Assembly (NCBI RefSeq): GCF_000969445.1
Contig: NZ_JZEY01000054.1
Span: 1,860,001-1,924,000, forward strand
From: Devosia chinhatensis
GTDB lineage: Bacteria; Pseudomonadota; Alphaproteobacteria; Rhizobiales; Devosiaceae
Direction: 5' to 3'
DNA length: 64,000 nt
Under the pieces are notes generated by a model. It did not search any database and was not told the DNA's origin. It worked only from the letters and a program-made list of their open reading frames with translations. Positions 1 through 64,000 of the stretch are shown in pieces. How positions within the stretch are numbered: position 1 is the first letter of the stretch; each line of letters begins with the position of its first letter. Both the position numbers and the translations under genes were made by a program.

Positions 1-572
1 AGCTCGTCATCGGTGACGCCCAGCACTTCGGCGATCTGGTGAGCGCCATGCTGCACGCCGTGGCAGAGCCCCACGACATTGACGCCGCCATACATTTCGG
101 CTGCCCAGGTGTTCATGGCCATGGGATTGGCATAATTGAGGAACAGCGCACCTGGCTCGGCCACTTCCCGGATATCCTTGCAGAAATCGAGGATCACCGG
201 AATGTTGCGCTGGCCGTAGAGAATGCCGCCGGCGCAGATCGTGTCGCCCACGCACTGATCGACGCCATATTTGAGCGGAATGGAAATGTCGCTGGCAAAG
301 GCCTCAAGCCCCCCGACGCGCACGCAGCTCATGATATAGCGCGCCCCGGTAATGGCTGCTCGACGATCGGTCGTCGCGCTCACCTTGGCAGGCAGCTTGT
401 TGACCGAAACAATGGTCTCGATCACCTGCTTCACCATATCCAGATTGTGCGGGTTGATGTCTGTCAGCGCGAATTCGACATCGGCGAATTCGGGCACCTT
501 CAACAGGTCAGAGATCAGTGTCTTGGTAAAGCCGATTGATCCGGCGCCGATCACCGTAACCTTGAATGACAT
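1..572 (-). CDS. Alpha-galactosidase/alpha-glucosidase, glycoside hydrolase family 4 (C-terminal part beyond window)
   Basis: The frame reads open from an ATG at 572 to the window edge, giving 190 N-terminal residues of a family usually 430-480 long. The start follows a GGAGG-type ribosome site. Residues 5-14 are a Rossmann NAD-binding loop (VTVIGAGSIG). An NYANPMA stretch near residue 145 and CHGVQ near residue 169 match the substrate and metal-ligand motifs of NAD/Mn-dependent GH4 enzymes, which cleave glycosides by an oxidation-elimination route in the cytoplasm. It is divergent from an AraC regulator, which suggests sugar-controlled expression. MelA-like alpha-galactosidase is the best guess; the exact sugar is not shown by the sequence. 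Confidence 0.88.
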   Translation of the reverse strand, partial: MSFKVTVIGAGSIGFTKTLISDLLKVPEFADVEFALTDINPHNLDMVKQVIETIVSVNKLPAKVSATTDRRAAITGARYIMSCVRVGGLEAFASDISIPLKYGVDQCVGDTICAGGILYGQRNIPVILDFCKDIREVAEPGALFLNYANPMAMNTWAAEMYGGVNVVGLCHGVQHGAHQIAEVLGVTDDE

Positions 573-669
573 GTGTTGCTCCTCCGGGCATCTGGGAATT
601 TCAGGTAATGTGCTAGCGCTCAGCGGCCCCCCGGTGATAGAGAAAGCTTGTGCGAACGAGGGTAATTTT

Positions 670-1539
670 GTGCTCGCCCAGCTGCTCGATCATGGCCACG
701 ATATCCGTGTGCTGGGCCTGCCCAAGGCACCGGTGCCGCTCCACTGCATGGCGATCAGCACCGGCTACGAGCAGCGTCGCAACGAGGTCTATTCCTGGGA
801 TGGGACCCAGCGCGGCACCGCGCCCTTCGTGATTGTCCAGCATACGCTGGTGGGCGAAGGCAGGCTCGACTTCTCGGGCGTTCGCCATCGCCTTCGGCCC
901 GGTGACACCATGATCGTCACCCTGCCCCATGCGCATCGCTATTGGCTCGAGCGCGGCGGCGAATGGGAATATTTCTGGCTCGTTCTCAATGGCCGCGAGG
1001 CGCTGCGCCTTGCGCGGGACATTATCGCGGCCCATGGCCCGGTGCTAAGGCCCGACGCGGCCATTGTCGACCGCCTGGCGGCCTCCTGCCTGACCCTGCT
1101 CGACAAGTCCATGACCAGTCCCGGCGCGGCTTCGCTGTCGGCTTACGGCGCCATGGTCGCGCTCTACGATCACGCCTTTGCCGCTGCCGATCGGCCGGAA
1201 CCCGACCTCTCGCCGGCCCTGCGGCGCGTTATCGCCCATATCGAGAACAATATAGCCGAGCCGCTGCATGTCGAGCGCCTCGCCGGCCTGGCCGAACTGA
1301 GCCGCGCCCATTTTGTGCGCCAGTTCACCGCCGCCATGGGCATGCCCCCGTCGCGCTTTGTATGGTTGAGGCGCATGGAGAGGATCGAGCGGTTGCTGGT
1401 CGCCACCGATCTGGGCATTGCCGCCATCGCCACGGCCACCGGCTTTGCCGGCCCCAATTACCTTGCCAAGGCGTTTCGTCGCCATGCCGGTCAGGCGCCG
1501 CTCGAATATCGCACCTCGGCCCGCCTCTCCTTTGACTGA
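670..1539 (+). CDS. AraC family transcriptional regulator
   Basis: A 289-residue protein with an N-terminal cupin-like sensing half and a C-terminal double helix-turn-helix from about residue 190 (ALRRVIAHIENNIAEPL onward, then the AIATATGFAGPNYLAKAFRR second helix). The frame stays open upstream to 352, but the GTG at 670 sits 8 bases after GAGGG and gives a normal family length, so I prefer it. It lies head to head with the GH4 gene and probably activates it on binding the sugar or a derivative. That control is inferred from position. It ends 17 bases from the convergent MFS gene. Confidence 0.85.
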   Translation: MLAQLLDHGHDIRVLGLPKAPVPLHCMAISTGYEQRRNEVYSWDGTQRGTAPFVIVQHTLVGEGRLDFSGVRHRLRPGDTMIVTLPHAHRYWLERGGEWEYFWLVLNGREALRLARDIIAAHGPVLRPDAAIVDRLAASCLTLLDKSMTSPGAASLSAYGAMVALYDHAFAAADRPEPDLSPALRRVIAHIENNIAEPLHVERLAGLAELSRAHFVRQFTAAMGMPPSRFVWLRRMERIERLLVATDLGIAAIATATGFAGPNYLAKAFRRHAGQAPLEYRTSARLSFD

Positions 1540-1556
1540 CCGCTGTCCGCCAGCCT

Positions 1557-2756
1557 TCAGGTGACCAGTGACTTGGGCGGCCGCAGCGCCAGCGACCACA
1601 CCACGCAGCCGATGGCCATCAGGCAGGTGACGGTGGAATAGAAGAAGGCATGCGTGCCGAAATGCTCGACCAGCACGCCGAAAGCGATCAGGGCGATCAT
1701 TGCGGTGGCCATGTTGAGCATGTTGGCAAAGCCCTGCGCCTCGGCGGCATTGGCCTCGTTGGTCCAGTTGGCGATGAAGTGCACCACCCCGAAATAGCCC
1801 ATGCCGAAGCTGAAGGCGTGCAGCAGCTGGGTGAGGAACAGCACTTCCACCGGCGGATTGAACGCCATGATGGTGAACCGCAACAGGCCCGCCAACGCAC
1901 CCGCCAGGATCATGTTGCGCGCCGTCACCCGCCCGCCAAAGCGCCGCCAGGCAAACATCAGGATCGCCTCGCCCACCGCCGCAATACCCAGCAGCGGTCC
2001 CAGGAAATAGCTCGGAATACCGTTCTCGTGCCACACCAGCACGGCAAAGCTGCCGATCAGCGCATTGGATGAATTGACCAGCGCGAAGGCCAGCAGCGGC
2101 AGCACGAACCACAATTGCAGACTGTCGCGCAGCCGGCTGGGCTGCGCCACGCTTTCGGGCGCGGTATTGGCCAGCGTCACCTTCGGCGCCGGCGCGCGGA
2201 AGCGCGGCAGCAGGAACGCCAGGCCCGCCCGCGCCACCACCGTCGCCACATAGAGCGTCACGAAGGCACTCGAACCCAGCACGTCGAGCAACAGCCCGAT
2301 GCCTCCGGCGGCAAACACGTAGCCGACCGTGGCCCATGCCCGGATGGCGCCGAAATCGGTGCCGTTGCGCCGCGTCATCCGCACCGTCGCTGCGTCGATC
2401 ACCGGCGCCACAAGGCCATTGCTGGTCGCGGTCAGCGCCCAGATCGTCAGGATGCCCCAGAATTCGGAAACGAAGAACAGCGGCAGCGGCGCGAGGGCCG
2501 AGGCGAAGGAGATATAGAGCAGTGCCGTGCGCCAGTCGTCCGCCTTGTCGGCAATGCGCCCCACGATGATGTTGAGCAGCAGCAGGCACAGCGTCGGCAG
2601 GGCATTGATGATGCCGATCTGATCGGCTGGAATACCGTGCTCGCTGAGCCAGATGCCGAAGAAGACCGAGGCGACGCCGCCGGGAACATAGACGGTGAAC
2701 TGATAAATGGAGGCGCGCAGCTCGGGAGTGTCCCAGCGCGAAAGTGCCGAAGGCAT
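1557..2756 (-). CDS. MFS transporter, LacY/HcaT-like
   Basis: A 399-residue protein with about twelve hydrophobic segments and the layout of the MFS_1-like group (LacY, phenylpropionate transporter HcaT). The loop after helix 2 holds GRIADKADDWRT, a form of the MFS GxxxDrxxxR motif. GGGAG lies 6-10 bases before the ATG. It would act as a proton-coupled importer or exporter in the inner membrane. The substrate cannot be read from the sequence. Its closeness to the GH4/AraC pair makes a sugar or glycoside possible, but it is transcribed towards the AraC gene and not with the GH4 gene. Confidence 0.8.
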   Translation of the reverse strand: MPSALSRWDTPELRASIYQFTVYVPGGVASVFFGIWLSEHGIPADQIGIINALPTLCLLLLNIIVGRIADKADDWRTALLYISFASALAPLPLFFVSEFWGILTIWALTATSNGLVAPVIDAATVRMTRRNGTDFGAIRAWATVGYVFAAGGIGLLLDVLGSSAFVTLYVATVVARAGLAFLLPRFRAPAPKVTLANTAPESVAQPSRLRDSLQLWFVLPLLAFALVNSSNALIGSFAVLVWHENGIPSYFLGPLLGIAAVGEAILMFAWRRFGGRVTARNMILAGALAGLLRFTIMAFNPPVEVLFLTQLLHAFSFGMGYFGVVHFIANWTNEANAAEAQGFANMLNMATAMIALIAFGVLVEHFGTHAFFYSTVTCLMAIGCVVWSLALRPPKSLVT

Positions 2757-2891
2757 GGAAAAAACAACTCCCGACGCAAAACCGCGCCGCGTGTCGTTTC
2801 GTGCCTTGTAAATCGTTGCAATGCAAGCGTTTGTGCAGGCTATCGGATGGCTTTTATCCGCGCACCGCCTCTGGCAACCGCGTGCAGAAAA

Positions 2892-3692
2892 TTATTGCCC
2901 GTTTGCCCGCCTGGGCCGCAGCCGCCGCGCCTCGCCTGTTACCATCTCGGTCCACTTGATCAGCTCGAACGCACCATCGTGATTCTCGACGATCGCCGTG
3001 CAGCTTTCCACCCAGTCGCCGGTATTGATGTACTGGATGCCCAGCCGGTCATGGATATCGGCAAAGTGGATATGCCCGCAGATCACCCCGTCGACGCCGG
3101 ATTGCTTGGCTTCGTGCACCAGCGCTTCCTCGAAGCGCCCGATCACCGACACGGCGTTCTTCACCTTCTGCTTGGCCCAGGCGCTCAGCGACCAATATTG
3201 CAGGCCCAGCCGCCGGCGCACCCAGTTGATGGCGATATTGATGCGCAGCGCCGCGTTATAGGCCCAGTCCCCCACATGGGCGAGCCATTTCATGTTCATC
3301 ACCACCACGTCGAACTGGTCGCCATGGATGACGAGATAGGTCTTGCCGGTGGCCGAGGTGTGGATCGTGCGATCCACCAGTTCGATTTCGCCGAAATAGG
3401 TGCCCAGATATTCGCGCAGGAATTCGTCGTGATTGCCCGGAAGGTAGACGATGCGCGTACCGGCATTGGCCTTGGCCAGCAACAGGTCGAGCAGCGTGTT
3501 GTATTCGGCCGGCCAGTGCCATTGCTTGGCCAGCCGCCATCCATCGAGGATGTCGCCGACCAGGTAGATGGTCTCCGCATCGTGCACGCGCAGGAACTCG
3601 ATCAGCTGCTTGCTGCGGATCGGCTTCATGCCCAGATGCACATCGGACAGGAACAGCGCCCGGACGCGCCGGACCTCGCGGTCTTCCGCCAT
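2892..3692 (-). CDS. LpxH-like metallophosphoesterase (UDP-2,3-diacylglucosamine diphosphatase family)
   Basis: A 266-residue calcineurin-like phosphoesterase. Metal-binding motifs appear in order: SDVHLG (16-21), GDILDGW (46-52), GNHDE (86-90) and GHIH near residue 205. The frame is open to 3803, but AGGAGG lies 11 bases before the ATG at 3692, and the extra N-terminal residues look non-coding. Relatives are annotated as UDP-2,3-diacylglucosamine diphosphatases of lipid A synthesis. Many alphaproteobacteria use LpxI for that step, so this paralogue may hydrolyse another nucleotide or lipid phosphate. An ATG at 3701 is only 2 bases from the ribosome site and less likely. Confidence 0.8.
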   Translation of the reverse strand: MAEDREVRRVRALFLSDVHLGMKPIRSKQLIEFLRVHDAETIYLVGDILDGWRLAKQWHWPAEYNTLLDLLLAKANAGTRIVYLPGNHDEFLREYLGTYFGEIELVDRTIHTSATGKTYLVIHGDQFDVVVMNMKWLAHVGDWAYNAALRINIAINWVRRRLGLQYWSLSAWAKQKVKNAVSVIGRFEEALVHEAKQSGVDGVICGHIHFADIHDRLGIQYINTGDWVESCTAIVENHDGAFELIKWTEMVTGEARRLRPRRANGQ

Positions 3693-3823
3693 CAGCCCCA
3701 TGGCCTCCTGCTGGTTCGCGGGCACATTACAAGTTGCCACTGGCCATGCAAACACACCCGTGGAGAAAGCCGGGGAAACTTCGGGCCATCCAGCGTGACA
3801 CATCGCGCCACCGGCGCGCGGCC

Positions 3824-4906
3824 CTACTCCGCTCGCGTCTTGAGCGCCACGATCCGCTCGTAGCTCTGTTCGATTCGCGCCGCGAATTCGGGATCGGCCT
3901 CGGCCTCGCTCAGCAGGATATCGAGGATTTCCTGGGACAATTCAGGCCGATACTTGGCGGTATTGGAAAACAGCAGCACATCCATCCCCGCGCGCACCGC
4001 CTTGGTCACCGTCTGCTCGAGGGTGAAATGATCGCGGATCGCGCCCATTTCCAGGTCATCGCTGATCACCAGCCCGTCAAAACCGAGCTCATCGCGCAGC
4101 ACTCCGTCGATCCAGCGCGGCGACAGCGAGGACGGTGTCTCCCCATCCGCATCGGCGTAGTCGGCATGGTAGAGGTGCCCCACCATCACCATGTCGGCCA
4201 GCCCTTCCGCGATCAGCACCCGATAGGGCTCGAGCTCGTTTTCAGACCAGGTGCGGGTAATGTCGACAAAGCCCTCATGGCTGTCGGCCGTCGAAGAGCC
4301 ATGCCCGGGGAAATGCTTGAGCGAGGTCATGAGCCCGGCTGCATGATGAGCGCGGATGAAGGCCTCGTCATAGGCTATGACCGTATCGGGATCGGCCGAA
4401 AAGGCGCGGCCGAACCGCGCGATCACCTGGTTGTCGGGATTGGTGCTGAGATCGGCCACCGGCCCGAAATTGACCGTAAAGCCCTCTGCGGCAATGTCCT
4501 TTGCCATCTCGGCATAGATGGTCTGGGCATCCTGCGGCGTATTATTGGCGGCGATGCTGGCAGCGTTAGGGATTTCCCTGAACCCGACATCCTTGGTCAG
4601 GCGCTCCACGGCCCCGCCCTCCTGGTCGAGCGTGATGAAGGGCAAGATGTCCGGCGCCGCCGCCCGGAACATCGCGTTCATTTCGCGCACGGCCGAAAGG
4701 CTCGCGACGTTCTTCTTGAGATACATCACCCCGCCCAGCCGGCCCTCTTCCAGCGCCGTGCGCACGGCTGCAACGCCAGCCGCATCGACGCTGTCGCCCT
4801 CGAACCCCACGACGATCATCTGGCCCGCCATCTCTTCGAGCGTTGCGGCGGATGCGGACGATGCCATGAGAAGCAGCGCGACGGCGGAACAAGCTAAGCG
4901 GTTCAA
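3824..4906 (-). CDS. Exported glycoside hydrolase family 3 beta-N-acetylhexosaminidase-like protein
   Basis: A 360-residue NagZ-like GH3 enzyme. Residues 1-20 form a signal peptide ending ASA, so it is likely periplasmic, unlike the cytoplasmic NagZ of enterobacteria. Motifs present are DQEGG (94-98), KHFPGHGSS (197-205) with the catalytic His loop after it, and ISDDLEMGA near 281-289, which supplies the nucleophile Asp. GH3 enzymes with KHFPGHG remove N-acetylglucosamine from muropeptides, so a role in cell-wall turnover is likely. A specialised role on exogenous chitin or peptidoglycan fragments is possible. It is divergent from the sRNA candidate at 5015. Confidence 0.87.
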   Translation of the reverse strand: MNRLACSAVALLLMASSASAATLEEMAGQMIVVGFEGDSVDAAGVAAVRTALEEGRLGGVMYLKKNVASLSAVREMNAMFRAAAPDILPFITLDQEGGAVERLTKDVGFREIPNAASIAANNTPQDAQTIYAEMAKDIAAEGFTVNFGPVADLSTNPDNQVIARFGRAFSADPDTVIAYDEAFIRAHHAAGLMTSLKHFPGHGSSTADSHEGFVDITRTWSENELEPYRVLIAEGLADMVMVGHLYHADYADADGETPSSLSPRWIDGVLRDELGFDGLVISDDLEMGAIRDHFTLEQTVTKAVRAGMDVLLFSNTAKYRPELSQEILDILLSEAEADPEFAARIEQSYERIVALKTRAE

Positions 4907-4976
4907 GGCAATATCCGGACATGAATCGAAAAATCGAGGGCAGGATGACCGGCAAAACCGGGCAAGACAATGTTCA

Positions 4977-4991
4977 CCCCTAATTTAGGGG
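4977..4991. promoter_or_regulatory. Perfect 15-bp palindrome, candidate operator
   Basis: CCCCTAA-T-TTAGGGG is a perfect inverted repeat between the divergent GH3 gene and the sRNA candidate. It would sit near the -35 region of the sRNA if that RNA starts around 5015. No regulator is identified. Confidence 0.35.
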
Positions 4992-5014
4992 ATGCCGAAT
5001 GCGTGAGCGATCAT

Positions 5015-5115
5015 CACAATTGGCATTGGTGGAGCATGTCGGGGGGATTTCAACCGTCCAACCGGTCACCACCTAACTTTTCGGGCGGCGGTCTCGGGAC
5101 CACCGCCCGGTTTTT
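5015..5115 (+). ncRNA. Putative trans-acting sRNA with intrinsic terminator (suhB/MmgR-like?)
   Basis: The 317-base gap between the GH3 gene and acs contains no convincing ORF. It holds a GGTGG (5028-5032)/CCACC (5069-5073) stem closing a loop rich in GGGGGG and TTTCAACC, followed by a strong terminator hairpin. No plus-strand gene lies upstream of that terminator, so a stand-alone RNA is implied. The GTGGAGCATGTCGGGGG stretch resembles, from memory, the alphaproteobacterial suhB/MmgR RNA family. The 5' end is approximate and the family assignment is uncertain. Confidence 0.6.
5082..5115 (+). terminator. Intrinsic terminator of the sRNA candidate
   Basis: CGGGCGGCGGTC/GACCACCGCCCG forms a 12-bp stem with one G-U pair and a TCGG loop, followed by TTTTT at 5111-5115. 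It is oriented to the plus strand; the minus strand has no T-run after the stem. Confidence 0.8.
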
Positions 5116-5223
5116 ATCTGCGGTCAGGTTTGCCGACCCCATGCCGGGACCGCCTGGATAAACCCGGTGGTCACCATCGGCGAGCGCAAGCGCCAAGACG
5201 CTTGCCCCTGCACCGATCCGCGA

Positions 5224-7176
<1,953 letters not shown>

Positions 7177-7352
7177 CGTCTTCCTCCCTAGTCTCTCCCA
7201 CGAACCGTTCTAATCAGCACGCATCGGAGCGGCAAGGGCTTGCGGGTGAGACTTCATGCCTATTGCGGCAAGGGGATATGCCGAATGGGCACGGGTACAT
7301 GCCGTTAACCGACTTGCACTAGACTGATCGGGCCTTTCATCGGGAGCTGCCC

Positions 7353-7916
7353 ATGGCCGAGATGACTATCCGCGCCGCCACTCTGGCGGACATAGACCTG
7401 ATCCACCGCGAACTGGGCGACGTCATCATGTCCTCGCCCCATTACAGCGAGCGCTTCAAGAGCCACGAGGCGGGCCGTCTCGACAAGACCTTCCTCAAGG
7501 GGCTTTTGTCCATCGATCCCTGGCACATCATGATCATGTGCGCCGATGGCGTGCCGGGCGGCGCCATGATCTCGGGTCCCGAATGCGGCGCCGTTTTCCG
7601 CTATTGGAGCTGGGTCTTCCCCTCCCACCGCCAGACACGCTTGGGCATGTTCGGCATGCGGGCCTTCGACGAGCATTGGGACAATTCGCGCTTCCACAAG
7701 GCCTACACCTTCGTGCGCCCGGAAAACGAGGTCGCCCGTGCCCTGCTCAAGCGCTATGGCTATCGCGAGACCGCCCTTCTCGAAAAGCACATCTTCGGGG
7801 AGGATTATCTGCTGATCGAGAAGTTCTATACTCGCCAGGATGGCCCCTATGACAGCGGCTATGTCGGCCGTTTGGGTCGGCTCAAGCAGCGCCTGAAGAG
7901 CCTCGTCGGCGCATAG
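7353..7916 (+). CDS. GNAT family N-acetyltransferase
   Basis: A 187-residue protein. The N-terminal MTIRAATLADIDLI strand-helix and the C-terminal FHKAYTFVRPENEVARALLKRYGY segment are typical of the GNAT fold, which moves acetyl from acetyl-CoA to an amine. The canonical Q/RxxGxG/A loop is weak (RQTRLGMFG). GGGAG precedes the ATG. Its start region is shared with divergent acs, 176 bases away. GNAT enzymes acetylate the Acs active-site Lys in some bacteria, so that link is a hypothesis. The substrate is otherwise unknown. Confidence 0.75.
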   Translation: MAEMTIRAATLADIDLIHRELGDVIMSSPHYSERFKSHEAGRLDKTFLKGLLSIDPWHIMIMCADGVPGGAMISGPECGAVFRYWSWVFPSHRQTRLGMFGMRAFDEHWDNSRFHKAYTFVRPENEVARALLKRYGYRETALLEKHIFGEDYLLIEKFYTRQDGPYDSGYVGRLGRLKQRLKSLVGA

Positions 7917-8020
7917 GGCAAGCCTCCATCCCAAGACGAACTCCAGCGACACCCTCGGGCCTCACCTGAGGGTGTTTGCATGTCCGGCCAAGCCGCAAAA
8001 GCTCTATGGGGACCGGTCTA

Positions 8021-9343
8021 CTATTCGGCGGGCGCCGCGACACGCCGGCTGCGAAACCATTGCAGGATCGACACATCGATCCCGGCCGTGCGCAGCGCAA
8101 TGACCCAGAGCGCCAGGGACCACACGGTGATCCCGATCAGTGCTGCCATGGCCGCGCCGATCAGGTGATAGGCCGGCACCAGAACCGCATTGCCGGCAAC
8201 CAGCGTGCCCATGCCCAGCAGCACCGCCGGCAGGCTCGCCCAAGGCCGGTCATGGATCGACAGCACCATCGAGGCCGGCCCGAGCGCCGAGCGCACGACC
8301 AGCGCCAGGCAGAGGATCGCCAGCGGCGTCGCTCCTGCCGTGAACCCGTCGCCGAACAGCAGCAGGGCAAAGGGGCCGCCAAGGATCACCAGCACCAGCA
8401 GAGCCAGCGACACCAGCGTCGCCACGAGATTTGCTTCGCCAACCTTGCGGTGGAACGCGGCGCGATCGTCCTGCGCCTCGCTCTCGAACATATCCGGCAA
8501 GGTCACCGCATAGACGGCCGCCACCCCGAAGGAGACGAGCGAAAAGATGCGGGTACAGACCCCGAATATGGCCAGTTCCTCCTTGTCGAGCAGCGTGGCC
8601 AGCAGCAGCAAGTCGATGTCGAAGAAGAAGTCGGTTGCCAGCGTGATCAGCACCCAGGGCGCCGCGAACCGCCACCAGCGCGGCCATTCGCTCGCCCGCT
8701 CCGGCCCGCTGTCCTCCAGCCGCCCCAATGTACGCATCACGAAGCCGAAATGGACCGCCGCGATCGCTACATAGCCCAGCGCGATGATCCACAGCATGGT
8801 GCCGAACCCGGTCTCCGGTTCGAACAGAGCCGCACAGGCAAGGAAGGTCCCCAGCACCACCATCGGTCGGAAGATGCCATCGGCGAAAAAGCCGGCAAAC
8901 GGGCGCTTGAGCCCGACCAGCACCCCGCCGTTGACATAGACAAGTGCCGTGGCCAGCGACAATAGAGCCACCGGTACGAAGTGGTTGCCCACCACGCCGC
9001 CGGCCTGCCCCAGCGCCCCCAGCAGGAGCGGCCCGACGATCACCAGCGCCACGAAGGCCAGCAGCACGTGGCCATAGGCGCGCTTTATGAATGCCACCAA
9101 TTGCCGCTTTTCCCCGCGCGCCCGATACTCCGCGGCAAAATAAGTGCCCACGGTTTGGAAACCGAGCGGCATGGCCACCGCAATCAGGTTCACGGTGGCG
9201 ATGATCAGCAGATATTCGCCCAGGATTGCCGCGCCCCAGAAGCGCGCGATGAACGCCTGAACGAGAAAAATGAGACCGGCGCCGAACAGGCGCCCGCCAA
9301 AGATGATGGTGGACTGGGAGGCGAGCCTCCGGGCAAGGCTCAT
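8021..9343 (-). CDS. Polysaccharide flippase-like membrane protein (MOP superfamily)
   Basis: A 440-residue protein with about twelve membrane segments, related to Wzx-type lipopolysaccharide/polysaccharide exporters that flip lipid-linked sugars across the inner membrane. The frame runs open far upstream, but the ATG at 9343 overlaps the stop of the FemAB gene by ATGA, fixing the start and indicating translational coupling. The first residues (MSLARRLASQSTIIFGGRLF) are typical of the family. With the FemAB-like enzyme it forms a two-gene unit that probably builds or decorates a surface glycan. No glycosyltransferases lie beside it. Confidence 0.82.
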   Translation of the reverse strand: MSLARRLASQSTIIFGGRLFGAGLIFLVQAFIARFWGAAILGEYLLIIATVNLIAVAMPLGFQTVGTYFAAEYRARGEKRQLVAFIKRAYGHVLLAFVALVIVGPLLLGALGQAGGVVGNHFVPVALLSLATALVYVNGGVLVGLKRPFAGFFADGIFRPMVVLGTFLACAALFEPETGFGTMLWIIALGYVAIAAVHFGFVMRTLGRLEDSGPERASEWPRWWRFAAPWVLITLATDFFFDIDLLLLATLLDKEELAIFGVCTRIFSLVSFGVAAVYAVTLPDMFESEAQDDRAAFHRKVGEANLVATLVSLALLVLVILGGPFALLLFGDGFTAGATPLAILCLALVVRSALGPASMVLSIHDRPWASLPAVLLGMGTLVAGNAVLVPAYHLIGAAMAALIGITVWSLALWVIALRTAGIDVSILQWFRSRRVAAPAE

Positions 9344-10518
9344 CGCAAGTAATCGTCCAGTTCGGGCACGGGCTGGTCTGGCTTGGCGCGCCCGGGCCGC
9401 ACGGCATCGATCCGGCGCTTGACCACGTTGACCGCCTCGCGTGCACCGAACGCAGCATTGCCCAGCCAGAAGGCCAGCGGGCGTGATGCATAATTGGCCA
9501 CCGGCGGCACAGGCTGGATCAGGCCCGCATCGCCCACCATGCCCTTCTTGAACTGGTGCAGCCCCAGGAAACCGTCGGTCCCGCCCAGGTCGTACCAATT
9601 GGCGCGCGTATGGTCGCGCAGCCAGCGGATGATGTGCCAATGCATGAAATAGCCCGCGCGCAGCGGCAGGGCGCGGTCATTGGTGGCGCCATAGAGATAG
9701 ACCGCCCGGTCGCCCGCCTTGAAGATCAGTGCCCCGGCGACGATTTCCCCGCCTTCGCGCACGAAGAACAGCTCGGGCCGCAATGGCTCGTCCATGCCCA
9801 TCAGCTGGTCGATCGTGTCATAGGCCGAATGATCGGGGAATTGCTTGCGGTCCGACATCGCCTCGTAGAGCGTCTTGAATTCGCCCAGGCGCTCGGGTCC
9901 GGCATGCTCGAAGCCGAGCTCGGCCTTTTCCGACTTGTTGAGCTGGCGGCGCCAGGTCTGCTGGAAGCTCTTGCGCTGCGCCTCGTCGCTGAGCCGCAGG
10001 TTGACGAGATAGCGATGCGGGTAGGTCAGCGCAAAGCCGCGCCGGAAGCCGCGCGCCCGCAAGGCCAGGTAATCGCCGTTGACCGGCGCTGCGGACGTAT
10101 GCGGCAGGATGGACAGCATCATGCCCCGCTTGTTCGCATAATCGCTCACCAGCGCGTCGATCATCCCGGCATAGATCGCCGGAGCGTCCTCGGCATGCAT
10201 GTCCGCCAGCATCGGCGCCCACTTGGCGAGCGCGATCCGCCCGACGCCCAGCGGCAGCTTCTGCACCATGATCAGCGCGCCGCCCACGATCCGTCCGTCG
10301 CGCGCGAAAAGGTTCGGCTCCAGCGTCACGCCCGGCCAGCGGATGGCGGCAAAGCCATGCAGCTGTTCCTGGCAGACGCCATCGAAACTGCCCACCACGC
10401 TGTCCCAATAGGCCCCCTCGACGCGGTGCATGAGCAGCGCACCGGCGGGACTGGCGGCCTGCTCCTGCTGGCGCGAGAACGTCATGGTTTCGGAAACCAA
10501 ACCTGCAATGGCCGACAT
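9340..10518 (-). CDS. FemAB-like GNAT acyltransferase
   Basis: A 392-residue protein with two GNAT-like halves, as in FemX/FemAB aminoacyltransferases and their proteobacterial exopolysaccharide-associated relatives. The C-terminal half holds FFVREGGEIVAGALIFKAGDRAVYLYGAT and a YDLGGTDG motif seen in FemAB-related proteins. GGAAG lies 9 bases before the ATG. It is translationally coupled to the flippase downstream. It may transfer an aminoacyl or acyl group to a lipid-linked sugar, with the flippase exporting the product; this is inference. Confidence 0.78.
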   Translation of the reverse strand: MSAIAGLVSETMTFSRQQEQAASPAGALLMHRVEGAYWDSVVGSFDGVCQEQLHGFAAIRWPGVTLEPNLFARDGRIVGGALIMVQKLPLGVGRIALAKWAPMLADMHAEDAPAIYAGMIDALVSDYANKRGMMLSILPHTSAAPVNGDYLALRARGFRRGFALTYPHRYLVNLRLSDEAQRKSFQQTWRRQLNKSEKAELGFEHAGPERLGEFKTLYEAMSDRKQFPDHSAYDTIDQLMGMDEPLRPELFFVREGGEIVAGALIFKAGDRAVYLYGATNDRALPLRAGYFMHWHIIRWLRDHTRANWYDLGGTDGFLGLHQFKKGMVGDAGLIQPVPPVANYASRPLAFWLGNAAFGAREAVNVVKRRIDAVRPGRAKPDQPVPELDDYLR

Positions 10519-10569
10519 GGCGGGATCTTCCGGCTGTGTGTGTTCAGCCGGACCCTAATGGGCGCAGGT

Positions 10570-10598
10570 GTGCAAATTCCTAGTGCCGGCGTGCAAAT
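10570..10598. repeat. Two GTGCAAAT direct repeats, 21 bp apart
   Basis: GTGCAAAT occurs at 10570-10577 and 10591-10598, on the same DNA face two helical turns apart, about 50-80 bases upstream of the FemAB start. It could be a regulator binding site. No family match was recognised. Confidence 0.3.
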
Positions 10599-10629
10599 GC
10601 CGCAAACCTTCGGCCTTGGTTACCAAAGG

Positions 10630-11334
10630 CTAATGCGCGACGGCCGCCGCGCCGGCGACGGCATGAGGCGTATATAGGAACGGAATTTCCGGAATCGCCA
10701 CGAAGGCACCCAGTCCCTCGAGGCCCATGCGCACGGCGACGATCAGGATCATCACGAGGCCGATCCAGGCAATCCAGCGGAAGCGATGCAGCAGGCGGGC
10801 GATGAAGGTCGCGGCAACGCCCATCAGCACCACAGACAACGCCAGCCCGAAGATCAGCGCCTCGAAATGGTGCTGCGCCGCCCCGGCCACCGCCAGCACA
10901 TTGTCCAGCGACATCGACACATCGGCGATGATGATCTGCGTCACCGCCTGCCGCAGCGTTTTCTTGGGTGCCCTGGAGGCTACGCTGCCATCGGCATTGA
11001 GATCGGCATTGGCCAGCGCTTCGGTCGCCTCCTGCTCCTCGTCATGGGAAACAGTGAGCTCGCGATACATCTTCCAGCACACCCAGAGCAGCAGCACGCC
11101 ACCGGCGATGAGCAGGCCGCCGCCCAGCGACAGCAATTGCGTCGTCAGCAGCGCAAAGCAGATGCGCAGTACCGTTGCCGCAAGGATGCCGATCAGGATC
11201 GCCTTGCGCCGCAGCTTCGGCGCCAGCCCGGCAGCCGCCAGGCCAATGACGACGGCATTGTCCCCCGCCAACACCAGATCGATCATGATCACCTGGAAGA
11301 GCGACGACAGAAAACTCGGATCGATGCCGAACAT
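10630..11334 (-). CDS. TerC family integral membrane protein
   Basis: A 234-residue protein with seven or so hydrophobic helices. The two conserved TerC acidic motifs are present: DLVLAGDNAVVIGLAA near residue 19 and SMSLDNVLAVAGAA near residue 135, separated by a charged cytoplasmic loop. TerC/YjbE/YkoY proteins are linked to metal (often Mn) export or metalation of exported enzymes, and to tellurite resistance in some plasmids. The frame is open to 11403, but AAGGA lies before the ATG at 11334, where similarity begins. The precise ion is unknown. Confidence 0.87.
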   Translation of the reverse strand: MFGIDPSFLSSLFQVIMIDLVLAGDNAVVIGLAAAGLAPKLRRKAILIGILAATVLRICFALLTTQLLSLGGGLLIAGGVLLLWVCWKMYRELTVSHDEEQEATEALANADLNADGSVASRAPKKTLRQAVTQIIIADVSMSLDNVLAVAGAAQHHFEALIFGLALSVVLMGVAATFIARLLHRFRWIAWIGLVMILIVAVRMGLEGLGAFVAIPEIPFLYTPHAVAGAAAVAH

Positions 11335-11501
11335 GGAAGGGTCCTTGCGGGGAAACGCCGGAAAAGGCGCGTTGCAGCTACTCCTCCGCTTTGTCGCCCG
11401 CAAGGCCTTCTTGCCGATTTCGGATCACATTTGGCGTTTTTGGCGATGTCCGGCCACTTCCGGACAGGCAGGCGACAGGATCCCGCTGCACCCTGGCCGC
11501 C

Positions 11502-12401
11502 TCAGGAGCCCGGCGGCGGCTTTGGCGCGCCCTCGGTTCCGGGCATCGGCCCCGGTCCTTCGCCCATCGGCGGCATGCCGGGCCCGGCAGCGCTGCGCTC
11601 GGCATTGCGGTCGATGGCGATGGTGATCGTGCCGACATAGCCCGACGACGGATCGCCGCTGAGGGCCAGCGTCTGCTGCGCGATCTCCTCGGCGCTGTTG
11701 TCGCCGAACACATTGTCGCTGGCGATGCTGATCCGTCCCAAATTGGCGACGCCATTGGCATATCGCCCATCGGCGGCATAAAGCGCGGCACACTCCGCCT
11801 CGGGCAAGGCCATCTGCGCCGTCAGCAGCGACGCGTCCCCGCTCACCGCCTTCTCGATGCTCTCGAACACCTCGAAATGCACATGCGGCCACCGCCCGTC
11901 ATAGCAGCCGGGAAAGATCGTGGTGAAACCGAGCCGCCCATCGGCATCGGCGACACCCACGCCGCGCAGGTAATTGGCCTCGACAACGTCATAGAGCGAA
12001 TATTGCCCCACTGGATCGCAATGCCACACATAGATCGCGTGCCCCGCAAGGGGCGTGCAGCCATCGGCATCCACCAGCGTCACCTCAAGATCGAGTTGCA
12101 GGCCGTCTGCGACCGGCGTGAGTCCGCCGAACGAGGTCCGCAAATCCTGCCGGATCACGCCATCCTGGGTCAGCGCGTTCACCACCTGCCCGGCCTTGGC
12201 ATTGCTCCCGTCCGCCGGATAAGGACCGGCCGTTTCCCAGGGCAAGGCAACGCAATCCAAGGCGGCTGCCGGTCCGCCGGCCACCATCAGCGCGCCGAGG
12301 CCGCCGGTCAGGGCCAGAAAGCGCCGCCGCCCCAGCATGAACCTGAGATCGTGGCCGAAACCGGGATCGTGAGCATGATGATCATCGTGATCCTGCTTCA
12401 T
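11502..12401 (-). CDS. Exported intradiol ring-cleavage dioxygenase-like protein
   Basis: A 299-residue protein. A His-rich N terminus (DHDDHHAHD) precedes a Tat-like signal GRRRFLALTGG near residue 25. The body holds HCDPVGQYSLY and FPGCYDGRWPHVHFEVFE, matching the Tyr/His iron-ligand region of protocatechuate 3,4-dioxygenase-type enzymes. The C terminus is a Pro/Gly/Met-rich tail. Intradiol enzymes open catechols between the two hydroxyls using Fe(III). This secreted subgroup has no settled physiological role. No aromatic degradation genes are nearby. Confidence 0.82.
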   Translation of the reverse strand: MKQDHDDHHAHDPGFGHDLRFMLGRRRFLALTGGLGALMVAGGPAAALDCVALPWETAGPYPADGSNAKAGQVVNALTQDGVIRQDLRTSFGGLTPVADGLQLDLEVTLVDADGCTPLAGHAIYVWHCDPVGQYSLYDVVEANYLRGVGVADADGRLGFTTIFPGCYDGRWPHVHFEVFESIEKAVSGDASLLTAQMALPEAECAALYAADGRYANGVANLGRISIASDNVFGDNSAEEIAQQTLALSGDPSSGYVGTITIAIDRNAERSAAGPGMPPMGEGPGPMPGTEGAPKPPPGS

Positions 12402-12510
12402 CTTCTTTGCGTCCTTCAGCAATGCACTGGCCGCACCTTGGGACCAGCCACCTCTCCGCAACGCGTCCGGGACATGAAACTTTGGAAAACCGACCCGGCG
12501 TCAGAACGCG

Positions 12511-12548
12511 AAAAAGCCCCGGAGGCTTGACGCCTTCGGGGCTTTTTT
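12511..12548. terminator. Bidirectional intrinsic terminator
   Basis: AAAAAGCCCCGGAGGC pairs with GCCTTCGGGGCTTTTTT, leaving a 4-5 base loop. It has A/T runs on both sides and sits after the DUF3606 gene on the minus strand. Confidence 0.8.
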
Positions 12549-12614
12549 CATCGTTGGGGATATTTCTATCGCCTTCCGATACAGCCACAACGTCCCTGTA
12601 TCGCGATAGGTTCC

Positions 12615-12794
12615 CTATTCTTTCAATTTTTTCTCTACGGCTGCGCGCGAATTGCCTTCGGACTTTACAGCGTCTCGCACATCCTTCCGGCTCGCATCCA
12701 TCTTGCCGGCTTCGTAATCGACTTCATGGTCCTGCCCACCGGCAACGCGGTCGCGGTCCTGGTTGCGGCCGCGTGTGGTCTGGTCCTGTGCCAT
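12615..12794 (-). CDS. DUF3606 domain protein
   Basis: A 59-residue charged protein whose DHEVDYEAGKMDASRKDVRDAV core and final SRAAVEKKL match the DUF3606 pattern (short helical proteins, often about 60 residues, common in Rhizobiales and Burkholderiales). Two ATG codons are adjacent. The inner one at 12794 is 5 bases from AGGAGG and is preferred to 12797. The function is unknown; relatives are often in stress-related neighbourhoods. A strong terminator follows. Confidence 0.75.
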   Translation of the reverse strand: MAQDQTTRGRNQDRDRVAGGQDHEVDYEAGKMDASRKDVRDAVKSEGNSRAAVEKKLKE

Positions 12795-12895
12795 CATGGC
12801 CTCCTCGGTTAGACGAGTAGGGCCAACGCACGAGGATTCCGCAGGGTTGCGAAATCCATGAGGGCCGAAAGTATTTTTAGTCTACGGGAAGACTT

Positions 12896-12971
<76 letters not shown>

Positions 12972-13103
12972 GTCGGCGTTACCGTCCGGCACCAAAGTGG
13001 CGCCTCTCTAGCAAAGCGATTCCGACCTGTCCAGCGCCCGTCATCAGATTGTGGGGATAAAATGCAATGCGCCCGGTCCGATGCCGACCGGGCGCCATTG
13101 ATA

Positions 13104-13298
13104 CTATGTCCGCAAGTGCCGATAGTCGTTCAGTTCGAGCACGTTATTGGCGCGGGGCGGCTCGGGGCGGTAATCGTCCATAAGCCCGATCGTGCGCTCG
13201 ATGATATGGCGAAGTTGCCGCGAACGCTGGTCCGCCCCCTGCAGGATGGTGGCGGCGCGCTGAAGATGGTCACGCGCAAGCACGTAGGTGGGAGGCAA
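13104..13298 (-). CDS. Small hypothetical protein (64 aa, TTG start)
   Basis: A 64-residue helical protein: MPPTYVLARDHLQRAATIL, a basic middle, then IERTIGLMDDYRPEPP and a LELNDYRHL end. The start is TTG, but AAGGAGA lies 6 bases before it, an excellent ribosome site. Small proteins of this shape ending in an N-V-x-x-F/Y motif occur in rhizobia; the function is unknown. Its leader on the minus strand includes a hairpin with a CCTCCC loop at 13336-13355, complementary to its own ribosome site, so its translation may be RNA-controlled. Confidence 0.65.
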   Translation of the reverse strand: MPPTYVLARDHLQRAATILQGADQRSRQLRHIIERTIGLMDDYRPEPPRANNVLELNDYRHLRT

Positions 13299-13324
13299 TC
13301 GAGGTCTCCTTCAATATAGCTCGG

Positions 13325-13490
13325 GAAGTCATGAAACGCCTGGGGAGGCAGGCGTGACCTCAACCTGCAGCAGGTTAGTTGGCGACTCCTTGCGCCAATC
13401 CATGGCATTTTATCCAAATGGGTCCTCAGGGAACGCCGTCGCCAATTTTCCCGCTGTGGCGGGGCTTTGCCCCCGATCACAGTTTTATTG
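13325..13490 (+). ncRNA. Candidate sRNA with four stem-loops and terminator
   Basis: The 300-base gap before the aminotransferase holds no gene but has a run of perfect stems: ACGCCTG/CAGGCGT with a GGGAGG loop (13336-13355), AACCTGC/GCAGGTT (13362-13376), and TTGGCG/CGCCAA with an ACTCCTTG loop (13379-13398). A plus-strand terminator follows at 13454-13490. The ACTCCTTG loop resembles the anti-Shine-Dalgarno sequence. The 5' end is a guess and the RNA is unproven. Confidence 0.4.
13454..13490 (+). terminator. Intrinsic terminator without an upstream plus-strand gene
   Basis: CTGTG..CGGGG pairs with CCCCG..CACAG, followed by TTTTATTG. The orientation is plus, and no coding sequence on that strand precedes it. 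Confidence 0.55.
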
Positions 13491-13599
13491 TTCTTGTGCA
13501 CAAGACTGGGGACGATCGCTGCAATGCGCCTCGCCATTGTCCGGCTGCCGAATCGGAGCCTCGTTTTCCGCGCTGGCACTTGGCCGTTGCAGCATTAGA

Positions 13600-14745
13600 A
13601 TGCTCGAGAATCGATCATGTTGGTGCCGCCCCTTGCCCCTGCCGCCGTTTTCGCCTCTCGTCGCCGCCCTGCCGGAAACCGTGCCCTTTGTCGGCCCCGA
13701 GGCCTTGGAGCGTCGCTCCGGCATCACCATCCGCGCTCGTCTGGGTGCCAATGAATCGGGTTTTGGCCCCAGTCCGCGCGTCATCGCCGCCCTTTCGGAG
13801 GCCGGTGCCGACGCCTGGCGCTATCCCGACCCCGAAAATCACGATCTGCGCTACGCCCTCGGCGCGCATCTGGGCATCCCGGCCCACGCCGTCATGCCTG
13901 GAGAAGGCATAGATGGGCTTCTCAGCCTTGCCGTGCGGCTCTTCATCGCTCCGGGCGATGTCGTCGTGACCTCGCTGGGCGCCTACCCGACATTCAATTA
14001 TCACGTCACGGGGTTTGGCGGCGTATTGCAGTTCGTGCCTTATGCCGGTCACCACGAAGATCTCGACCAGCTCGCGGCCGAAGTCCGGCGCAGCAAGGCG
14101 CGCATGGTCTATCTCGCCAATCCCGACAATCCGATGGGCTCGCATTGGCCAGCGCCGGCCATCGCTGCGTTCATCGCTTCCGTGCCGGAAGGCTGCATCA
14201 TCCTGCTCGATGAAGCCTATGGCGAGACCGCCCCGGACGGCACCCTGCCCGCCATCGATCTCGACCAGCCCAATCTCATCCGCTTCCGCACCTTTTCAAA
14301 GGCCTATGGGCTGGCCGGAATGCGCCTGGGCTATGCATTCGGACATCCCACGCTGATCGGCGGCTTCAATCGGGTTCGCAATCACTTTGGCATCACACGT
14401 CCTGGTCAGGCCGCCGCCATTGCCGCCCTTGGGGATCGGCCCTATCTCGAAAGCGCCATTGCCGCGATCGGACGCAGCCGCGAGAGCATCGCCGCCATTG
14501 CCCGCGCCAATGGGCTGGAGGCCCTGCCGTCCGCGACGAACTTCGTCACCATCGATTGTGGCGGTGACGGCGATTTCGCCGCTCGCGTCCTGGCAGAGCT
14601 GGCCCAGCGGGCTGTGTTCATCCGCAAGCCAATGGCGCCCGGTCTCGATCGCCATATCCGCGTCAGCGCCGCCCCTGACGCAGAGCTGGAGCTTTTTGCG
14701 GACGCGCTTCCTCAAGCCCTGCGCGCAGCCTACGAACCGGGATAG
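13600..14745 (+). CDS. PLP-dependent aminotransferase, HisC-like (class I/II)
   Basis: About 381 residues. It has RLGANESGFGPSPRVIAAL near the N terminus, YPDPENHDLR, the VYLANPDNPMGS cofactor region, LLDEAYGE, and FSKAYGLAGMRLGY carrying the Lys that binds pyridoxal phosphate. This is the histidinol-phosphate-aminotransferase-like group, but no his genes are nearby, so the substrate is open (an aromatic or other amino acid is possible). The start is uncertain. The ATG at 13600 has no ribosome site, and conserved sequence begins around FSPLVAALPETVPF, so a TTG at 13633 is possible. The 3' end overlaps the convergent EEP gene by 16 bases. Confidence 0.83.
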   Translation: MLENRSCWCRPLPLPPFSPLVAALPETVPFVGPEALERRSGITIRARLGANESGFGPSPRVIAALSEAGADAWRYPDPENHDLRYALGAHLGIPAHAVMPGEGIDGLLSLAVRLFIAPGDVVVTSLGAYPTFNYHVTGFGGVLQFVPYAGHHEDLDQLAAEVRRSKARMVYLANPDNPMGSHWPAPAIAAFIASVPEGCIILLDEAYGETAPDGTLPAIDLDQPNLIRFRTFSKAYGLAGMRLGYAFGHPTLIGGFNRVRNHFGITRPGQAAAIAALGDRPYLESAIAAIGRSRESIAAIARANGLEALPSATNFVTIDCGGDGDFAARVLAELAQRAVFIRKPMAPGLDRHIRVSAAPDAELELFADALPQALRAAYEPG

Positions 14746-15674
14746 ATCGCCACGTCCGCCCACAGCGGACGGTGGTTGGATCCGTAATTCTCGCCAGCCT
14801 CCAGCGTCAGCAGGCGCGCATTGCCGCTCGTAAAGACATTATCGATCGGTACGCCCAGAGGGCCCAGCCGCACTGGCCAGGTCGCTGCCGGCCAGGGCCC
14901 GGGCGCAAGGTCCAGCTGAGCGCCCAGATTGGCCATGGGCTCGGTCCAGAACGCCGAATTGAAGTCGCCCGCGACCACCATCGGTCCCTCCACCGCACTC
15001 AGGATGCGGCCGATCGAATGCAGCTCGATCCACGAGGACTGGTCGAAATAGGGCTTGGACAGATGAATGCCGGCAATGGTGATCGGCTGACCGTCCACCA
15101 CGATCCGGCCGATCGCCAGCCGTTCGAAATGATAGGGTGGCGGCCGGCGGATTTCGCCATCTTCGATGGGAAAGCGCGACAGCAGGGAAATATCGCAGGT
15201 CGTCGTCACCGCGCAGCCAAGTCGATAGGGCAGCACCTGTGCCAGCCGGTCGAGATGGGTTTCGATGCCGGGCGTTTCCATGACCAGCATGACATCGGGC
15301 GGATCGGCGATCACTGCGTCGACCAGCTGGGCCGCTTGTCTGTTGCCGTTGAGCACGTTGAAGCTGAGGAAACGGAACTGGGCAGCGGGCGCCTCGGCGA
15401 CGGGCGTGCGGCGTTCGTAGAATTCGCGCACGAAAAGCGCCCCATGCGCGCCGCTCGCCAGCACGATCAGCAGAACGATCAGGCCGCGCCAGCGGGCACC
15501 GAAAAGAATGGCGAGGACAGCGAGTCCCAGCCCTGCGGCCAAAAGATGGAATCGCAGCGTCTGCAACAGCAATTCGCCCGGCAAGCCGGGCGACAGCGAC
15601 ACCACCAGAAGCACCACGATCAGGATCGCCGATACGGCCAGCAGGCCCCCGCGAAATTCAGCCTTGCTCAGCAT
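14730..15674 (-). CDS. Endonuclease/exonuclease/phosphatase (EEP) family membrane protein
   Basis: A 314-residue protein with about three N-terminal membrane helices (residues 10-85), then an EEP domain: FLSFNVLNGN, VMLVMETPG, GIHLSKP, VVAGDFNSAFW, and the final NYGSNHRPLWADV with the catalytic His. This layout is common in YafD-like proteins of alphaproteobacteria. The active domain should face the periplasm. The substrate could be a nucleic acid, phospholipid or phosphoester. CGGAGG is 4 bases before the ATG. The stop overlaps the convergent aminotransferase. Confidence 0.85.
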   Translation of the reverse strand: MLSKAEFRGGLLAVSAILIVVLLVVSLSPGLPGELLLQTLRFHLLAAGLGLAVLAILFGARWRGLIVLLIVLASGAHGALFVREFYERRTPVAEAPAAQFRFLSFNVLNGNRQAAQLVDAVIADPPDVMLVMETPGIETHLDRLAQVLPYRLGCAVTTTCDISLLSRFPIEDGEIRRPPPYHFERLAIGRIVVDGQPITIAGIHLSKPYFDQSSWIELHSIGRILSAVEGPMVVAGDFNSAFWTEPMANLGAQLDLAPGPWPAATWPVRLGPLGVPIDNVFTSGNARLLTLEAGENYGSNHRPLWADVAIYPGS

Positions 15675-15706
15675 CCAGCCTCCGAACCGGTCATAGCCCG
15701 AAAAGG

Positions 15707-16156
15707 CTAGAGCAGCTTCCGCATCTGGATGCAAGAAGCCGCAATGCTCACGAGTTCGGTAGGGTCCCAGTCGAAGGGCTGCCATCCCGTCTTTTCATAG
15801 AAGCCGACAGCCTCGGCCGCAGCGTTGACCAGAAGCGTCTCGACGCCGAACTCGCGCGCCCGCACGCTCACAAGGTGTTCCATCACGCGCCCATGCCCCC
15901 GCCCCTGCTCGGAAGCTGTTATGGCCACCAAACGAACTGCCGCCCGCCCATCCCCAAAAAGGTCGAGCCGGGTCGTGCCCAGCGCCCGCTCGTCAAGTTT
16001 CAAAAGGAAGGGATGCGCAAAATCGGCATAATCATCCGGATGCCGGTCATTATAAACCCCGATCCTGCCCTTGGACTCAAACAGCTCCACCCGGCGAATG
16101 GCATGGAAATCGGTCCAGTCACCGGGCTTGGACACTTCAACCAATGCATAGGCCAT
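15707..16156 (-). CDS. GNAT family N-acetyltransferase
   Basis: A 149-residue protein with a clear acetyl-CoA loop (ITASEQGRGHGRVMEHLV) and the FYEKTGW motif near the C terminus. The ATG at 16156 is 5 bases from AGGGGA and is preferred to the upstream start at 16183. It is the gene before the EEP protein on the same strand, 32 bases away, so they may share a transcript. The substrate is unknown. Confidence 0.82.
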   Translation of the reverse strand: MAYALVEVSKPGDWTDFHAIRRVELFESKGRIGVYNDRHPDDYADFAHPFLLKLDERALGTTRLDLFGDGRAAVRLVAITASEQGRGHGRVMEHLVSVRAREFGVETLLVNAAAEAVGFYEKTGWQPFDWDPTELVSIAASCIQMRKLL

Positions 16157-16278
16157 GACGTCCCCTTCGATGTCACTCGGCATGCCCTGAGACCCGACGA
16201 ACGCCTCCAGCCCTCAGCCGGCAAAAAATGGCGTTCAAACCGCCCTCGACACTCAATGCCGAGGGCAGCGAGACGCGC

Positions 16279-17841
16279 CTAGCCCGCCAGCGCGCCCTGG
16301 GCCGAAGCGCCGCGTTCGATCATCACCCGGTTGAGCGCGTTGAGATAAGCGCGGGCCGATGCCACCAGCGTATCGGGCTCGGCCGCATTGCCCGAAGCGA
16401 TCCGCCCGTTCATTTCGAGGCGCACATGGGCGCTGGCCTGCGCGTCGGTACCGCCGGTCACGCCATCGACGGCATAGAGCACCAGATGCGGGTCCTGTCC
16501 CGAGGCCGCCTTGATGGCGTTGAAGATCGCGTCGACCGAGCCTGTCCCTTCGTAGGACACGGCGGTTTGTTCGCCGTCGATGGTCACAACCAGATTGCAC
16601 TTGTGCGTGCCGCCGGTCTTGCTGACCACTTCCATATCCACCAGCCGGATGCGGTCCCCGACGGAGCCGACCTCGTCATCGACCAGCGCCACGATATCGG
16701 CGTCATAGACATGCTTCTTGCGGTCGGCCAGGTCCTTGAAGCGCACGAAAGCTTCCTGAAAAGCATTGTCGCCCAGCTCGTAACCCAGCTCCTTGAGCTT
16801 GTCCTTGAACGCGGCGCGGCCCGAATGCTTGCCCATCACCAAGGTGGTTTCCTTGATGCCGACGCTCGCCGGGGTCATGATCTCATAGGTCTCGGCATTC
16901 TTGAGCATGCCGTCCTGATGAATGCCGCTTTCATGCGCGAAGGCGTTCTTTCCCACGATTGCCTTGTTGTACTGCACCGGAAAATTCGACGCCGCCGACA
17001 CGATCCGGCTGGCCCGCGACAGCTGGGTGGTTTCGATCTCGGTGTAATAGGGCATGGCATCCCCGCGCGTGCGCAAGGCCATCACCACTTCCTCGAGCGC
17101 GGCATTGCCCGCGCGCTCGCCCAATCCGTTGATCGTGCATTCGATCTGCCGCGCCCCGCCCGCGACACCGGCCAGCGAATTGGCGACGGCCATGCCCAGA
17201 TCGTCATGGCAATGCACCGAGAAGATGGCCTTATCGGCGCCCGGCACGCTCTCGATGATGTCCTTGAACATCTTGAAATGCTCTTCGGGCACCGCGTAGC
17301 CCACCGTGTCGGGCAAGTTGATCGTCGTCGCGCCGGCCTTGATGGCCGTTTCCACACAGCGCTTGAGGAATTCCAGCGGCGTGCGGGTCGCATCCATCGC
17401 GCTCCATTCCACGTCGTCGATCAGGTTGCGCGCCTGCGCCACCGTGCGGGCGATGATCTCGATCACCTCGTCCTCGGTCTTTTTCATCTGGTGCGCCAGA
17501 TGGATCGGCGAGGTCGACACGAAGGTATGGATACGTCCCTGCTGGGCATGGCGCACCGCTTCGCCCGCCCGGTCGATATCGGCCGTTATGGCGCGGGCCA
17601 GCCCCGCCACGCGCGCCTTCTTGACATGCTTGGCGACGGCCACCACGGCCTCGAAATCTCCCACCGACGCAATGGGGAAGCCGGCTTCGATAATATCGAC
17701 GCCCATCTCGTCCAGCGCATCGGCCACCTGGAGTTTCTCCTCCAGCGTCATGGTCGCGCCGGGCGATTGCTCGCCGTCGCGCAGCGTGGTGTCGAAGATG
17801 AAGACGCGGTCTTTGTTGGACTGGGTGGCAGAAGCAGACAT
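16279..17841 (-). CDS. leuA: 2-isopropylmalate synthase
   Basis: A 520-residue enzyme that condenses acetyl-CoA with 2-oxoisovalerate, the first committed step of leucine synthesis. [14 protein letters not shown] near residue 19 and the [13 protein letters not shown] metal site are classical, followed by [15 protein letters not shown]. The C-terminal 130 residues form the LeuA regulatory domain that senses leucine. Length fits the standard bacterial form. It stands alone, with ilvC, ilvN and ilvB elsewhere in the window. I found no leucine-rich leader peptide upstream. Confidence 0.97.
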
Positions 17842-17957
17842 TTCAGGCTCTTTTCCTATCGGCCCCGAGGCAATGGCTCGCTGGACCGGACAATCGATTT
17901 GTTCGGTTTATGGCGCAATCCCCTGACGACCCGCTCGGTGATCCGAGCTGCCGGTGA

Positions 17958-18233
17958 TCAGGGGCTGATAAGAAGGAGGAGAAGCGCGGGCAGCAGAAGC
18001 AGGCCAGCGGCAACGACCAGTCGGGTCGTCATGACCTGCTGGTGTGCGATGGCAATGGCTTTGGCCCGGCGGCGCTGCATACGATCAAGCTCTGATGCGC
18101 GTGTGTCTGGACCGAACAATGCGTCACCTGGCGATAGGATGCAAGACCAAACCGCCAAAATGCGTTCGCCTCGCTCCTGCGCATCATTCGCCTGGTCATC
18201 CCCAATAAAGGGTATGACGCCACTTGCCGCCAC
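17958..18233 (-). CDS. Small putative membrane-anchored protein (uncertain)
   Basis: The only candidate in the 437-base gap between leuA and the lipoprotein gene. It could encode 91 residues from a GTG, or 40 from the ATG at 18080. The C terminus, from LVVAAGLLLLPALLLLL, is a strong transmembrane helix preceded by a basic amphipathic segment (QRRRAKAIAIAHQQ). There is no good ribosome site, and the first half has poor codon use for this genome, so it may not be real or may start late. Confidence 0.3.
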   Translation of the reverse strand: MAASGVIPFIGDDQANDAQERGERILAVWSCILSPGDALFGPDTRASELDRMQRRRAKAIAIAHQQVMTTRLVVAAGLLLLPALLLLLISP

Positions 18234-18236
18234 CCC

Positions 18237-18252
18237 TTAAGAAACAGTTAAG
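18237..18252 (+). promoter_or_regulatory. CtrA-box-like direct repeat
   Basis: TTAA-N7-TTAAG resembles the CtrA site TTAA-N7-TTAAC, with one base off at the end. It lies 27 bases before the lipoprotein start codon. A chance match is possible. Confidence 0.25.
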
Positions 18253-18278
18253 ACCTGATTTTTTCTGTGGGGGCAGAA

Positions 18279-19238
18279 ATGCTTGCAAAATTTGTACTGG
18301 CCGTAACCTGCGCAACTCTGCTGTCCGGCTGCAGCCTTGCCAATCTCATGAGCAATGCCGCCCCGGTGGCGCCCGCGCCGGCGACACCCCCGGCTGCCGG
18401 CTCCGCCGCGAGTACCAATCTCAGTTCCTCGCAGGTCCTGAGAGCCTATACGCAGACCTTCGCGACGCCCGCCTTCACCTCCGTCACCGCAGCACAGACC
18501 ACGGGCATCGCCGGCTATGCGGCCGGTCCGCGCCTGCCCACCGCGTCCGCCAGCGCCAGCAGTTTCAAGACCGCCGTGGTCAAGATCTCGCCGGATCGCC
18601 AATCCCTGGAGATCACCGTCGAGGGCCGCACCTTCGCCCTGCAGGACTTTACCGCGGGGCCCGCGACCGTGACAATCAATGGTCAGGATTACGTCGCCTA
18701 TGGCTTTAGCACCGATGGCGCTTTCCCCTCGAACGCTGACCGCAAGGACGCCGCGATCCTGGTGAACGGCACCTATTCTTCCCTCGCCATGTTCCTGCGC
18801 AATGCCGGGGACGCGATGCAGAACCAGCCTCACGTCAATGACGGCTTCGTCATGATCGCCACGGGCGGGGAAACCCCGATCAACGGCATGCCGTCCCAGA
18901 TCGTCCATTACAGTGGCCAATGGTTCACCGTCACGCCGCAATCCTTCGAAAACGGCAACTTCCTTGCACAGGCCGATTTCGCCAATCGCAGCCTCAACTG
19001 GACTGCGACCGCTCTCGACAACAGCTTCACCGATACCGGCACCGCCACCATCGATGGCAACCGCTTCGTCGGAACGCTGGCTTTCGGCGCCCTCGGCGTC
19101 AATGACAGTGCCCAGGTGGTCGGCAGCTTCTATGGCCCCAATGCCGAAGAAATCGCAGGCGTCGTCAGCGGCAATGGCACGGTCAACGGCGCGGTCGTCC
19201 CGGTCGGCGGCGGGTTCTTCGGCAATAAGGTCCCGTAA
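18279..19238 (+). CDS. TbpB-like surface lipoprotein (transferrin-binding-protein-like beta-barrel)
   Basis: A 319-residue lipoprotein. The signal peptide ends in lipobox LSGC with the lipidated Cys18, followed by an Ala/Pro-rich linker. The body is beta-rich. The C-terminal region (ATIDGNRFVGTLAF, then VGSFYGPNAEEIAGVVSG) matches the TbpB barrel-domain pattern in which a final FxGPNAxEIAG strand is conserved. The ATG at 18279 gives a proper n-region; an in-frame GTG lies 12 bases upstream. The next gene, 6 bases on, is a Slam-like translocon, so this is likely its surface-displayed client. What it binds (iron protein, heme, other) is unknown. Confidence 0.78.
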   Translation: MLAKFVLAVTCATLLSGCSLANLMSNAAPVAPAPATPPAAGSAASTNLSSSQVLRAYTQTFATPAFTSVTAAQTTGIAGYAAGPRLPTASASASSFKTAVVKISPDRQSLEITVEGRTFALQDFTAGPATVTINGQDYVAYGFSTDGAFPSNADRKDAAILVNGTYSSLAMFLRNAGDAMQNQPHVNDGFVMIATGGETPINGMPSQIVHYSGQWFTVTPQSFENGNFLAQADFANRSLNWTATALDNSFTDTGTATIDGNRFVGTLAFGALGVNDSAQVVGSFYGPNAEEIAGVVSGNGTVNGAVVPVGGGFFGNKVP

Positions 19239-19244
19239 GCATCC

Positions 19245-20516
19245 ATGCGCCTGAAACGCATCCTGCTTGCCATCGTCGCCCTGCTCTGGGCGACGATGGC
19301 GACCTACGCTGCCAGTTTCGCCGAGCTCGAGGCACATATTGCCGGCGGTGATTTCGTCTCCGCCGAGCAGGCGGCCTTGCGTCTCGATACGGCGGAAGCG
19401 GGCGACTTCTTTGTCGTCTATGTCGAGGCGACGCGACGCATTGCCGGCGGCGACTGCCTGTCCGCAACCCCGTTGCTGGAAACCCTCGCGGTGATCCGCC
19501 CCGGCTTCATGTCCGCCCACCAATTGCTCTACCTGTGCGATATCGAGCGGGGCGACGAGTCTTCGGCGGCACAGCGGCTCGACGTCATGCTCGCCCTTCT
19601 GCCCGAAGGCGATGCCCGCGATGTCGTGCTGACCCTTCGCCGCACTCTTGCGGTGGCCGCAGGACCGGTATTCAGCATTTATGGCGACATCATTCCCTCG
19701 ACCAATGCCAACCGGCAGACGGCGGCCACCAATCTCAATGGGCTGGTCATACCCGACGCCAACCGCGCGACCTCGGGCGTCACCCTGCGCGGCGGCGCCA
19801 ATGTCAGCTTCGGGCTCTTCAATGCCGGGAATATGGCTGTCTCGATGCTGGTTCGGGGAGAACTGGATTACTCGACGGTCACGCGCTCGTTTGCCCCCCG
19901 CATGACCTTCGAGACGCCGGTCAGCTTCCAGCGCGGCGCCGTCACCTATGGATTCGCCCCGCTTTTCGGTGCCGATTTCGACTCTGTCGGTCTTGAGCGA
20001 TTGCGCATCGGCGTCAGGGGCTTTGCCGCCTGGCAAGTCCAGCCGGGCTCCTTGCTCAGTCTCGAAACCACCGCCTATCTCGCGCGCTATCCCGTCAAGA
20101 CCTACCTCGATGGCACCTATCTCGAAGCCAGCATTGCCCATGCCTATGTCCTGACGCCGGAACTGACCGTGACCAACAAGCTTGGCGGCGCGCTCGATCT
20201 GCCCGACGATCTCAAGCGGCATCGCCTCACCGCCGAGATCATGACCCGGCTCGATTATATGGGGCACAACGGCCTCGTCCTGGGCGCCAGCGCAACGCTG
20301 GGCACGCGGCTGCACAATATGCCCCCGCCCCTCTCCCTGGGTCCAAATCAGGTGGATGTCTTTGCCGTTGGCAGGGCCGAAATCGGCCATCAGGCGCTGG
20401 CTCTCGGCCCTTTCATTCCCATGCTCTATTATCAATATTCAAAGCAGGTGTCGGATAATGTGTTCTATGATTATGAAAGCCAGGACATCGGCATCAGGCT
20501 GAGGGCACGGATGTGA
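19245..20516 (+). CDS. Slam-like outer-membrane translocon (DUF560 barrel with N-terminal TPR)
   Basis: A 423-residue protein with signal peptide 1-22. Residues 24-140 are helical TPR-like repeats (FAELEAHIAGGDFVSAEQAAL and similar). From about residue 145 it is a beta-barrel beginning with IPSTNANRQTAATN and PDANRATSGVTLRGG, and ending in alternating strands that finish with an Arg-Met terminus. This is the layout of surface lipoprotein assembly modulators, which move TbpB/HpuA-type lipoproteins to the cell surface. It is somewhat shorter than neisserial Slam1. It sits 6 bases after its likely client lipoprotein and overlaps the next gene by one base, so the three are one operon. Confidence 0.72.
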   Translation: MRLKRILLAIVALLWATMATYAASFAELEAHIAGGDFVSAEQAALRLDTAEAGDFFVVYVEATRRIAGGDCLSATPLLETLAVIRPGFMSAHQLLYLCDIERGDESSAAQRLDVMLALLPEGDARDVVLTLRRTLAVAAGPVFSIYGDIIPSTNANRQTAATNLNGLVIPDANRATSGVTLRGGANVSFGLFNAGNMAVSMLVRGELDYSTVTRSFAPRMTFETPVSFQRGAVTYGFAPLFGADFDSVGLERLRIGVRGFAAWQVQPGSLLSLETTAYLARYPVKTYLDGTYLEASIAHAYVLTPELTVTNKLGGALDLPDDLKRHRLTAEIMTRLDYMGHNGLVLGASATLGTRLHNMPPPLSLGPNQVDVFAVGRAEIGHQALALGPFIPMLYYQYSKQVSDNVFYDYESQDIGIRLRARM

Positions 20517-21418
20517 TGATGAAGCCGACCGCTGCACTCCTCTTTCTGCTCGCAGCCGGGCCGGCACTGGCCCAGGCCGAAGTCGAGGTGAGCGTCGATG
20601 CCGGTCTTGCCGCTGAGCGCTTCACCATCTGGCATGATGCCAGTGCCCAATTTCCGATCCTGGGATCGCCGACGTCGATTCTCGACCACGTCGCTTTGAT
20701 CGGGCCAAGTCTATCCCTCTCGGCAAGCACAGGCCTGCTCGACCCCGTTTATGTAAAGGCCGACCTGACGGCCACGACCTTTGTCATGGGTGCATTCCAC
20801 GACACCGATTATCTGGCCGGCAATCTGCTGTTCTCCGATACATGGAGCGATGTTCGCGGCGGTAAGCTCCAGGCGGGCCTCAAGTTCGCGCCACCGCAAA
20901 TGGCCGCCTTCCCCCTCGGCGCTGGTCAGTTCCGACCCTATGTCACCACATCAGCTGAAGCCACCGCGCTCACGGCCCATGGGCTGATCTGTACTTTGGC
21001 CTGCGCCGTAGGCCCGCTGCCCGCCGGCCAGGCGGTTATCGAACAGGCTATATATTCTGGAGATATCGGCCTCGGCGGCGCCTGGCAGACCGAAGGCGCA
21101 CACGGCACGTTCACGGCCTATGGGGAACTGGCCGTAGGCCGTCTCAGGGTCTTCGACAGCCATCTGCTGCGCGCCGATCTCGGGCGCACACCCAATATCG
21201 TCTACGGCTTCACCACGATTTCGGCCGTAGCGGGCCTCGCCCACGACTGGTCCATTTCAGAAAATCTGGCCCTCGTTGTTTCCGGCGAAGTCCAGGGCAC
21301 TTACGGCATGGGCGACGTCCTTTTCGGCCCGGGCCTCGCGTCCCCACTCGGCCCCTACCCGGCCTGGCTCAGTACCTTTGGCGGCAAACTCTCCGCCGGT
21401 CTCACGGGTCATTTCTAG
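20516..21418 (+). CDS. Putative outer-membrane beta-barrel protein of the Slam-like operon
   Basis: A 300-residue protein with a signal peptide ending ALAQ near residue 20, then repeated amphipathic strands. The C terminus GGKLSAGLTGHF ends in Phe, as BAM-dependent outer-membrane proteins do. The start ATG at 20516 shares a base with the upstream stop (TGATG); a GTG at 20513 and ATG at 20519 are alternatives. I recognise no family. Two Cys (ICTLAC) in one loop could form a disulfide. It may be a receptor, porin or second partner for the surface lipoprotein; this is inferred only from the operon. Confidence 0.7.
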   Translation: MMKPTAALLFLLAAGPALAQAEVEVSVDAGLAAERFTIWHDASAQFPILGSPTSILDHVALIGPSLSLSASTGLLDPVYVKADLTATTFVMGAFHDTDYLAGNLLFSDTWSDVRGGKLQAGLKFAPPQMAAFPLGAGQFRPYVTTSAEATALTAHGLICTLACAVGPLPAGQAVIEQAIYSGDIGLGGAWQTEGAHGTFTAYGELAVGRLRVFDSHLLRADLGRTPNIVYGFTTISAVAGLAHDWSISENLALVVSGEVQGTYGMGDVLFGPGLASPLGPYPAWLSTFGGKLSAGLTGHF

Positions 21419-21439
21419 GCTCTTTGGTTCACGCCGCGC

Positions 21440-22324
21440 TCAATCGCCCAGGTCGAGCACACCTTCGGCCACCACCACCGCGTGCCCGCCGATGGCGCCA
21501 TGGGTCAGCTTGTCATCCTGTTTGCGGAACTGAAGCTGGATATGGCAGGCCCGGCCCATTTCCACCCCCTGGCGTAGCACCAGCTCGAATTGTCCATTCG
21601 CCATTTCCTGCTCGGCCAGCAATCCGATCAAGGCCGCAGCTGCCGACCCGGTCCCCGGATCTTCACCCAGGCCCATGCCGAACATGCGGGCGGCGATGTC
21701 GTTTTCCGGCTCGTTGGGGGTCAGCGTGAACACATAGGCGGAATGATGATCGTGGTGGAACACCTGGTTCCACGCCGTGCGATTGACCGCAATGCGCTTG
21801 AGCACGCCAGCGTCGCGCACCGGAATCAGGTGGAACGTGACCCCGGCCGAAAACACGCAGGGCTTGAAGAGATCGCAGCCGATATCCTCGACCTCGATAC
21901 CCAGTGCCTGCGCGATGGCCAGTTTGTTGGGCAGCTCGGCCAGGCGCGCCGGCAGCCTGGGCAGGGTGAAGCGTGCTTCCCCCGTGCGGCGGTCGACGCG
22001 GTCGAACAAAGCCGTCACCAGGCCCACCTTTTCTTCGATCCGCAATGCCGCTGCCTTGCTCTGCAAGCCCAGCACCACTGCTGCCCCCACCGTGGGGTGG
22101 CCGGCAAAGGGCAATTCCGTGTAGGGGGTAAAAATCCGTACCGACGCCGAGTTCCGCTCGTTCTGCGGCTTGCACAGAAACACCGTCTCGCTGAGGTTGA
22201 ATTCCTTGGCGATGGCCTGCATCTCCCCGTCGAGCAAGCCATCGGCCTTGGGCACCACCGCCAGCGGATTGCCGGACAGCGCCGATTTGGTGAAGACGTC
22301 CAGAACCAGATAGGGCAGTTTCAC
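21440..22324 (-). CDS. PhzF family isomerase/epimerase
   Basis: A 294-residue PhzF-fold protein. The N terminus YLVLDVFTKSALSGNPLAVV, the NLSETVFL segment with the likely catalytic Glu, FAGHPTVGAA and the C-terminal GEDPGTGSAAAAL are the family signatures. PhzF isomerises an aromatic intermediate in phenazine synthesis, but most homologues, like this one, have no phenazine genes near them and an unknown substrate. The start is GTG, overlapping the stop of the UPF0303 gene (GTGA). It is the last gene of a three-gene operon. Confidence 0.88.
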   Translation of the reverse strand: MKLPYLVLDVFTKSALSGNPLAVVPKADGLLDGEMQAIAKEFNLSETVFLCKPQNERNSASVRIFTPYTELPFAGHPTVGAAVVLGLQSKAAALRIEEKVGLVTALFDRVDRRTGEARFTLPRLPARLAELPNKLAIAQALGIEVEDIGCDLFKPCVFSAGVTFHLIPVRDAGVLKRIAVNRTAWNQVFHHDHHSAYVFTLTPNEPENDIAARMFGMGLGEDPGTGSAAAALIGLLAEQEMANGQFELVLRQGVEMGRACHIQLQFRKQDDKLTHGAIGGHAVVVAEGVLDLGD

Positions 22325-22818
22325 GAGCTGGCCTCCGGTAGCGCGAAATCACTGCGTTCCCTGCCCAGATGATCGCAGAGCGCATCAACGGCCACGCCGT
22401 GATCTTTCCGTCCCGGCAACCCGGAAATGGTCAGCGCGCCGATAATGCCCGCGCCCGGCACACGAATGGGAAAGCCGCCGCCGGCAATGACGTAATCCGC
22501 GGGGTCGGCGCCGGATTGCACCGAAAACGGCTCTTCGCCCCGTTCCAGCACCAGCCTGTAGCTGGCGCGCTGGAAGCGCTTCACCGAATTGACCTTGCGC
22601 CGCACCCATTCGGCATTGTCCGCGCTCGTGCCCGGCGTTGCCGCAAAGAACAATTGCCGGTCCCAGGTGCGGATATCCACCACCAGCGACAGGCCTTCTT
22701 CCAGCGCCCGCTTCCGGATCGCCGCACCGATATCGAAAGCCACGGCCTCGTCGAATGCCGGCAGGACCAGTTCGGCTTCCTGCCGCTTGACCACGGCAAT
22801 ATCGTCTTGAGCGCTCAT
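22321..22818 (-). CDS. UPF0303/heme-degrading-domain protein
   Basis: A 165-residue HbpS/GlcG-like (DUF336) protein. The conserved core is GLSLVVDIRTWDRQLFFAATPGTS, then NAEWVRRKVNSVKRF and a Gly-rich AGGGFPIRVPGAGIIGALTISGL. Members bind heme or small cofactors, and some are described as UPF0303. The ATG at 22818 follows the stop of the GFA gene by 2 bases, and the 3' end overlaps phzF, so translation is coupled. Its function is not established; the operon hints at detoxification or small-molecule metabolism. Confidence 0.82.
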   Translation of the reverse strand: MSAQDDIAVVKRQEAELVLPAFDEAVAFDIGAAIRKRALEEGLSLVVDIRTWDRQLFFAATPGTSADNAEWVRRKVNSVKRFQRASYRLVLERGEEPFSVQSGADPADYVIAGGGFPIRVPGAGIIGALTISGLPGRKDHGVAVDALCDHLGRERSDFALPEASS

Positions 22819-22820
22819 CG

Positions 22821-23285
22821 TCAGTCCTGCTGCGAACGGGTCCAGGCGTCGAACAGCGGTGTGCGGTCGACGAGACCCTTGGGAAAATTGGTGAGGGCCG
22901 GGTCGATATCGACCCATCCTGCCTTGCTGTCGGTCCAGATATTGCCCACCGGACGGGCCCAGTCCAGGTCGTCGAGCGTGCCGGCCCGCACGACCTTGAT
23001 GCCGGGCATGGGGGGCTCGTTCCACAGCCAGCCATGGCAATGGGCGCAGAATTTCATGGCAATGACATTGCCGCTGTCGGCCCGCCGATCATAGGTCGCG
23101 GTTTCGCCCGAAAGCACCTCGAAGTCGCCATCGCGAACGATCATCGACATCGACCAGGCCGCGCCCGAATAGCGCTGGCAGTCCTTGCAATGACAATTGT
23201 AGACGCTGAGCGGCGACGCCTTGAGCCGGTAACGCGCCCGTCCGCACGAACATCCGCCCTCGACTGGAAAGTCTGGTAACGCCAT
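22821..23285 (-). CDS. GFA family (glutathione-dependent formaldehyde-activating-like) protein
   Basis: A 154-residue zinc protein. GGCSCGRARY at 10-19, CHCKDCQR at 31-38 and CAHCHGWLW near 80 supply the Cys ligands typical of the CENP-V/Gfa fold. True Gfa joins glutathione and formaldehyde; most homologues are uncharacterised. GGGGGG lies shortly before the ATG. It heads the operon GFA, UPF0303, phzF. Confidence 0.85.
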   Translation of the reverse strand: MALPDFPVEGGCSCGRARYRLKASPLSVYNCHCKDCQRYSGAAWSMSMIVRDGDFEVLSGETATYDRRADSGNVIAMKFCAHCHGWLWNEPPMPGIKVVRAGTLDDLDWARPVGNIWTDSKAGWVDIDPALTNFPKGLVDRTPLFDAWTRSQQD

Positions 23286-23342
23286 GAGCTTTTCCCCCCT
23301 AAAGACAAAAGCTCTAGTCCACTTGCGCCCGGATTTGAAGCG

Positions 23343-24062
23343 TCAGAGCGTGACGCGGCCGCTACTTATGGCGTCGAGCAGCCCGGCGGCATAGCTCGCC
23401 ACGGCCCCGGCCGCGGCCGCATCGGCGACATCGCGGCACGCCACCACGTCGGCCAGCTCGCGCTCTTCCTGTTTCTCGAGATTGGCGCGGATGTCCGCGA
23501 CCAGGCTTTCGGCATCCTGGGGGAAGCGGAACACCCGCGAGATCGACAATTTGGGGCCCTCGAAGATGGTGAGCAGCGGACCCTTCTCGGCATCTTCGGC
23601 GCGCAACCCGGTCTCTTCCCACAATTCGAGCGTAACGCAGCGTTCCGCGTCCACGCTGCCGTCCGCCGTGACGTCGCGCGGCTCGAGCGACCCGCCGGGG
23701 GGATAAACCCGTCCGGAATTGACCGTGTCTCCGCCCATAACGCCCATGATCAGCGCTCCGTCCGATGACAGGATCAGCGCCGTGCCGAACACGTGATGGA
23801 TGCCGATCTCGGGAAACCCCGCTTCGCGCCAGGTGAGAAACGCCGAATAGGCGTCTTCGCGGGCTTCTGCCCGCAGGATACCGTCCGCCCCGATCACCGG
23901 CTGCGTAAAGCCCAGGATACGCCCGTCCCAGGTATGGGGCTTTGCAGCCTTCATCCGCGCCCAGGTCTGGGGCACGGCGGCGCGCATGGCATCGGGCAGC
24001 GGCCAGGTCCCGGGCACCAGGCGGACGTCGGTGCCGTTGATGGGCAGGATGTCGACAGTCAT
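23343..24062 (-). CDS. NUDIX-fold hydrolase with degenerate Nudix box
   Basis: A 239-residue protein. The hydrophobic core VFGTALILSSDGALIMGVMGG and YPPGGSLEPRDV resemble a NUDIX domain. The helix of the Nudix box reads LELWEETGL, where the usual Arg of RExxEExG is replaced by Leu and the upstream Gly-x5-Glu spacing is extended. The N-terminal 80 residues are extra. Activity on nucleotide diphosphate derivatives is possible but may be altered. It lies after the ilvC terminator and probably has its own promoter or depends on read-through. Confidence 0.7.
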   Translation of the reverse strand: MTVDILPINGTDVRLVPGTWPLPDAMRAAVPQTWARMKAAKPHTWDGRILGFTQPVIGADGILRAEAREDAYSAFLTWREAGFPEIGIHHVFGTALILSSDGALIMGVMGGDTVNSGRVYPPGGSLEPRDVTADGSVDAERCVTLELWEETGLRAEDAEKGPLLTIFEGPKLSISRVFRFPQDAESLVADIRANLEKQEERELADVVACRDVADAAAAGAVASYAAGLLDAISSGRVTL

Positions 24063-24065
24063 GAT

Positions 24066-24090
24066 GAAAAACGGGGGCCTTACGCCCCCG
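24066..24090 (-). terminator. Intrinsic terminator of ilvC
   Basis: On the minus strand CGGGGGC-GTAAG-GCCCCCG is followed by TTTTT. It separates ilvC from the NUDIX gene. Confidence 0.82.
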
Positions 24091-24141
24091 CCCTTGTTTG
24101 CTCCCTGCCGGCCGCGCGGGCCGGCACCGGAAAACCTGCGA

Positions 24142-25837
<1,696 letters not shown>

Positions 25838-25893
25838 GGGAACCTCTCCCTTGCGTGTCGCGCCGAACGGTCCGGCGGCAATTCGTTCGCTGG

Positions 25894-25909
25894 CGTACCG
25901 TACGGTACG
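25894..25909. promoter_or_regulatory. Perfect 16-bp palindromic operator (TetR)
   Basis: CGTACCGT/ACGGTACG lies between the TetR gene and the divergent 107-residue gene. Size, symmetry and position fit a TetR-family operator. Confidence 0.65.
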
Positions 25910-25993
25910 GTTCGAAGCAAGTGGAATCTTGTCTCCGTCCCCGCTCCGGGAACCCGCCCCTCGGCGCCGTCATTCCTGCCCGGAAGGAAAATC

Positions 25994-26317
25994 ATGACCC
26001 AGCCGCCAAAAACGCCCGATGGTCGTTACATTGTCGTGCGTGGCCGGCTCTGGCGCGCCAGCAATCCCGGCCTGTCGTCCGTTGAGCGCCAGACGCAGGT
26101 GGACCGGCTGATGGCCGCGCGCCGCCGCGTCCGCTCCGACGACGGCGACGAAAAGGCCGCCGCCCGCGCCGAGGTGGATGCGGCCAAACGAGCCCTGGGC
26201 GAACGGGGCCCGGTCTGGTGGCATGACGGCGCGCCCGACTACAATCGGCACATGGCGCGCAATACGCCCTATGCCGAGTGGTTCGCCCGATTGCCGCAAC
26301 CGGACCGGGATGACTGA
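25994..26317 (+). CDS. Conserved hypothetical protein (107 aa)
   Basis: A soluble 107-residue protein, conserved in rhizobia as far as I recall. It begins with GRYIVVRGRLWRASNPGL, has a charged helical middle (DRLMAARRRVRSDDGDEKAAARAEVDAAKRALGERGP, described here only in part), and ends with VWWHDGAPDYNRHMARNTPYAEWF. GGAAGGAAAATC places a good ribosome site before the ATG. It is divergent from the TetR gene across the palindrome, so the same regulator could control it. The function is unknown. Confidence 0.75.
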   Translation: MTQPPKTPDGRYIVVRGRLWRASNPGLSSVERQTQVDRLMAARRRVRSDDGDEKAAARAEVDAAKRALGERGPVWWHDGAPDYNRHMARNTPYAEWFARLPQPDRDD

Positions 26318-26386
26318 TGGCTGCGGGTTTGATTTCCTCCCGGGCGCTGCTAGACCCTGGGGCCAGCTCACCACGCCGGACCTGAC

Positions 26387-27619
26387 ATGACCGACACCGT
26401 TCTCGACCGCTTCCTGCGCTACGTTGCCATCGATACCCAGTCCGATGGCAATTCGCTCACCCAGCCCTCCACGGAAAAGCAGAAGGAACTCGGCCGCCTT
26501 CTGGTCGACGAACTCCAGGCCATCGGCATCGCCGACGCGCATCTCGACGAACACGGCTATGTCTATGCCACCGTCCCGGCCAATACCGACAAGCCCGACG
26601 TGCCGGTCATCTGCTTTTGCGCGCATATGGACACTGCCCCCGACTTTACCGGCACCGATGTCCGCCCAAAGATCATCCACAACTATGCCGGCGGCGACAT
26701 TGCCCTGGGCAATTCAGGCCGCGTCATTCGCGTCGCCGAACATCCCGAACTGAACAACCAGATTGGCAATGATGTCATCACCACCGATGGCACCACCCTG
26801 CTGGGCGCAGACGACAAGGCGGGCTTGGCCGAAATCATCACCGCCGCCGAAATCCTCATCAGGGACACGTCCATCAAGCACGGCACCATTCGCCTGCTCT
26901 TTACCACCGACGAGGAAATCGGGCGCGGCGTCGACAAGGTCGATCTCGAAAAGCTTGGCGCCCGCTTCGCCTATACACTCGATGGCGAAACCGCCGGCAC
27001 CATCGAGGACGAGACTTTTTCCGCCGATGCCCTGACCCTTGAGATCACCGGCGTCGCCATCCATCCCGGCTTCGCCAGGGACCGGATGGAAAACGCCATC
27101 AAGATCGCCTCGGCCATCGTCGCCCGCCTGCCGCGCGAGGTCTCACCAGAGGGCACCGAGGGCCGCGACGGCTTCGTTCATCCGGTCGACATCTCCGGTT
27201 CCATGGACAGCGCCACCCTCCAGTTCATCGTGCGCGACTTCACCGAAGCCGGGCTCGCGGAAAAGCATGGCATGGTCGAGACCATTGCCCGGGAGGTCCT
27301 TGCGGACTTCCCCGGCTCCGCCCTCACGGCGACCCGCAAGCAGCAATATCGCAATATGAAAGTGGTGCTCGATCAGTATCCGGAGATCGTCGAGAATGCC
27401 GTGGACGCCATCCGCCGGGCGGGCATGGCTCCGGTGCGCGGCTCCATTCGCGGCGGCACCGACGGGTCCCGCCTCTCCTTCATGGGCCTGCCCTGCCCAA
27501 ACATCTTTGCCGGCGGCCACGCCTTCCATTCTCCCCTCGAGTGGATCAGCCGCCAGGACATGGAAAAGGCGGTCGCCACAGTCATCGAATTGGCCAAGAT
27601 ATGGGAAGAGCGCGCCTGA
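26387..27619 (+). CDS. pepT: Peptidase T (tripeptide aminopeptidase)
   Basis: A 410-residue M20 zinc metallopeptidase that releases the N-terminal residue from tripeptides in the cytoplasm. The metal and catalytic motifs are CAHMDTAPD, TTLLGADDKAGLAEI and TTDEEIGRGVDKVD, all in the expected order and spacing, and length is normal for PepT. It starts 69 bases after the 107-residue gene. A perfect 10-bp hairpin follows at 27684. Confidence 0.96.
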   Translation: MTDTVLDRFLRYVAIDTQSDGNSLTQPSTEKQKELGRLLVDELQAIGIADAHLDEHGYVYATVPANTDKPDVPVICFCAHMDTAPDFTGTDVRPKIIHNYAGGDIALGNSGRVIRVAEHPELNNQIGNDVITTDGTTLLGADDKAGLAEIITAAEILIRDTSIKHGTIRLLFTTDEEIGRGVDKVDLEKLGARFAYTLDGETAGTIEDETFSADALTLEITGVAIHPGFARDRMENAIKIASAIVARLPREVSPEGTEGRDGFVHPVDISGSMDSATLQFIVRDFTEAGLAEKHGMVETIAREVLADFPGSALTATRKQQYRNMKVVLDQYPEIVENAVDAIRRAGMAPVRGSIRGGTDGSRLSFMGLPCPNIFAGGHAFHSPLEWISRQDMEKAVATVIELAKIWEERA

Positions 27620-27683
27620 GCGCTGCCTTCAAGATCACGCACCGCAGGGTGCACTGATCCCGAAGGTGCACTTTTTCCAGCAT

Positions 27684-27708
27684 GACCACCGGGGTCGTCC
27701 CGGTGGTC
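27684..27708. terminator. Perfect 10-bp hairpin between convergent genes
   Basis: GACCACCGGG-GTCGT-CCCGGTGGTC lies between pepT and the convergent TM2 gene. There is no T-run, so it may be a weak or factor-dependent terminator. Confidence 0.45.
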
Positions 27709-27725
27709 CTACAGTCGTGACGCGC

Positions 27726-28034
27726 TTAACGCCGGTAGCCCAGCACCCGGTCGGCGATCCGCTGGTTGCGGCCGGCTGCGATGCCGGGGATCAACAGCGC
27801 GTCGATCAGCCACCAGAGGCCGACGATGAACCACAAAAAGCCTAGGAACCCGAAGCTCACGAAGGTGAGGATCAGCGTGATGCTGGACAGCATCAGCATG
27901 AACATCCCGCTCAGCGGCCTGCCAAGATAAAACCGGTGCGCCCCCACATATCCCAGGAACGCCCAGAGCACGTAGGCCACCACAAGGGATTTCTTTTCGA
28001 TGTCATATTGGGCATAGGCGCGATCAGCGGTCAT
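27726..28034 (-). CDS. TM2 domain membrane protein
   Basis: A 102-residue protein. The TM2 core is complete: VVAYVLWAFLGYVGAHRFYLGRP then a second helix SITLILTFVSFGFLGFLWF, with a WLIDALLIPG end. TM2 proteins are small two-helix membrane proteins of unknown role. The start has GGAGACGAG before the ATG. It is convergent with pepT. Confidence 0.87.
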   Translation of the reverse strand: MTADRAYAQYDIEKKSLVVAYVLWAFLGYVGAHRFYLGRPLSGMFMLMLSSITLILTFVSFGFLGFLWFIVGLWWLIDALLIPGIAAGRNQRIADRVLGYRR

Positions 28035-28170
28035 CTCGTCTCCTTTTTCTGCGTCCTATTTGGTGCGCGGGCGCATCCTCTGCAAGGTGGGGGCCCTTTA
28101 GCAATGCAACAGACTTGCCAAAGTTTCGCGCTGGCCCTACGAGCGCGTCCCTGCCGAAAGGAAGCACACC

Positions 28171-28371
28171 ATGCCCAATGATCCACAGACGCTGATCGGT
28201 CTCGCAATCGGCGCGGTCATCGTCCTATGGCTGGTTTTTTCGGTGCTGAAGAAATTGTTCGGCCTGGCTCTGGTCGCCGGCATCGTCGCCGCCATCGCCT
28301 TTTTGTGGTTCAACCCGCAAGTCGCCCAGGAATTGTGGGCCCAGACCCAGACGATGATCGGCATGCGCTGA
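28171..28371 (+). CDS. Small membrane protein (66 aa)
   Basis: A 66-residue protein with two predicted helices (TLIGLAIGAVIVLWLVFSVL, then LVAGIVAAIAFLWF) joined by KKLF. AAAGGAAG precedes the ATG. The function is unknown. It stands alone, with 136 bases upstream holding no other gene. Confidence 0.62.
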   Translation: MPNDPQTLIGLAIGAVIVLWLVFSVLKKLFGLALVAGIVAAIAFLWFNPQVAQELWAQTQTMIGMR

Positions 28372-28387
28372 TCGGCGCTGCCCATCA

Positions 28388-29272
28388 CTAGCTCAGCCAG
28401 CGCCCGAAAAAGGCGAGCACGGCCTCCCGCATCCTTGGCGTTTCCTGATGCCCCACCCCGGCTTCGCTGAGGACGTCCAGCCGATCCTCCGCCCCTCGAT
28501 AGGCGGGACGAAGCTCCGTCAGCGCCCGCTCGACCGCAGGCATGGGGCTCAGGGCATCCTCTTCGCCCACGCAGATCAGTTGCGGCCGTGGCGCTACCAG
28601 CCCGGCAATGGTACCGCCGTCGGCTTCGCGCAACAGGCCGGGCACGGTGAGATAGATGCCGTGCCCGTCATGCGCGCCCAGCGCGATCATGGTGCGGAAA
28701 TCGGCAAAGCAGCAAAGATGCGCCACCGCCGCGATCCGCTCGTCCAGCGCCGCCAGCCAATAGCTGAGCACACAACCCATCGACAGGCCAAACGCCCCGA
28801 TCCTTGTGGCATCCACGTCCGGCCGCCCCGCGAGATAGGTCAGGGCTGCCGCGTGGTCCGACAGCATGGCACCGAACAAGGACTTGCCCTGCCACAGCAG
28901 CGCCTTGGCCACCGCGCTTTCCGTCGCCGTAGCCCGCTCGCCGAACACCGGCATGTCGATGCAGAGCGTCACATACCCTGCCCGGGCAAAAACCGGCCCG
29001 AGCGGGTCGAGCAGATAGTCCCGCCCGTCCAGCAGTTCACTGGCGCCGATGGCATAGCCGCCGCCATGCGAATGCCCGTAAAGAATGGCAGGCATCGGTC
29101 CGGAAGGCTCCGCCGGGCGGGTCAGGATACCGCGAACATCGTCCTCCCCGATCCGCAGGCGCAAATGCTCGATGACATAATCGCCGGCAGTTTCCTCGCG
29201 GCTCGAGATCAGGGCAACGGTCCGGTCCTCGAACGCCAGCAATTGGCGGAAACGGCTTCGGGAAATGCTCAC
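28388..29272 (-). CDS. Alpha/beta hydrolase (dienelactone-hydrolase-like/acetyl esterase)
   Basis: A 294-residue cytoplasmic hydrolase. YGHSHGGGYAIGA forms the oxyanion region, GLSMGC holds the nucleophile Ser near residue 165, GEEDALSP the acid, and GVGHQETP the catalytic His. The family covers acetyl-xylan esterases and dienelactone hydrolases; the substrate is unknown. It is divergent from an OYE across a perfect 36-bp inverted repeat. Confidence 0.8.
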   Translation of the reverse strand: MSISRSRFRQLLAFEDRTVALISSREETAGDYVIEHLRLRIGEDDVRGILTRPAEPSGPMPAILYGHSHGGGYAIGASELLDGRDYLLDPLGPVFARAGYVTLCIDMPVFGERATATESAVAKALLWQGKSLFGAMLSDHAAALTYLAGRPDVDATRIGAFGLSMGCVLSYWLAALDERIAAVAHLCCFADFRTMIALGAHDGHGIYLTVPGLLREADGGTIAGLVAPRPQLICVGEEDALSPMPAVERALTELRPAYRGAEDRLDVLSEAGVGHQETPRMREAVLAFFGRWLS

Positions 29273-29337
29273 AAGCGACTCCGGGTCAACGACAATTGCC
29301 CCAGACTAGCCTCTTCCATACAAGCACGACAGTGATC

Positions 29338-29373
29338 TTTGCGTTTCATCGGCACTTGCCGATGAAACGCAAA
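29338..29373. repeat. Perfect 36-bp inverted repeat in divergent promoter region
   Basis: TTTGCGTTTCATCGGC pairs with GCCGATGAAACGCAAA over 16 bases with an ACTT loop. It lies between the esterase and OYE genes. No T-run follows on either strand, so operator or structured leader is more likely than a terminator. Confidence 0.7.
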
Positions 29374-29425
29374 TACCCCATGTAGAGGCTCTTGATTATC
29401 CGCTGTCTCCGCCAAGGAATTGCAC

Positions 29426-30559
29426 GTGTCCACATCGTCCAAGCTCATGTCCCCCGTTACCCTGCGGGGCCTTACTCTGCGCAACCGCACGGTCGTTGCC
29501 CCAATGTGCCAATATTCGGCCATCGATGGTTTCGTGAACGACTGGCACATGGTGCATCTTGGCCGCTTCGGCATTGGCGGTTTCGGTCTCGTCATCCTCG
29601 AAGCCACCGGCGTCCTCCCCGAAGCGCGCATTTCCTTCGCGGATCTGGGTCTGTGGAAGGACGAGCACATCGCTCCGCTCGCCCGCATCGTCGATTTCCT
29701 CCACAGCCAGGGCGCTGCCGCCGGCATCCAGCTGGCCCATGCCGGCCGCAAGGCCTCGACGCCCGTCTCCTGGCTCACCGCCGACGATCTGGCCACCGAG
29801 GAACAACAGCAGAAGCTCGGCTACGAGCATTGGCAGCCCGTCGCCCCCAGCGCCGTCTCCCATGATCCTGCCAATGCCGACTACCAGGTGCCCACTGCCC
29901 TCGACAAGGACGGTATTCGCCGGGTGATCGATGGCTTCGTCGCTGCGGCGCAGCGCGCGGAAAAGGCCGGCTTCGACACCGTTGAGATCCACGCCGCTCA
30001 CGGCTACCTGCTGAACCAGTTCCTCTCGCCGCTGGCCAACCAGCGCACCGATGAATATGGCGGCAGCCGCGAGAACCGCATGCGTCTCGTGCTCGAGATT
30101 GCCGAAGCCGTTCGCGCTGTCTGGCCCGCCGACAAGCCGCTGCTCGCCCGTCTCTCGGTCAGCGACAATGCCGAAGGCGGCTGGACCGTCGAGGACAGTG
30201 TGGTCCTGGCGCGCGAACTCAAGGCCCGTGGCGTTGACGCCATCGATTGCTCCAGCGGCGGTCTCGCCCAGGGGCGCATCAAGTCCGCCCCGAATTATCA
30301 GGTGCCTTTTGCCCATGCCGTGCGCGCTGGCGCCGACATTCCCACCATGGCCGTCGGCGTGCTTGGCGATATCCATGGCGCCGAGGCGATCCTGGAAAAT
30401 GGCGAGGCGGACTTCATCGCCCTGGCGCGCGGCGCCCTGGCCGATCCCAATTGGCCGCTTCACGCCAATACCGCGCTCGGCGGCGACTACACCGCCTGGC
30501 CCGTCCAGACCCAGCGCGTCGCCGACTACGATCGCCTGATGGTCGCAGCCAAGGGCTGA
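29426..30559 (+). CDS. NADH:flavin oxidoreductase, Old Yellow Enzyme family (YqjM-like)
   Basis: A 377-residue FMN-dependent ene-reductase of the thermophilic-like/YqjM class. Motifs include VVAPMCQYSA with the redox-modulating Cys, IQLAHAGRKAS, VEIHAAHGYLLNQFLSP and NRMRLVLEIAEAVR. It reduces activated C=C bonds with NAD(P)H. The start is GTG at 29426, 7 bases after AAGGA; a TTG at 29420 is less likely. Divergence from the esterase over the inverted repeat suggests shared control. Confidence 0.9.
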   Translation: MSTSSKLMSPVTLRGLTLRNRTVVAPMCQYSAIDGFVNDWHMVHLGRFGIGGFGLVILEATGVLPEARISFADLGLWKDEHIAPLARIVDFLHSQGAAAGIQLAHAGRKASTPVSWLTADDLATEEQQQKLGYEHWQPVAPSAVSHDPANADYQVPTALDKDGIRRVIDGFVAAAQRAEKAGFDTVEIHAAHGYLLNQFLSPLANQRTDEYGGSRENRMRLVLEIAEAVRAVWPADKPLLARLSVSDNAEGGWTVEDSVVLARELKARGVDAIDCSSGGLAQGRIKSAPNYQVPFAHAVRAGADIPTMAVGVLGDIHGAEAILENGEADFIALARGALADPNWPLHANTALGGDYTAWPVQTQRVADYDRLMVAAKG

Positions 30560-30721
30560 CGAGAACGGGGGGCGCCGGCCGGGATAAGGGCCCGCCCCCA
30601 CTTTGATCGCTGCAGGTGAGACCTCCGTTGAACAGAGGCTCCTGCATGCGCGTACCGGCTCACCCTAATTCCGCCCCAGTAGCGGGTTCACCTTCTGCTC
30701 GACGCAACGAGGAGACAAGCC

Positions 30722-31159
30722 ATGGATAAAAAGGCTGCAATCATGGCCCTGATGGCCGCCTGGGGCGTGGGCGCCTGCACCGCCCTGCCCGCCATGGCGC
30801 AGGACAGCGAAGCGCCCGCCGCCGAGGAAGCCGGCGAGGCCGGCAGCGACAACCCGCTGCTCAACCGTGTCTGGGTCCGCTCCGATGCCGATTCGGGCCT
30901 GCCGGGCAGCATGCAGATCTTTTTGGCCGATGGCACGCTGGTCAGCGATTCGTGCTGGGAGACCTATCGCCTCTCCAACTGGCAGCAGGTGTCCGACACC
31001 GAAATTTCGTGGGACGAGGACGGTATGACCATCAGCGCCGACATCACCTCGCTGACACCTGACGAGCTGGTTCTGACCATGAAGCTGGTCGGTGGCGACG
31101 AGGAAGTGCGCTTTGCTCCCGCCAGTGTGCCCTATCTTTGCCCCGACATGCCCCGCTGA
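30722..31159 (+). CDS. Exported hypothetical protein (145 aa)
   Basis: Residues 1-27 form a signal peptide ending AMA. An acidic Ala/Glu linker follows, then a folded domain with NRVWVRSDADSGLPGSMQIFLADGTLVSDSCWETYRL, split here only as a motif, and two further strands. Cys residues near 75 and 141 may form a disulfide in the periplasm. GAGGAGACAAGCC precedes the ATG. The function is unknown. Confidence 0.75.
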   Translation: MDKKAAIMALMAAWGVGACTALPAMAQDSEAPAAEEAGEAGSDNPLLNRVWVRSDADSGLPGSMQIFLADGTLVSDSCWETYRLSNWQQVSDTEISWDEDGMTISADITSLTPDELVLTMKLVGGDEEVRFAPASVPYLCPDMPR

Positions 31160-31195
31160 CACACTCAACGTGCACAGTCTGCTGACGAATTGGCC

Positions 31196-33118
31196 TCAGA
31201 TGACAACCTGAGTGCCAATCTCCACCACGCGGCCGGTCGGGATATGGAAATATTCCGTCGCGTCGCTGGCATTGCGCGCCAGGCGGATGAAAAGCCTGTC
31301 CTGCCAGAACCTTAGCAGCCCGCCCTTCTGTCCCACCTTCAGCGAGCGCCGCGACAGGAAGAACGAGGTCGACATGATGTCGAACTTCCAGCCCAGCTTT
31401 CGCGCCAGCGCCAAGGCCTTGGGAATATTGGGACTTTCCATGAACCCGAAGGTCACCACCACCCGCGAGAACAGCTCGTTATAGGCATCGATGGTCACCT
31501 TCTCATCGTCCGGCACGCGCGGCGAGGTCGAAGTCCGCACCGTCAGGATGACGTTCTGCTCGTGTAACACCTTGTAATGCTTGAGAGAATGCAACAGCGC
31601 CGTCGGCGCACCCTCGACGTCGGAGGTCAGGAATATCGCCGTACCCGGCACCACCGTCGGCCGCTTCTTGGCCAGGTTGTTGACCAGAAATTCCAGCGGC
31701 ACCTCATCCCGTCGCGTCTTGTCGGAAAGCCGCTTTCGCCCGGCCATCCAGCTCCACATCAGCAGCGCGACGGCCAGCGCCACAACTGCCGGAACCCAGC
31801 CGCCCTGGAACAGCTTGGCCGCATTGGCGGCAAAAAAACCACCGTCGATAATAAGATAGACCGCGCCGAAGCCGATGACGGCGGCCGGATGCCATTTCCA
31901 GTTGCGCCACATGACGACCACGAGCAGGGACAGCGTCACGATCATCACGCCGGACACGGCGATGCCGTAAGCGTTTGAAAGAGCTTCCGAACTCTGGAAA
32001 ATGAGCACGAGCAGCAGCACCCCGATCATCAGCATGGCATTGATCTGCGGCATATAGATCTGCCCGCTCTGCGTCGCCGATGTGTGCTGCACGATCATGC
32101 GCGGCAGCATGTTCATGGCAATGGCCTGCTGCGCGAGGCTATAGGTGCCGGTGATCACTGCCTGGCTGGCAATGATGGTGGCGAGCGTCGCCAGGCCGAC
32201 GAACGGCAATAGCGCCCAATCCGGCTGCATCTCGAAGAACGGGCTCTGCACATTCTCCACCCCCACCTGGAGCACGAAGGCGCCCTGCCCGAAATAATTC
32301 AGCAGCAGGCACGGGAAAACCAGGCCGAACCAGGCGATCACGATCGGCTTGCGCCCGAAATGCCCGAGATCGACATAGAGCGCCTCGGCGCCGGTCACTG
32401 CCAGAAACACCGCGCCCATGACGACGAAGGCAATCCCGATATGGGTGGCAAGAAACTGGATACCCAGAAACGGGTTCAGCGCCTGCAAGACCGCAGGATA
32501 TTCAATGATGTGAACGAGGCCGCTGACACCCAGCGTCAGGAACCACACGGCCGTAACCGGCCCGAAAACCGTGGCCACCTTGGCGGTACCGAACCGCTGA
32601 ACGGCGAAAAGACCAATGATGATGACGAGCGTGATCGGGACGACCCAGCGGCCCATGCCTGGAGCGACCAGATCGATGCCTTCGACCGCTGAGAGCACGG
32701 AAATAGCAGGTGTAATAATGGCATCGCCGAAGAACAAGGCAGCGCCGAGCACGCCGAGGCCGGTAATCCAGGCAGGCGGTTTTGCAAAGGTCTTGCGTGC
32801 AAGCGCCATAAGGCTGAGCGTGCCACCCTCGCCATTATTGTCGGCCCGAGTGACGAAGAAAACGTACTTCACGGCGACCGTAAGGGTCAAAGCCCAGACG
32901 ATGAGCGAGAGAAGCCCCAGAATCTCGATATGAGATGCCGCAGCGCCTGGCCGGACATGCATGGCTTGGCGGAAGGCGTAGATCGGGCTGGTGCCGATAT
33001 CGCCGTAGACCACGCCGATTGCTCCGATTGTCAGGAGCGGAAGACTGCTTTTTGCGTGGCTGGCCTGGGAGGTCGCTACGTCACCGGCCTTGTGACCGGC
33101 ATCATCCGTACGCGTCAT
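31196..33118 (-). CDS. kup: Potassium uptake protein Kup
   Basis: A 640-residue membrane protein with about twelve helices and a soluble C-terminal domain. TIGAIGVVYGDIGTSPIYAFR near residue 31 is the Kup signature; GDAIITPAISVLSAVEG and the C-terminal VILTVRTS and FGFMESPNIPKAL also fit. Kup is a proton-coupled low-affinity K+ importer. The frame is open to 33550, but the ATG at 33118 begins conserved sequence. No other K+ genes lie near. Confidence 0.95.
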   Translation of the reverse strand: MTRTDDAGHKAGDVATSQASHAKSSLPLLTIGAIGVVYGDIGTSPIYAFRQAMHVRPGAAASHIEILGLLSLIVWALTLTVAVKYVFFVTRADNNGEGGTLSLMALARKTFAKPPAWITGLGVLGAALFFGDAIITPAISVLSAVEGIDLVAPGMGRWVVPITLVIIIGLFAVQRFGTAKVATVFGPVTAVWFLTLGVSGLVHIIEYPAVLQALNPFLGIQFLATHIGIAFVVMGAVFLAVTGAEALYVDLGHFGRKPIVIAWFGLVFPCLLLNYFGQGAFVLQVGVENVQSPFFEMQPDWALLPFVGLATLATIIASQAVITGTYSLAQQAIAMNMLPRMIVQHTSATQSGQIYMPQINAMLMIGVLLLVLIFQSSEALSNAYGIAVSGVMIVTLSLLVVVMWRNWKWHPAAVIGFGAVYLIIDGGFFAANAAKLFQGGWVPAVVALAVALLMWSWMAGRKRLSDKTRRDEVPLEFLVNNLAKKRPTVVPGTAIFLTSDVEGAPTALLHSLKHYKVLHEQNVILTVRTSTSPRVPDDEKVTIDAYNELFSRVVVTFGFMESPNIPKALALARKLGWKFDIMSTSFFLSRRSLKVGQKGGLLRFWQDRLFIRLARNASDATEYFHIPTGRVVEIGTQVVI

Positions 33119-33279
33119 GAGCTTTTGGGCTCTCACTGTTTCAAGGCGGGCGCCGCTATACACCCGCCGCCCGCCACACACAATGCCTGCTCGAACGATT
33201 GGTTCATAAACCAGTCGGGGCCGCCTCTTGCGAAGCGGCCCCGGCCAGGTAAGCGAAGACGTCGAAGTCCTCGAAAGAC

Positions 33280-33864
33280 TTAGGAACGAGCGGCCTTGGT
33301 GGCGTTGCCCCACCATACCAGCTGGTCCAGCATGTCCTTGGCGGACGGACCGATCGAACCTTCGATCTCGCTGAAAGGCTTGTTCTGCTGCCCGAGCGGG
33401 TGCACGGCGAAAAAGTCGCCGCCACCGATATGAACGGCCGAGCGGGTCGAAACCATCTGCAGTTCGACGCCGATACCGCGCAGGTGCTCGGCGGCGCGAG
33501 CAGCGCCGACAGCGCCGTAGCCGACAATGCCGAAGGGCTTGCGGTTCCACTCGTTATAGGCCTGATCGAGGGCGTTCTTAAGCGCGCCAGTGATCGAACG
33601 GTTGTACTCGGCAACGACGAAGATGAAGCCGTCGAATTCGCCGATCTTCTTCTGCCAGGCAACTGCATGCTCGTCGCTCGAGGGCATCCAGAGGTTCGAC
33701 GCGGCCTCATTGAAGAACGGCAGGTCGAAATCGCGTAGGTCGATCAGTTCGGCCTCGATCTCGGGGCGTTCATTGGCCTTATCGAGAATCCACTGAGCCG
33801 GCTTTTCGCCGAAGCGCGTATCACGGGTGGACGAAATAACGACGCCGATCTTGAGTTTGGACAT
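33280..33864 (-). CDS. NADPH-dependent FMN reductase
   Basis: A 194-residue flavodoxin-fold reductase. KIGVVISSTRDTRFG is the FMN phosphate loop, and VVAEYNRSITGALKNALDQAYNEW is the conserved middle. Such enzymes reduce FMN, quinones, azo dyes or chromate. The ATG at 33864 follows AAGGAGGG; the longer frame is not supported. Its upstream region has a 14-base inverted repeat and a 10-bp-spaced GTTAC direct repeat near 33881-33896, so it looks regulated. Confidence 0.88.
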   Translation of the reverse strand: MSKLKIGVVISSTRDTRFGEKPAQWILDKANERPEIEAELIDLRDFDLPFFNEAASNLWMPSSDEHAVAWQKKIGEFDGFIFVVAEYNRSITGALKNALDQAYNEWNRKPFGIVGYGAVGAARAAEHLRGIGVELQMVSTRSAVHIGGGDFFAVHPLGQQNKPFSEIEGSIGPSAKDMLDQLVWWGNATKAARS

Positions 33865-33901
33865 CTCTGCCCTCCTTGGTAACAAATCGTAACTGAGGCG
33901 A

Positions 33902-33980
33902 TATATGTGCCTGGGCTAAAGAACCTCAAGAGGGCACGCCAGTGTCTGCCGGGAACAAAATGGCACCCCAGGCACACATA
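33902..33980. repeat. Inverted repeat pair upstream of the FMN reductase
   Basis: TATATGTGCCTGGG at 33902-33915 pairs 13 of 14 bases with CCCAGGCACACATA at 33967-33980. The spacing is 51 bases, so two operator half-sites or a looped leader are possible. Confidence 0.4.
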
Positions 33981-34099
33981 TGTAAGTATCGGTTGTACTG
34001 AGTTTTCTGCTGCATTTAGGGCCGCTCGCTCCGAGCACGGCCCGTCTTAAAACCGATCAGCAAACGCATTGTTCCATATTGGCGAACGAGGTTGCGTGG

Positions 34100-34843
34100 T
34101 TAGCCCGCCAGGACCGAGATATAACGACGCGTCGCCGAGTCAAATCCCATGATCAGTGCGTCGGCCGTAAGGCCATGCCCGATTGACACCTCAGCGACAC
34201 CGGAAACTGCGGCTTGAAAGGCTGGAAGGTTTTCAAGCGTCAGGTCATGGCCGGCATTGACGCCCAGGCCCAGCGCTCGAGCGGCGACGCTGGTCTGTGA
34301 GAGCGCCTCCAGCTGCCTCTGTGCTTCCTGAGGGTCATTAAAGCAAGCACCATAGGGACCGGTGAAGAGCTCGATGCGATCGGCGCCGGTTGCGTGAGCT
34401 GCAGCAACGCCATCCTCTCCTGCATCAGGATCGCAGAACAGGGAAATCCGTCGTCCGGGTCGCTTCAGACGCTGGACGACCGATGTGAGAAAATTGCCCT
34501 CGCCCAGAAAATCCCAGCCATGATCCGACGTGGCCTGTGCTGGATCGTCGGGTACGAGGGTCACCTGATGCGGACGAACATCCTCGATCAGAGCAAGGAA
34601 GTCCTCGCTCGGATAGCCCTCGATGTTGAATTCGGCCCGCGGATATTCAGCATTCAACAGTGCTGAAAGATCGTAGACATCGCTCCGGCGGATGTGTCGT
34701 TCGTCGGGACGGGGATGGATGGTAATGCCACTGGCCCCCGCATCCAGCACGACACGCGCAATGTGGGTCACGCTTGGCCAGGGCAGATTGCGCCGATTGC
34801 GAAGCTGCGCGACAGCATTGAGATTGACGGAAAGCAGGGTCAT
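34100..34843 (-). CDS. pdxJ: Pyridoxine 5'-phosphate synthase
   Basis: A 247-residue TIM-barrel enzyme that condenses 3-amino-2-oxopropyl phosphate with deoxyxylulose phosphate in the DXP-dependent vitamin B6 route. Family motifs include [59 protein letters not shown], and [10 protein letters not shown]. It follows ilvN by 90 bases on the same strand and may be transcribed with the ilv genes. The ribosome site is weak. Confidence 0.96.
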
Positions 34844-34933
34844 GGCAGGACTCGATCTGTTCAGGCCCTGCCATACACCACACTGGACGATCCGCCCAAT
34901 CGAACCTTTTGATAGGCTCGATCAGTGAGGATG

Positions 34934-35488
34934 CTACATGCCCTCGGGACCGCGACTGATCGCGGCAAGACCGGTGCGCACCACTTCGACGAGCCCGAGC
35001 GGAGCCATTAGTGCAATGAAGCTGTCCACCTTATCGGGCTTGCCCGTCACTTCGAAAACAAAGCTTTCGACGGTCGCGTCGACAATATGGGCGCGGAAGG
35101 CATCTGCCAGACGCAGGGTCTCGGCTCGATGTTCGCCCGAACCCTTCACCTTGATCAGCGCCAGTTCGCGCTCGAGGTATGCACCTTCGGCCGTGAGGTC
35201 ATGCACCCTATGAACGGGTACTAGCCTTTCGAGCTGCGTCTTGATCTGCACCAGCACTTTGGGCGTGGCGACGACGACGACAGTGATGCGACTAAGTCGC
35301 TTGTCGTGTTCGGTCTCGCTGACCGTCAGGCTCTCGATATTATAGCCACGCGCCGAGAACAGACCAACGACCCGCGCCAGGATACCGGGCTCATTGTCCA
35401 CGAGCACGGACAAGGTATGGCGCTCGGCCTGCTGGGTTTCCTGGGTCAGGAAATAGGCGGAACCGGTGGGTTGCAAATGTGCGTTCAT
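34934..35488 (-). CDS. ilvN: Acetolactate synthase small (regulatory) subunit
   Basis: A 184-residue regulatory subunit (also named ilvH). The N-terminal ACT domain starts HTLSVLVDNEPGILARVVGLFSARGYNIESLTV, where valine binds to inhibit the holoenzyme; the C-terminal ACT-like half follows. GGAGG lies 8 bases before the ATG at 35488, which is better than the start five codons upstream. It is 22 bases after ilvB on the same strand, so both are controlled by the attenuation leader upstream of ilvB. Confidence 0.95.
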   Translation of the reverse strand: MNAHLQPTGSAYFLTQETQQAERHTLSVLVDNEPGILARVVGLFSARGYNIESLTVSETEHDKRLSRITVVVVATPKVLVQIKTQLERLVPVHRVHDLTAEGAYLERELALIKVKGSGEHRAETLRLADAFRAHIVDATVESFVFEVTGKPDKVDSFIALMAPLGLVEVVRTGLAAISRGPEGM

Positions 35489-35510
35489 GTTCTTTACCTC
35501 CACGACCGGC

Positions 35511-37280
35511 CTAGACCAGCGCGCGTCCCTTCTCGTCGATGATGTCGCCGATATTGGCGGTGTCGGGCAGGATGATCTCGTTATGCGGCTTGCCGGACGG
35601 GATCATGGGCAGGCAGTTCTCGTCCTTTTCCACCAGCACGTCGAACAAAACGGGGCCGTCATAATCGATCATGTCGGCGATCGCTGCGTCCAATTCTGCC
35701 GGCGTGTCGCATTTGATGCCCTTGGCCCCATAGGCCTCGGCCAGCTTGACGAAATCAGGCAGCGATTCCGAATAGGAATGGGCGTAGCGCGAACCGTGCA
35801 ACAGGTCCTGCCACTGTCGCACCATGCCCATGCGTTCGTTGTTGAGGATGAAGACCTTGATCGGCAGGCGGTATTGCACGGCAGTGGAAAGCTCCTGCAT
35901 CGTCATCTGAACCGAGGCCTCTCCTGCGATGTCGATCACCAGTGCGTCAGGATGCGCCACCTGCACACCCACCGCAGCCGGCAGCCCATAGCCCATCGTG
36001 CCCAGACCACCCGAGGTCATCCAGCGGTTAGGCTGGTCGAAATGGAAATGCTGGGCCGCCCACATCTGGTGTTGGCCGACTTCAGTGGTGATGTAGACCT
36101 CCTTAGCCTGCTTCCTCGTGGCTTCGTAGAGCCGCTGGATGGCCCATTGCGGCTTGATCACCTCGTCCGAATTCTTGAAGCCGAGCGAATTGACCGAACG
36201 CCACTTCTCGATCTGCGACCACCAGGGCGCAATCGCCTCGGTGCGCGGCTGATTGGTCTTGCTGCGCCAGATCCGGATCATCTCTTCGAGCACGCGATTG
36301 CAATCGCCCACGATCGGCAAGTCGACGCGGATGATCTTGTTGATCGAGCTCGGGTCGATGTCGACATGGATCTTGGTGCTGTGAGGCGAAAAGGCGTCCA
36401 CCCGCCCGGTAATGCGGTCGTCGAAACGCGCGCCGATATTGATCATCACGTCGCAATCGTGCATCGCCATATTGGCTTCGTAGGTCCCATGCATGCCCAG
36501 CATGCCCATCCATTGCGGATTGGACGCCGGGAAGGAACCCAGGCCCATGAGCGTCGACGTCACCGGGAAACCGGTCAGTTCGGCCAGCTCACGCAGGTTT
36601 TCGGACGCTTCCGGACCCGCATTGATCACGCCGCCGCCCGTATAGAAGATCGGACGCTCCGCCTTGAGCATGAGGTCAACGGCCGCCTCGATGGCACCGA
36701 GGTCACCGTCGACTTGGGGCCGATAGGACTTGTGGCGGAGTGAACCCGGCTCGGGTTTGTAATAGTCGCCGACGGCGAACTGCACGTCCTTGGGAATATC
36801 GATGACGACAGGTCCGGGACGACCTGTGGTGGCAATGTGGAAAGCCTCATGCAGCACGCGCGGCAAGTCCGCGACGTTCTTCACGAGGTAATTGTGCTTG
36901 GTGCAGGAGCGCGTGATTCCGACGGTATCGCATTCCTGAAAGCCATCGGTGCCGATCAGCGTGGTCGGCACCTGCGCGGTGATGCAGACCAGCGGAATAG
37001 AGTCGAGAAGGGCGTCGGTCAGCCCCGTGACGGCATTTGTGGCGCCGGGGCCCGAGGTGACCAGAACCACGCCGGGCTTGCCGGTCGAACGCGCGTATCC
37101 CTCGGCCATGTGAGTGGCACCCTGTTCATGGCGAACCAGGATATGCTTGACGAAGTCCTGCTGGAACATGGCGTCATAGATCGGCAATGCAGCGCCGCCC
37201 GGATAACCAAAGATGTGCTCGACACCCTGATCGGTCAGCGCCTGGATCACCATTTCAGCGCCGGTCATTTTCTCGGCCAT
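35511..37280 (-). CDS. ilvB: Acetolactate synthase large (catalytic) subunit
   Basis: A 589-residue thiamine-diphosphate enzyme making acetolactate or acetohydroxybutyrate, the first shared step of valine, leucine and isoleucine synthesis. VEHIFGYPGGAALPIYDAM near 20 has the catalytic region, EGYARSTGKPGVVLVTSGPGATN the ThDP glutamate region, and NNERMGMVRQWQ the end of the cofactor motif. The usual Gly-Asp of that motif reads Gly-Glu (AGEASVQMT). A BCAA-rich leader peptide and attenuator precede it. ilvN follows by 22 bases. Confidence 0.96.
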   Translation of the reverse strand: MAEKMTGAEMVIQALTDQGVEHIFGYPGGAALPIYDAMFQQDFVKHILVRHEQGATHMAEGYARSTGKPGVVLVTSGPGATNAVTGLTDALLDSIPLVCITAQVPTTLIGTDGFQECDTVGITRSCTKHNYLVKNVADLPRVLHEAFHIATTGRPGPVVIDIPKDVQFAVGDYYKPEPGSLRHKSYRPQVDGDLGAIEAAVDLMLKAERPIFYTGGGVINAGPEASENLRELAELTGFPVTSTLMGLGSFPASNPQWMGMLGMHGTYEANMAMHDCDVMINIGARFDDRITGRVDAFSPHSTKIHVDIDPSSINKIIRVDLPIVGDCNRVLEEMIRIWRSKTNQPRTEAIAPWWSQIEKWRSVNSLGFKNSDEVIKPQWAIQRLYEATRKQAKEVYITTEVGQHQMWAAQHFHFDQPNRWMTSGGLGTMGYGLPAAVGVQVAHPDALVIDIAGEASVQMTMQELSTAVQYRLPIKVFILNNERMGMVRQWQDLLHGSRYAHSYSESLPDFVKLAEAYGAKGIKCDTPAELDAAIADMIDYDGPVLFDVLVEKDENCLPMIPSGKPHNEIILPDTANIGDIIDEKGRALV

Positions 37281-37363
37281 TGTCAGCCCTTCCTGAATAC
37301 TTGCCCCTCCCGGGGTCAGTTCGTCGTTTTCCGCCCCTCCCCGCGCGGCGGAAAAAAGGCAAT

Positions 37364-37386
37364 AAAAAAGGCCCCGTTCGGGACCT
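37364..37386 (-). terminator. ilvB transcription attenuator
   Basis: On the minus strand GGTCCC-GAAC-GGGGCC (one G-U pair) is followed by TTTTTT. It lies between the leader peptide and ilvB, in the position of an attenuator. Confidence 0.75.
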
Positions 37387-37418
37387 CATGTTCGGCGCAC
37401 CAGCTATCGCGCGGGGTG

Positions 37419-37469
37419 TCACCCCACGTTGCCGATGCGCCTGCTTACTACGAGAATGAGTGACCGCAC
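37419..37469 (-). CDS. ilvB leader peptide (16 aa)
   Basis: GTG start with GGAG 7 bases upstream; the peptide reads MRSLILVVSRRIGNVG. Seven of 16 residues are Leu, Ile or Val, with a run LILVV. The stop sits in the GGGGTGACACCCC palindrome, and the attenuator lies 33 bases further on. This is the classic arrangement in which ribosome stalling for lack of charged branched-chain tRNAs prevents the terminator from forming. Confidence 0.8.
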   Translation of the reverse strand: MRSLILVVSRRIGNVG

Positions 37470-37499
37470 TGGACCGCTCCAAATTTCTAGACGCGGCAT

Positions 37500-37528
37500 T
37501 GATAAGTGCATCGAGCGGCAAAAGTCAA
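37500..37528 (-). promoter_or_regulatory. ilvB leader promoter
   Basis: On the minus strand TTGACT (-35) and TTATCA (-10) are separated by 17 bases. The start would be about 25 bases before the leader peptide GTG. Confidence 0.6.
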
Positions 37529-37637
37529 GCCAATCACATGTAAGCGCGCTCATATGAAGTGGGGACACTGCCATTGCTGCCCATTTAAGGGATTGCAGCA
37601 CCGCACAAGGATGTTAAAGCCGCAACCATCGCAATTT

Positions 37638-37655
37638 ATGACAGTTCGATGACAT
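37638..37655 (-). promoter_or_regulatory. Pho-box-like site overlapping the PiT start codon
   Basis: Read on the minus strand: ATGTCAT-CGAA-CTGTCAT, matching two CTGTCAT half-sites at 11-bp period in 13 of 14 positions. It overlaps the ATG at 37654. PhoB binding there would most simply repress the gene. Confidence 0.55.
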
Positions 37656-39150
37656 GAGCAAAAGCGCGCTGGACAAGGACTTGCAGCGGGTTTCCGGTCT
37701 GGAGACCGCGACCCATGACCTCAGCCGTTCGCTGGCCGCACCAGGCATAGCGCTCGTCTTTCTGCTGGTCGTGGCGGTCTGGGCCAGTTTCGCGGTCGGC
37801 CAAGGCCCCTCCACTTACATAGTTGTCATCGGCGCTGCTATTGCAGGCTATATGGCGCTGAATGTCGGCGCCAACGACGTCGCCAACAATATGGGGCCTG
37901 CTGTCGGCTCGCGCGCACTCACCATGGTCGGCGCGCTGGTGATCGCCGCAATTTTCGAAGCGGCCGGGGCACTCCTGGCGGGTGGCGACGTAGTCAACAC
38001 CGTGGCACGGGACCTGCTGCTCACGCCGGAAATCGAGACGACGACCTTTATCCTGGTCATGATGGCTGCGTTGCTGGCCTCGGCGCTCTGGGTCAATCTC
38101 GCGACTTTCATCGGCGCCCCGGTATCCACCACCCATGCGGTGGTCGGCGGCGTCGTGGGCTCGGGTATCGCCTCGGCTGGCTTCGCCATCGTCAATTGGA
38201 GCGTGATCGGCACTATCGCGGCAAGCTGGGTCATCTCGCCGGTTCTCGGCGGAATCTTTGCAGCTGCCTTCCTCCTCATCATCCAGACGACCATCACCAA
38301 TCGCCTCGACAAGATTTCCGCAGCACGGATCTGGGTCCCCATTTTTGTCGCCGCCATGACCGGCATTTTTGCCATGTATCTGGCCACGAAGGGCTTAAGC
38401 CGCATCTGGAGACCGGACTTCCTGACCACATTGGGGTTGGGTATCGTTTTTGCCGCGCTTGGGTGGCTCCTGGCCATGCCTTGGGTGCGCAAGCAATCGC
38501 GAAACATGGAGAACCGCAAGAAGCATGTCGCAACGCTTTTCCGTCTACCCCTGATCGTAGCGGCAGCGCTCTTATCTTTCGCGCACGGCGCTAACGACGT
38601 TGCCAATGCCATTGGGCCTTTCGCCGCCATCGTCACCGCGGTCCAGACCGGCCAGGGCGAGGTCGCCGGCATCGTGCTGCCGCTTTGGGTGCTCGCAATT
38701 GGCGCAGTCGGCATTTCCCTGGGCTTGGCACTTTTCGGCCCGCGCCTGATCCGCACGGTTGGCGAGCAGATCACCAAGCTCAACGAAATCCGTGCCTATT
38801 GCGCTGCACTCTCGGCTGCGATCACCGTGCTCGTCGCATCGGCTCTGGGCATGCCCGTCTCCTCCACGCATATTGCCGTGGGCGCCGTCTTTGGCGTCGG
38901 CTTCCTGCGTGAATACATATCCCGCCGGGATGCTCATGGCAGCTCGGTGCCGGTCAATGCGCGCTTTGTGGATTCGAGCCAGTTGAACGGCACGCCTGAA
39001 GAAGCTCTGGCCAATGCCAGGCAGGTCGAAGGGCGCCTGCTGGTGCGGCGCCAACATGTCTACAGCATCTTTGCGGCCTGGGTCGTGACCGTGCCGGCGG
39101 CGGCTCTGCTCTCGAGCCTGCTCTACCTGATCCTTGATCTGATTATTTAG
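37654..39150 (+). CDS. Inorganic phosphate transporter, PiT family
   Basis: A 498-residue inner-membrane transporter with the duplicated PHO4 signature GANDVAN in both halves (near residues 72 and 312), plus two GxPVSTTH motifs. It should take up phosphate-metal complexes by proton symport at low affinity. Length is typical of alphaproteobacterial Pit. The ATG has no clear ribosome site and sits inside a Pho-box-like repeat. In Sinorhizobium meliloti pit is repressed by PhoB, which agrees with that location. It is divergent from ilvB and overlaps the convergent NUDIX gene by 8 bases. Confidence 0.93.
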   Translation: MSKSALDKDLQRVSGLETATHDLSRSLAAPGIALVFLLVVAVWASFAVGQGPSTYIVVIGAAIAGYMALNVGANDVANNMGPAVGSRALTMVGALVIAAIFEAAGALLAGGDVVNTVARDLLLTPEIETTTFILVMMAALLASALWVNLATFIGAPVSTTHAVVGGVVGSGIASAGFAIVNWSVIGTIAASWVISPVLGGIFAAAFLLIIQTTITNRLDKISAARIWVPIFVAAMTGIFAMYLATKGLSRIWRPDFLTTLGLGIVFAALGWLLAMPWVRKQSRNMENRKKHVATLFRLPLIVAAALLSFAHGANDVANAIGPFAAIVTAVQTGQGEVAGIVLPLWVLAIGAVGISLGLALFGPRLIRTVGEQITKLNEIRAYCAALSAAITVLVASALGMPVSSTHIAVGAVFGVGFLREYISRRDAHGSSVPVNARFVDSSQLNGTPEEALANARQVEGRLLVRRQHVYSIFAAWVVTVPAAALLSSLLYLILDLII

Positions 39151-39607
39151 CCGCCTCGAAATGGCGCGCATGCAATTGCGCAGCCAGCCGTCCGAGAGAG
39201 CGATCCGCCAGGAGACGCTTGGCTTCCGACAACGTCACCCAATGGCGAAGCCGCTGGTTGTCTTCCCGCCAATGTTCATGCTGTTGCGTGACGAGCAATG
39301 GGTAGAGATCGACATCCACAAGCGTGACCCCATCATTGCCGATGCTGGCCCGGTAGCTGCCGACGGGCGTCTGTTCGATAGCGCCGGAAACGCCAGCCTC
39401 CTCGAGGGCCTCGTTTGCGGCGCTGTCCCATGGCGTAAGACCAGGCTCGATGGCGCCCTTGGGAAAGATCCATTTTCCGCTACGGCGAGAGGTTACGAGC
39501 AGAAAAGCCATACGCCCATCGACCAGGGCATAGGGCAAGGCCCCAGCCTGTCGCAGCGCCGAGGGTGTCTCGACCTTCGGACTCCAATTCTTGAGAAATT
39601 CACGCAT
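39143..39607 (-). CDS. NUDIX hydrolase
   Basis: A 154-residue protein with LVTSRRSGKWIFPKGAIEPG followed by AANEALEEAGVSG, the Nudix box. The early part of the box is typical, with KWIFPKG as in diadenosine/diphosphoinositol polyphosphate hydrolases. The ATG at 39607 begins the conserved domain; the longer frame is not supported. The stop overlaps the convergent PiT gene. Confidence 0.88.
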   Translation of the reverse strand: MREFLKNWSPKVETPSALRQAGALPYALVDGRMAFLLVTSRRSGKWIFPKGAIEPGLTPWDSAANEALEEAGVSGAIEQTPVGSYRASIGNDGVTLVDVDLYPLLVTQQHEHWREDNQRLRHWVTLSEAKRLLADRSLGRLAAQLHARHFEAAK

Positions 39608-39678
39608 CGCCTGGCCTCTAATCTTCCATCCCCGGCCCTGTGGCATGGCTTGCCTGCAGGAGTCTAGGTTACAACGAG

Positions 39679-39699
39679 AAAGGGCCCCGAAGGGGCCCA
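39679..39699 (-). terminator. Intrinsic terminator of the cold-shock gene
   Basis: GGGCCCC-TTC-GGGGCCC followed by TTT on the minus strand, downstream of the cold-shock protein. Confidence 0.7.
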
Positions 39700-39736
39700 T
39701 TCAAATTGATGCGCTTCGGATGGAAATCCGCCGCTC

Positions 39737-39952
39737 TTAGCTCAGCAGGGTGAGGTCCGTGGCCGAAACCTTGCCATCACGGCCGGTCTGCAGCTCGAAG
39801 CTGACCTTGTCGCCCTCGTAAAGGCCCTGCAGGCCCGAACGCTGGACAGCCGAAATGTGCACGAATGCGTCCTTCTCGCCATTGTCGGGCGAGATGAAGC
39901 CGTAGCCCTTGGTGGTGTTGAAGAATTTCACGGTCCCAGTGATGGCGGCCAT
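39737..39952 (-). CDS. Cold-shock domain protein
   Basis: A 71-residue single-stranded nucleic acid chaperone. RNP1 reads KGYGFISP (15-22) and RNP2 DAFVHISAV (28-36), with VKFFN before them. It has the length of CspA-type proteins. GAGG lies before the ATG. The next gene on this strand ends 285 bases upstream, leaving room for a long, possibly temperature-responsive 5' UTR. A hairpin at 40156 ends the upstream transcript. Confidence 0.96.
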   Translation of the reverse strand: MAAITGTVKFFNTTKGYGFISPDNGEKDAFVHISAVQRSGLQGLYEGDKVSFELQTGRDGKVSATDLTLLS

Positions 39953-40155
39953 GGTAGAAAACCTCTTGGTCTGTTGTGCCGCAACATGCGGCGGAAGGGT
40001 TTATCCGGCTGAACCGGACTTACGATTCACGAGATCAGGAGGTAGCCTAGTTTCCGGCAAGCCGGCCGTTCAGGTAGCGCAAGACAAGTGGCACGTAAGA
40101 ACATTATCTCTCGCTGTTTGGATTTTTTCAAGATCGATCATTCCACACAGAAGAG

Positions 40156-40182
40156 CACCCGGCTGGAAGCTCCAACCGGGTG
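40156..40182 (-). terminator. Hairpin after the glycine-zipper lipoprotein gene
   Basis: CACCCGGTTGGA pairs with TCCAGCCGGGTG over 12 bases with one G-U pair. On the minus strand CTCTTCT follows, a weak U-tract. Confidence 0.5.
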
Positions 40183-40237
40183 TCTGGCGCCTGGAGGCGC
40201 TTACGCCGCAGGGGGCGCTACGGCATAGGGAACCGAC

Positions 40238-40513
40238 TTAGCCACGCGGGCAGACGTCGATATATTCGCGGCCATTGCGATCACGGTAGACGCACTGGTT
40301 GGTGGCGCGGTTATGGACGCGCAGGTAGTCGCCGACTGCTGCGCCGGCAACGGCGCCAACGCCAGCACCGACTGCGGTGCCGACAAGGCTACCACCGGTG
40401 GCAGCGGCACCAACCACACCGCCGCCGATAGCGCCGACAGTGGCGCCCTGCTGGGTGGTCGTACAGGCCGCAAGCGAAAGTGCGGTGGCGGCGATGATCA
40501 GGATCTTATGCAT
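40238..40513 (-). CDS. Glycine-zipper lipoprotein
   Basis: A 91-residue lipoprotein with lipobox LAAC (Cys17). The body is a Gly/Ala-rich GAIGGGVVGAAATGG...GAVAGAAVG glycine-zipper helix pair (17-kDa-antigen-like), and the C terminus has two Cys (NQCVYRDRNGREYIDVCP) likely in a disulfide. GGAGGAATTCC places a strong ribosome site before the ATG. It should reside in the outer membrane; the role is unknown. Confidence 0.82.
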   Translation of the reverse strand: MHKILIIAATALSLAACTTTQQGATVGAIGGGVVGAAATGGSLVGTAVGAGVGAVAGAAVGDYLRVHNRATNQCVYRDRNGREYIDVCPRG

Positions 40514-40580
40514 GGAATTCCTCCGACGAGATGCTCGGTCGAAAGAATGCAGATGCTCGTGCAAAGGTTCCTGACGCATT

Positions 40581-40949
40581 TTAATCTTTCTTGAACTTAT
40601 TTGTTTTGGCTCCAGCCAGCCCTGCCACGGCGATGCCGACCCAGGCGAGGATCATGGCGGCTCCACCAATAGGCGCAGCCGCTGGGAACAACCCCTGGCC
40701 CAGCCTCTCGCGGGCCACAAGGTCAGCTGCAAAGAGCAATGTTCCGATGGCCAGAACGCTGCCCGCATATCTCAATGCCTTCGAGTGCCCCGCCAATCCC
40801 AAGGCGAGGAGTGCGGGGCCATGCGAGAGGCAGATCGCAGCCAGTGCCAGCATGTTACGCGAGTCCGTCGCATGGGAGGCACTGGCGGCTGCGGCCACGC
40901 CCAAGGCCCCAACAATTCCGGCTGCTGCCAGGAGAAAGCGGTGATGCAC
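40581..40949 (-). CDS. DUF423 family membrane protein
   Basis: A 122-residue protein with four helices. FLLAAAGIVGALGVAAAASASHA at the N terminus and LRYAGSVLAIGTLLFAADLVAR plus PIGGAAMILAWVGIA fit the DUF423/YgdD family. The start is GTG, 7 bases after GGAGA, divergent from the MATE gene. The function is unknown. Confidence 0.85.
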   Translation of the reverse strand: MHHRFLLAAAGIVGALGVAAAASASHATDSRNMLALAAICLSHGPALLALGLAGHSKALRYAGSVLAIGTLLFAADLVARERLGQGLFPAAAPIGGAAMILAWVGIAVAGLAGAKTNKFKKD

Positions 40950-41031
40950 GGTCCAATCTCCCTGCGCCGGAACGCCTTTCCCCGCCATGGGGATTAGACT
41001 AGAGCATGCACTGCGAGTGTGAGAAACGACA

Positions 41032-42450
41032 ATGAGTGACAAAGTCGCGGCGATCGATACCGGGGAAGCCTTGCCGCCCAAGATGGGTGGATGGGGAGCA
41101 GAACTCAGTGCCACCTTTGCGCTGGCCTGGCCCTTGGTCATCGCACAGGTGGCGCAGAATGCCTTGCAGGCTACAGACGTTCTGATGATGGGCTGGCTCG
41201 GCCCGCAGGCCCTAGCTGCGGGCACACTTGCCAATAGCTTCATCATGCCGCTTTTTCTGTTCGGCGTCGGCGTGGTGGGCGCCGTTGCGCCGCTCACCGC
41301 ACAGGCTCGTGGCGCTCGCGACATCAAGGCCATTCGCCGCGTCGTACGGCAAGGCTTCTGGGCAGCCTTTGTCCTGGCACTGTTGCTTGCACCAGTCATT
41401 CTCCAGATCAAGACGGTGTATAGCTGGCTCGGCCAGGACCCGATCCTGGCGGCCCGCGCCGAGGAATACATTCAGATCGCGGTGCTGATGCTATTCCCCG
41501 CCATGGGCGTCATCGTACTGCGATCCCTGCTCTCGACCTTCGACGCCACCCGCATCATCCTGCTGATCACCGTCGGCGGAGTGATGCTGAACGCAGGCGC
41601 CAATTACCTTCTGATGTTCGGCCATTTCGGGCTGCCGCGCCTGGAATTGCGCGGCGCGGCCATTGGCACGGTCATCACCAACCTGTTCATGCTCGCGGCC
41701 ATGCTCACCTATGTTCTGCGGCATCGTCGGTTCAAGCGGTTCAACATTCTTATCCGGTTCTGGAAGCCGGATTGGCCGCGCTTCAGCGAAATCTTTAAAA
41801 TCGGTACGCCTATCGGCCTCACCGTTCTGGCCGAAGTTAGTCTCTTTGCCGCTGCGGCAATTCTCATGGGACGCCTCGGGACCGACGAACTCGCAGCGCA
41901 CGCCGTCGCCTTGCAATGTGCTTCGCTGGCGTTCATGGTCCCCTTGGGGCTCGGTGTGGCCGCCACCGTGCGGGTCGGCATCGCCTATGGGCGCAGGGAC
42001 GCCGAAGGCATTCGCAAGGCCGGTTGGATGAGCTTCGCCCTGGGCACCTGCTTCATGGCCGTCTCGGCGATGTGCTTTATTCTTTTCGGCCCCGCGATCG
42101 TTTCCGTCTTCCTCGATCCGAGCGTGCCAGAAAATGCCAATGCCCTGCTTCTGGCCGCGTCCTTCCTGGCCATCGCCGGCCTGTTTCAACTTGTCGACGG
42201 CGCTCAGGTCGTGGCAGCGCATGCGCTGCGGGGGCTCAGCGACACCAAGATCCCGATGCTTATGGCCATCTTCGGCTATTGGTGCGTGGGGCTGCCCATA
42301 GCGTATCTGATGGGCTTCGTATTGGAGCTGCGCGGCGTGGGCATCTGGCTCGGTCTGGCGGCAGGCCTGGCATTCGTGGCCGTTCTTCTGGTCGCCCGAT
42401 TTGCCATGCGCGAACGCCTGGGACTGCTGCGACCGCTTGAGATCGTCTAG
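41032..42450 (+). CDS. MATE family efflux transporter (NorM-like)
   Basis: A 472-residue protein with twelve helices and the duplicated MATE pattern. WPLVIAQVAQNALQATDVLMMGWLG opens the first half and FKIGTPIGLTVLAEVSLFAAAAILMGRLG the second. It exports cationic drugs or metabolites by Na+ or H+ antiport. Its 3' end overlaps the convergent miaA by 4 bases. Confidence 0.92.
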   Translation: MSDKVAAIDTGEALPPKMGGWGAELSATFALAWPLVIAQVAQNALQATDVLMMGWLGPQALAAGTLANSFIMPLFLFGVGVVGAVAPLTAQARGARDIKAIRRVVRQGFWAAFVLALLLAPVILQIKTVYSWLGQDPILAARAEEYIQIAVLMLFPAMGVIVLRSLLSTFDATRIILLITVGGVMLNAGANYLLMFGHFGLPRLELRGAAIGTVITNLFMLAAMLTYVLRHRRFKRFNILIRFWKPDWPRFSEIFKIGTPIGLTVLAEVSLFAAAAILMGRLGTDELAAHAVALQCASLAFMVPLGLGVAATVRVGIAYGRRDAEGIRKAGWMSFALGTCFMAVSAMCFILFGPAIVSVFLDPSVPENANALLLAASFLAIAGLFQLVDGAQVVAAHALRGLSDTKIPMLMAIFGYWCVGLPIAYLMGFVLELRGVGIWLGLAAGLAFVAVLLVARFAMRERLGLLRPLEIV

Positions 42451-43340
42451 AGCGGCCTGGCTTCCATCTCCAGGCGCGGCCAATCTGCCATTCGGTTGCG
42501 AAACCAGGTCCGCTGCCGCTTGGCATATTGGTGCGTAGCGATAATTGCGCGGTCTATGGCTTCGGCGCGCGTCATGCGGCCCGCCTGCCAGGCCGATATT
42601 TCTGGCACGCCGATGGCCTTCATCGCCGGCAGAGAGGGATCGAGCCCCTGTGCCATGAGCGCTTCGACTTCTTCGACAGCCCCACTTTCGAACATGGCTT
42701 CAAAACGTTTGGCGATCCGGGCACGAAGCACCTCACGCTCGAGCCAGACAATGGTCTTCTCGATATGCCAGTCATCCAGCAGCCCAGGCTGCTGATCCTG
42801 CTGAAAATGGGATATTGGCTGCCCGGTGGCGCGCTTGACGGCCAAAGCGCGGACGACCCTTTGGGGGTCGGCGACCTTGAGGCGTCGGGCCGTATCTGGA
42901 TCCTCCGCCAGCAACTTCGCCATACGGCCTGCCTCATCCAAGGCATCGATCTCTTGCTGAACCACGAGCACGACAGACGCCGGCACATCGGGCACGTCCG
43001 CGAATCCGCTTGTCAGGGCATCGAAGTAAAGTCCTGTTCCACCGACGAAAATGACCTCACGCTCCGGATCAACTTGAGCAATCAGCGCAGTCACTGCGCG
43101 CACCCATTGCCCCGTCGAAAATCGTTGCCCTGCCGGTACAGCGCCATAAAGGGCATGTTCGGCCATACCCTCCTCCTCCACGCTGGGACGGGCGGTGACA
43201 ACGCGAAGTGTGTCATAGACCTGCATGGAATCGGCGTTGACGATCACGCCCCCCGACTGCCGGGCTCTGGCCAGAGCCAGGGCCGACTTGCCGCTGGCAG
43301 TGGGACCCGCTATCAGCACAGCGCGTCTCTGGTCGCTCAC
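42447..43340 (-). CDS. miaA: tRNA dimethylallyltransferase
   Basis: A 297-residue enzyme that transfers dimethylallyl to A37 of tRNAs reading UNN codons. The P-loop AGPTASGKSALAL is at residues 8-20, then NADSMQVYDTLRVVTARP, and FVGGTGLYFDALTSGFADVP. The start is GTG with GGAG 8 bases before it. Its start codon is only 27 bases from that of divergent serB. Confidence 0.95.
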   Translation of the reverse strand: MSDQRRAVLIAGPTASGKSALALARARQSGGVIVNADSMQVYDTLRVVTARPSVEEEGMAEHALYGAVPAGQRFSTGQWVRAVTALIAQVDPEREVIFVGGTGLYFDALTSGFADVPDVPASVVLVVQQEIDALDEAGRMAKLLAEDPDTARRLKVADPQRVVRALAVKRATGQPISHFQQDQQPGLLDDWHIEKTIVWLEREVLRARIAKRFEAMFESGAVEEVEALMAQGLDPSLPAMKAIGVPEISAWQAGRMTRAEAIDRAIIATHQYAKRQRTWFRNRMADWPRLEMEARPL

Positions 43341-43367
43341 CGCACGTCTCCGAAAGTTTCAGCCATC

Positions 43368-44240
43368 ATGCCGGTTCTGTCCCTGATCGCCAATCCTGCA
43401 GACCCCGAACTGAGCCCCGCGCTTGTTGCCGCCGTGGTCGCAAAAACGGGCGGCGAACTCAACTGGCTAAACCATGGCGTTGCCTGCGACATCATCGAGC
43501 CAGAGGCTTCCGACGCACTGGAAATCGCGCGCGATAGTCTTCTGGGCAGGGCCGTGGATGCCAATGTCGTGCCGACCGAGGGGCGCCGCAAGCTGCTTTT
43601 GGTGGCCGACATGGACTCCACCATGATCGAGCAGGAATGCATAGACGAACTTGCCGCAGCCCTCGACCTCAAGCCGCAAGTCGCCGAAATCACCGATCGC
43701 GCCATGCGTGGTGAGCTCGATTTCGGCCAGGCGCTGGATACGCGCGTCGCGCTGCTGCGCGGATTGGAGCGCAGCGTGATCGAGGAAGTTCGTCGCGAGA
43801 CGATAACCCTGACGCCTGGGGGCCGCGCCCTGGTGCATACGATGAAAGCATATGGCGCCTATACGTCGCTGGTGTCCGGCGGCTTCACCTTGTTTGCCGA
43901 CTATTTCGCCAGGCGCATCGGCTTTGACGAAGCCATCGCCAACGTTCTCGAATTTGACGGGGATCGACTCAGCGGCACAGTGTCCAAACCGATTGTCGAC
44001 AAGAACACCAAGCGCGAGCGCCTGCTGGCTCTCGCCAGCGAACGCGGCCTCTCCCTCGACCAGTCCATGGCGGTGGGAGACGGGGCGAATGATCTCGACA
44101 TGATCAGCGTCGCCGGCTTCGGTGTCGCCCTCCATGCCAAGCCTGCCGTGGCGGACGCTGCTGGCCTGCGGATCGATCACGGCGACCTGACAGCTCTTCT
44201 CTACCTGCAGGGCTATGCGGAGGATGAGTTCGTCCGGTAG
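43368..44240 (+). CDS. serB: Phosphoserine phosphatase
   Basis: A 290-residue HAD-superfamily enzyme, the last step of serine synthesis. VADMDSTMIEQECIDELA (residues about 84-101) has both catalytic Asp residues; SGGFTLFADYFA, the Lys region KNTKRE, and GDGANDLDMI follow as HAD motifs II-IV. An N-terminal ACT-like region precedes them. The ATG at 43368 starts the conserved protein. It has no clear ribosome site. Confidence 0.95.
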   Translation: MPVLSLIANPADPELSPALVAAVVAKTGGELNWLNHGVACDIIEPEASDALEIARDSLLGRAVDANVVPTEGRRKLLLVADMDSTMIEQECIDELAAALDLKPQVAEITDRAMRGELDFGQALDTRVALLRGLERSVIEEVRRETITLTPGGRALVHTMKAYGAYTSLVSGGFTLFADYFARRIGFDEAIANVLEFDGDRLSGTVSKPIVDKNTKRERLLALASERGLSLDQSMAVGDGANDLDMISVAGFGVALHAKPAVADAAGLRIDHGDLTALLYLQGYAEDEFVR

Positions 44241-44312
44241 GCCTGACGCTGGACATCATCGGAGTTTTCCGCCTAGCTTTTTCCCAGCGGAGACACCGCA
44301 GGAGGCGCATCA

Positions 44313-44864
44313 GTGTCGATGACTATTCTGGAGGGACGAAGCTGCGGCACATGCACTGCCTGTTGTTCCTTCGCGCCAATCCGCGTCGAAACCCTTAAAA
44401 AGCCTGCCAATACGCTCTGCGCGCACTGTGCAGCGGACAAGGGCTGCACGGTCTACGATGTGCGGCCGCAGGTGTGCCGGGGCTTTTACTGCGGTTGGTT
44501 CTTTCTCCCCGAGCTCGGGCCGGAATGGCATCCCGAGCGCAGTGGTGTCGTGATCCGCTCGGAGTCTTTCAACAACGACACCATCACTATCCTGGTGCTG
44601 CGATTTTCCGAATTCCTCGTCTCGGAGGAATTTGCAGGCCTAGTCGGTGCATGGGTCCAAGCAGGCATCTCGGTGGAATTCGAGCGGGTCGGACCAGAGG
44701 GCCACCTCCCCGCCAAGATGCGTATGAACGAATTGCTCGAGGAAGCCGTGGCTGCGCGCGACCTGCGCGAAATGCAGAAAATGTTCGCCTGGTCCCTTGC
44801 CCACATCGACCAATCCCACACCTGGGAACGTGACGAGACCGAATTCTACAGCGCCCTGGCCTAG
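44313..44864 (+). CDS. YkgJ-like cysteine-cluster protein
   Basis: A 183-residue protein with a N-terminal Cys-rich cluster, CGTCTACC (11-18), CAHC and GCTVYDVRPQVCRGFYCGW, matching the YkgJ/CxxCxxCC zinc- or iron-chelating fold. The C-terminal 110 residues are extra. The GTG at 44313 is 7 bases from AGGAGG and is preferred to the ATG two codons later. The function is unknown; a metal or Fe-S role is likely. Confidence 0.75.
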   Translation: MSMTILEGRSCGTCTACCSFAPIRVETLKKPANTLCAHCAADKGCTVYDVRPQVCRGFYCGWFFLPELGPEWHPERSGVVIRSESFNNDTITILVLRFSEFLVSEEFAGLVGAWVQAGISVEFERVGPEGHLPAKMRMNELLEEAVAARDLREMQKMFAWSLAHIDQSHTWERDETEFYSALA

Positions 44865-45100
44865 CCGTTCCATCTCATCCGCATGTAGACGCCCCCGGTC
44901 TTCAGTTCGTCCAGCATCTGGGCGAGCCGCTTCCGCTTTGTCTCATCGCGCTGCGCCTTGTTGATCCAGAGCAGGTAATCGTTTCGCTGATAAGGCGGCC
45001 GCGCGTCGTAACGGGCACGCAGACCATTTGTCTCCAGTGCCAGACGCACGAAGTCCGGCATATCCTCGCGAGGTCTCAACGGACGAAGTCTCGGGCTCAT
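44861..45100 (-). CDS. YdeI/OmpD-associated family protein (small)
   Basis: A 79-residue basic protein. YLLWINKAQRDETKRKRLAQMLDELKTGG matches the C-terminal helix of the YdeI/OmpD-associated bacteriocin-protection family; here the N-terminal domain is absent. The ATG at 45100 follows AAAGGA. The 3' end overlaps the convergent YkgJ gene by 4 bases. A stress-protection role is a family guess. Confidence 0.68.
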   Translation of the reverse strand: MSPRLRPLRPREDMPDFVRLALETNGLRARYDARPPYQRNDYLLWINKAQRDETKRKRLAQMLDELKTGGVYMRMRWNG

Positions 45101-45246
45101 CGCACTATCCTTTTCTTTCAGGATGAGCCTTGAGACACACACATCCTGACAGGAACAAATGCGGTATTCTATTGCCGCATCTGTCAACGGTGAAGAACTC
45201 GCCCTGCACGCGCTTCGCTCGGGCCGAATCGCGCTAGATTTCGCTC

Positions 45247-46041
45247 ATGCAGCCCTATCTTCAACTTCTCTCCGACATTCTCGAACACGGCACAGACAAG
45301 GCTGATCGGACCGGCACCGGGACGCGCAGCCTGTTCGGCTACCAGATGCGCTTCGACCTCGCGAAGGGTTTCCCTTTGCTGACGACCAAGAAGCTGCACC
45401 TGAAGTCCATCATTTATGAACTGCTCTGGTTCATCCGCGGCAAGACAAATGTGCGTTGGCTGCAGGAGCATGGCGTCAAGATCTGGGATGAGTGGGCCGA
45501 CCAGAATGGTGACCTTGGCCCGGTCTATGGCAGCCAATGGCGGTCATGGCCTGCTCCCGATGGCCGTCAGATCGACCAGATCGCCAATGTCATTCATTCC
45601 ATAAAGACCAAGCCGGACAGCCGCCGTCACATCGTTTCCGCCTGGAACCCCGCAGAAGTCGACGAGATGGCACTACCGCCTTGCCATTGCCTCTTCCAGT
45701 TCTATGTCGCCAACGGCAAGCTGAGTTGCCAGCTCTACCAGCGCTCCGCCGACACCTTCCTCGGTGTCCCCTTCAACATCGCTTCCTACGCGCTCCTCAC
45801 CCACATGGTAGCCCAGGTATGCGATCTGGACGTCGGCGATTTCGTCCACTCCTTTGGCGACGTGCATCTCTACTCCAACCATTTCGAACAGGCCCGACTG
45901 CAACTGACCAGGGAGCCACGTCCCTTGCCGCGCTTGATCATGAACACGGAACGCAGGAACCTGGAGGATTTCGTCTTCGAAGATTTCGCCTTCGACGGCT
46001 ACGATCCCCATCCTCATATCAAGGCCGCCGTCGCCGTATGA
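45247..46041 (+). CDS. thyA: Thymidylate synthase
   Basis: A 264-residue enzyme converting dUMP to dTMP with methylene-tetrahydrofolate. [19 protein letters not shown] at the N terminus, [20 protein letters not shown] in the middle, [11 protein letters not shown] with the catalytic Cys, and [23 protein letters not shown] all fit exactly. It overlaps the MazG-like gene by ATGA. folA lies 2 kb downstream on the same strand and recycles the dihydrofolate it makes. Confidence 0.98.
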
Positions 46042-46358
46042 GCCGCTCGCTTGCAGAGCTCACCGATTTGCTTTCGGAAGTGTCCGACATTTATGCATCG
46101 CGTAACGTCATCGCTCGGGACGATGACTGGTATCTGCTCAAGGTGCAGGAAGAACTGGGCGAGCTGGTTGCTGAATATCTTAAGACGACATCCCGTGCAC
46201 GCCTCAAAGGAGCGGATATGCCGACCATCCGGACTGCCATGCAAGACGAGGCAGCGGACGTTCTGGCCATGCTGCTGCTGTTTGCCCGCCACAACGACAT
46301 CGATCTCGAGACGGCGCTGGAGCGCAAGTGGTTTCAATACCTTGGCAGCACTCCGTAA
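46038..46358 (+). CDS. MazG-like nucleotide pyrophosphohydrolase
   Basis: A 106-residue all-alpha NTP pyrophosphatase. [14 protein letters not shown] provides the EExxE helix and [14 protein letters not shown] the ExxD helix that bind Mg2+. Such proteins hydrolyse non-canonical or excess nucleoside triphosphates. Its ATG overlaps the thyA stop, so translation is coupled. This points to dUTP/dTTP pool control. Substrate specificity is not shown. Confidence 0.78.
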
Positions 46359-46422
46359 AGGTTTGCACTGTCCAATTCGGACTGTCGTGATACACCAAGG
46401 CAGCACATCCGGGAGGTTCGGG

Positions 46423-47430
46423 ATGAGAAACGCTATACTTGCCGCAATCGTGTTTTCCGCGTCACCAGCTTTCGCCAATGACACGGCCGCGGTCCTGACC
46501 ACCGGCGGGCTGGAGTTTATCAGCCACGGCGAAATCGCCATGGAAAGCGAAGACCTTTACATCTCGCGTGATGAAATCCGCGTCACGTATGTCTTCCGCA
46601 ATGACAGCGATCAGGATCAGTCGCTTCTCGTCGCCTTTCCAATGCCTGACATAACACCGAGCCATTTCACTCCGGATGCCTTTCCGACAGGCCCCCTGGA
46701 CAATCTGTTTGAGTTCGAGACGACCTTTAATGGAGAGCCGGTCGAGGCAGTGCTGCACGAATATGCATATGCCGCCGGTGTCGACCGCACGGATCTGATC
46801 CGGCAACTCGGCCTGCCCATCGTGTCCATAAGCGATGAAGCAATTGCAGCCGTAGATGCACTGGACGAAGAAACCACCGCGAAACTGCTCCATCTGGGCC
46901 TCGCCATTCCGGACATCTACGATGTCGGCGAGGGCATGGAGACGCATCACTGGCCCAACTGGACCTATCGCGCCACCTATACGTGGGAAGCCACCTTCCC
47001 CGCCGGCGAACGGGTCACCGTCGAACATCGCTACAAGCCCAGCGTCGGCGGCACCACCGGCGTCAGCTTCCTGTCCGAACCCTATGAGAATTACGACCCG
47101 GCTGCCGACTACGCGCGCAAATACTGCACCGACGAGGCATTTCTGGCGGCTGTCAGAAAAACGCTGAAGAATCCTGACGAGGTCTGGTCGGCCCCATTTT
47201 TCGAGAGCTGGATTTCCTACATTCTCAGCACGGGTGGCAATTGGGCCGGTGGCGGCATCGAAAAGTTTCGCCTCGTCGTGGATAAGGGCGACGAGCGAAA
47301 CCTCGTCTCCTTCTGCGGCAATAATGTCAGAAAAATCGGGCCCACCACATTTGAAATGGTCGAGGAGAATTTCTGGCCCGAACGCGAGCTGGAAATCCTG
47401 ATCCTGGAACGACATGACATGGATTATTGA
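46423..47430 (+). CDS. DUF4424 family exported protein
   Basis: A 335-residue protein with a signal peptide ending AFA at about residue 18, then NDTAAVLTTGGLEFI, the YVFRNDSDQDQSLLVAFPMPD region and a C-terminal NLVSFC segment typical of DUF4424 in alphaproteobacteria. GGGAGG lies before the ATG. It is probably periplasmic; the function is unknown. It interrupts the usual thyA-folA order. Confidence 0.78.
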   Translation: MRNAILAAIVFSASPAFANDTAAVLTTGGLEFISHGEIAMESEDLYISRDEIRVTYVFRNDSDQDQSLLVAFPMPDITPSHFTPDAFPTGPLDNLFEFETTFNGEPVEAVLHEYAYAAGVDRTDLIRQLGLPIVSISDEAIAAVDALDEETTAKLLHLGLAIPDIYDVGEGMETHHWPNWTYRATYTWEATFPAGERVTVEHRYKPSVGGTTGVSFLSEPYENYDPAADYARKYCTDEAFLAAVRKTLKNPDEVWSAPFFESWISYILSTGGNWAGGGIEKFRLVVDKGDERNLVSFCGNNVRKIGPTTFEMVEENFWPERELEILILERHDMDY

Positions 47431-47525
47431 GGCATCCTGCGATCATGTGTTTGCGCAGGGCCAGGCCCAACAAAGCGCAAGCCCCGGAATGAAACAGACG
47501 TCCCCGCTCTTGCGGGGATAACCTG

Positions 47526-48026
47526 GTGGACGTCGTGACAGCGAACAAAGACCTAACCATCCGCCCGGCCATGGCCGGCGACGCCGACCTGATCGTCGAA
47601 TTCATCAAGGCGTTGGCTGCGTATGAGAAGCTGGCGCATGAGGCAAAGGCCAGTGCTGCGGACATCACGCGCGATCTGTTTGGCTCGGATCCGAAAGTGT
47701 TCTGTGAAATCGCCGAATGGGATGGCAGGCCGGGAGGGTTTGCGCTCTGGTTCTACACCTATTCGACCTTTCAAGGCCGCCACGGTATCTGGCTTGAAGA
47801 CCTCTATGTCGACCCCGCCATGCGCGGCAAAGGCATTGGAAAGGCACTCCTGGTGAACCTGGCGCAGCGCTGCATACGCGAAGACCTTGGCCGCTTCGAG
47901 TGGTGGGTTCTCGACTGGAACGAACCGAGCATCGAATTCTACAAAAGCCAGGGCGGGGTCATGCAGGACGAATGGACCAAGGTCAGGGTCGAGGGTGAAG
48001 CGCTGGCACGCTTGAGCCAGTCATGA
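47526..48026 (+). CDS. GNAT family N-acetyltransferase (diamine-acetyltransferase-like)
   Basis: A 166-residue protein. The acetyl-CoA loop VDPAMRGKGIGKALL and the FYKSQGG motif are classic, and GIWLEDLYV precedes them as in spermidine/spermine acetyltransferases. The GTG at 47526 is 8 bases after GGGGAT. It overlaps folA by ATGA and so is coupled to it. The amine substrate is unknown. Confidence 0.82.
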   Translation: MDVVTANKDLTIRPAMAGDADLIVEFIKALAAYEKLAHEAKASAADITRDLFGSDPKVFCEIAEWDGRPGGFALWFYTYSTFQGRHGIWLEDLYVDPAMRGKGIGKALLVNLAQRCIREDLGRFEWWVLDWNEPSIEFYKSQGGVMQDEWTKVRVEGEALARLSQS

Positions 48027-48547
48027 CGATCAAGATCAGCCTGATTGCTGCCGTAGCACGGAATAACGTAATCGGTGCGCATCAAACCATTCCTTGGCGG
48101 ATCCCGTCTGATTTCGCCTGGTTCAGGCAAACGACCATGGGCAAACCCATAATCATGGGCCGAAAGCAATTCGAAACGTTTTCCAAGCCTTTGCCGGGGC
48201 GCCCCCACATTGTCGTCACACGGCAGCACGATTATGCGCCGGCGGATGTCATCATCCATCACAACCTTGAGGAGGCGCTTGCAGCTGGCCACAGGCTGGC
48301 GGAGGCCAGTCACCAGAGCGAGATCATGGTGATAGGCGGCGGCGACATATACGCGCAGGCGCTGCCATTGGCGGATCGCCTTTATATTTCTCGCGTGGAC
48401 CTCGAGCCACCGGGGGATGTCTTTTTTCCCGCGATAGACCCGGAAACTTGGGCGATTGTCGACCGACCGGATGTACCGCGCTCGGAAAAGGATGAGGCGG
48501 CCTACTCAATCGAGGTCTATGAGCGCTATCACGGTAGCGCGCATTGA
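48023..48547 (+). CDS. folA: Dihydrofolate reductase
   Basis: A 174-residue enzyme regenerating tetrahydrofolate with NADPH. The N terminus ISLIAAVARNNVIGAHQTIPWRIPSDFAWFRQTTMG, with the catalytic acidic residue, is typical, then IIMGRKQFE, and VIGGGDIYAQAL near residue 110 binds NADPH. It is translationally coupled to the GNAT gene and followed by hflK 63 bases later. Confidence 0.97.
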   Translation: MTIKISLIAAVARNNVIGAHQTIPWRIPSDFAWFRQTTMGKPIIMGRKQFETFSKPLPGRPHIVVTRQHDYAPADVIIHHNLEEALAAGHRLAEASHQSEIMVIGGGDIYAQALPLADRLYISRVDLEPPGDVFFPAIDPETWAIVDRPDVPRSEKDEAAYSIEVYERYHGSAH

Positions 48548-48610
48548 TCGTGCACGCGCCTTGCTTATATATGGCATCACAGTTTTCTCTTAGACACCGA
48601 AAGGAATGCG

Positions 48611-49714
48611 ATGCCTTGGGAGAATAATGGAGGCGGAGGCGGCCGCAATAACGGCGGCCCCTGGGGTCAGGCCCCAGGCGGTGGCGGAGGTGGCGGCGGC
48701 CCACGTCGTCCCGGTGGGAACAACACTCCCAATCTCGAAGACATTCTGAACAGGGGCCGGGATCAGTTCAAGGGCGGCGTGCCCGGTGGACGCTGGGCCA
48801 TCGTGGGCGGCGTGCTTGCGCTGCTCGCATTCTGGGGCGTCAATTCCATCTACACCATCAATCCGCAGGAAGTGGGTGTCGAGCTGCGCTTCGGCAAGCC
48901 CAAGCCGGAACTGTCCGGCCCGGGCCTGCACTTCATGTTGTGGCCGGTCGACACCGTCGAGCGCGTGGTCACCACCGTCAATCAGATCCAGATCGGCGTG
49001 GCCAATGCCAGTGGCACCCGCGCGGGCGCCAGCGACGGGCTGATGCTTTCGGGCGACCAGAACATCGTCAATGTTCAGTTCTCCGTGTTCTGGTTCATCA
49101 GCGACCCGACCGAGTACATCTTCAATGTCCGCGATCAGGACAGCCTCGTCCGCTACGCTGCCGAAAGCGCCATGCGCGAAGTCGTCGGTCGGCGTCCGGC
49201 TCAAGAGGTCTATTCCGACGACCGTGCCGGTATCCAGGCTGATGTGCTGCGGATCACGCAGAACACTCTGACCAATTACGGCCTCGGCGTCACTGTCAGC
49301 CAGATCCTGATCGAGAACGCGAGCCCACCGGCAGAGGTCATCGACGCGTTTAACGAAGTTCAGCGCGCCCGCCAGGACGAAACCCGCCTTCAGGAAGAAG
49401 CCCGATCCTACGCCAATACCCTGCTGGGTAATGCGCGCGGTGAAGCGGCGGCTGCCCGCGAAGATGCCGCTGCCTACACCAACCGCGTGGTGCAGGAAGC
49501 CACCGGTGAGGCGGAACGCTTCAATTCTATCTACGCCGAGTATGTGAATTCGCCGGACGTCACGCGTCAGCGCCTTTTCCTCGAAACCATGGAAGAAGTG
49601 CTCGGCGGATCGGAAAAGGTCCTCATCGAGAACGGCCAGAATGGTCAGGGCGTCGTGCCCTACCTGCCGCTCCCTGAACTGCGCTCGCGCGCTAACAGCA
49701 CGACGGGGAACTGA
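48611..49714 (+). CDS. hflK: FtsH protease modulator HflK
   Basis: A 367-residue stomatin/prohibitin-family membrane protein. A Gly/Asn-rich cytoplasmic N terminus (about 40 residues) precedes one transmembrane helix near residue 65, then the SPFH domain (VGVELRFGKPKPELSGPGLHFMLWPVD) and a coiled coil. With HflC it forms a large periplasmic cage around FtsH. hflC follows after 2 bases. The order folA, hflK, hflC is common in alphaproteobacteria. Confidence 0.95.
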   Translation: MPWENNGGGGGRNNGGPWGQAPGGGGGGGGPRRPGGNNTPNLEDILNRGRDQFKGGVPGGRWAIVGGVLALLAFWGVNSIYTINPQEVGVELRFGKPKPELSGPGLHFMLWPVDTVERVVTTVNQIQIGVANASGTRAGASDGLMLSGDQNIVNVQFSVFWFISDPTEYIFNVRDQDSLVRYAAESAMREVVGRRPAQEVYSDDRAGIQADVLRITQNTLTNYGLGVTVSQILIENASPPAEVIDAFNEVQRARQDETRLQEEARSYANTLLGNARGEAAAAREDAAAYTNRVVQEATGEAERFNSIYAEYVNSPDVTRQRLFLETMEEVLGGSEKVLIENGQNGQGVVPYLPLPELRSRANSTTGN

Positions 49715-49716
49715 CC

Positions 49717-50835
49717 ATGACAAACCGTCTCTTCATTATTGGCGCCGTCATTGTCGGCGCGCTCTACGTCCTCTTCTCCTCGATCTATATCGTCGACGAA
49801 CGCGAACAGGCCATCGTCATGCGGTTCGGCCAGATCACCGATATCCGCACCGAGCCGGGCCTTTACTTCAAGATCCCGACCGATATCGTGGATAGCGTGC
49901 AGATCGTCGACGACCGGCTGTTGCGCTATGACATCGCCAATATGCGCGTTCAGGTGTCGGGCAACGCCTTCTATCAGGTCGATGCCTTCCTGACCTATCG
50001 CATCGCCGATGCCCGCCTGTTCCGCGAACGCGCCACCGGCCAGCTTTCCGTGGCCGAAGCGCGTATCGGGGCCAGTCTTGATGCCGCCCTGCGCCAGGTC
50101 TATGGTCTGCGCGAGTTCACTGATGCTCTTTCGGATGAACGCACGCAGATGATGCAGGAAACCCGCGACCTAATCCGTCCGGACCTTGCCGAACTGGGTC
50201 TCGACATTGTCGACGTGCGCATCCTGCGCACCGATCTTGATGCCGATGTTTCCGCCACCACGTTCGAACGCATGCGTGCCGAACGTCTGGCAGAAGCCGC
50301 CCTGCTCCGCGCCCGCGGTCAGGAACAGGCCCAGAGCCTGCGCGCTATTGCCGATCGTCAGGCCGTGGAAATTGTCGCCGCAGCCACCCGCGATGCCGAA
50401 ATCATCCGCGGTCAGGGCGACGCCGAACGAAACCGCATCTTTGCGGCCGCCTATGGCCAGGATCCGGAATTCTTCGAGTTCTACCGTTCTATGGAAGCCT
50501 ATCGCATAGCTCTGGCCAATTCCGGCACCACCATGGTGCTCTCCCCGGACAGCGCCTTCTTCCGTTACTTCGGTTCGGATGGGCAATTGCCTGCGGCCAG
50601 CACCACCTTCGGCACGCCCCTGCCGCCGGCTTCGAGCGTCGAGGTTCCGGCCACGACCGACACTCCTGCCCTCGACGGCTTGGGCATCGAGGAAACCGTC
50701 GCTCCGAGCATTACGCTCGAAGATGGCTCGGAATTGTCCCCGACCATCGGCACGGAGGCTCCTGCCCCCGTCGAGCCGACCGCCCCGGCAACGCCTGCCC
50801 CGGCTACTCAACCGGCACCTGCGCCGGCTCAATAG
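49717..50835 (+). CDS. hflC: FtsH protease modulator HflC
   Basis: A 372-residue partner of HflK, with an N-terminal membrane helix (FIIGAVIVGALYVLFSSIY) and SPFH domain EREQAIVMRFGQITDIRTEPGLYFKIP. The conserved body ends near residue 285 (YGQDPEFFEFYRSMEAYR, then VLSPDSAFFRYF). The last 80 or so residues form a Pro/Ala/Thr-rich tail longer than in usual HflC proteins. The tail is low-complexity and its role is unknown. Confidence 0.95.
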   Translation: MTNRLFIIGAVIVGALYVLFSSIYIVDEREQAIVMRFGQITDIRTEPGLYFKIPTDIVDSVQIVDDRLLRYDIANMRVQVSGNAFYQVDAFLTYRIADARLFRERATGQLSVAEARIGASLDAALRQVYGLREFTDALSDERTQMMQETRDLIRPDLAELGLDIVDVRILRTDLDADVSATTFERMRAERLAEAALLRARGQEQAQSLRAIADRQAVEIVAAATRDAEIIRGQGDAERNRIFAAAYGQDPEFFEFYRSMEAYRIALANSGTTMVLSPDSAFFRYFGSDGQLPAASTTFGTPLPPASSVEVPATTDTPALDGLGIEETVAPSITLEDGSELSPTIGTEAPAPVEPTAPATPAPATQPAPAPAQ

Positions 50836-50904
50836 GCTCGGTAGCAGTCGACGACACAGTCCGGCGTGGTCATCCACGCCGGACTTTTTCTTTGTCCCGG
50901 GCAT

Positions 50905-50933
50905 TTGCATCCCACCTGCGCCTCCCCTATATA
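50905..50933 (+). promoter_or_regulatory. ssrA promoter
   Basis: TTGCAT (-35) and TATATA (-10) are 17 bases apart. The start is expected near 50940, just before the tmRNA acceptor piece. Confidence 0.65.
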
Positions 50934-50939
50934 AGGGGT

Positions 50940-51255
50940 GCTCGCAAGGGCTATGGCAATAAACGGTCATTGTAATAAACCCATCGGACCCGGGGGCAGT
51001 ACCCGGCGTCTCCACCATCTTCCCTACCGGGGAAGCCAATGGGGACGAAACAGGATCGACGAGGGCGTAAAGAGTGTGCTTTTGCTCGGTGAGGTACCAC
51101 CGTTATCGGTCCGAAACTTATAGTTGCTAATGACAACAATAAGGCTCCGGTCGCTCTCGCCGCGTAAGCGGTGCTAGCACTGGGAATTAAAGTCCTCCGC
51201 TCCTAGCCGGGCGGCAGGCGGGGTTCGCAGGCACCTGGCAACAGAAGCCTGCACT
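50940..51255 (+). ncRNA. ssrA: Two-piece (permuted) tmRNA
   Basis: The 530-base gap after hflC holds the circularly permuted tmRNA gene of alphaproteobacteria. The acceptor piece comes first, with an unusual T-loop GGCAGTA between CCGGG/CCCGG stems and 3' end CGTCTCCACCA (CCA at 51015-51017). After a short excised loop the coding piece starts GGGGACG at 51041, which pairs with CGTCTCC. The resume codon GCT is at 51126, and the tag reads ANDNNKAPVALAA with TAA at 51165-51167. The outer ends are approximate. tmRNA frees stalled ribosomes and marks the product for ClpXP. Confidence 0.93.
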
Positions 51256-51365
51256 TCATCCAATCTTGTTCACCTTTGTCGCCTTTGTCCTTGAAATCTC
51301 TCGGCACGTAGGGCTGATATGGGCCGTTCGGGATTCTCCCGCACCGAAAAGGAGTGAAGGGCATT

Positions 51366-51848
51366 ATGGCCGAAGACCACATGCGATACGACATTCTCGC
51401 CCAGGAAGCCCTGCGCGGCGTCGTGCGCAAGGTTCTGGCAGAGGTCTCGCGCACCGGTCTGCCGGGTGAGCACCACTTCTTCATCTCGTTTGCCACCCGC
51501 GCTCCGGGCGTACGGCTGTCGGAAGAATTGCTCAAGCAGTACGACAAGGAAATGACCATCGTGCTGCAGAACCAATATTGGGACCTCAAGGTCACCGAAA
51601 GTACATTCGAAGTGGGCCTGAGCTTCAACGGTCAGCCCGAGCTTCTGGTCGTGCCTTTCTCGGCAATCAAGGGCTTCTTCGATCCCTCCGTGCAGTTCGG
51701 CCTGCAGTTCGATCCTGCCACCGCGACGCGTGACGAGGAAGGCGCTGAAGCTGCCGCCGATGCTGCGACAGAAGAAGAAGCCGAGTCCGGGGACGAGACC
51801 AAGGGTGAAAAAGTCGTCAGCCTGGATGCGTTCCGCAAGAAACCCTAG
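51366..51848 (+). CDS. sspB: SspB family ClpXP adaptor
   Basis: A 160-residue alpha-type SspB. The folded domain spans HMRYDILAQEALRGVVRKVL to VPFSAIKGFFDPSVQFGLQF. An acidic flexible linker (EEGAEAAADAATEEEAESG) leads to the C-terminal VVSLDAFRKK, the ClpX-docking tail. It tethers ssrA-tagged proteins to ClpXP. The ATG at 51366 follows GAAGGG; a GTG four codons upstream is an alternative. It lies directly after ssrA. Confidence 0.92.
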   Translation: MAEDHMRYDILAQEALRGVVRKVLAEVSRTGLPGEHHFFISFATRAPGVRLSEELLKQYDKEMTIVLQNQYWDLKVTESTFEVGLSFNGQPELLVVPFSAIKGFFDPSVQFGLQFDPATATRDEEGAEAAADAATEEEAESGDETKGEKVVSLDAFRKKP

Positions 51849-51862
51849 GCGCTGAGGGAGGC

Positions 51863-52075
51863 ATGGAAAAGCGCTCCTTCTCCATTGCCGGGCACAGGAC
51901 ATCCATCGCCTTGGAGCCCGATTTCTGGCTTGGACTCGAAGCCATGGCTGGAGCACGTGAGTTGAGCCTTGCGGGGCTTGTGCGTGAAATCGACGAAACT
52001 CGTCGCACCACCAATCTCTCGTCCGCCGTTCGACTGGCCGTACTGGCCTGGTACCGCGATCGCCCCCAACCTTGA
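51863..52075 (+). CDS. Ribbon-helix-helix (RHH_4) protein
   Basis: A 70-residue protein: SIAGHRTSIALEPDFWLGLEAMAGARELSLAGLV forms the strand and first helix, and NLSSAVRLAVLAWYRDR the second helix. RHH_4 proteins of this size are widespread in alphaproteobacteria and may bind DNA as dimers. It follows sspB by 14 bases and is probably in the same operon. The target is unknown. Confidence 0.82.
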   Translation: MEKRSFSIAGHRTSIALEPDFWLGLEAMAGARELSLAGLVREIDETRRTTNLSSAVRLAVLAWYRDRPQP

Positions 52076-52096
52076 GCGGCGCCGCAGCGCGAATTA

Positions 52097-55000
52097 CTAG
52101 ATCTGCGGATTATTGACGACCGGCGGGAAACCCAGATCAAGCGCGCCGGGCGGCAGGACCGGCACATCGGCCGGCGCCTGTTCCTCAAGACTTCGCTGCT
52201 CTTCCAATCGTCGCGCTTCTTCTTCAGCTGCCCGTCGCGCGGCCTCTTCCTGCGCCCGTCGGCGCTGCTCCTCGGCCAGGCGATTGCGTTCCTCGGCTGC
52301 TGCACGTTGCCGCGCTTCGTCCTCGAGGCGCAGAATATCGAGCCGCTCCAGTTCGAGTTCGTTGGCCCGCACCTGGACCGCCGCGACAATTTCAGCCAGA
52401 TCGAGCGTCACTGCCGGCTGCACCAGCGTGCCCGCTATTCGGGCGATGATCCTTGCGGTTTCAGGCTCCACGAGGCCTGAAGGGTCGCTGAAGTTCCGTG
52501 GCGTGAGCACAAAGCTTCCATCCAGTCCAAGGCTGCTTAAAGCCAGCCCGACGCTACCGGCCAGCCGGCCGCCATCACCGTCGATAATCACATTCGCAAT
52601 ACGCAGGACCCCACCGGCAACGGTAAAAGCACCGCGCGCGTCTTCAGCGGCAAAACCTGCACTGGAAAGACCGATGCCGATCAGCGTTTCCAGAGCGTCC
52701 GGCTCTAGGGTCAAGGCGTCGTCTATCCCCGCTATGGTATCGAACACGCTCGGAGACAGGCCGCTGGCCTGGAAATCGGTCACGGAGAAATTGCCTTCAC
52801 CGCTCAGCGCCCGCATGACGTTCGCAAGGCTGGCACCGGTCCCCTCGAACTGAGCACCGGCATCGATAATTCCGGAGACGCCCAAGACAAGTCCTGGCAC
52901 GCTCAGCGCGCCGATGTCGACGTCATCCAGCCCAACCCGGCCTGACAACGTACGGTCGGTCAGGGCACCGGCACAGCAGCGGCTGACGTTGAAACTGACC
53001 TCTCCATCGCCAGCCGCGCCCACGAACTGCTCGATGGAGACACGATCAGGGGTCCAGGCAAACCCGAACCGCGTCGATCCAAGGATTGGAGAGCCATTGG
53101 CCGTCAGCGCGCCTGCCGTAAAGGAAATGTCGCCACGCGACGTGTGCATGAGCGCATCGACGGCAAGCGGACCGTCCGGCCAGACACCATCGCCAGGGAC
53201 ATCAATCGCGACAGCGCCGAACAACGCTTCCGCGAGGCTGCGCAGGTCGACGCTATCGGCCTGTATCGACCCAGTGAACGTGGGGAGCTGGCCGAGCAGA
53301 TTTTTGGAAACGCGGCCGACAAAAGCGGTATCGCCGCTAACGCCTGCGATGTCGTCAAAGGTCAAGTCCTGCCAGCCTGTGAACCTCAAGCCGGCCGCAC
53401 CCTCCATGGCGGGTAAGGCAACGTCCGTAACGCCCGCCAGGCTGGCCAGGCCGTTACCGGCGTCCAGCAACACATCCAGCGTGCCCTCGCCACTGATTTC
53501 ACCGCTTTCGGCGACATCGACATGACCGAAATAGCTCAGCGATTGCCCCTCCTGGCTGACTGCGGCACGCCCCTCGAAGCCCTCTCCGCCCCTGCCCTCG
53601 AGAAACACACTGGCCAGGATCGCGCCCTCTCCATCGAACAGCGGCACGGCGCCGAAGCCGAACTGCTCCTGAACGGCGAGGGCATCCTCGCCTTCCAGCG
53701 ACAAGGCGACCTGAAGGTCTCCAGTCTCCAGTTCGCTGAGGCCGTCCGCCATCTCCAGCCTCAAGTCGAGCGCTGCAGCGCCGACATCGCCGCCGAGCGT
53801 CAGAACCTGTCCGATACCGTCATCCTGATCGGAGAGCACGAATTGCAGTGACCCCGGCCATAGGCCCGCAAAACCCTCCTGCCAACCATACGGGACGCCG
53901 GCCATTTCATAGAGGGCGATCAGGCCTTCGCTGTCGGCGGCAGAAACCGACATTTGACCCGAACCAGTCACCCGCGGCGCGGTGAGAGCCCCGGCTAGTC
54001 GCAGTCGGCCATCAAAGGAGAGCCCTCCCCAGCCGCTGGTGGCAAGCCGCGACAAACGCAGCTCCTCCGGTGTCCATTGCCCTTCGATGGCAAAGGCTTC
54101 GGCCGTCAGGCCAAGTACGTCCACGGCCTGGGCGTTTACGGCGAAACTTCCCTCCGGAAAGGATGCTGCAAAGGATCCATCTGCGGTCGCGTTCGGCAGA
54201 AGGGCCGCGAACGCCTCGGTCTGCGCAGCATTGAGGCGGCCCAGCTGGACGACGCTATCAAGGCGCTTTTCGTCGCCAAAACCCAGCCTGATCTCCAGCG
54301 CGTGGGTCTGATCGGCAAATTCCATGCGACCGTTCGTCAAGCCAAAGGCATCTCCAGCCAGCAACAGGCGTCCGGTAAGGGAACCGGGTTGGTTGAACAG
54401 AGGGTTGTTATCCCCCGGTCGGCGCCAAAGCTGGGCAAGCGCGTCCAGCCGCCGAGAAACCAGCGAGAAGTCACCCTTGAAACCCGGACGTCCTCCTTCG
54501 CTGACCAAGGTCCCCGAAAGCCGCACTTCCGTTTCGCCCGGCAAGCTTGCGACAGCCTGTTCGATCTGCCAGCTTTGCCCATCGGTGCTGGCGTCAAGCC
54601 GTAAATCACGCAAGGCAAAGCCCCTGAGCCCCACTTCGGCGAGGTCGACATCGAGCGTTCCAGGCATGGCAGGCAACGGGGGAGATGGAAGCTCGCCGAG
54701 CATTCGGACAAGCTCATAGGGGAGTTGCCCGGCGATCTCGGTTGCCGGGCGGGGCGGCAGAGAGAAAACGCCTCCCGAAACGACAGCGTCAAAACTGCGC
54801 CGCGCGCCAAGTTGCACATTGGCCGTCCCTGTCAGCCGCATCCCTGCCCGGTTCTCGTCGGCGAGCAGTGTAAATCCCGAGAAGACGACCCTGTCGGTGG
54901 AGGCCGAAACCGGGCTCTCGAGTACCATGGCGCCGCGGACGTCATCGGCCTCTTCCTCCAGATTCGGCATCTGCCGATAGATGAGGGTCCCGTCGAACTT

Positions 55001-55687
55001 GGGAGCCATACCCGGAATAAGCGTACCGTCCGCAGTCACGGCGATGGCACCACTCGCTTCACGCAGCGAGGCCGCAATACGGTTGGCGCCCACTGCGTCG
55101 CTGGCGGCCGCATTGAAGCGAACATCATACCGCGCCGCGCCGTAATCGAGCGCCCCCTGGAACTGAAACGGCCCTACGAAGCTCGACAGGCGGAGATCGC
55201 CATCGACGCCGCTGATCGCAAAGGTTTCGTCAGCCCGCAGGTCTGTGAGACGCACGCTGCCATTGGCGATACGGGCATGGCCAAGGATGACGGTGCTGCC
55301 CGCCGCCGACAGGTCCACACCGGTGCTGAACAGCCCATTCTCATCGAGCACCAGATCAACGACCGGACCGGTTAGGGTCAGCGAGGTGACGTTGTAATTG
55401 TCTCGAAGGAAGTCGAAGAGCGCAAATTGTGCCTCGACCGACGCTACCCGTGCGGTCGGCGACTCGATATCTCCCACTACCACATCGGTAAACTCGAGTT
55501 TCGGGCTGGGCAGCAGGGAGAACGAAATGTCGCCGCGAATGTACACTTCGGCCCCCAGCACGGTCGTGGCAAGCGCCTCCATGCGGTCGCGATAGTCCCC
55601 CCATTGAATGAAGAACGGCGCGACGAAGGCGCCGGTCAGCACCACGATGGCAAAGATGCCGACCACGATATAAATACGATTGAGCAC
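52097..55687 (-). CDS. AsmA-like protein
   Basis: A very large protein (about 1196 residues) with one N-terminal membrane helix (IYIVVGIFAIVVLTGAF) and a long periplasmic beta-rich body including the AsmA start FIQWGDYRDRMEALATTVLGAEVYIRGDI. The region from about residue 930 resembles the AsmA C-terminal domain (LSGEGNFSVTDFQASGLS). The last 80 residues are an Arg/Glu/Ala coiled coil then a Pro-rich tail. AsmA-like proteins are thought to move phospholipids to the outer membrane. The start is uncertain: GTG at 55687 is conventional, while the ATG at 55756 has a better ribosome site (AAGGGG). Confidence 0.87.
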   Translation of the reverse strand: MLNRIYIVVGIFAIVVLTGAFVAPFFIQWGDYRDRMEALATTVLGAEVYIRGDISFSLLPSPKLEFTDVVVGDIESPTARVASVEAQFALFDFLRDNYNVTSLTLTGPVVDLVLDENGLFSTGVDLSAAGSTVILGHARIANGSVRLTDLRADETFAISGVDGDLRLSSFVGPFQFQGALDYGAARYDVRFNAAASDAVGANRIAASLREASGAIAVTADGTLIPGMAPKFDGTLIYRQMPNLEEEADDVRGAMVLESPVSASTDRVVFSGFTLLADENRAGMRLTGTANVQLGARRSFDAVVSGGVFSLPPRPATEIAGQLPYELVRMLGELPSPPLPAMPGTLDVDLAEVGLRGFALRDLRLDASTDGQSWQIEQAVASLPGETEVRLSGTLVSEGGRPGFKGDFSLVSRRLDALAQLWRRPGDNNPLFNQPGSLTGRLLLAGDAFGLTNGRMEFADQTHALEIRLGFGDEKRLDSVVQLGRLNAAQTEAFAALLPNATADGSFAASFPEGSFAVNAQAVDVLGLTAEAFAIEGQWTPEELRLSRLATSGWGGLSFDGRLRLAGALTAPRVTGSGQMSVSAADSEGLIALYEMAGVPYGWQEGFAGLWPGSLQFVLSDQDDGIGQVLTLGGDVGAAALDLRLEMADGLSELETGDLQVALSLEGEDALAVQEQFGFGAVPLFDGEGAILASVFLEGRGGEGFEGRAAVSQEGQSLSYFGHVDVAESGEISGEGTLDVLLDAGNGLASLAGVTDVALPAMEGAAGLRFTGWQDLTFDDIAGVSGDTAFVGRVSKNLLGQLPTFTGSIQADSVDLRSLAEALFGAVAIDVPGDGVWPDGPLAVDALMHTSRGDISFTAGALTANGSPILGSTRFGFAWTPDRVSIEQFVGAAGDGEVSFNVSRCCAGALTDRTLSGRVGLDDVDIGALSVPGLVLGVSGIIDAGAQFEGTGASLANVMRALSGEGNFSVTDFQASGLSPSVFDTIAGIDDALTLEPDALETLIGIGLSSAGFAAEDARGAFTVAGGVLRIANVIIDGDGGRLAGSVGLALSSLGLDGSFVLTPRNFSDPSGLVEPETARIIARIAGTLVQPAVTLDLAEIVAAVQVRANELELERLDILRLEDEARQRAAAEERNRLAEEQRRRAQEEAARRAAEEEARRLEEQRSLEEQAPADVPVLPPGALDLGFPPVVNNPQI

Positions 55688-55984
55688 TGTGTGCGTTCTG
55701 TCCCGGCTGAAACCGCTCGGGAGTGTAGGCACTTGGGGCCAAGGCGCAAGTCGCATGACCCCTTTTTGAGCAGCGCCGAACCATTGCGATGCGATAAAGC
55801 TTGCTGCGTTCCGCGCATCGCGGCTCAATCGACTATGGCATCGCTCTGACGGGGCCGTGAAAGACCGCGCGCCTGTACAGGAGGTGTCCGCGTCCCTATA
55901 TTGGCACCCGGAACAAAATGAGATTCGTCAAGGCGCAGCCGTCACCGTGCCGTCGGCCTTGCGAAGCGAAACGATAAAGCACGC

Positions 55985-58321
55985 ATGGCCGATACTGCAC
56001 CCCTCCCCCGCCCTGTCGGCGGGCCGATCACCAGTCAATTGCGCCAGGGCCACCGCCCGGACTATCTGGCTGGGCTCAATGACGAGCAGCGCGATGCGGT
56101 GCTGACCACTGAGGGGCCGTTGCTGGTGCTTGCCGGTGCGGGCACCGGCAAGACTCGTGTTCTCACGACCCGCATTGCCCATATTCTCAATGAGCGGCTG
56201 GCCTGGGGCAGCCAGATCCTGGCGGTGACCTTTACCAACAAGGCCGCCAGCGAGATGAAAAAGCGCATCCACGAACAGGTGCCACTTCTCGATGGGCTGC
56301 CCTGGATGGGCACCTTCCACTCCATTTCAGCCCGCATCCTGCGCGCTCATGCCGAACTTGTGGACTTGCAATCCACCTTCACGATCCTCGATACCGACGA
56401 TCAGATCCGGCTGATCAAGCAATTGCTGGACGCTGAGAATATCGATGAGAAAAGATGGCCGGCGCGCCAGTTCGCCGGCATGCTCGATGCCTGGAAGAAC
56501 CGCGGTCTTTTGCCCAAGGATGTGCCATCGGCCGACAGCGCCTACTTCGCCAACGGCAAGGGCGGCAAGCTCTATTACGACTATCAGGCACGTCTCAAGG
56601 CGCTGAACGCCACAGACTTCGGCGACCTGCTGCTCGAATGCATTCGGCTCTTCCGCGAAAACCCCGATGTTCTGGCCGAGTATCACCGCAAGTTCAAATA
56701 CATGCTGGTAGACGAATATCAGGACAGCAACACAGCCCAATATCTCTGGCTTCGTCTGCTCGCGCAGGGCAAGCCCGCACCTGAGGCCAATATCTGCGTG
56801 GTCGGGGACGATGACCAGTCCATCTATGGCTGGCGCGGCGCCGAGGTGGACAATATCTTGCGCTTCGAGAGCGACTTTCCTGGCGCCAAAGTCATCAAGC
56901 TTGAGCGCAATTATCGGTCCACTGCCAATATCCTCAAGGCGGCCTCGACCGTGATTTCCCATAATGAAGGGCGCCTGGGCAAAACCCTGTTCACGGATGT
57001 GGCGGAGGCCGGCGAGCCGATTTCGTTCACGCAGGTCTACGATTCCGAAGAAGAGGCGCGCACGATCGGCGAGGAGATCGAGCAATATCAGCGTGCGGGC
57101 GAAACGCTCAATTCCATGGCCATCCTCGTGCGTGCATCCTTCCAGATGCGCGAACTCGAAGAACGCTTCATCACGCTTGGCCTCAATTATCGCGTTGTCG
57201 GCGGCCCGCGCTTTTATGAACGCAAGGAAATCCGCGACGCCCTGGCCTATCTGAGGCTTGTGGCCCAGCCCGCCGATGACCTCGCTTTCGAGCGCATCAT
57301 CAACGTACCAAAGCGCGGGCTAGGCGATTCCACGGTCAAGATGTTGATGGAAGCGGCCCGGCACCAGAACGTGCCTCTGCTTGCTGCCACCCGGATGATG
57401 ATCGAGACAGAAGAGCTCAAGCCCAAGCAGCGCTCCACCCTACGCAGCCTTGTCTCGCAATTCGACAACTGGGCCTATAGCGGAGAAAACCTTCCCCCCT
57501 ATCAGCTGGTCGAGCAGATCCTGGAAGAGAGCGGCTACATGGACATGCTGACGGCCGACAAGTCGGCTGAGTCTCAAGGTCGCAAGGAAAACCTCAAGGA
57601 ACTCAGTCGCTCCATGGAGGATTTCGAAACCCTGGGCGGTTTCCTCGAACACATCTCTCTGGTGATGGATCGAGACAATGCCGATGCCAGCGACGCTGTG
57701 ACGATCATGACCCTGCATTCCGCCAAGGGGCTTGAGTTCAACACCGTCTTCCTGACCGGTTGGGAAGAAGGGACCTTTCCCAGCCAGCGCACCATGGATG
57801 AAAGTGGCCGCGCCGGTCTCGAGGAGGAGCGACGCCTTGCCTATGTCGGGATCACCCGCGGCCGCAAACGTGTGCGCATTTCCGCTGCGCAGAACCGACG
57901 CATTCACGGTCTGTGGCAATCGGCCATGCCCTCCCGCTTTATCGACGAGCTGCCGCCCGATGCCGTCACCGTCACCGACCGCGGCTCGGCCTATGGTGGC
58001 TATGGCTATGGTGGTGGCGCTACCAGCCGCTTCAACAAGGCCGATCCCTTCGAAAGCGTCTACGACACTCCCGGCTGGCAACGAGCCCGCGCCAACCAGT
58101 CGACGCGCAAGGGCGGCGGCCCTCTCACCATCGAGGGTGAACTCGTGGCCCGGTCGGTGGATCTGGGCGGCCAGTCCAGTGGCTATGCCTTGGGCGACCG
58201 CGTCTTCCATCTCAAGTTCGGCTATGGCGAAGTCATGAGTATTGAGGGCAACAAGCTCACCATCGATTTCGAAAAGGCGGGCACCAAGAAGGTTCTGGAG
58301 AGCTTTATCAACAAGGGCTGA
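55985..58321 (+). CDS. uvrD: UvrD/PcrA-type DNA helicase
   Basis: A 778-residue SF1A helicase. Motif I GAGTGKT lies near residue 52, motif Ia TFTNKAASEMK, motif II VDEYQD, motif III VGDDDQSIYGWRGA, motif IV ERNYRST, motif V TLHSAKGLEF, and motif VI YVGITRGRK. The C-terminal tail carries a PcrA-like Tudor domain (RVFHLKFGYGEVMSIEGNKLTIDF). It acts in nucleotide excision and mismatch repair. I saw no LexA box upstream. It is divergent from the AsmA gene. Confidence 0.96.
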   Translation: MADTAPLPRPVGGPITSQLRQGHRPDYLAGLNDEQRDAVLTTEGPLLVLAGAGTGKTRVLTTRIAHILNERLAWGSQILAVTFTNKAASEMKKRIHEQVPLLDGLPWMGTFHSISARILRAHAELVDLQSTFTILDTDDQIRLIKQLLDAENIDEKRWPARQFAGMLDAWKNRGLLPKDVPSADSAYFANGKGGKLYYDYQARLKALNATDFGDLLLECIRLFRENPDVLAEYHRKFKYMLVDEYQDSNTAQYLWLRLLAQGKPAPEANICVVGDDDQSIYGWRGAEVDNILRFESDFPGAKVIKLERNYRSTANILKAASTVISHNEGRLGKTLFTDVAEAGEPISFTQVYDSEEEARTIGEEIEQYQRAGETLNSMAILVRASFQMRELEERFITLGLNYRVVGGPRFYERKEIRDALAYLRLVAQPADDLAFERIINVPKRGLGDSTVKMLMEAARHQNVPLLAATRMMIETEELKPKQRSTLRSLVSQFDNWAYSGENLPPYQLVEQILEESGYMDMLTADKSAESQGRKENLKELSRSMEDFETLGGFLEHISLVMDRDNADASDAVTIMTLHSAKGLEFNTVFLTGWEEGTFPSQRTMDESGRAGLEEERRLAYVGITRGRKRVRISAAQNRRIHGLWQSAMPSRFIDELPPDAVTVTDRGSAYGGYGYGGGATSRFNKADPFESVYDTPGWQRARANQSTRKGGGPLTIEGELVARSVDLGGQSSGYALGDRVFHLKFGYGEVMSIEGNKLTIDFEKAGTKKVLESFINKG

Positions 58322-58386
58322 CTTCGGAAGTCTTGTAGCGTAGCGCCGGCACACCATGTCTTGGCAACTCACAGAGGAGCGAGACC

Positions 58387-58704
58387 ATGATCATTTCCAC
58401 CACGCCTACTCTCGAAGGCCGCCCTATCCGGGACTATCTCGGCATCGCGACCGGAGAAGTCATCGTTGGCGCCAATATCTTCAAGGACTTGTTTGCTGGG
58501 GTACGCGACATCGTCGGTGGACGGGCGGGTGCCTATGAATCGACACTACGAGATGCGCGTCGCGAAGCCTTTCGCGAACTCTCTGACGAAGCCCGCCGCA
58601 TGGGTGCGGACGCCGTCGTTGGCGTGGACATCGATTATGAAGTTGTTGGACAGGGTGGCTCCATGCTGATGGTCTCTGTCTCGGGCACAGCGGTTAGGCT
58701 CTAG
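58387..58704 (+). CDS. YbjQ family (UPF0145) protein
   Basis: A 105-residue protein with [37 protein letters not shown] in the first half and [17 protein letters not shown] in the second, the family signature. A strong GAGGAG ribosome site precedes the ATG. The fold is related to heavy-metal-binding domains, but the function is unknown. It follows uvrD by 65 bases. Confidence 0.92.
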
Positions 58705-58765
58705 CCACCATTGACTGGCGCCCCCACCTGCCGCATTGAAGGCGCCATCCAGTCGAGGTTGCCAG

Positions 58766-59635
58766 ATGTCCGTAGACCAGCTTTCCGTGTCCCTCTCCAA
58801 GGACCAGGCCTATGCGCTGGTCGACGCCGTTTCAGAGCGCGATGACCTGGCGCTGACCGCGTCTGCGCACGAGATCGAGGAAACCGGCGAATGGGTTTTC
58901 GAGGCCACCTGCGATAGCCCGCCGGACATGGACGGCTTTTCTGCGCTTGCTCGTCAGGTTCTCGGAGGCGACGTCACGTTCTCAGTCGAGGCGATCGATC
59001 CGGAAGTCAATTGGGTCGCCAAGTCGCTTGAAGGCCTGGCGCCCGTCATCGCAGGCGGCTTTTACGTCTACGGTAGCCATTCGACAGACGCTATTCCCGA
59101 AGGCTTGACCCCGATGCGCATCGAGGCCGCCCAGGCCTTCGGCACCGGCCACCACGAAACAACTACCGGATGCCTCGAAGCCATTGAGATGATTCTGCGC
59201 AGGCGGACGCCCCGTCGCATGATCGATATCGGAACCGGCACGGGCGTCCTGGCAATCGCTCTGGCCAAGCGTGTCGAGGCCAGGATTTTGGCGACAGACA
59301 TCGATCCCATCGCGGTCACCACGACGATTGAAAATGCGCGCGACAACAATGTAGCTGAGCAGATCCATTCCATTGAGGCCACGGGCCTCGACCATCCCGA
59401 AATTGTCGACGGGGCGCCCTACGATCTCATCGTTGCCAATATCCTGGCCGGGCCCTTGACCGACCTGGCACCCGGCATGGGCCAGATTGCCGACAGTTCG
59501 GGTATCGCAATCCTCTCAGGCATTCTGAACACTCAGGCAGACGGGGTAATTGCCGCCTATGAGGCTGCAGGCTTTAGCCTTGTGGAGCATCTCAAGCGCA
59601 AAGACTGGACAACACTGGTCCTGCGCAAGCACTAA
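58766..59635 (+). CDS. prmA: Ribosomal protein L11 methyltransferase
   Basis: A 289-residue SAM-dependent enzyme that trimethylates L11. The motif I sequence DIGTGTGVLAIALAKRV lies near residue 158, FGTGHHETT and the NILAGPL motif (Asn-x-Leu-Ala) near residue 233. The N-terminal domain that binds L11 is shortened and diverged but present. The ATG at 58766 follows AGGTTG; the longer frame from 58736 is not supported. Confidence 0.93.
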   Translation: MSVDQLSVSLSKDQAYALVDAVSERDDLALTASAHEIEETGEWVFEATCDSPPDMDGFSALARQVLGGDVTFSVEAIDPEVNWVAKSLEGLAPVIAGGFYVYGSHSTDAIPEGLTPMRIEAAQAFGTGHHETTTGCLEAIEMILRRRTPRRMIDIGTGTGVLAIALAKRVEARILATDIDPIAVTTTIENARDNNVAEQIHSIEATGLDHPEIVDGAPYDLIVANILAGPLTDLAPGMGQIADSSGIAILSGILNTQADGVIAAYEAAGFSLVEHLKRKDWTTLVLRKH

Positions 59636-59709
59636 CGCGCCAGTTCACTTGATGTCTGGAAAGTGCGCCCTTCCCGCGATGAAGATTGCGGTCAGAACAA
59701 ACCTACCCC

Positions 59710-59744
59710 CAAAAAGCAAAATCCCCGAAGCTGGCTTCGGGGAT
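59710..59744 (-). terminator. Intrinsic terminator after small ORF
   Basis: ATCCCCGAAGC-CA-GCTTCGGGGAT (11-bp perfect stem) is followed by TTTTGCTTTTT on the minus strand. It lies 33 bases after the 43-residue ORF, supporting transcription of that ORF. Confidence 0.8.
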
Positions 59745-59776
59745 CGGCTTGGATCAGCGTTGCAGAGGCAGCAGCC

Positions 59777-59908
59777 TTAGGGGCGCTTGGTAACCGCGCC
59801 AATCAGCTGATGCTGCATGCGGTAGCTGACCTGACGGGAGGCTTCACGACCGCGGGCGTCGATCAGACCTCCCAGTGCAGTGCGGAAACCATTCTTGCTC
59901 TCAGTCAT
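59777..59908 (-). CDS. Small protein (43 aa)
   Basis: Not previously obvious because of its size. ATG with GGAG 6 bases upstream; the peptide starts MTESKNGFRTALGGLIDARG and ends IGAVTKRP. It is basic and helical, and its third codon positions are about two-thirds G or C. A strong minus-strand terminator follows. This accounts for part of the 620-base gap after prmA. No family recognised; small regulatory proteins of this type occur in rhizobia. Confidence 0.6.
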   Translation of the reverse strand: MTESKNGFRTALGGLIDARGREASRQVSYRMQHQLIGAVTKRP

Positions 59909-60025
59909 CTTCTACTCCATGCGTCGAGGGTCTATTACCCTTGGACATGTTCTATCTAGCCTGTTCGCACCGGCCCGGTTAGCCCTTTGCGAACAAGCCA
60001 GCCATGACGAATGCGCAAGGCGCAG

Positions 60026-60148
60026 TTAACGGGCGTTCACCTTGTTCTCCTGGGCTGAGTGTAGCCAGTGAACTGGGTGAGGAAGAGCACTTCCTACCTC
60101 CACGATCGGATCAGCATGACACTGGACGAATTCGCGTGCCTTACTCAT
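60026..60148 (-). CDS. Possible small protein (40 aa)
   Basis: ATG with GGGAGAGAAAA before it; the peptide begins MSKAREFVQCHADPIVEVGS. Third-position GC is only about half, below neighbours, so coding status is uncertain. It lies upstream of the 43-residue ORF on the same strand, with an 8-base inverted repeat (TGTTCGCA/TGCGAACA) between them at 59962-59995. Confidence 0.35.
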   Translation of the reverse strand: MSKAREFVQCHADPIVEVGSALPHPVHWLHSAQENKVNAR

Positions 60149-60256
60149 TTTTCTCTCCCGTCCGCGATGTGTAAGATAGTGTCCGATGCCTCGGCCAAAA
60201 TCGCCGATCCGACAAACCAACCATGACCGGAGCGCACTCCGGCGCCAAGGATAGAC

Positions 60257-62077
60257 ATGACCGCCTCCCCTTTTCCGCCCGCCCAATTCCAGTCCTTTGA
60301 GGAAAAGGCCGATCCGGCACAGGTCGCGCCGCGTCTAGCCGCTCTGCGGAAGGCGATGGTCGAGGCCGATATCGACGCCTTCCTGATTCCGCGCGCTGAC
60401 GCGCATCGAGGCGAATCGGTCCCGCCCAGCGAGGCCAGGCTGGCCTATGTCACTGGATTTACCGGCTCGGCGGGCATGGCCATTGTCGGCACGGAGAAAG
60501 CGGCGCTGTTCGTTGACAGTCGCTATACCCTTCAGGCGCCTGCCCAAACGGATGTCACCCGGGTCGATGTCATCGAAGTTCAGGGCGGTATAAGCGCGGA
60601 GATAAATCGGTATGTGAGGGCCGGCGGCAGACTAGCCTATGACCCCTGGCTGCATACGCCGGCCGAACTCCGCGATCTCGCCGACAAGCTTGCGGGTCAT
60701 GCAGAGGTCGTGCCACATGCCAATCTCGTCGACCTTGTCTGGCAGGATCGCCCTGCCCCCCCCTTGAGCCCCGTCGAGTTCCTGGGGCACAACCGGTCCG
60801 GTCGCACCGCACAGGACAAGATCGCCTATATGCGCGATGTCCTTGTCGCCGAAGGTGCTGATGCGGTTGCGCTCACGCTCCCGGAATCGATCTGCTGGCT
60901 GTTCAACATGCGTGGGCGCGATGTGCCCAATACGCCTCTTGTTCTGGGTTTTGCCATTGTGCCGGTGACCGGCCAGCCCATTCTCTACCTCGATGCAGCC
61001 AAGATCACGCCGGAGCTGCTCAAGGGGCTGGATGGCGTCGCTGACATCGCCGCGACATCCGATCTGGACCAGGCCTTGGCGGCCTTGGGCAAAGCCGGCA
61101 AAGCCGTGATCGTCGACCCGCAATCAGCGCCGGCAGCCATTGCCGCAAGGCTCAAGGACAGCGGCGCACGCGTAATCGAAAAGCGCGATCCCGTTCTTGG
61201 CCCCAAATCCCGCAAGAACGACGTCGAACTCTCCGGCATGCGCGAAGCGCACCGGCTGGACGGTATCGCCATGGCGAAGTTCCTGTCCTGGTTCGACGAA
61301 GAGGCTTCGAAGGGAGAATTGACCGAGATCGGTATCGTCACCGCGCTCGAGGCGTTCCGTCGAGAGGAGGCCACCTGCATCGACGCCAGCTTTGACACCA
61401 TTTCCGGTGCCGGCCCGAACGGCGCCATAGTCCATTACCGCGTGACCACTGGAACCGATCGACGGCTTGCCGCCGGCGAGCTGATGCTGGTCGACAGCGG
61501 TGCACAATACCTGTCCGGGACCACCGATATCACGCGCACGCTTTTTACCGGCGCAGCCAGCGCCGAACAGAAGGATCGCTATACGCGCGTCCTGAAGGGA
61601 ATGATTGCCATTTCAATGGCGCGTTTCCCAAAGGGCACAACCGGCGCGCAGATCGACATTCTGGCCCGCCAGTTTCTCTGGCAGTCTGGTATCACCTACA
61701 ATCACGGCACCGGCCACGGAGTCGGCGCCTTTCTGGGCGTCCATGAGGGCCCGGTCGGTATCGCACCGCGCTATACCACCCCGCTCGAAGTTGGAAATGT
61801 GCTCTCCAACGAACCAGGGTATTACAAGGCGGGCGAATACGGCATCCGCATTGAGAACCTGGTGGTCGTGCGGGATGCCGAGCAGTTTCCAGGCTATCTC
61901 GATTTCGAGACGATCACACTGGCGCCCATCGACACAAGGCTGATCGATATGGACTTGCTATCGCAAGACGAGCGAAATTGGCTCAACGGCTTTCACGCGC
62001 GCGTCCTCGCCGAGATCGGGCCGCTGGTCGATGGCAAGGTCAAGGACTGGCTGACCCGCGCCACTGCTGCCATCTAA
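60257..62077 (+). CDS. Aminopeptidase P family protein (M24B, Xaa-Pro)
   Basis: A 606-residue metallopeptidase with three domains, as in eukaryote-like aminopeptidase P: two creatinase-like N-terminal domains and a C-terminal pita-bread domain. Metal ligands appear in DSGAQYLSGTTDITRTLF, GTGHGVGAFLGVHEGP, and SNEPGYYKAGEYGIRIENL. It removes N-terminal residues before Pro. GGATAG lies just before the ATG. It is preceded by the small-ORF region and followed by a hairpin. Confidence 0.94.
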   Translation: MTASPFPPAQFQSFEEKADPAQVAPRLAALRKAMVEADIDAFLIPRADAHRGESVPPSEARLAYVTGFTGSAGMAIVGTEKAALFVDSRYTLQAPAQTDVTRVDVIEVQGGISAEINRYVRAGGRLAYDPWLHTPAELRDLADKLAGHAEVVPHANLVDLVWQDRPAPPLSPVEFLGHNRSGRTAQDKIAYMRDVLVAEGADAVALTLPESICWLFNMRGRDVPNTPLVLGFAIVPVTGQPILYLDAAKITPELLKGLDGVADIAATSDLDQALAALGKAGKAVIVDPQSAPAAIAARLKDSGARVIEKRDPVLGPKSRKNDVELSGMREAHRLDGIAMAKFLSWFDEEASKGELTEIGIVTALEAFRREEATCIDASFDTISGAGPNGAIVHYRVTTGTDRRLAAGELMLVDSGAQYLSGTTDITRTLFTGAASAEQKDRYTRVLKGMIAISMARFPKGTTGAQIDILARQFLWQSGITYNHGTGHGVGAFLGVHEGPVGIAPRYTTPLEVGNVLSNEPGYYKAGEYGIRIENLVVVRDAEQFPGYLDFETITLAPIDTRLIDMDLLSQDERNWLNGFHARVLAEIGPLVDGKVKDWLTRATAAI

Positions 62078-62098
62078 ATGCGCGAACTGTAACCAGAC

Positions 62099-62128
62099 GA
62101 GGGGCGCCATGCGCCCCTCTCAATTTTA
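62099..62128. terminator. Terminator between convergent genes
   Basis: GAGGGGCGC-CAT-GCGCCCCTC forms a perfect 9-bp hairpin with a weak T-rich stretch on the plus side. It serves the M24 gene and perhaps the convergent exported protein gene. Confidence 0.65.
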
Positions 62129-62599
62129 CTCGCCGAGCGTGGAGGCGAAGATGTCGCTCAGCCGATAGGGATATTCTCCCTCTTCGGAAACCACGTCGTC
62201 GATTTTCCAGCCATCGTCCTCCAGCACCAGCTCATAGGTGAGGAAGGTGGGTCGATCGAAGTTTTCGAAGCTGACGTCAACCACGGCGCTATCGCCATCG
62301 ACCTCTGCTTCTCCAATCTCGAGGTTCGACAGCTGGTAATCCTGACCATCGATATAGGGATCGAAGCTGAGGGCACCCATTTCCCCCTCCGGCGTGCTTT
62401 CCGCATCAGCCTCGTAGAGCGCGTTTAGCCGCGCCGAGCGGAACAGACTTTCGTCGTCGACAAAATCGTCTGTGAAATAAGGCTCGTAGAATGCCTCGAG
62501 CAAAGCCTCGGGAGAATCGTAGCCTTGTGCCCATGCCAGGCTCGACATGGCGAGGACACATCCGGCCGCCAGTGCTATCAGACGCAATCGCGCCTCCAT
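62126..62599 (-). CDS. Exported hypothetical protein (DUF3828-like)
   Basis: A 157-residue protein with a signal peptide ending AWA (about residue 24). The mature part begins QGYDSPEALLEAFYEPYF and later has VDVSFENFDRPTFLTYELVLEDDGWKIDDVVSEEG, like DUF3828 and related NTF2-like domains. It starts 3 bases after the frameshifted gene upstream and may be made with it. It is acidic and probably periplasmic; the function is unknown. Confidence 0.72.
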   Translation of the reverse strand: MEARLRLIALAAGCVLAMSSLAWAQGYDSPEALLEAFYEPYFTDDFVDDESLFRSARLNALYEADAESTPEGEMGALSFDPYIDGQDYQLSNLEIGEAEVDGDSAVVDVSFENFDRPTFLTYELVLEDDGWKIDDVVSEEGEYPYRLSDIFASTLGE

Positions 62600-62602
62600 T
62601 GT

Positions 62603-63873
62603 TCAGTTGAACCAAACGATAAAATTAGGCCAGTTTTCGCCGAAGACAGAATTGCCGGCTTCAAAGCTGCTCTCGTCTGCCGCGGGTCCGTCCCGAAGGA
62701 ACGGCAAGGCACCTTGCCCGGTGAGAAGAAGCACGATGTCCGTCTCCATCGCCGTCTCAAAATAAGCTTTGAGGCTGATGCCCTGCTCGAAGCGCCAATG
62801 CGGCACCAGCAAGTCGCCTGCGAGCAGCAGATCGACAGTGTCGAGCGTACTCATCCACGCGTCGACCACTTCCTGCGTTACTTCGACTTGGGGAAAGATC
62901 GAGGTCTGTTTGGGAGAGGGCACGAGTTCACGATTGTCATCGGTTTCCGCAAGGATGGCGTCCCAATTTTGCCGCGACAGGGCGGTCACCATCCTCATGC
63001 GTTCGAGGACACCGGCGAGACGCCGTGCATCGACTACCGGAAAACTGGCCTCATGAATGGCTGCGATCATGTCTGCCAGCAAGGCATCACTTTCACGGTC
63101 CAGAAAAAGAGAACCGCTGCTGCTCGCGAAATCCTGCATTGGCAAGCCAGCCTTGGGAAAAACTCGATGCAGGACCGCGTCGTAGAACTGGCTGAAATCG
63201 TGCGACAACATAAAGTCGAACGGGATCGCGGCCACCTGCGAATAGCCTGCCAACCAGATCGCGTCCGCCCTGTCGAAGCCTATGCTGAGGTCGAGCGTCG
63301 CGGTCTTGCCCTTCGTTTTGTCCCTTGGGGCGAGAGCATCGAAATCCTGCAGGTCGCGCAGCAGCAAAGCCAGCGTCTCGGATTCGTCTGCTTCGCCATC
63401 CCCATCCAGATCGACACGCACCCGCAGGGGATCGATGAGAACGACATAATCATCCGCTGCCGCAGCAAGTTCGAAGCCCTCGCCGGCACGATCGAGATCA
63501 GCCACGAAGGTGGCCAGGATCGTCCGTAACCCGTCATAAGTGAGCGGTTCCGGATCGGCATTGCCGGAGGTGCGAGGTGTCAGGTCGCTCTCGAGACCGA
63601 GGAACATCGCCGCCGCCGAGCTTTGAGGGGCAGTCGCACCATGACGGTAAAGCGAGCGGGCCAGTGTCTGGTAGCCATCGATGAGATCGATCAGGCCGAG
63701 ACCGAAGCAGGCATCTGCATGAAGCTCGGCGCAGCGATCCTCATAGTAGCCGCGCTCTGCCACAGCCTGGCCGGAATAGAGCAAATCCGGCAGCCGATCT
63801 CCAGCTTCACTCGCCGTGCCGCACCCGATACAGCCAATACCACGCCTAATATCGCAGCGAAAAATCGTTTCAT
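62603..63873 (-). pseudogene. Exported hypothetical protein with apparent frameshift in the signal-peptide region
   Basis: A good start (ATG at 63873 after GGGGAGAGGGCG) encodes a signal peptide MKRFFAAILGVVLAVSGAA. The mature protein, GTASEAGDRLPDLLYSGQ onward, continues in another frame, so one base appears missing near 63816-63824. The downstream frame is open for about 405 residues and includes a DLDGDGEADESE EF-hand-like loop near the middle. If the sequence is right the gene is broken, or is read from a TTG at 63784 without export. If a base was lost in sequencing, it is an intact periplasmic protein. No family recognised. Confidence 0.65.
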
Positions 63874-63892
63874 CGCCCTCTCCCCGCGTGTT

Positions 63893-64000
63893 CTAGCGGC
63901 CGACGCGCTCGAACCATTCGTCCTCGGTGATCACTTCGATACCCAGCTCCTGAGCGGTCTTGAGTTTGGAGCCTGCACCCGGACCGGCCACGAGAATATC
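63893..64000 (-). CDS. ligA: NAD-dependent DNA ligase, C-terminal end
   Basis: The last 35 residues of a protein running off the window. [20 protein letters not shown] followed by [14 protein letters not shown] is the end of the BRCT domain of LigA, which seals nicks using NAD. It lies 19 bases upstream of the frameshifted exported gene on the same strand. Confidence 0.88.

Follow-up and report, generated by a model that had tools for sequence, protein, structure and literature searches.

A Slam-type surface lipoprotein operon in Devosiaceae with a third gene predicted to encode a divergent omptin-like barrel

In the Slam (type 11 secretion system, T11SS) pathway, a lipoprotein is exported by way of Sec and Lol, its C-terminal barrel domain is passed outward, and the protein stays at the cell surface through its lipid anchor. 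In Neisseria, LbpB and NHBA are afterwards shed by NalP. Omptins, a different kind of surface protease, usually target dibasic sites. The reconstituted Neisseria Slam pathway is our model for the export steps (PMC9090332), and NalP has been described as a surface protease cutting a Slam-family lipoprotein in that genus (PMC3723659, PMC3896470). Published alphaproteobacterial T11SS comprise subcluster 1C of the Sphingomonadaceae (PMC8406197) and cluster 3 of the Rhodobacteraceae/Roseobacteraceae (PMC12282271). The latter study, on Pls, reported that the cargo is liberated from the cells and left the cause of the cleavage open; it does not mention Devosia or Rhizobiales (PMC12282271).

The locus considered here lies in a 64-kb stretch of DNA, the whole of which we call the window, from a host that an earlier note on the same DNA had taken for an alphaproteobacterium and that indeed belongs to the Hyphomicrobiales, family Devosiaceae, and probably to Devosia. 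Its three plus-strand genes are isolated between minus-strand neighbours, and the features are as follows:

16279-17841, minus strand: 2-isopropylmalate synthase-like gene flanking the operon, recognised from sequence
18237-18251, no strand assigned: TTAA-N7-TTAA site resembling the CtrA consensus, 28-42 bases 5' of the lipoprotein start; a weak lead
18279-19238, plus strand: cargo lipoprotein gene (gene 1; 319 aa, ATG at 18279), with lipobox, disordered linker, handle/pedestal strands and C-terminal TbpB-type 8-strand barrel
18321-18332, plus strand: lipobox LSGC (LLSG before the C), read from the sequence, with the lipidated Cys18 at 18330-18332 followed by Ser
18888-19187, plus strand: TbpB_B_D barrel domain of the cargo (PF01298, 47.9 bits scored on the genome)
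19245-20516, plus strand: Slam/DUF560 translocon gene (gene 2; 423 aa), with short TPR-like N terminus and C-terminal barrel
20376-20501, plus strand: SlipAM match in the C-terminal barrel of the translocon (PF04575, profile positions 243-284)
20513-21418, plus strand: gene 3, predicted divergent omptin-fold outer-membrane protein (301 aa, GTG at 20513 or ATG at 20516), with signal sequence, 10-strand barrel and C-terminal Phe
20801-20809, plus strand: D97-x-D99 of gene 3, two putative catalytic Asp residues at the outer tip of strand 3
21155-21163, plus strand: D215-x-H217 of gene 3, putative catalytic Asp and His with which strand 7 ends
21440-22324, minus strand: PhzF-like gene flanking the operon on the other side

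The gene positions and the tight spacings of 6 and -1 bases reported in the earlier note are correct; 6 bases lie between cargo and translocon genes, and the second gap is -4 or -1 bases, according to whether gene 3 starts at the GTG or at the ATG.

Scored as a protein, the cargo matches TbpB_B_D with 44.7 bits (2.3e-11; Pfam cut-off 26), and a profile search of the genome (47.9 bits) returned it as the sole match. It also matches NCBIfam slam_lipo (1.6e-11), at 44.7 bits and hence below the cut-off of 80, and is best assigned to the superfamily of slam_lipo but not to the slam_lipo equivalog. Cys18 is invariant among 10 and among 13 aligned cargos. The AlphaFold model, built from 13 aligned sequences (pLDDT 80), superposes on the TbpB C-lobe with Z 17.5 (rmsd 3.8, 199 residues), on hemophilins with Z 15-16 and on fHbp with Z about 15 (about 14-17 over the three groups); known Slam cargo types make up nearly all the Foldseek matches listed for it. 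The cargo is a TbpB-family lipoprotein with a lipobox and a C-terminal 8-strand barrel. The fold alone does not tell its ligand. An ordinary T11SS pair devoted to haem or metal capture in the manner of hemophilin, with gene 3 as an incidental neighbour, would be in keeping with the hemophilin matches and with the frequency of haemophores among known T11SS cargos (PMC12282271); however, fHbp and TbpB fit the fold equally well, the window genes scanned include neither a TonB-dependent receptor nor a haem gene, and the flanking genes are unrelated, so that we consider this explanation very improbable.

The translocon of the window scores 20.6 bits against SlipAM as a protein and 22.1 bits on the genome, the cut-off being 22, and SlipAM matches all 13 sequences of the translocon alignment (best E 7.2e-26). 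TPR_Slam matches 2 and TPR_19 matches 5 of these 13, with no TPR match in the window protein itself. A profile search with the translocon gave a match at 1.1e-163, and the closest named records come from Maritalea porphyrae, several Pelagibacterium species and Hyphomicrobiales metagenome-assembled genomes (MAGs). We assign gene 2 to the Slam family (T11SS) and predict that it transfers the cargo to the surface. Furthermore, cargo and translocon genes are adjacent in 7/7 loci of the first comparison, and a TbpB-type lipoprotein lies directly 5' of Slam at every further locus whose 5' side is covered and not cut by a contig end, a conserved adjacency which argues that the pairing is not due to chance. 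The Slam-dependent surface lipoprotein system proposed in the earlier note is thus supported by the profile searches (TbpB_B_D above its cut-off in gene 1; SlipAM borderline in gene 2, yet found in every aligned sequence), by the structure of the cargo and by the conserved gene pairing. In Pelagibacterium xiamenense (L043:2150-5920), four TbpB-type cargo genes in tandem are followed by one Slam gene.

With Neisseria Slam1, which works with TbpB, LbpB and fHbp, the locus shares a TbpB-barrel lipoprotein adjoining a TPR plus DUF560 translocon, and the same domain models match; it differs in that the translocon is very diverged and short, no TonB-dependent receptor adjoins it, and the operon contains an extra omptin-fold gene. 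The published alphaproteobacterial clusters likewise have environmental hosts, and in cluster 3 the DUF560 protein is in some cases accompanied by a small hemophilin-like cargo, whereas the neighbours there are DUF1194, thymidylate synthase and GloA, with no omptin mentioned (PMC12282271). The designation "strong candidate for an undescribed surface-binding system" in the earlier note holds as to the presence of the system but was overstated, T11SS/DUF560 proteins of environmental alphaproteobacteria having already been published (PMC8406197, PMC12282271). The lipoprotein-Slam pair is of a kind already described; the trio with the omptin-like gene is new, and the limited collection of literature searched yielded no paper joining Slam or T11SS with an omptin. 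The novelty resides in the third barrel, correctly recognised as a barrel protein in the earlier note, which missed its nature: a divergent omptin fold with an intact catalytic tetrad.

At the sequence level, gene 3 has no Pfam, NCBIfam or PDB match, for which reason its attribution to a Pfam-known family was rejected, and none of its 12 close homologues matches Pfam Omptin (PF01278, gathering score 22.6 bits). The alignment with the Maritalea counterpart (26% identity) showed D97-x-D99 and D215-x-H217, the omptin pattern, to be kept, and the omptin hypothesis was framed from this alignment ahead of structure prediction. The AlphaFold model, obtained with only four sequences (pLDDT 83.1, pTM 0.79), is a ten-strand barrel, for which Foldseek against the PDB returned omptins at all of ranks 1-11 (E 5e-13 to 5e-9, TM about 0.6-0.75) and VIA-align gave omptins Z 24.2-26.8 over about 250-270 residues; the next best were OpcA (Z 19.9) and a Legionella porin (18.5), with all others below 15. 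The possibility that gene 3 encodes another Slam or a TonB-dependent receptor was rejected, given 10 strands, 301 aa and the omptin fold.

Strand 3 of the model (92-102) has D97/D99 close to its end, and strand 7 (198-217) closes with D215/H217; Pla likewise has its active-site residues D206 and H208 in strand 7, before loop 4 (PMC3048539). All four residues are invariant in the 12 homologues, whose identity to the window's gene 3 product is 24-34%. They are likewise invariant in a broader set of 13, which has about 16 invariant columns in all, and in the multiple alignment they share columns with the D-x-D and D-x-H of a canonical omptin. Moreover, the gene 3 profile retrieves distant proteins from further families of the order, and three of these, the bridge members L059, L061 and L063, exceed the Pfam Omptin cut-off (27.7, 24.2 and 25.8 versus 22.6 bits). 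The direct comparison of the gene 3 profile with the canonical omptin (G000:C61) by hhalign found nothing (probability 2%), so that the sequence link to omptins comes only through the bridge members; for this reason, and for lack of a Pfam match, we term gene 3 omptin-like and do not file it under PF01278. With OmpT, Pla, PgtE and IcsP it has in common the ten-strand barrel, D-x-D in strand 3, D-x-H in strand 7 and a predicted outer-membrane location; it differs in being only 12-16% identical, in escaping the Pfam model, and in its own conserved C160/C164 and HDAS...PTS motifs. On the strength of the model, gene 3 is predicted to have the omptin fold with an intact catalytic tetrad, and would then be a candidate protease.

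Every aligned homologue has C160 and C164 (20990-21004), which lie near loop 3 and perhaps form a surface disulphide. The window's genome also encodes a canonical omptin recognised by Pfam (151.7 bits; G000:C61:633341-634183, equivalent to L069:1498-2478, minus strand), the only one among 289 sampled genomes of the class. A wider omptin-like family (L050-L068), mostly invisible to Pfam, extends across further families of the order, among them f31 and f28; D-x-D and D-x-H are mostly kept where aligned, and L067 is without two of the four residues, having E and Q instead.

It is conceivable, although we judge it rather unlikely, that gene 3 has the omptin fold and acts as a non-proteolytic partner, for instance as an OpcA-like adhesin or as a barrel serving the cargo as anchor or acceptor: OpcA, with a similar ten-strand fold, is the next structural match, and TbpB-type lipoproteins usually pair with a barrel partner. 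Against this, all four catalytic positions are within the small set of invariant columns, and the exchanges in L067 indicate that their loss is possible.

As regards the linkage of the two genes, gene 3 directly follows Slam in four diverged loci, namely those of the window, Maritalea porphyrae (L041), the Dive100 MAG (L039) and the Hyphomicrobiales MAG 53_S67 (L040), with gaps of about -4 to +13 bases and with proteins that, in the other Slam-gene 3 loci, are only 24-35% identical to those of the window. Across 136 Devosiaceae genomes, gene 3 occurs in 12, Slam in 18 and both in 11 (11/12 gene 3 carriers), a co-occurrence with a Fisher value of 7e-11 that is not corrected for kinship and is inflated by it, since Pelagibacterium, in which the two genes lie apart, accounts for much of it. 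Gene 3 stands alone in Pelagibacterium and in G044, a genome of the same genus that is without Slam, which indicates that it can exist without a Slam system. In trees, the Slams from these operons lie close together, with weak support, and the operon-borne copies of gene 3 do not form one clade. The idea that the omptin-like gene generally accompanies Slam was rejected, most other Slam loci of the order being without gene 3 within 1.5-kb flanks.

The stand-alone copies, one of them in a Slam-free genome, would also suit an active omptin-type protease unrelated to the cargo, sharing its promoter by chance or through co-regulation and serving a general job such as the degradation of antimicrobial peptides, which known omptins cut (PMC11410778). 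However, the Slam-gene 3 order is kept in four loci in spite of such low identity, and the co-occurrence at the genome level is strong; we see this as a minority possibility, unlikely but to be taken seriously.

On balance, we lean slightly towards reading the operon as a type 11 (Slam) display module with a built-in surface protease that would shed the cargo or cut its ligand. The omptin fold, the invariant tetrad, the Slam-gene 3 order in four loci and the co-occurrence across genomes favour this reading of display with proteolysis; the stand-alone copies, the many Slam loci without gene 3, the lack of a single gene 3 clade, the lack of a dibasic linker site, the lack of a Pfam match and the negative direct profile comparison count against it. 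The lipoprotein would cross the inner membrane via Sec and then be handled by Lol; the Slam barrel would recognise its C-terminal barrel and pass it to the cell surface, where the lipid anchor would hold it. The omptin-like barrel, sharing the outer membrane with the cargo and with its active site facing outward, could then cut the cargo linker and cause shedding, in the way that LbpB is shed by NalP in Neisseria; alternatively, it could act on a protein ligand captured by the cargo. Compared with NalP and its shedding of LbpB/NHBA, the proposal shares a surface protease acting on a Slam-family lipoprotein, but NalP, a serine autotransporter, has its gene elsewhere, whereas here an omptin would be encoded within the Slam operon.

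Inspection of the disordered linker of the window cargo showed that basic residues are scarce and that a dibasic site is absent. Furthermore, Val213 of gene 3, two residues before D215, occupies what we take to be the position of the acidic residue in the S1 pocket of OmpT, so that the cleavage preference may differ from that of OmpT. Taken together, the linker and Val213 suggest either that the cleavage preference differs or that the ligand is the substrate. It is possible to propose, more tentatively and as something we do not yet hold to be probable, a self-contained display-and-cut module in free-living alphaproteobacteria, with an omptin-type protease dedicated to it that may have a new cleavage preference and that sheds the lipoprotein or processes a captured ligand.

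The release or use of T11SS cargos after their display at the surface is a general question, and an operon with an omptin-like barrel of its own allows it to be addressed with three genes. In addition, omptins, known mainly from animal and plant pathogens, are extended to free-living Hyphomicrobiales in a sequence form invisible to Pfam.

In 4/4 other cargos adjoining a Slam-omptin pair (L041:4917-5921; L039:2995-5861, three genes), an EF-hand-like calcium loop (e.g., DIDGDGVISQGE) lies just past the lipidated Cys. The AYTQT motif that adjoins the loop is retained in the window cargo, but the loop itself is not, and it is also missing from the 12 other cargos examined.

Concerning regulation, TTAA-N7-TTAA has a single exact match in the 64-kb window, with 0.02 expected from shuffles, and a similar site precedes the L039 cargo. 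The CtrA site, although locally striking, was set aside as evidence, its genome-wide count (25 sites versus 23 for a backward control pattern) showing no general enrichment. A search for iron-responsive TGA-N9-TCA and GATAAT-type sites upstream found none in the window. LuxR-type regulators (autoinducer-binding or PAS-like domain plus HTH) are absent from the 64-kb window and from all 9 stand-alone omptin-like loci; they flank 5/12 Slam loci (L010:2612-5162 and 9011-9442; L011:8817-9572; L012:2917-5324; L013:9152-10315; L040:2289-3428), and T11SS in Devosiaceae may possibly be under quorum or signal control.
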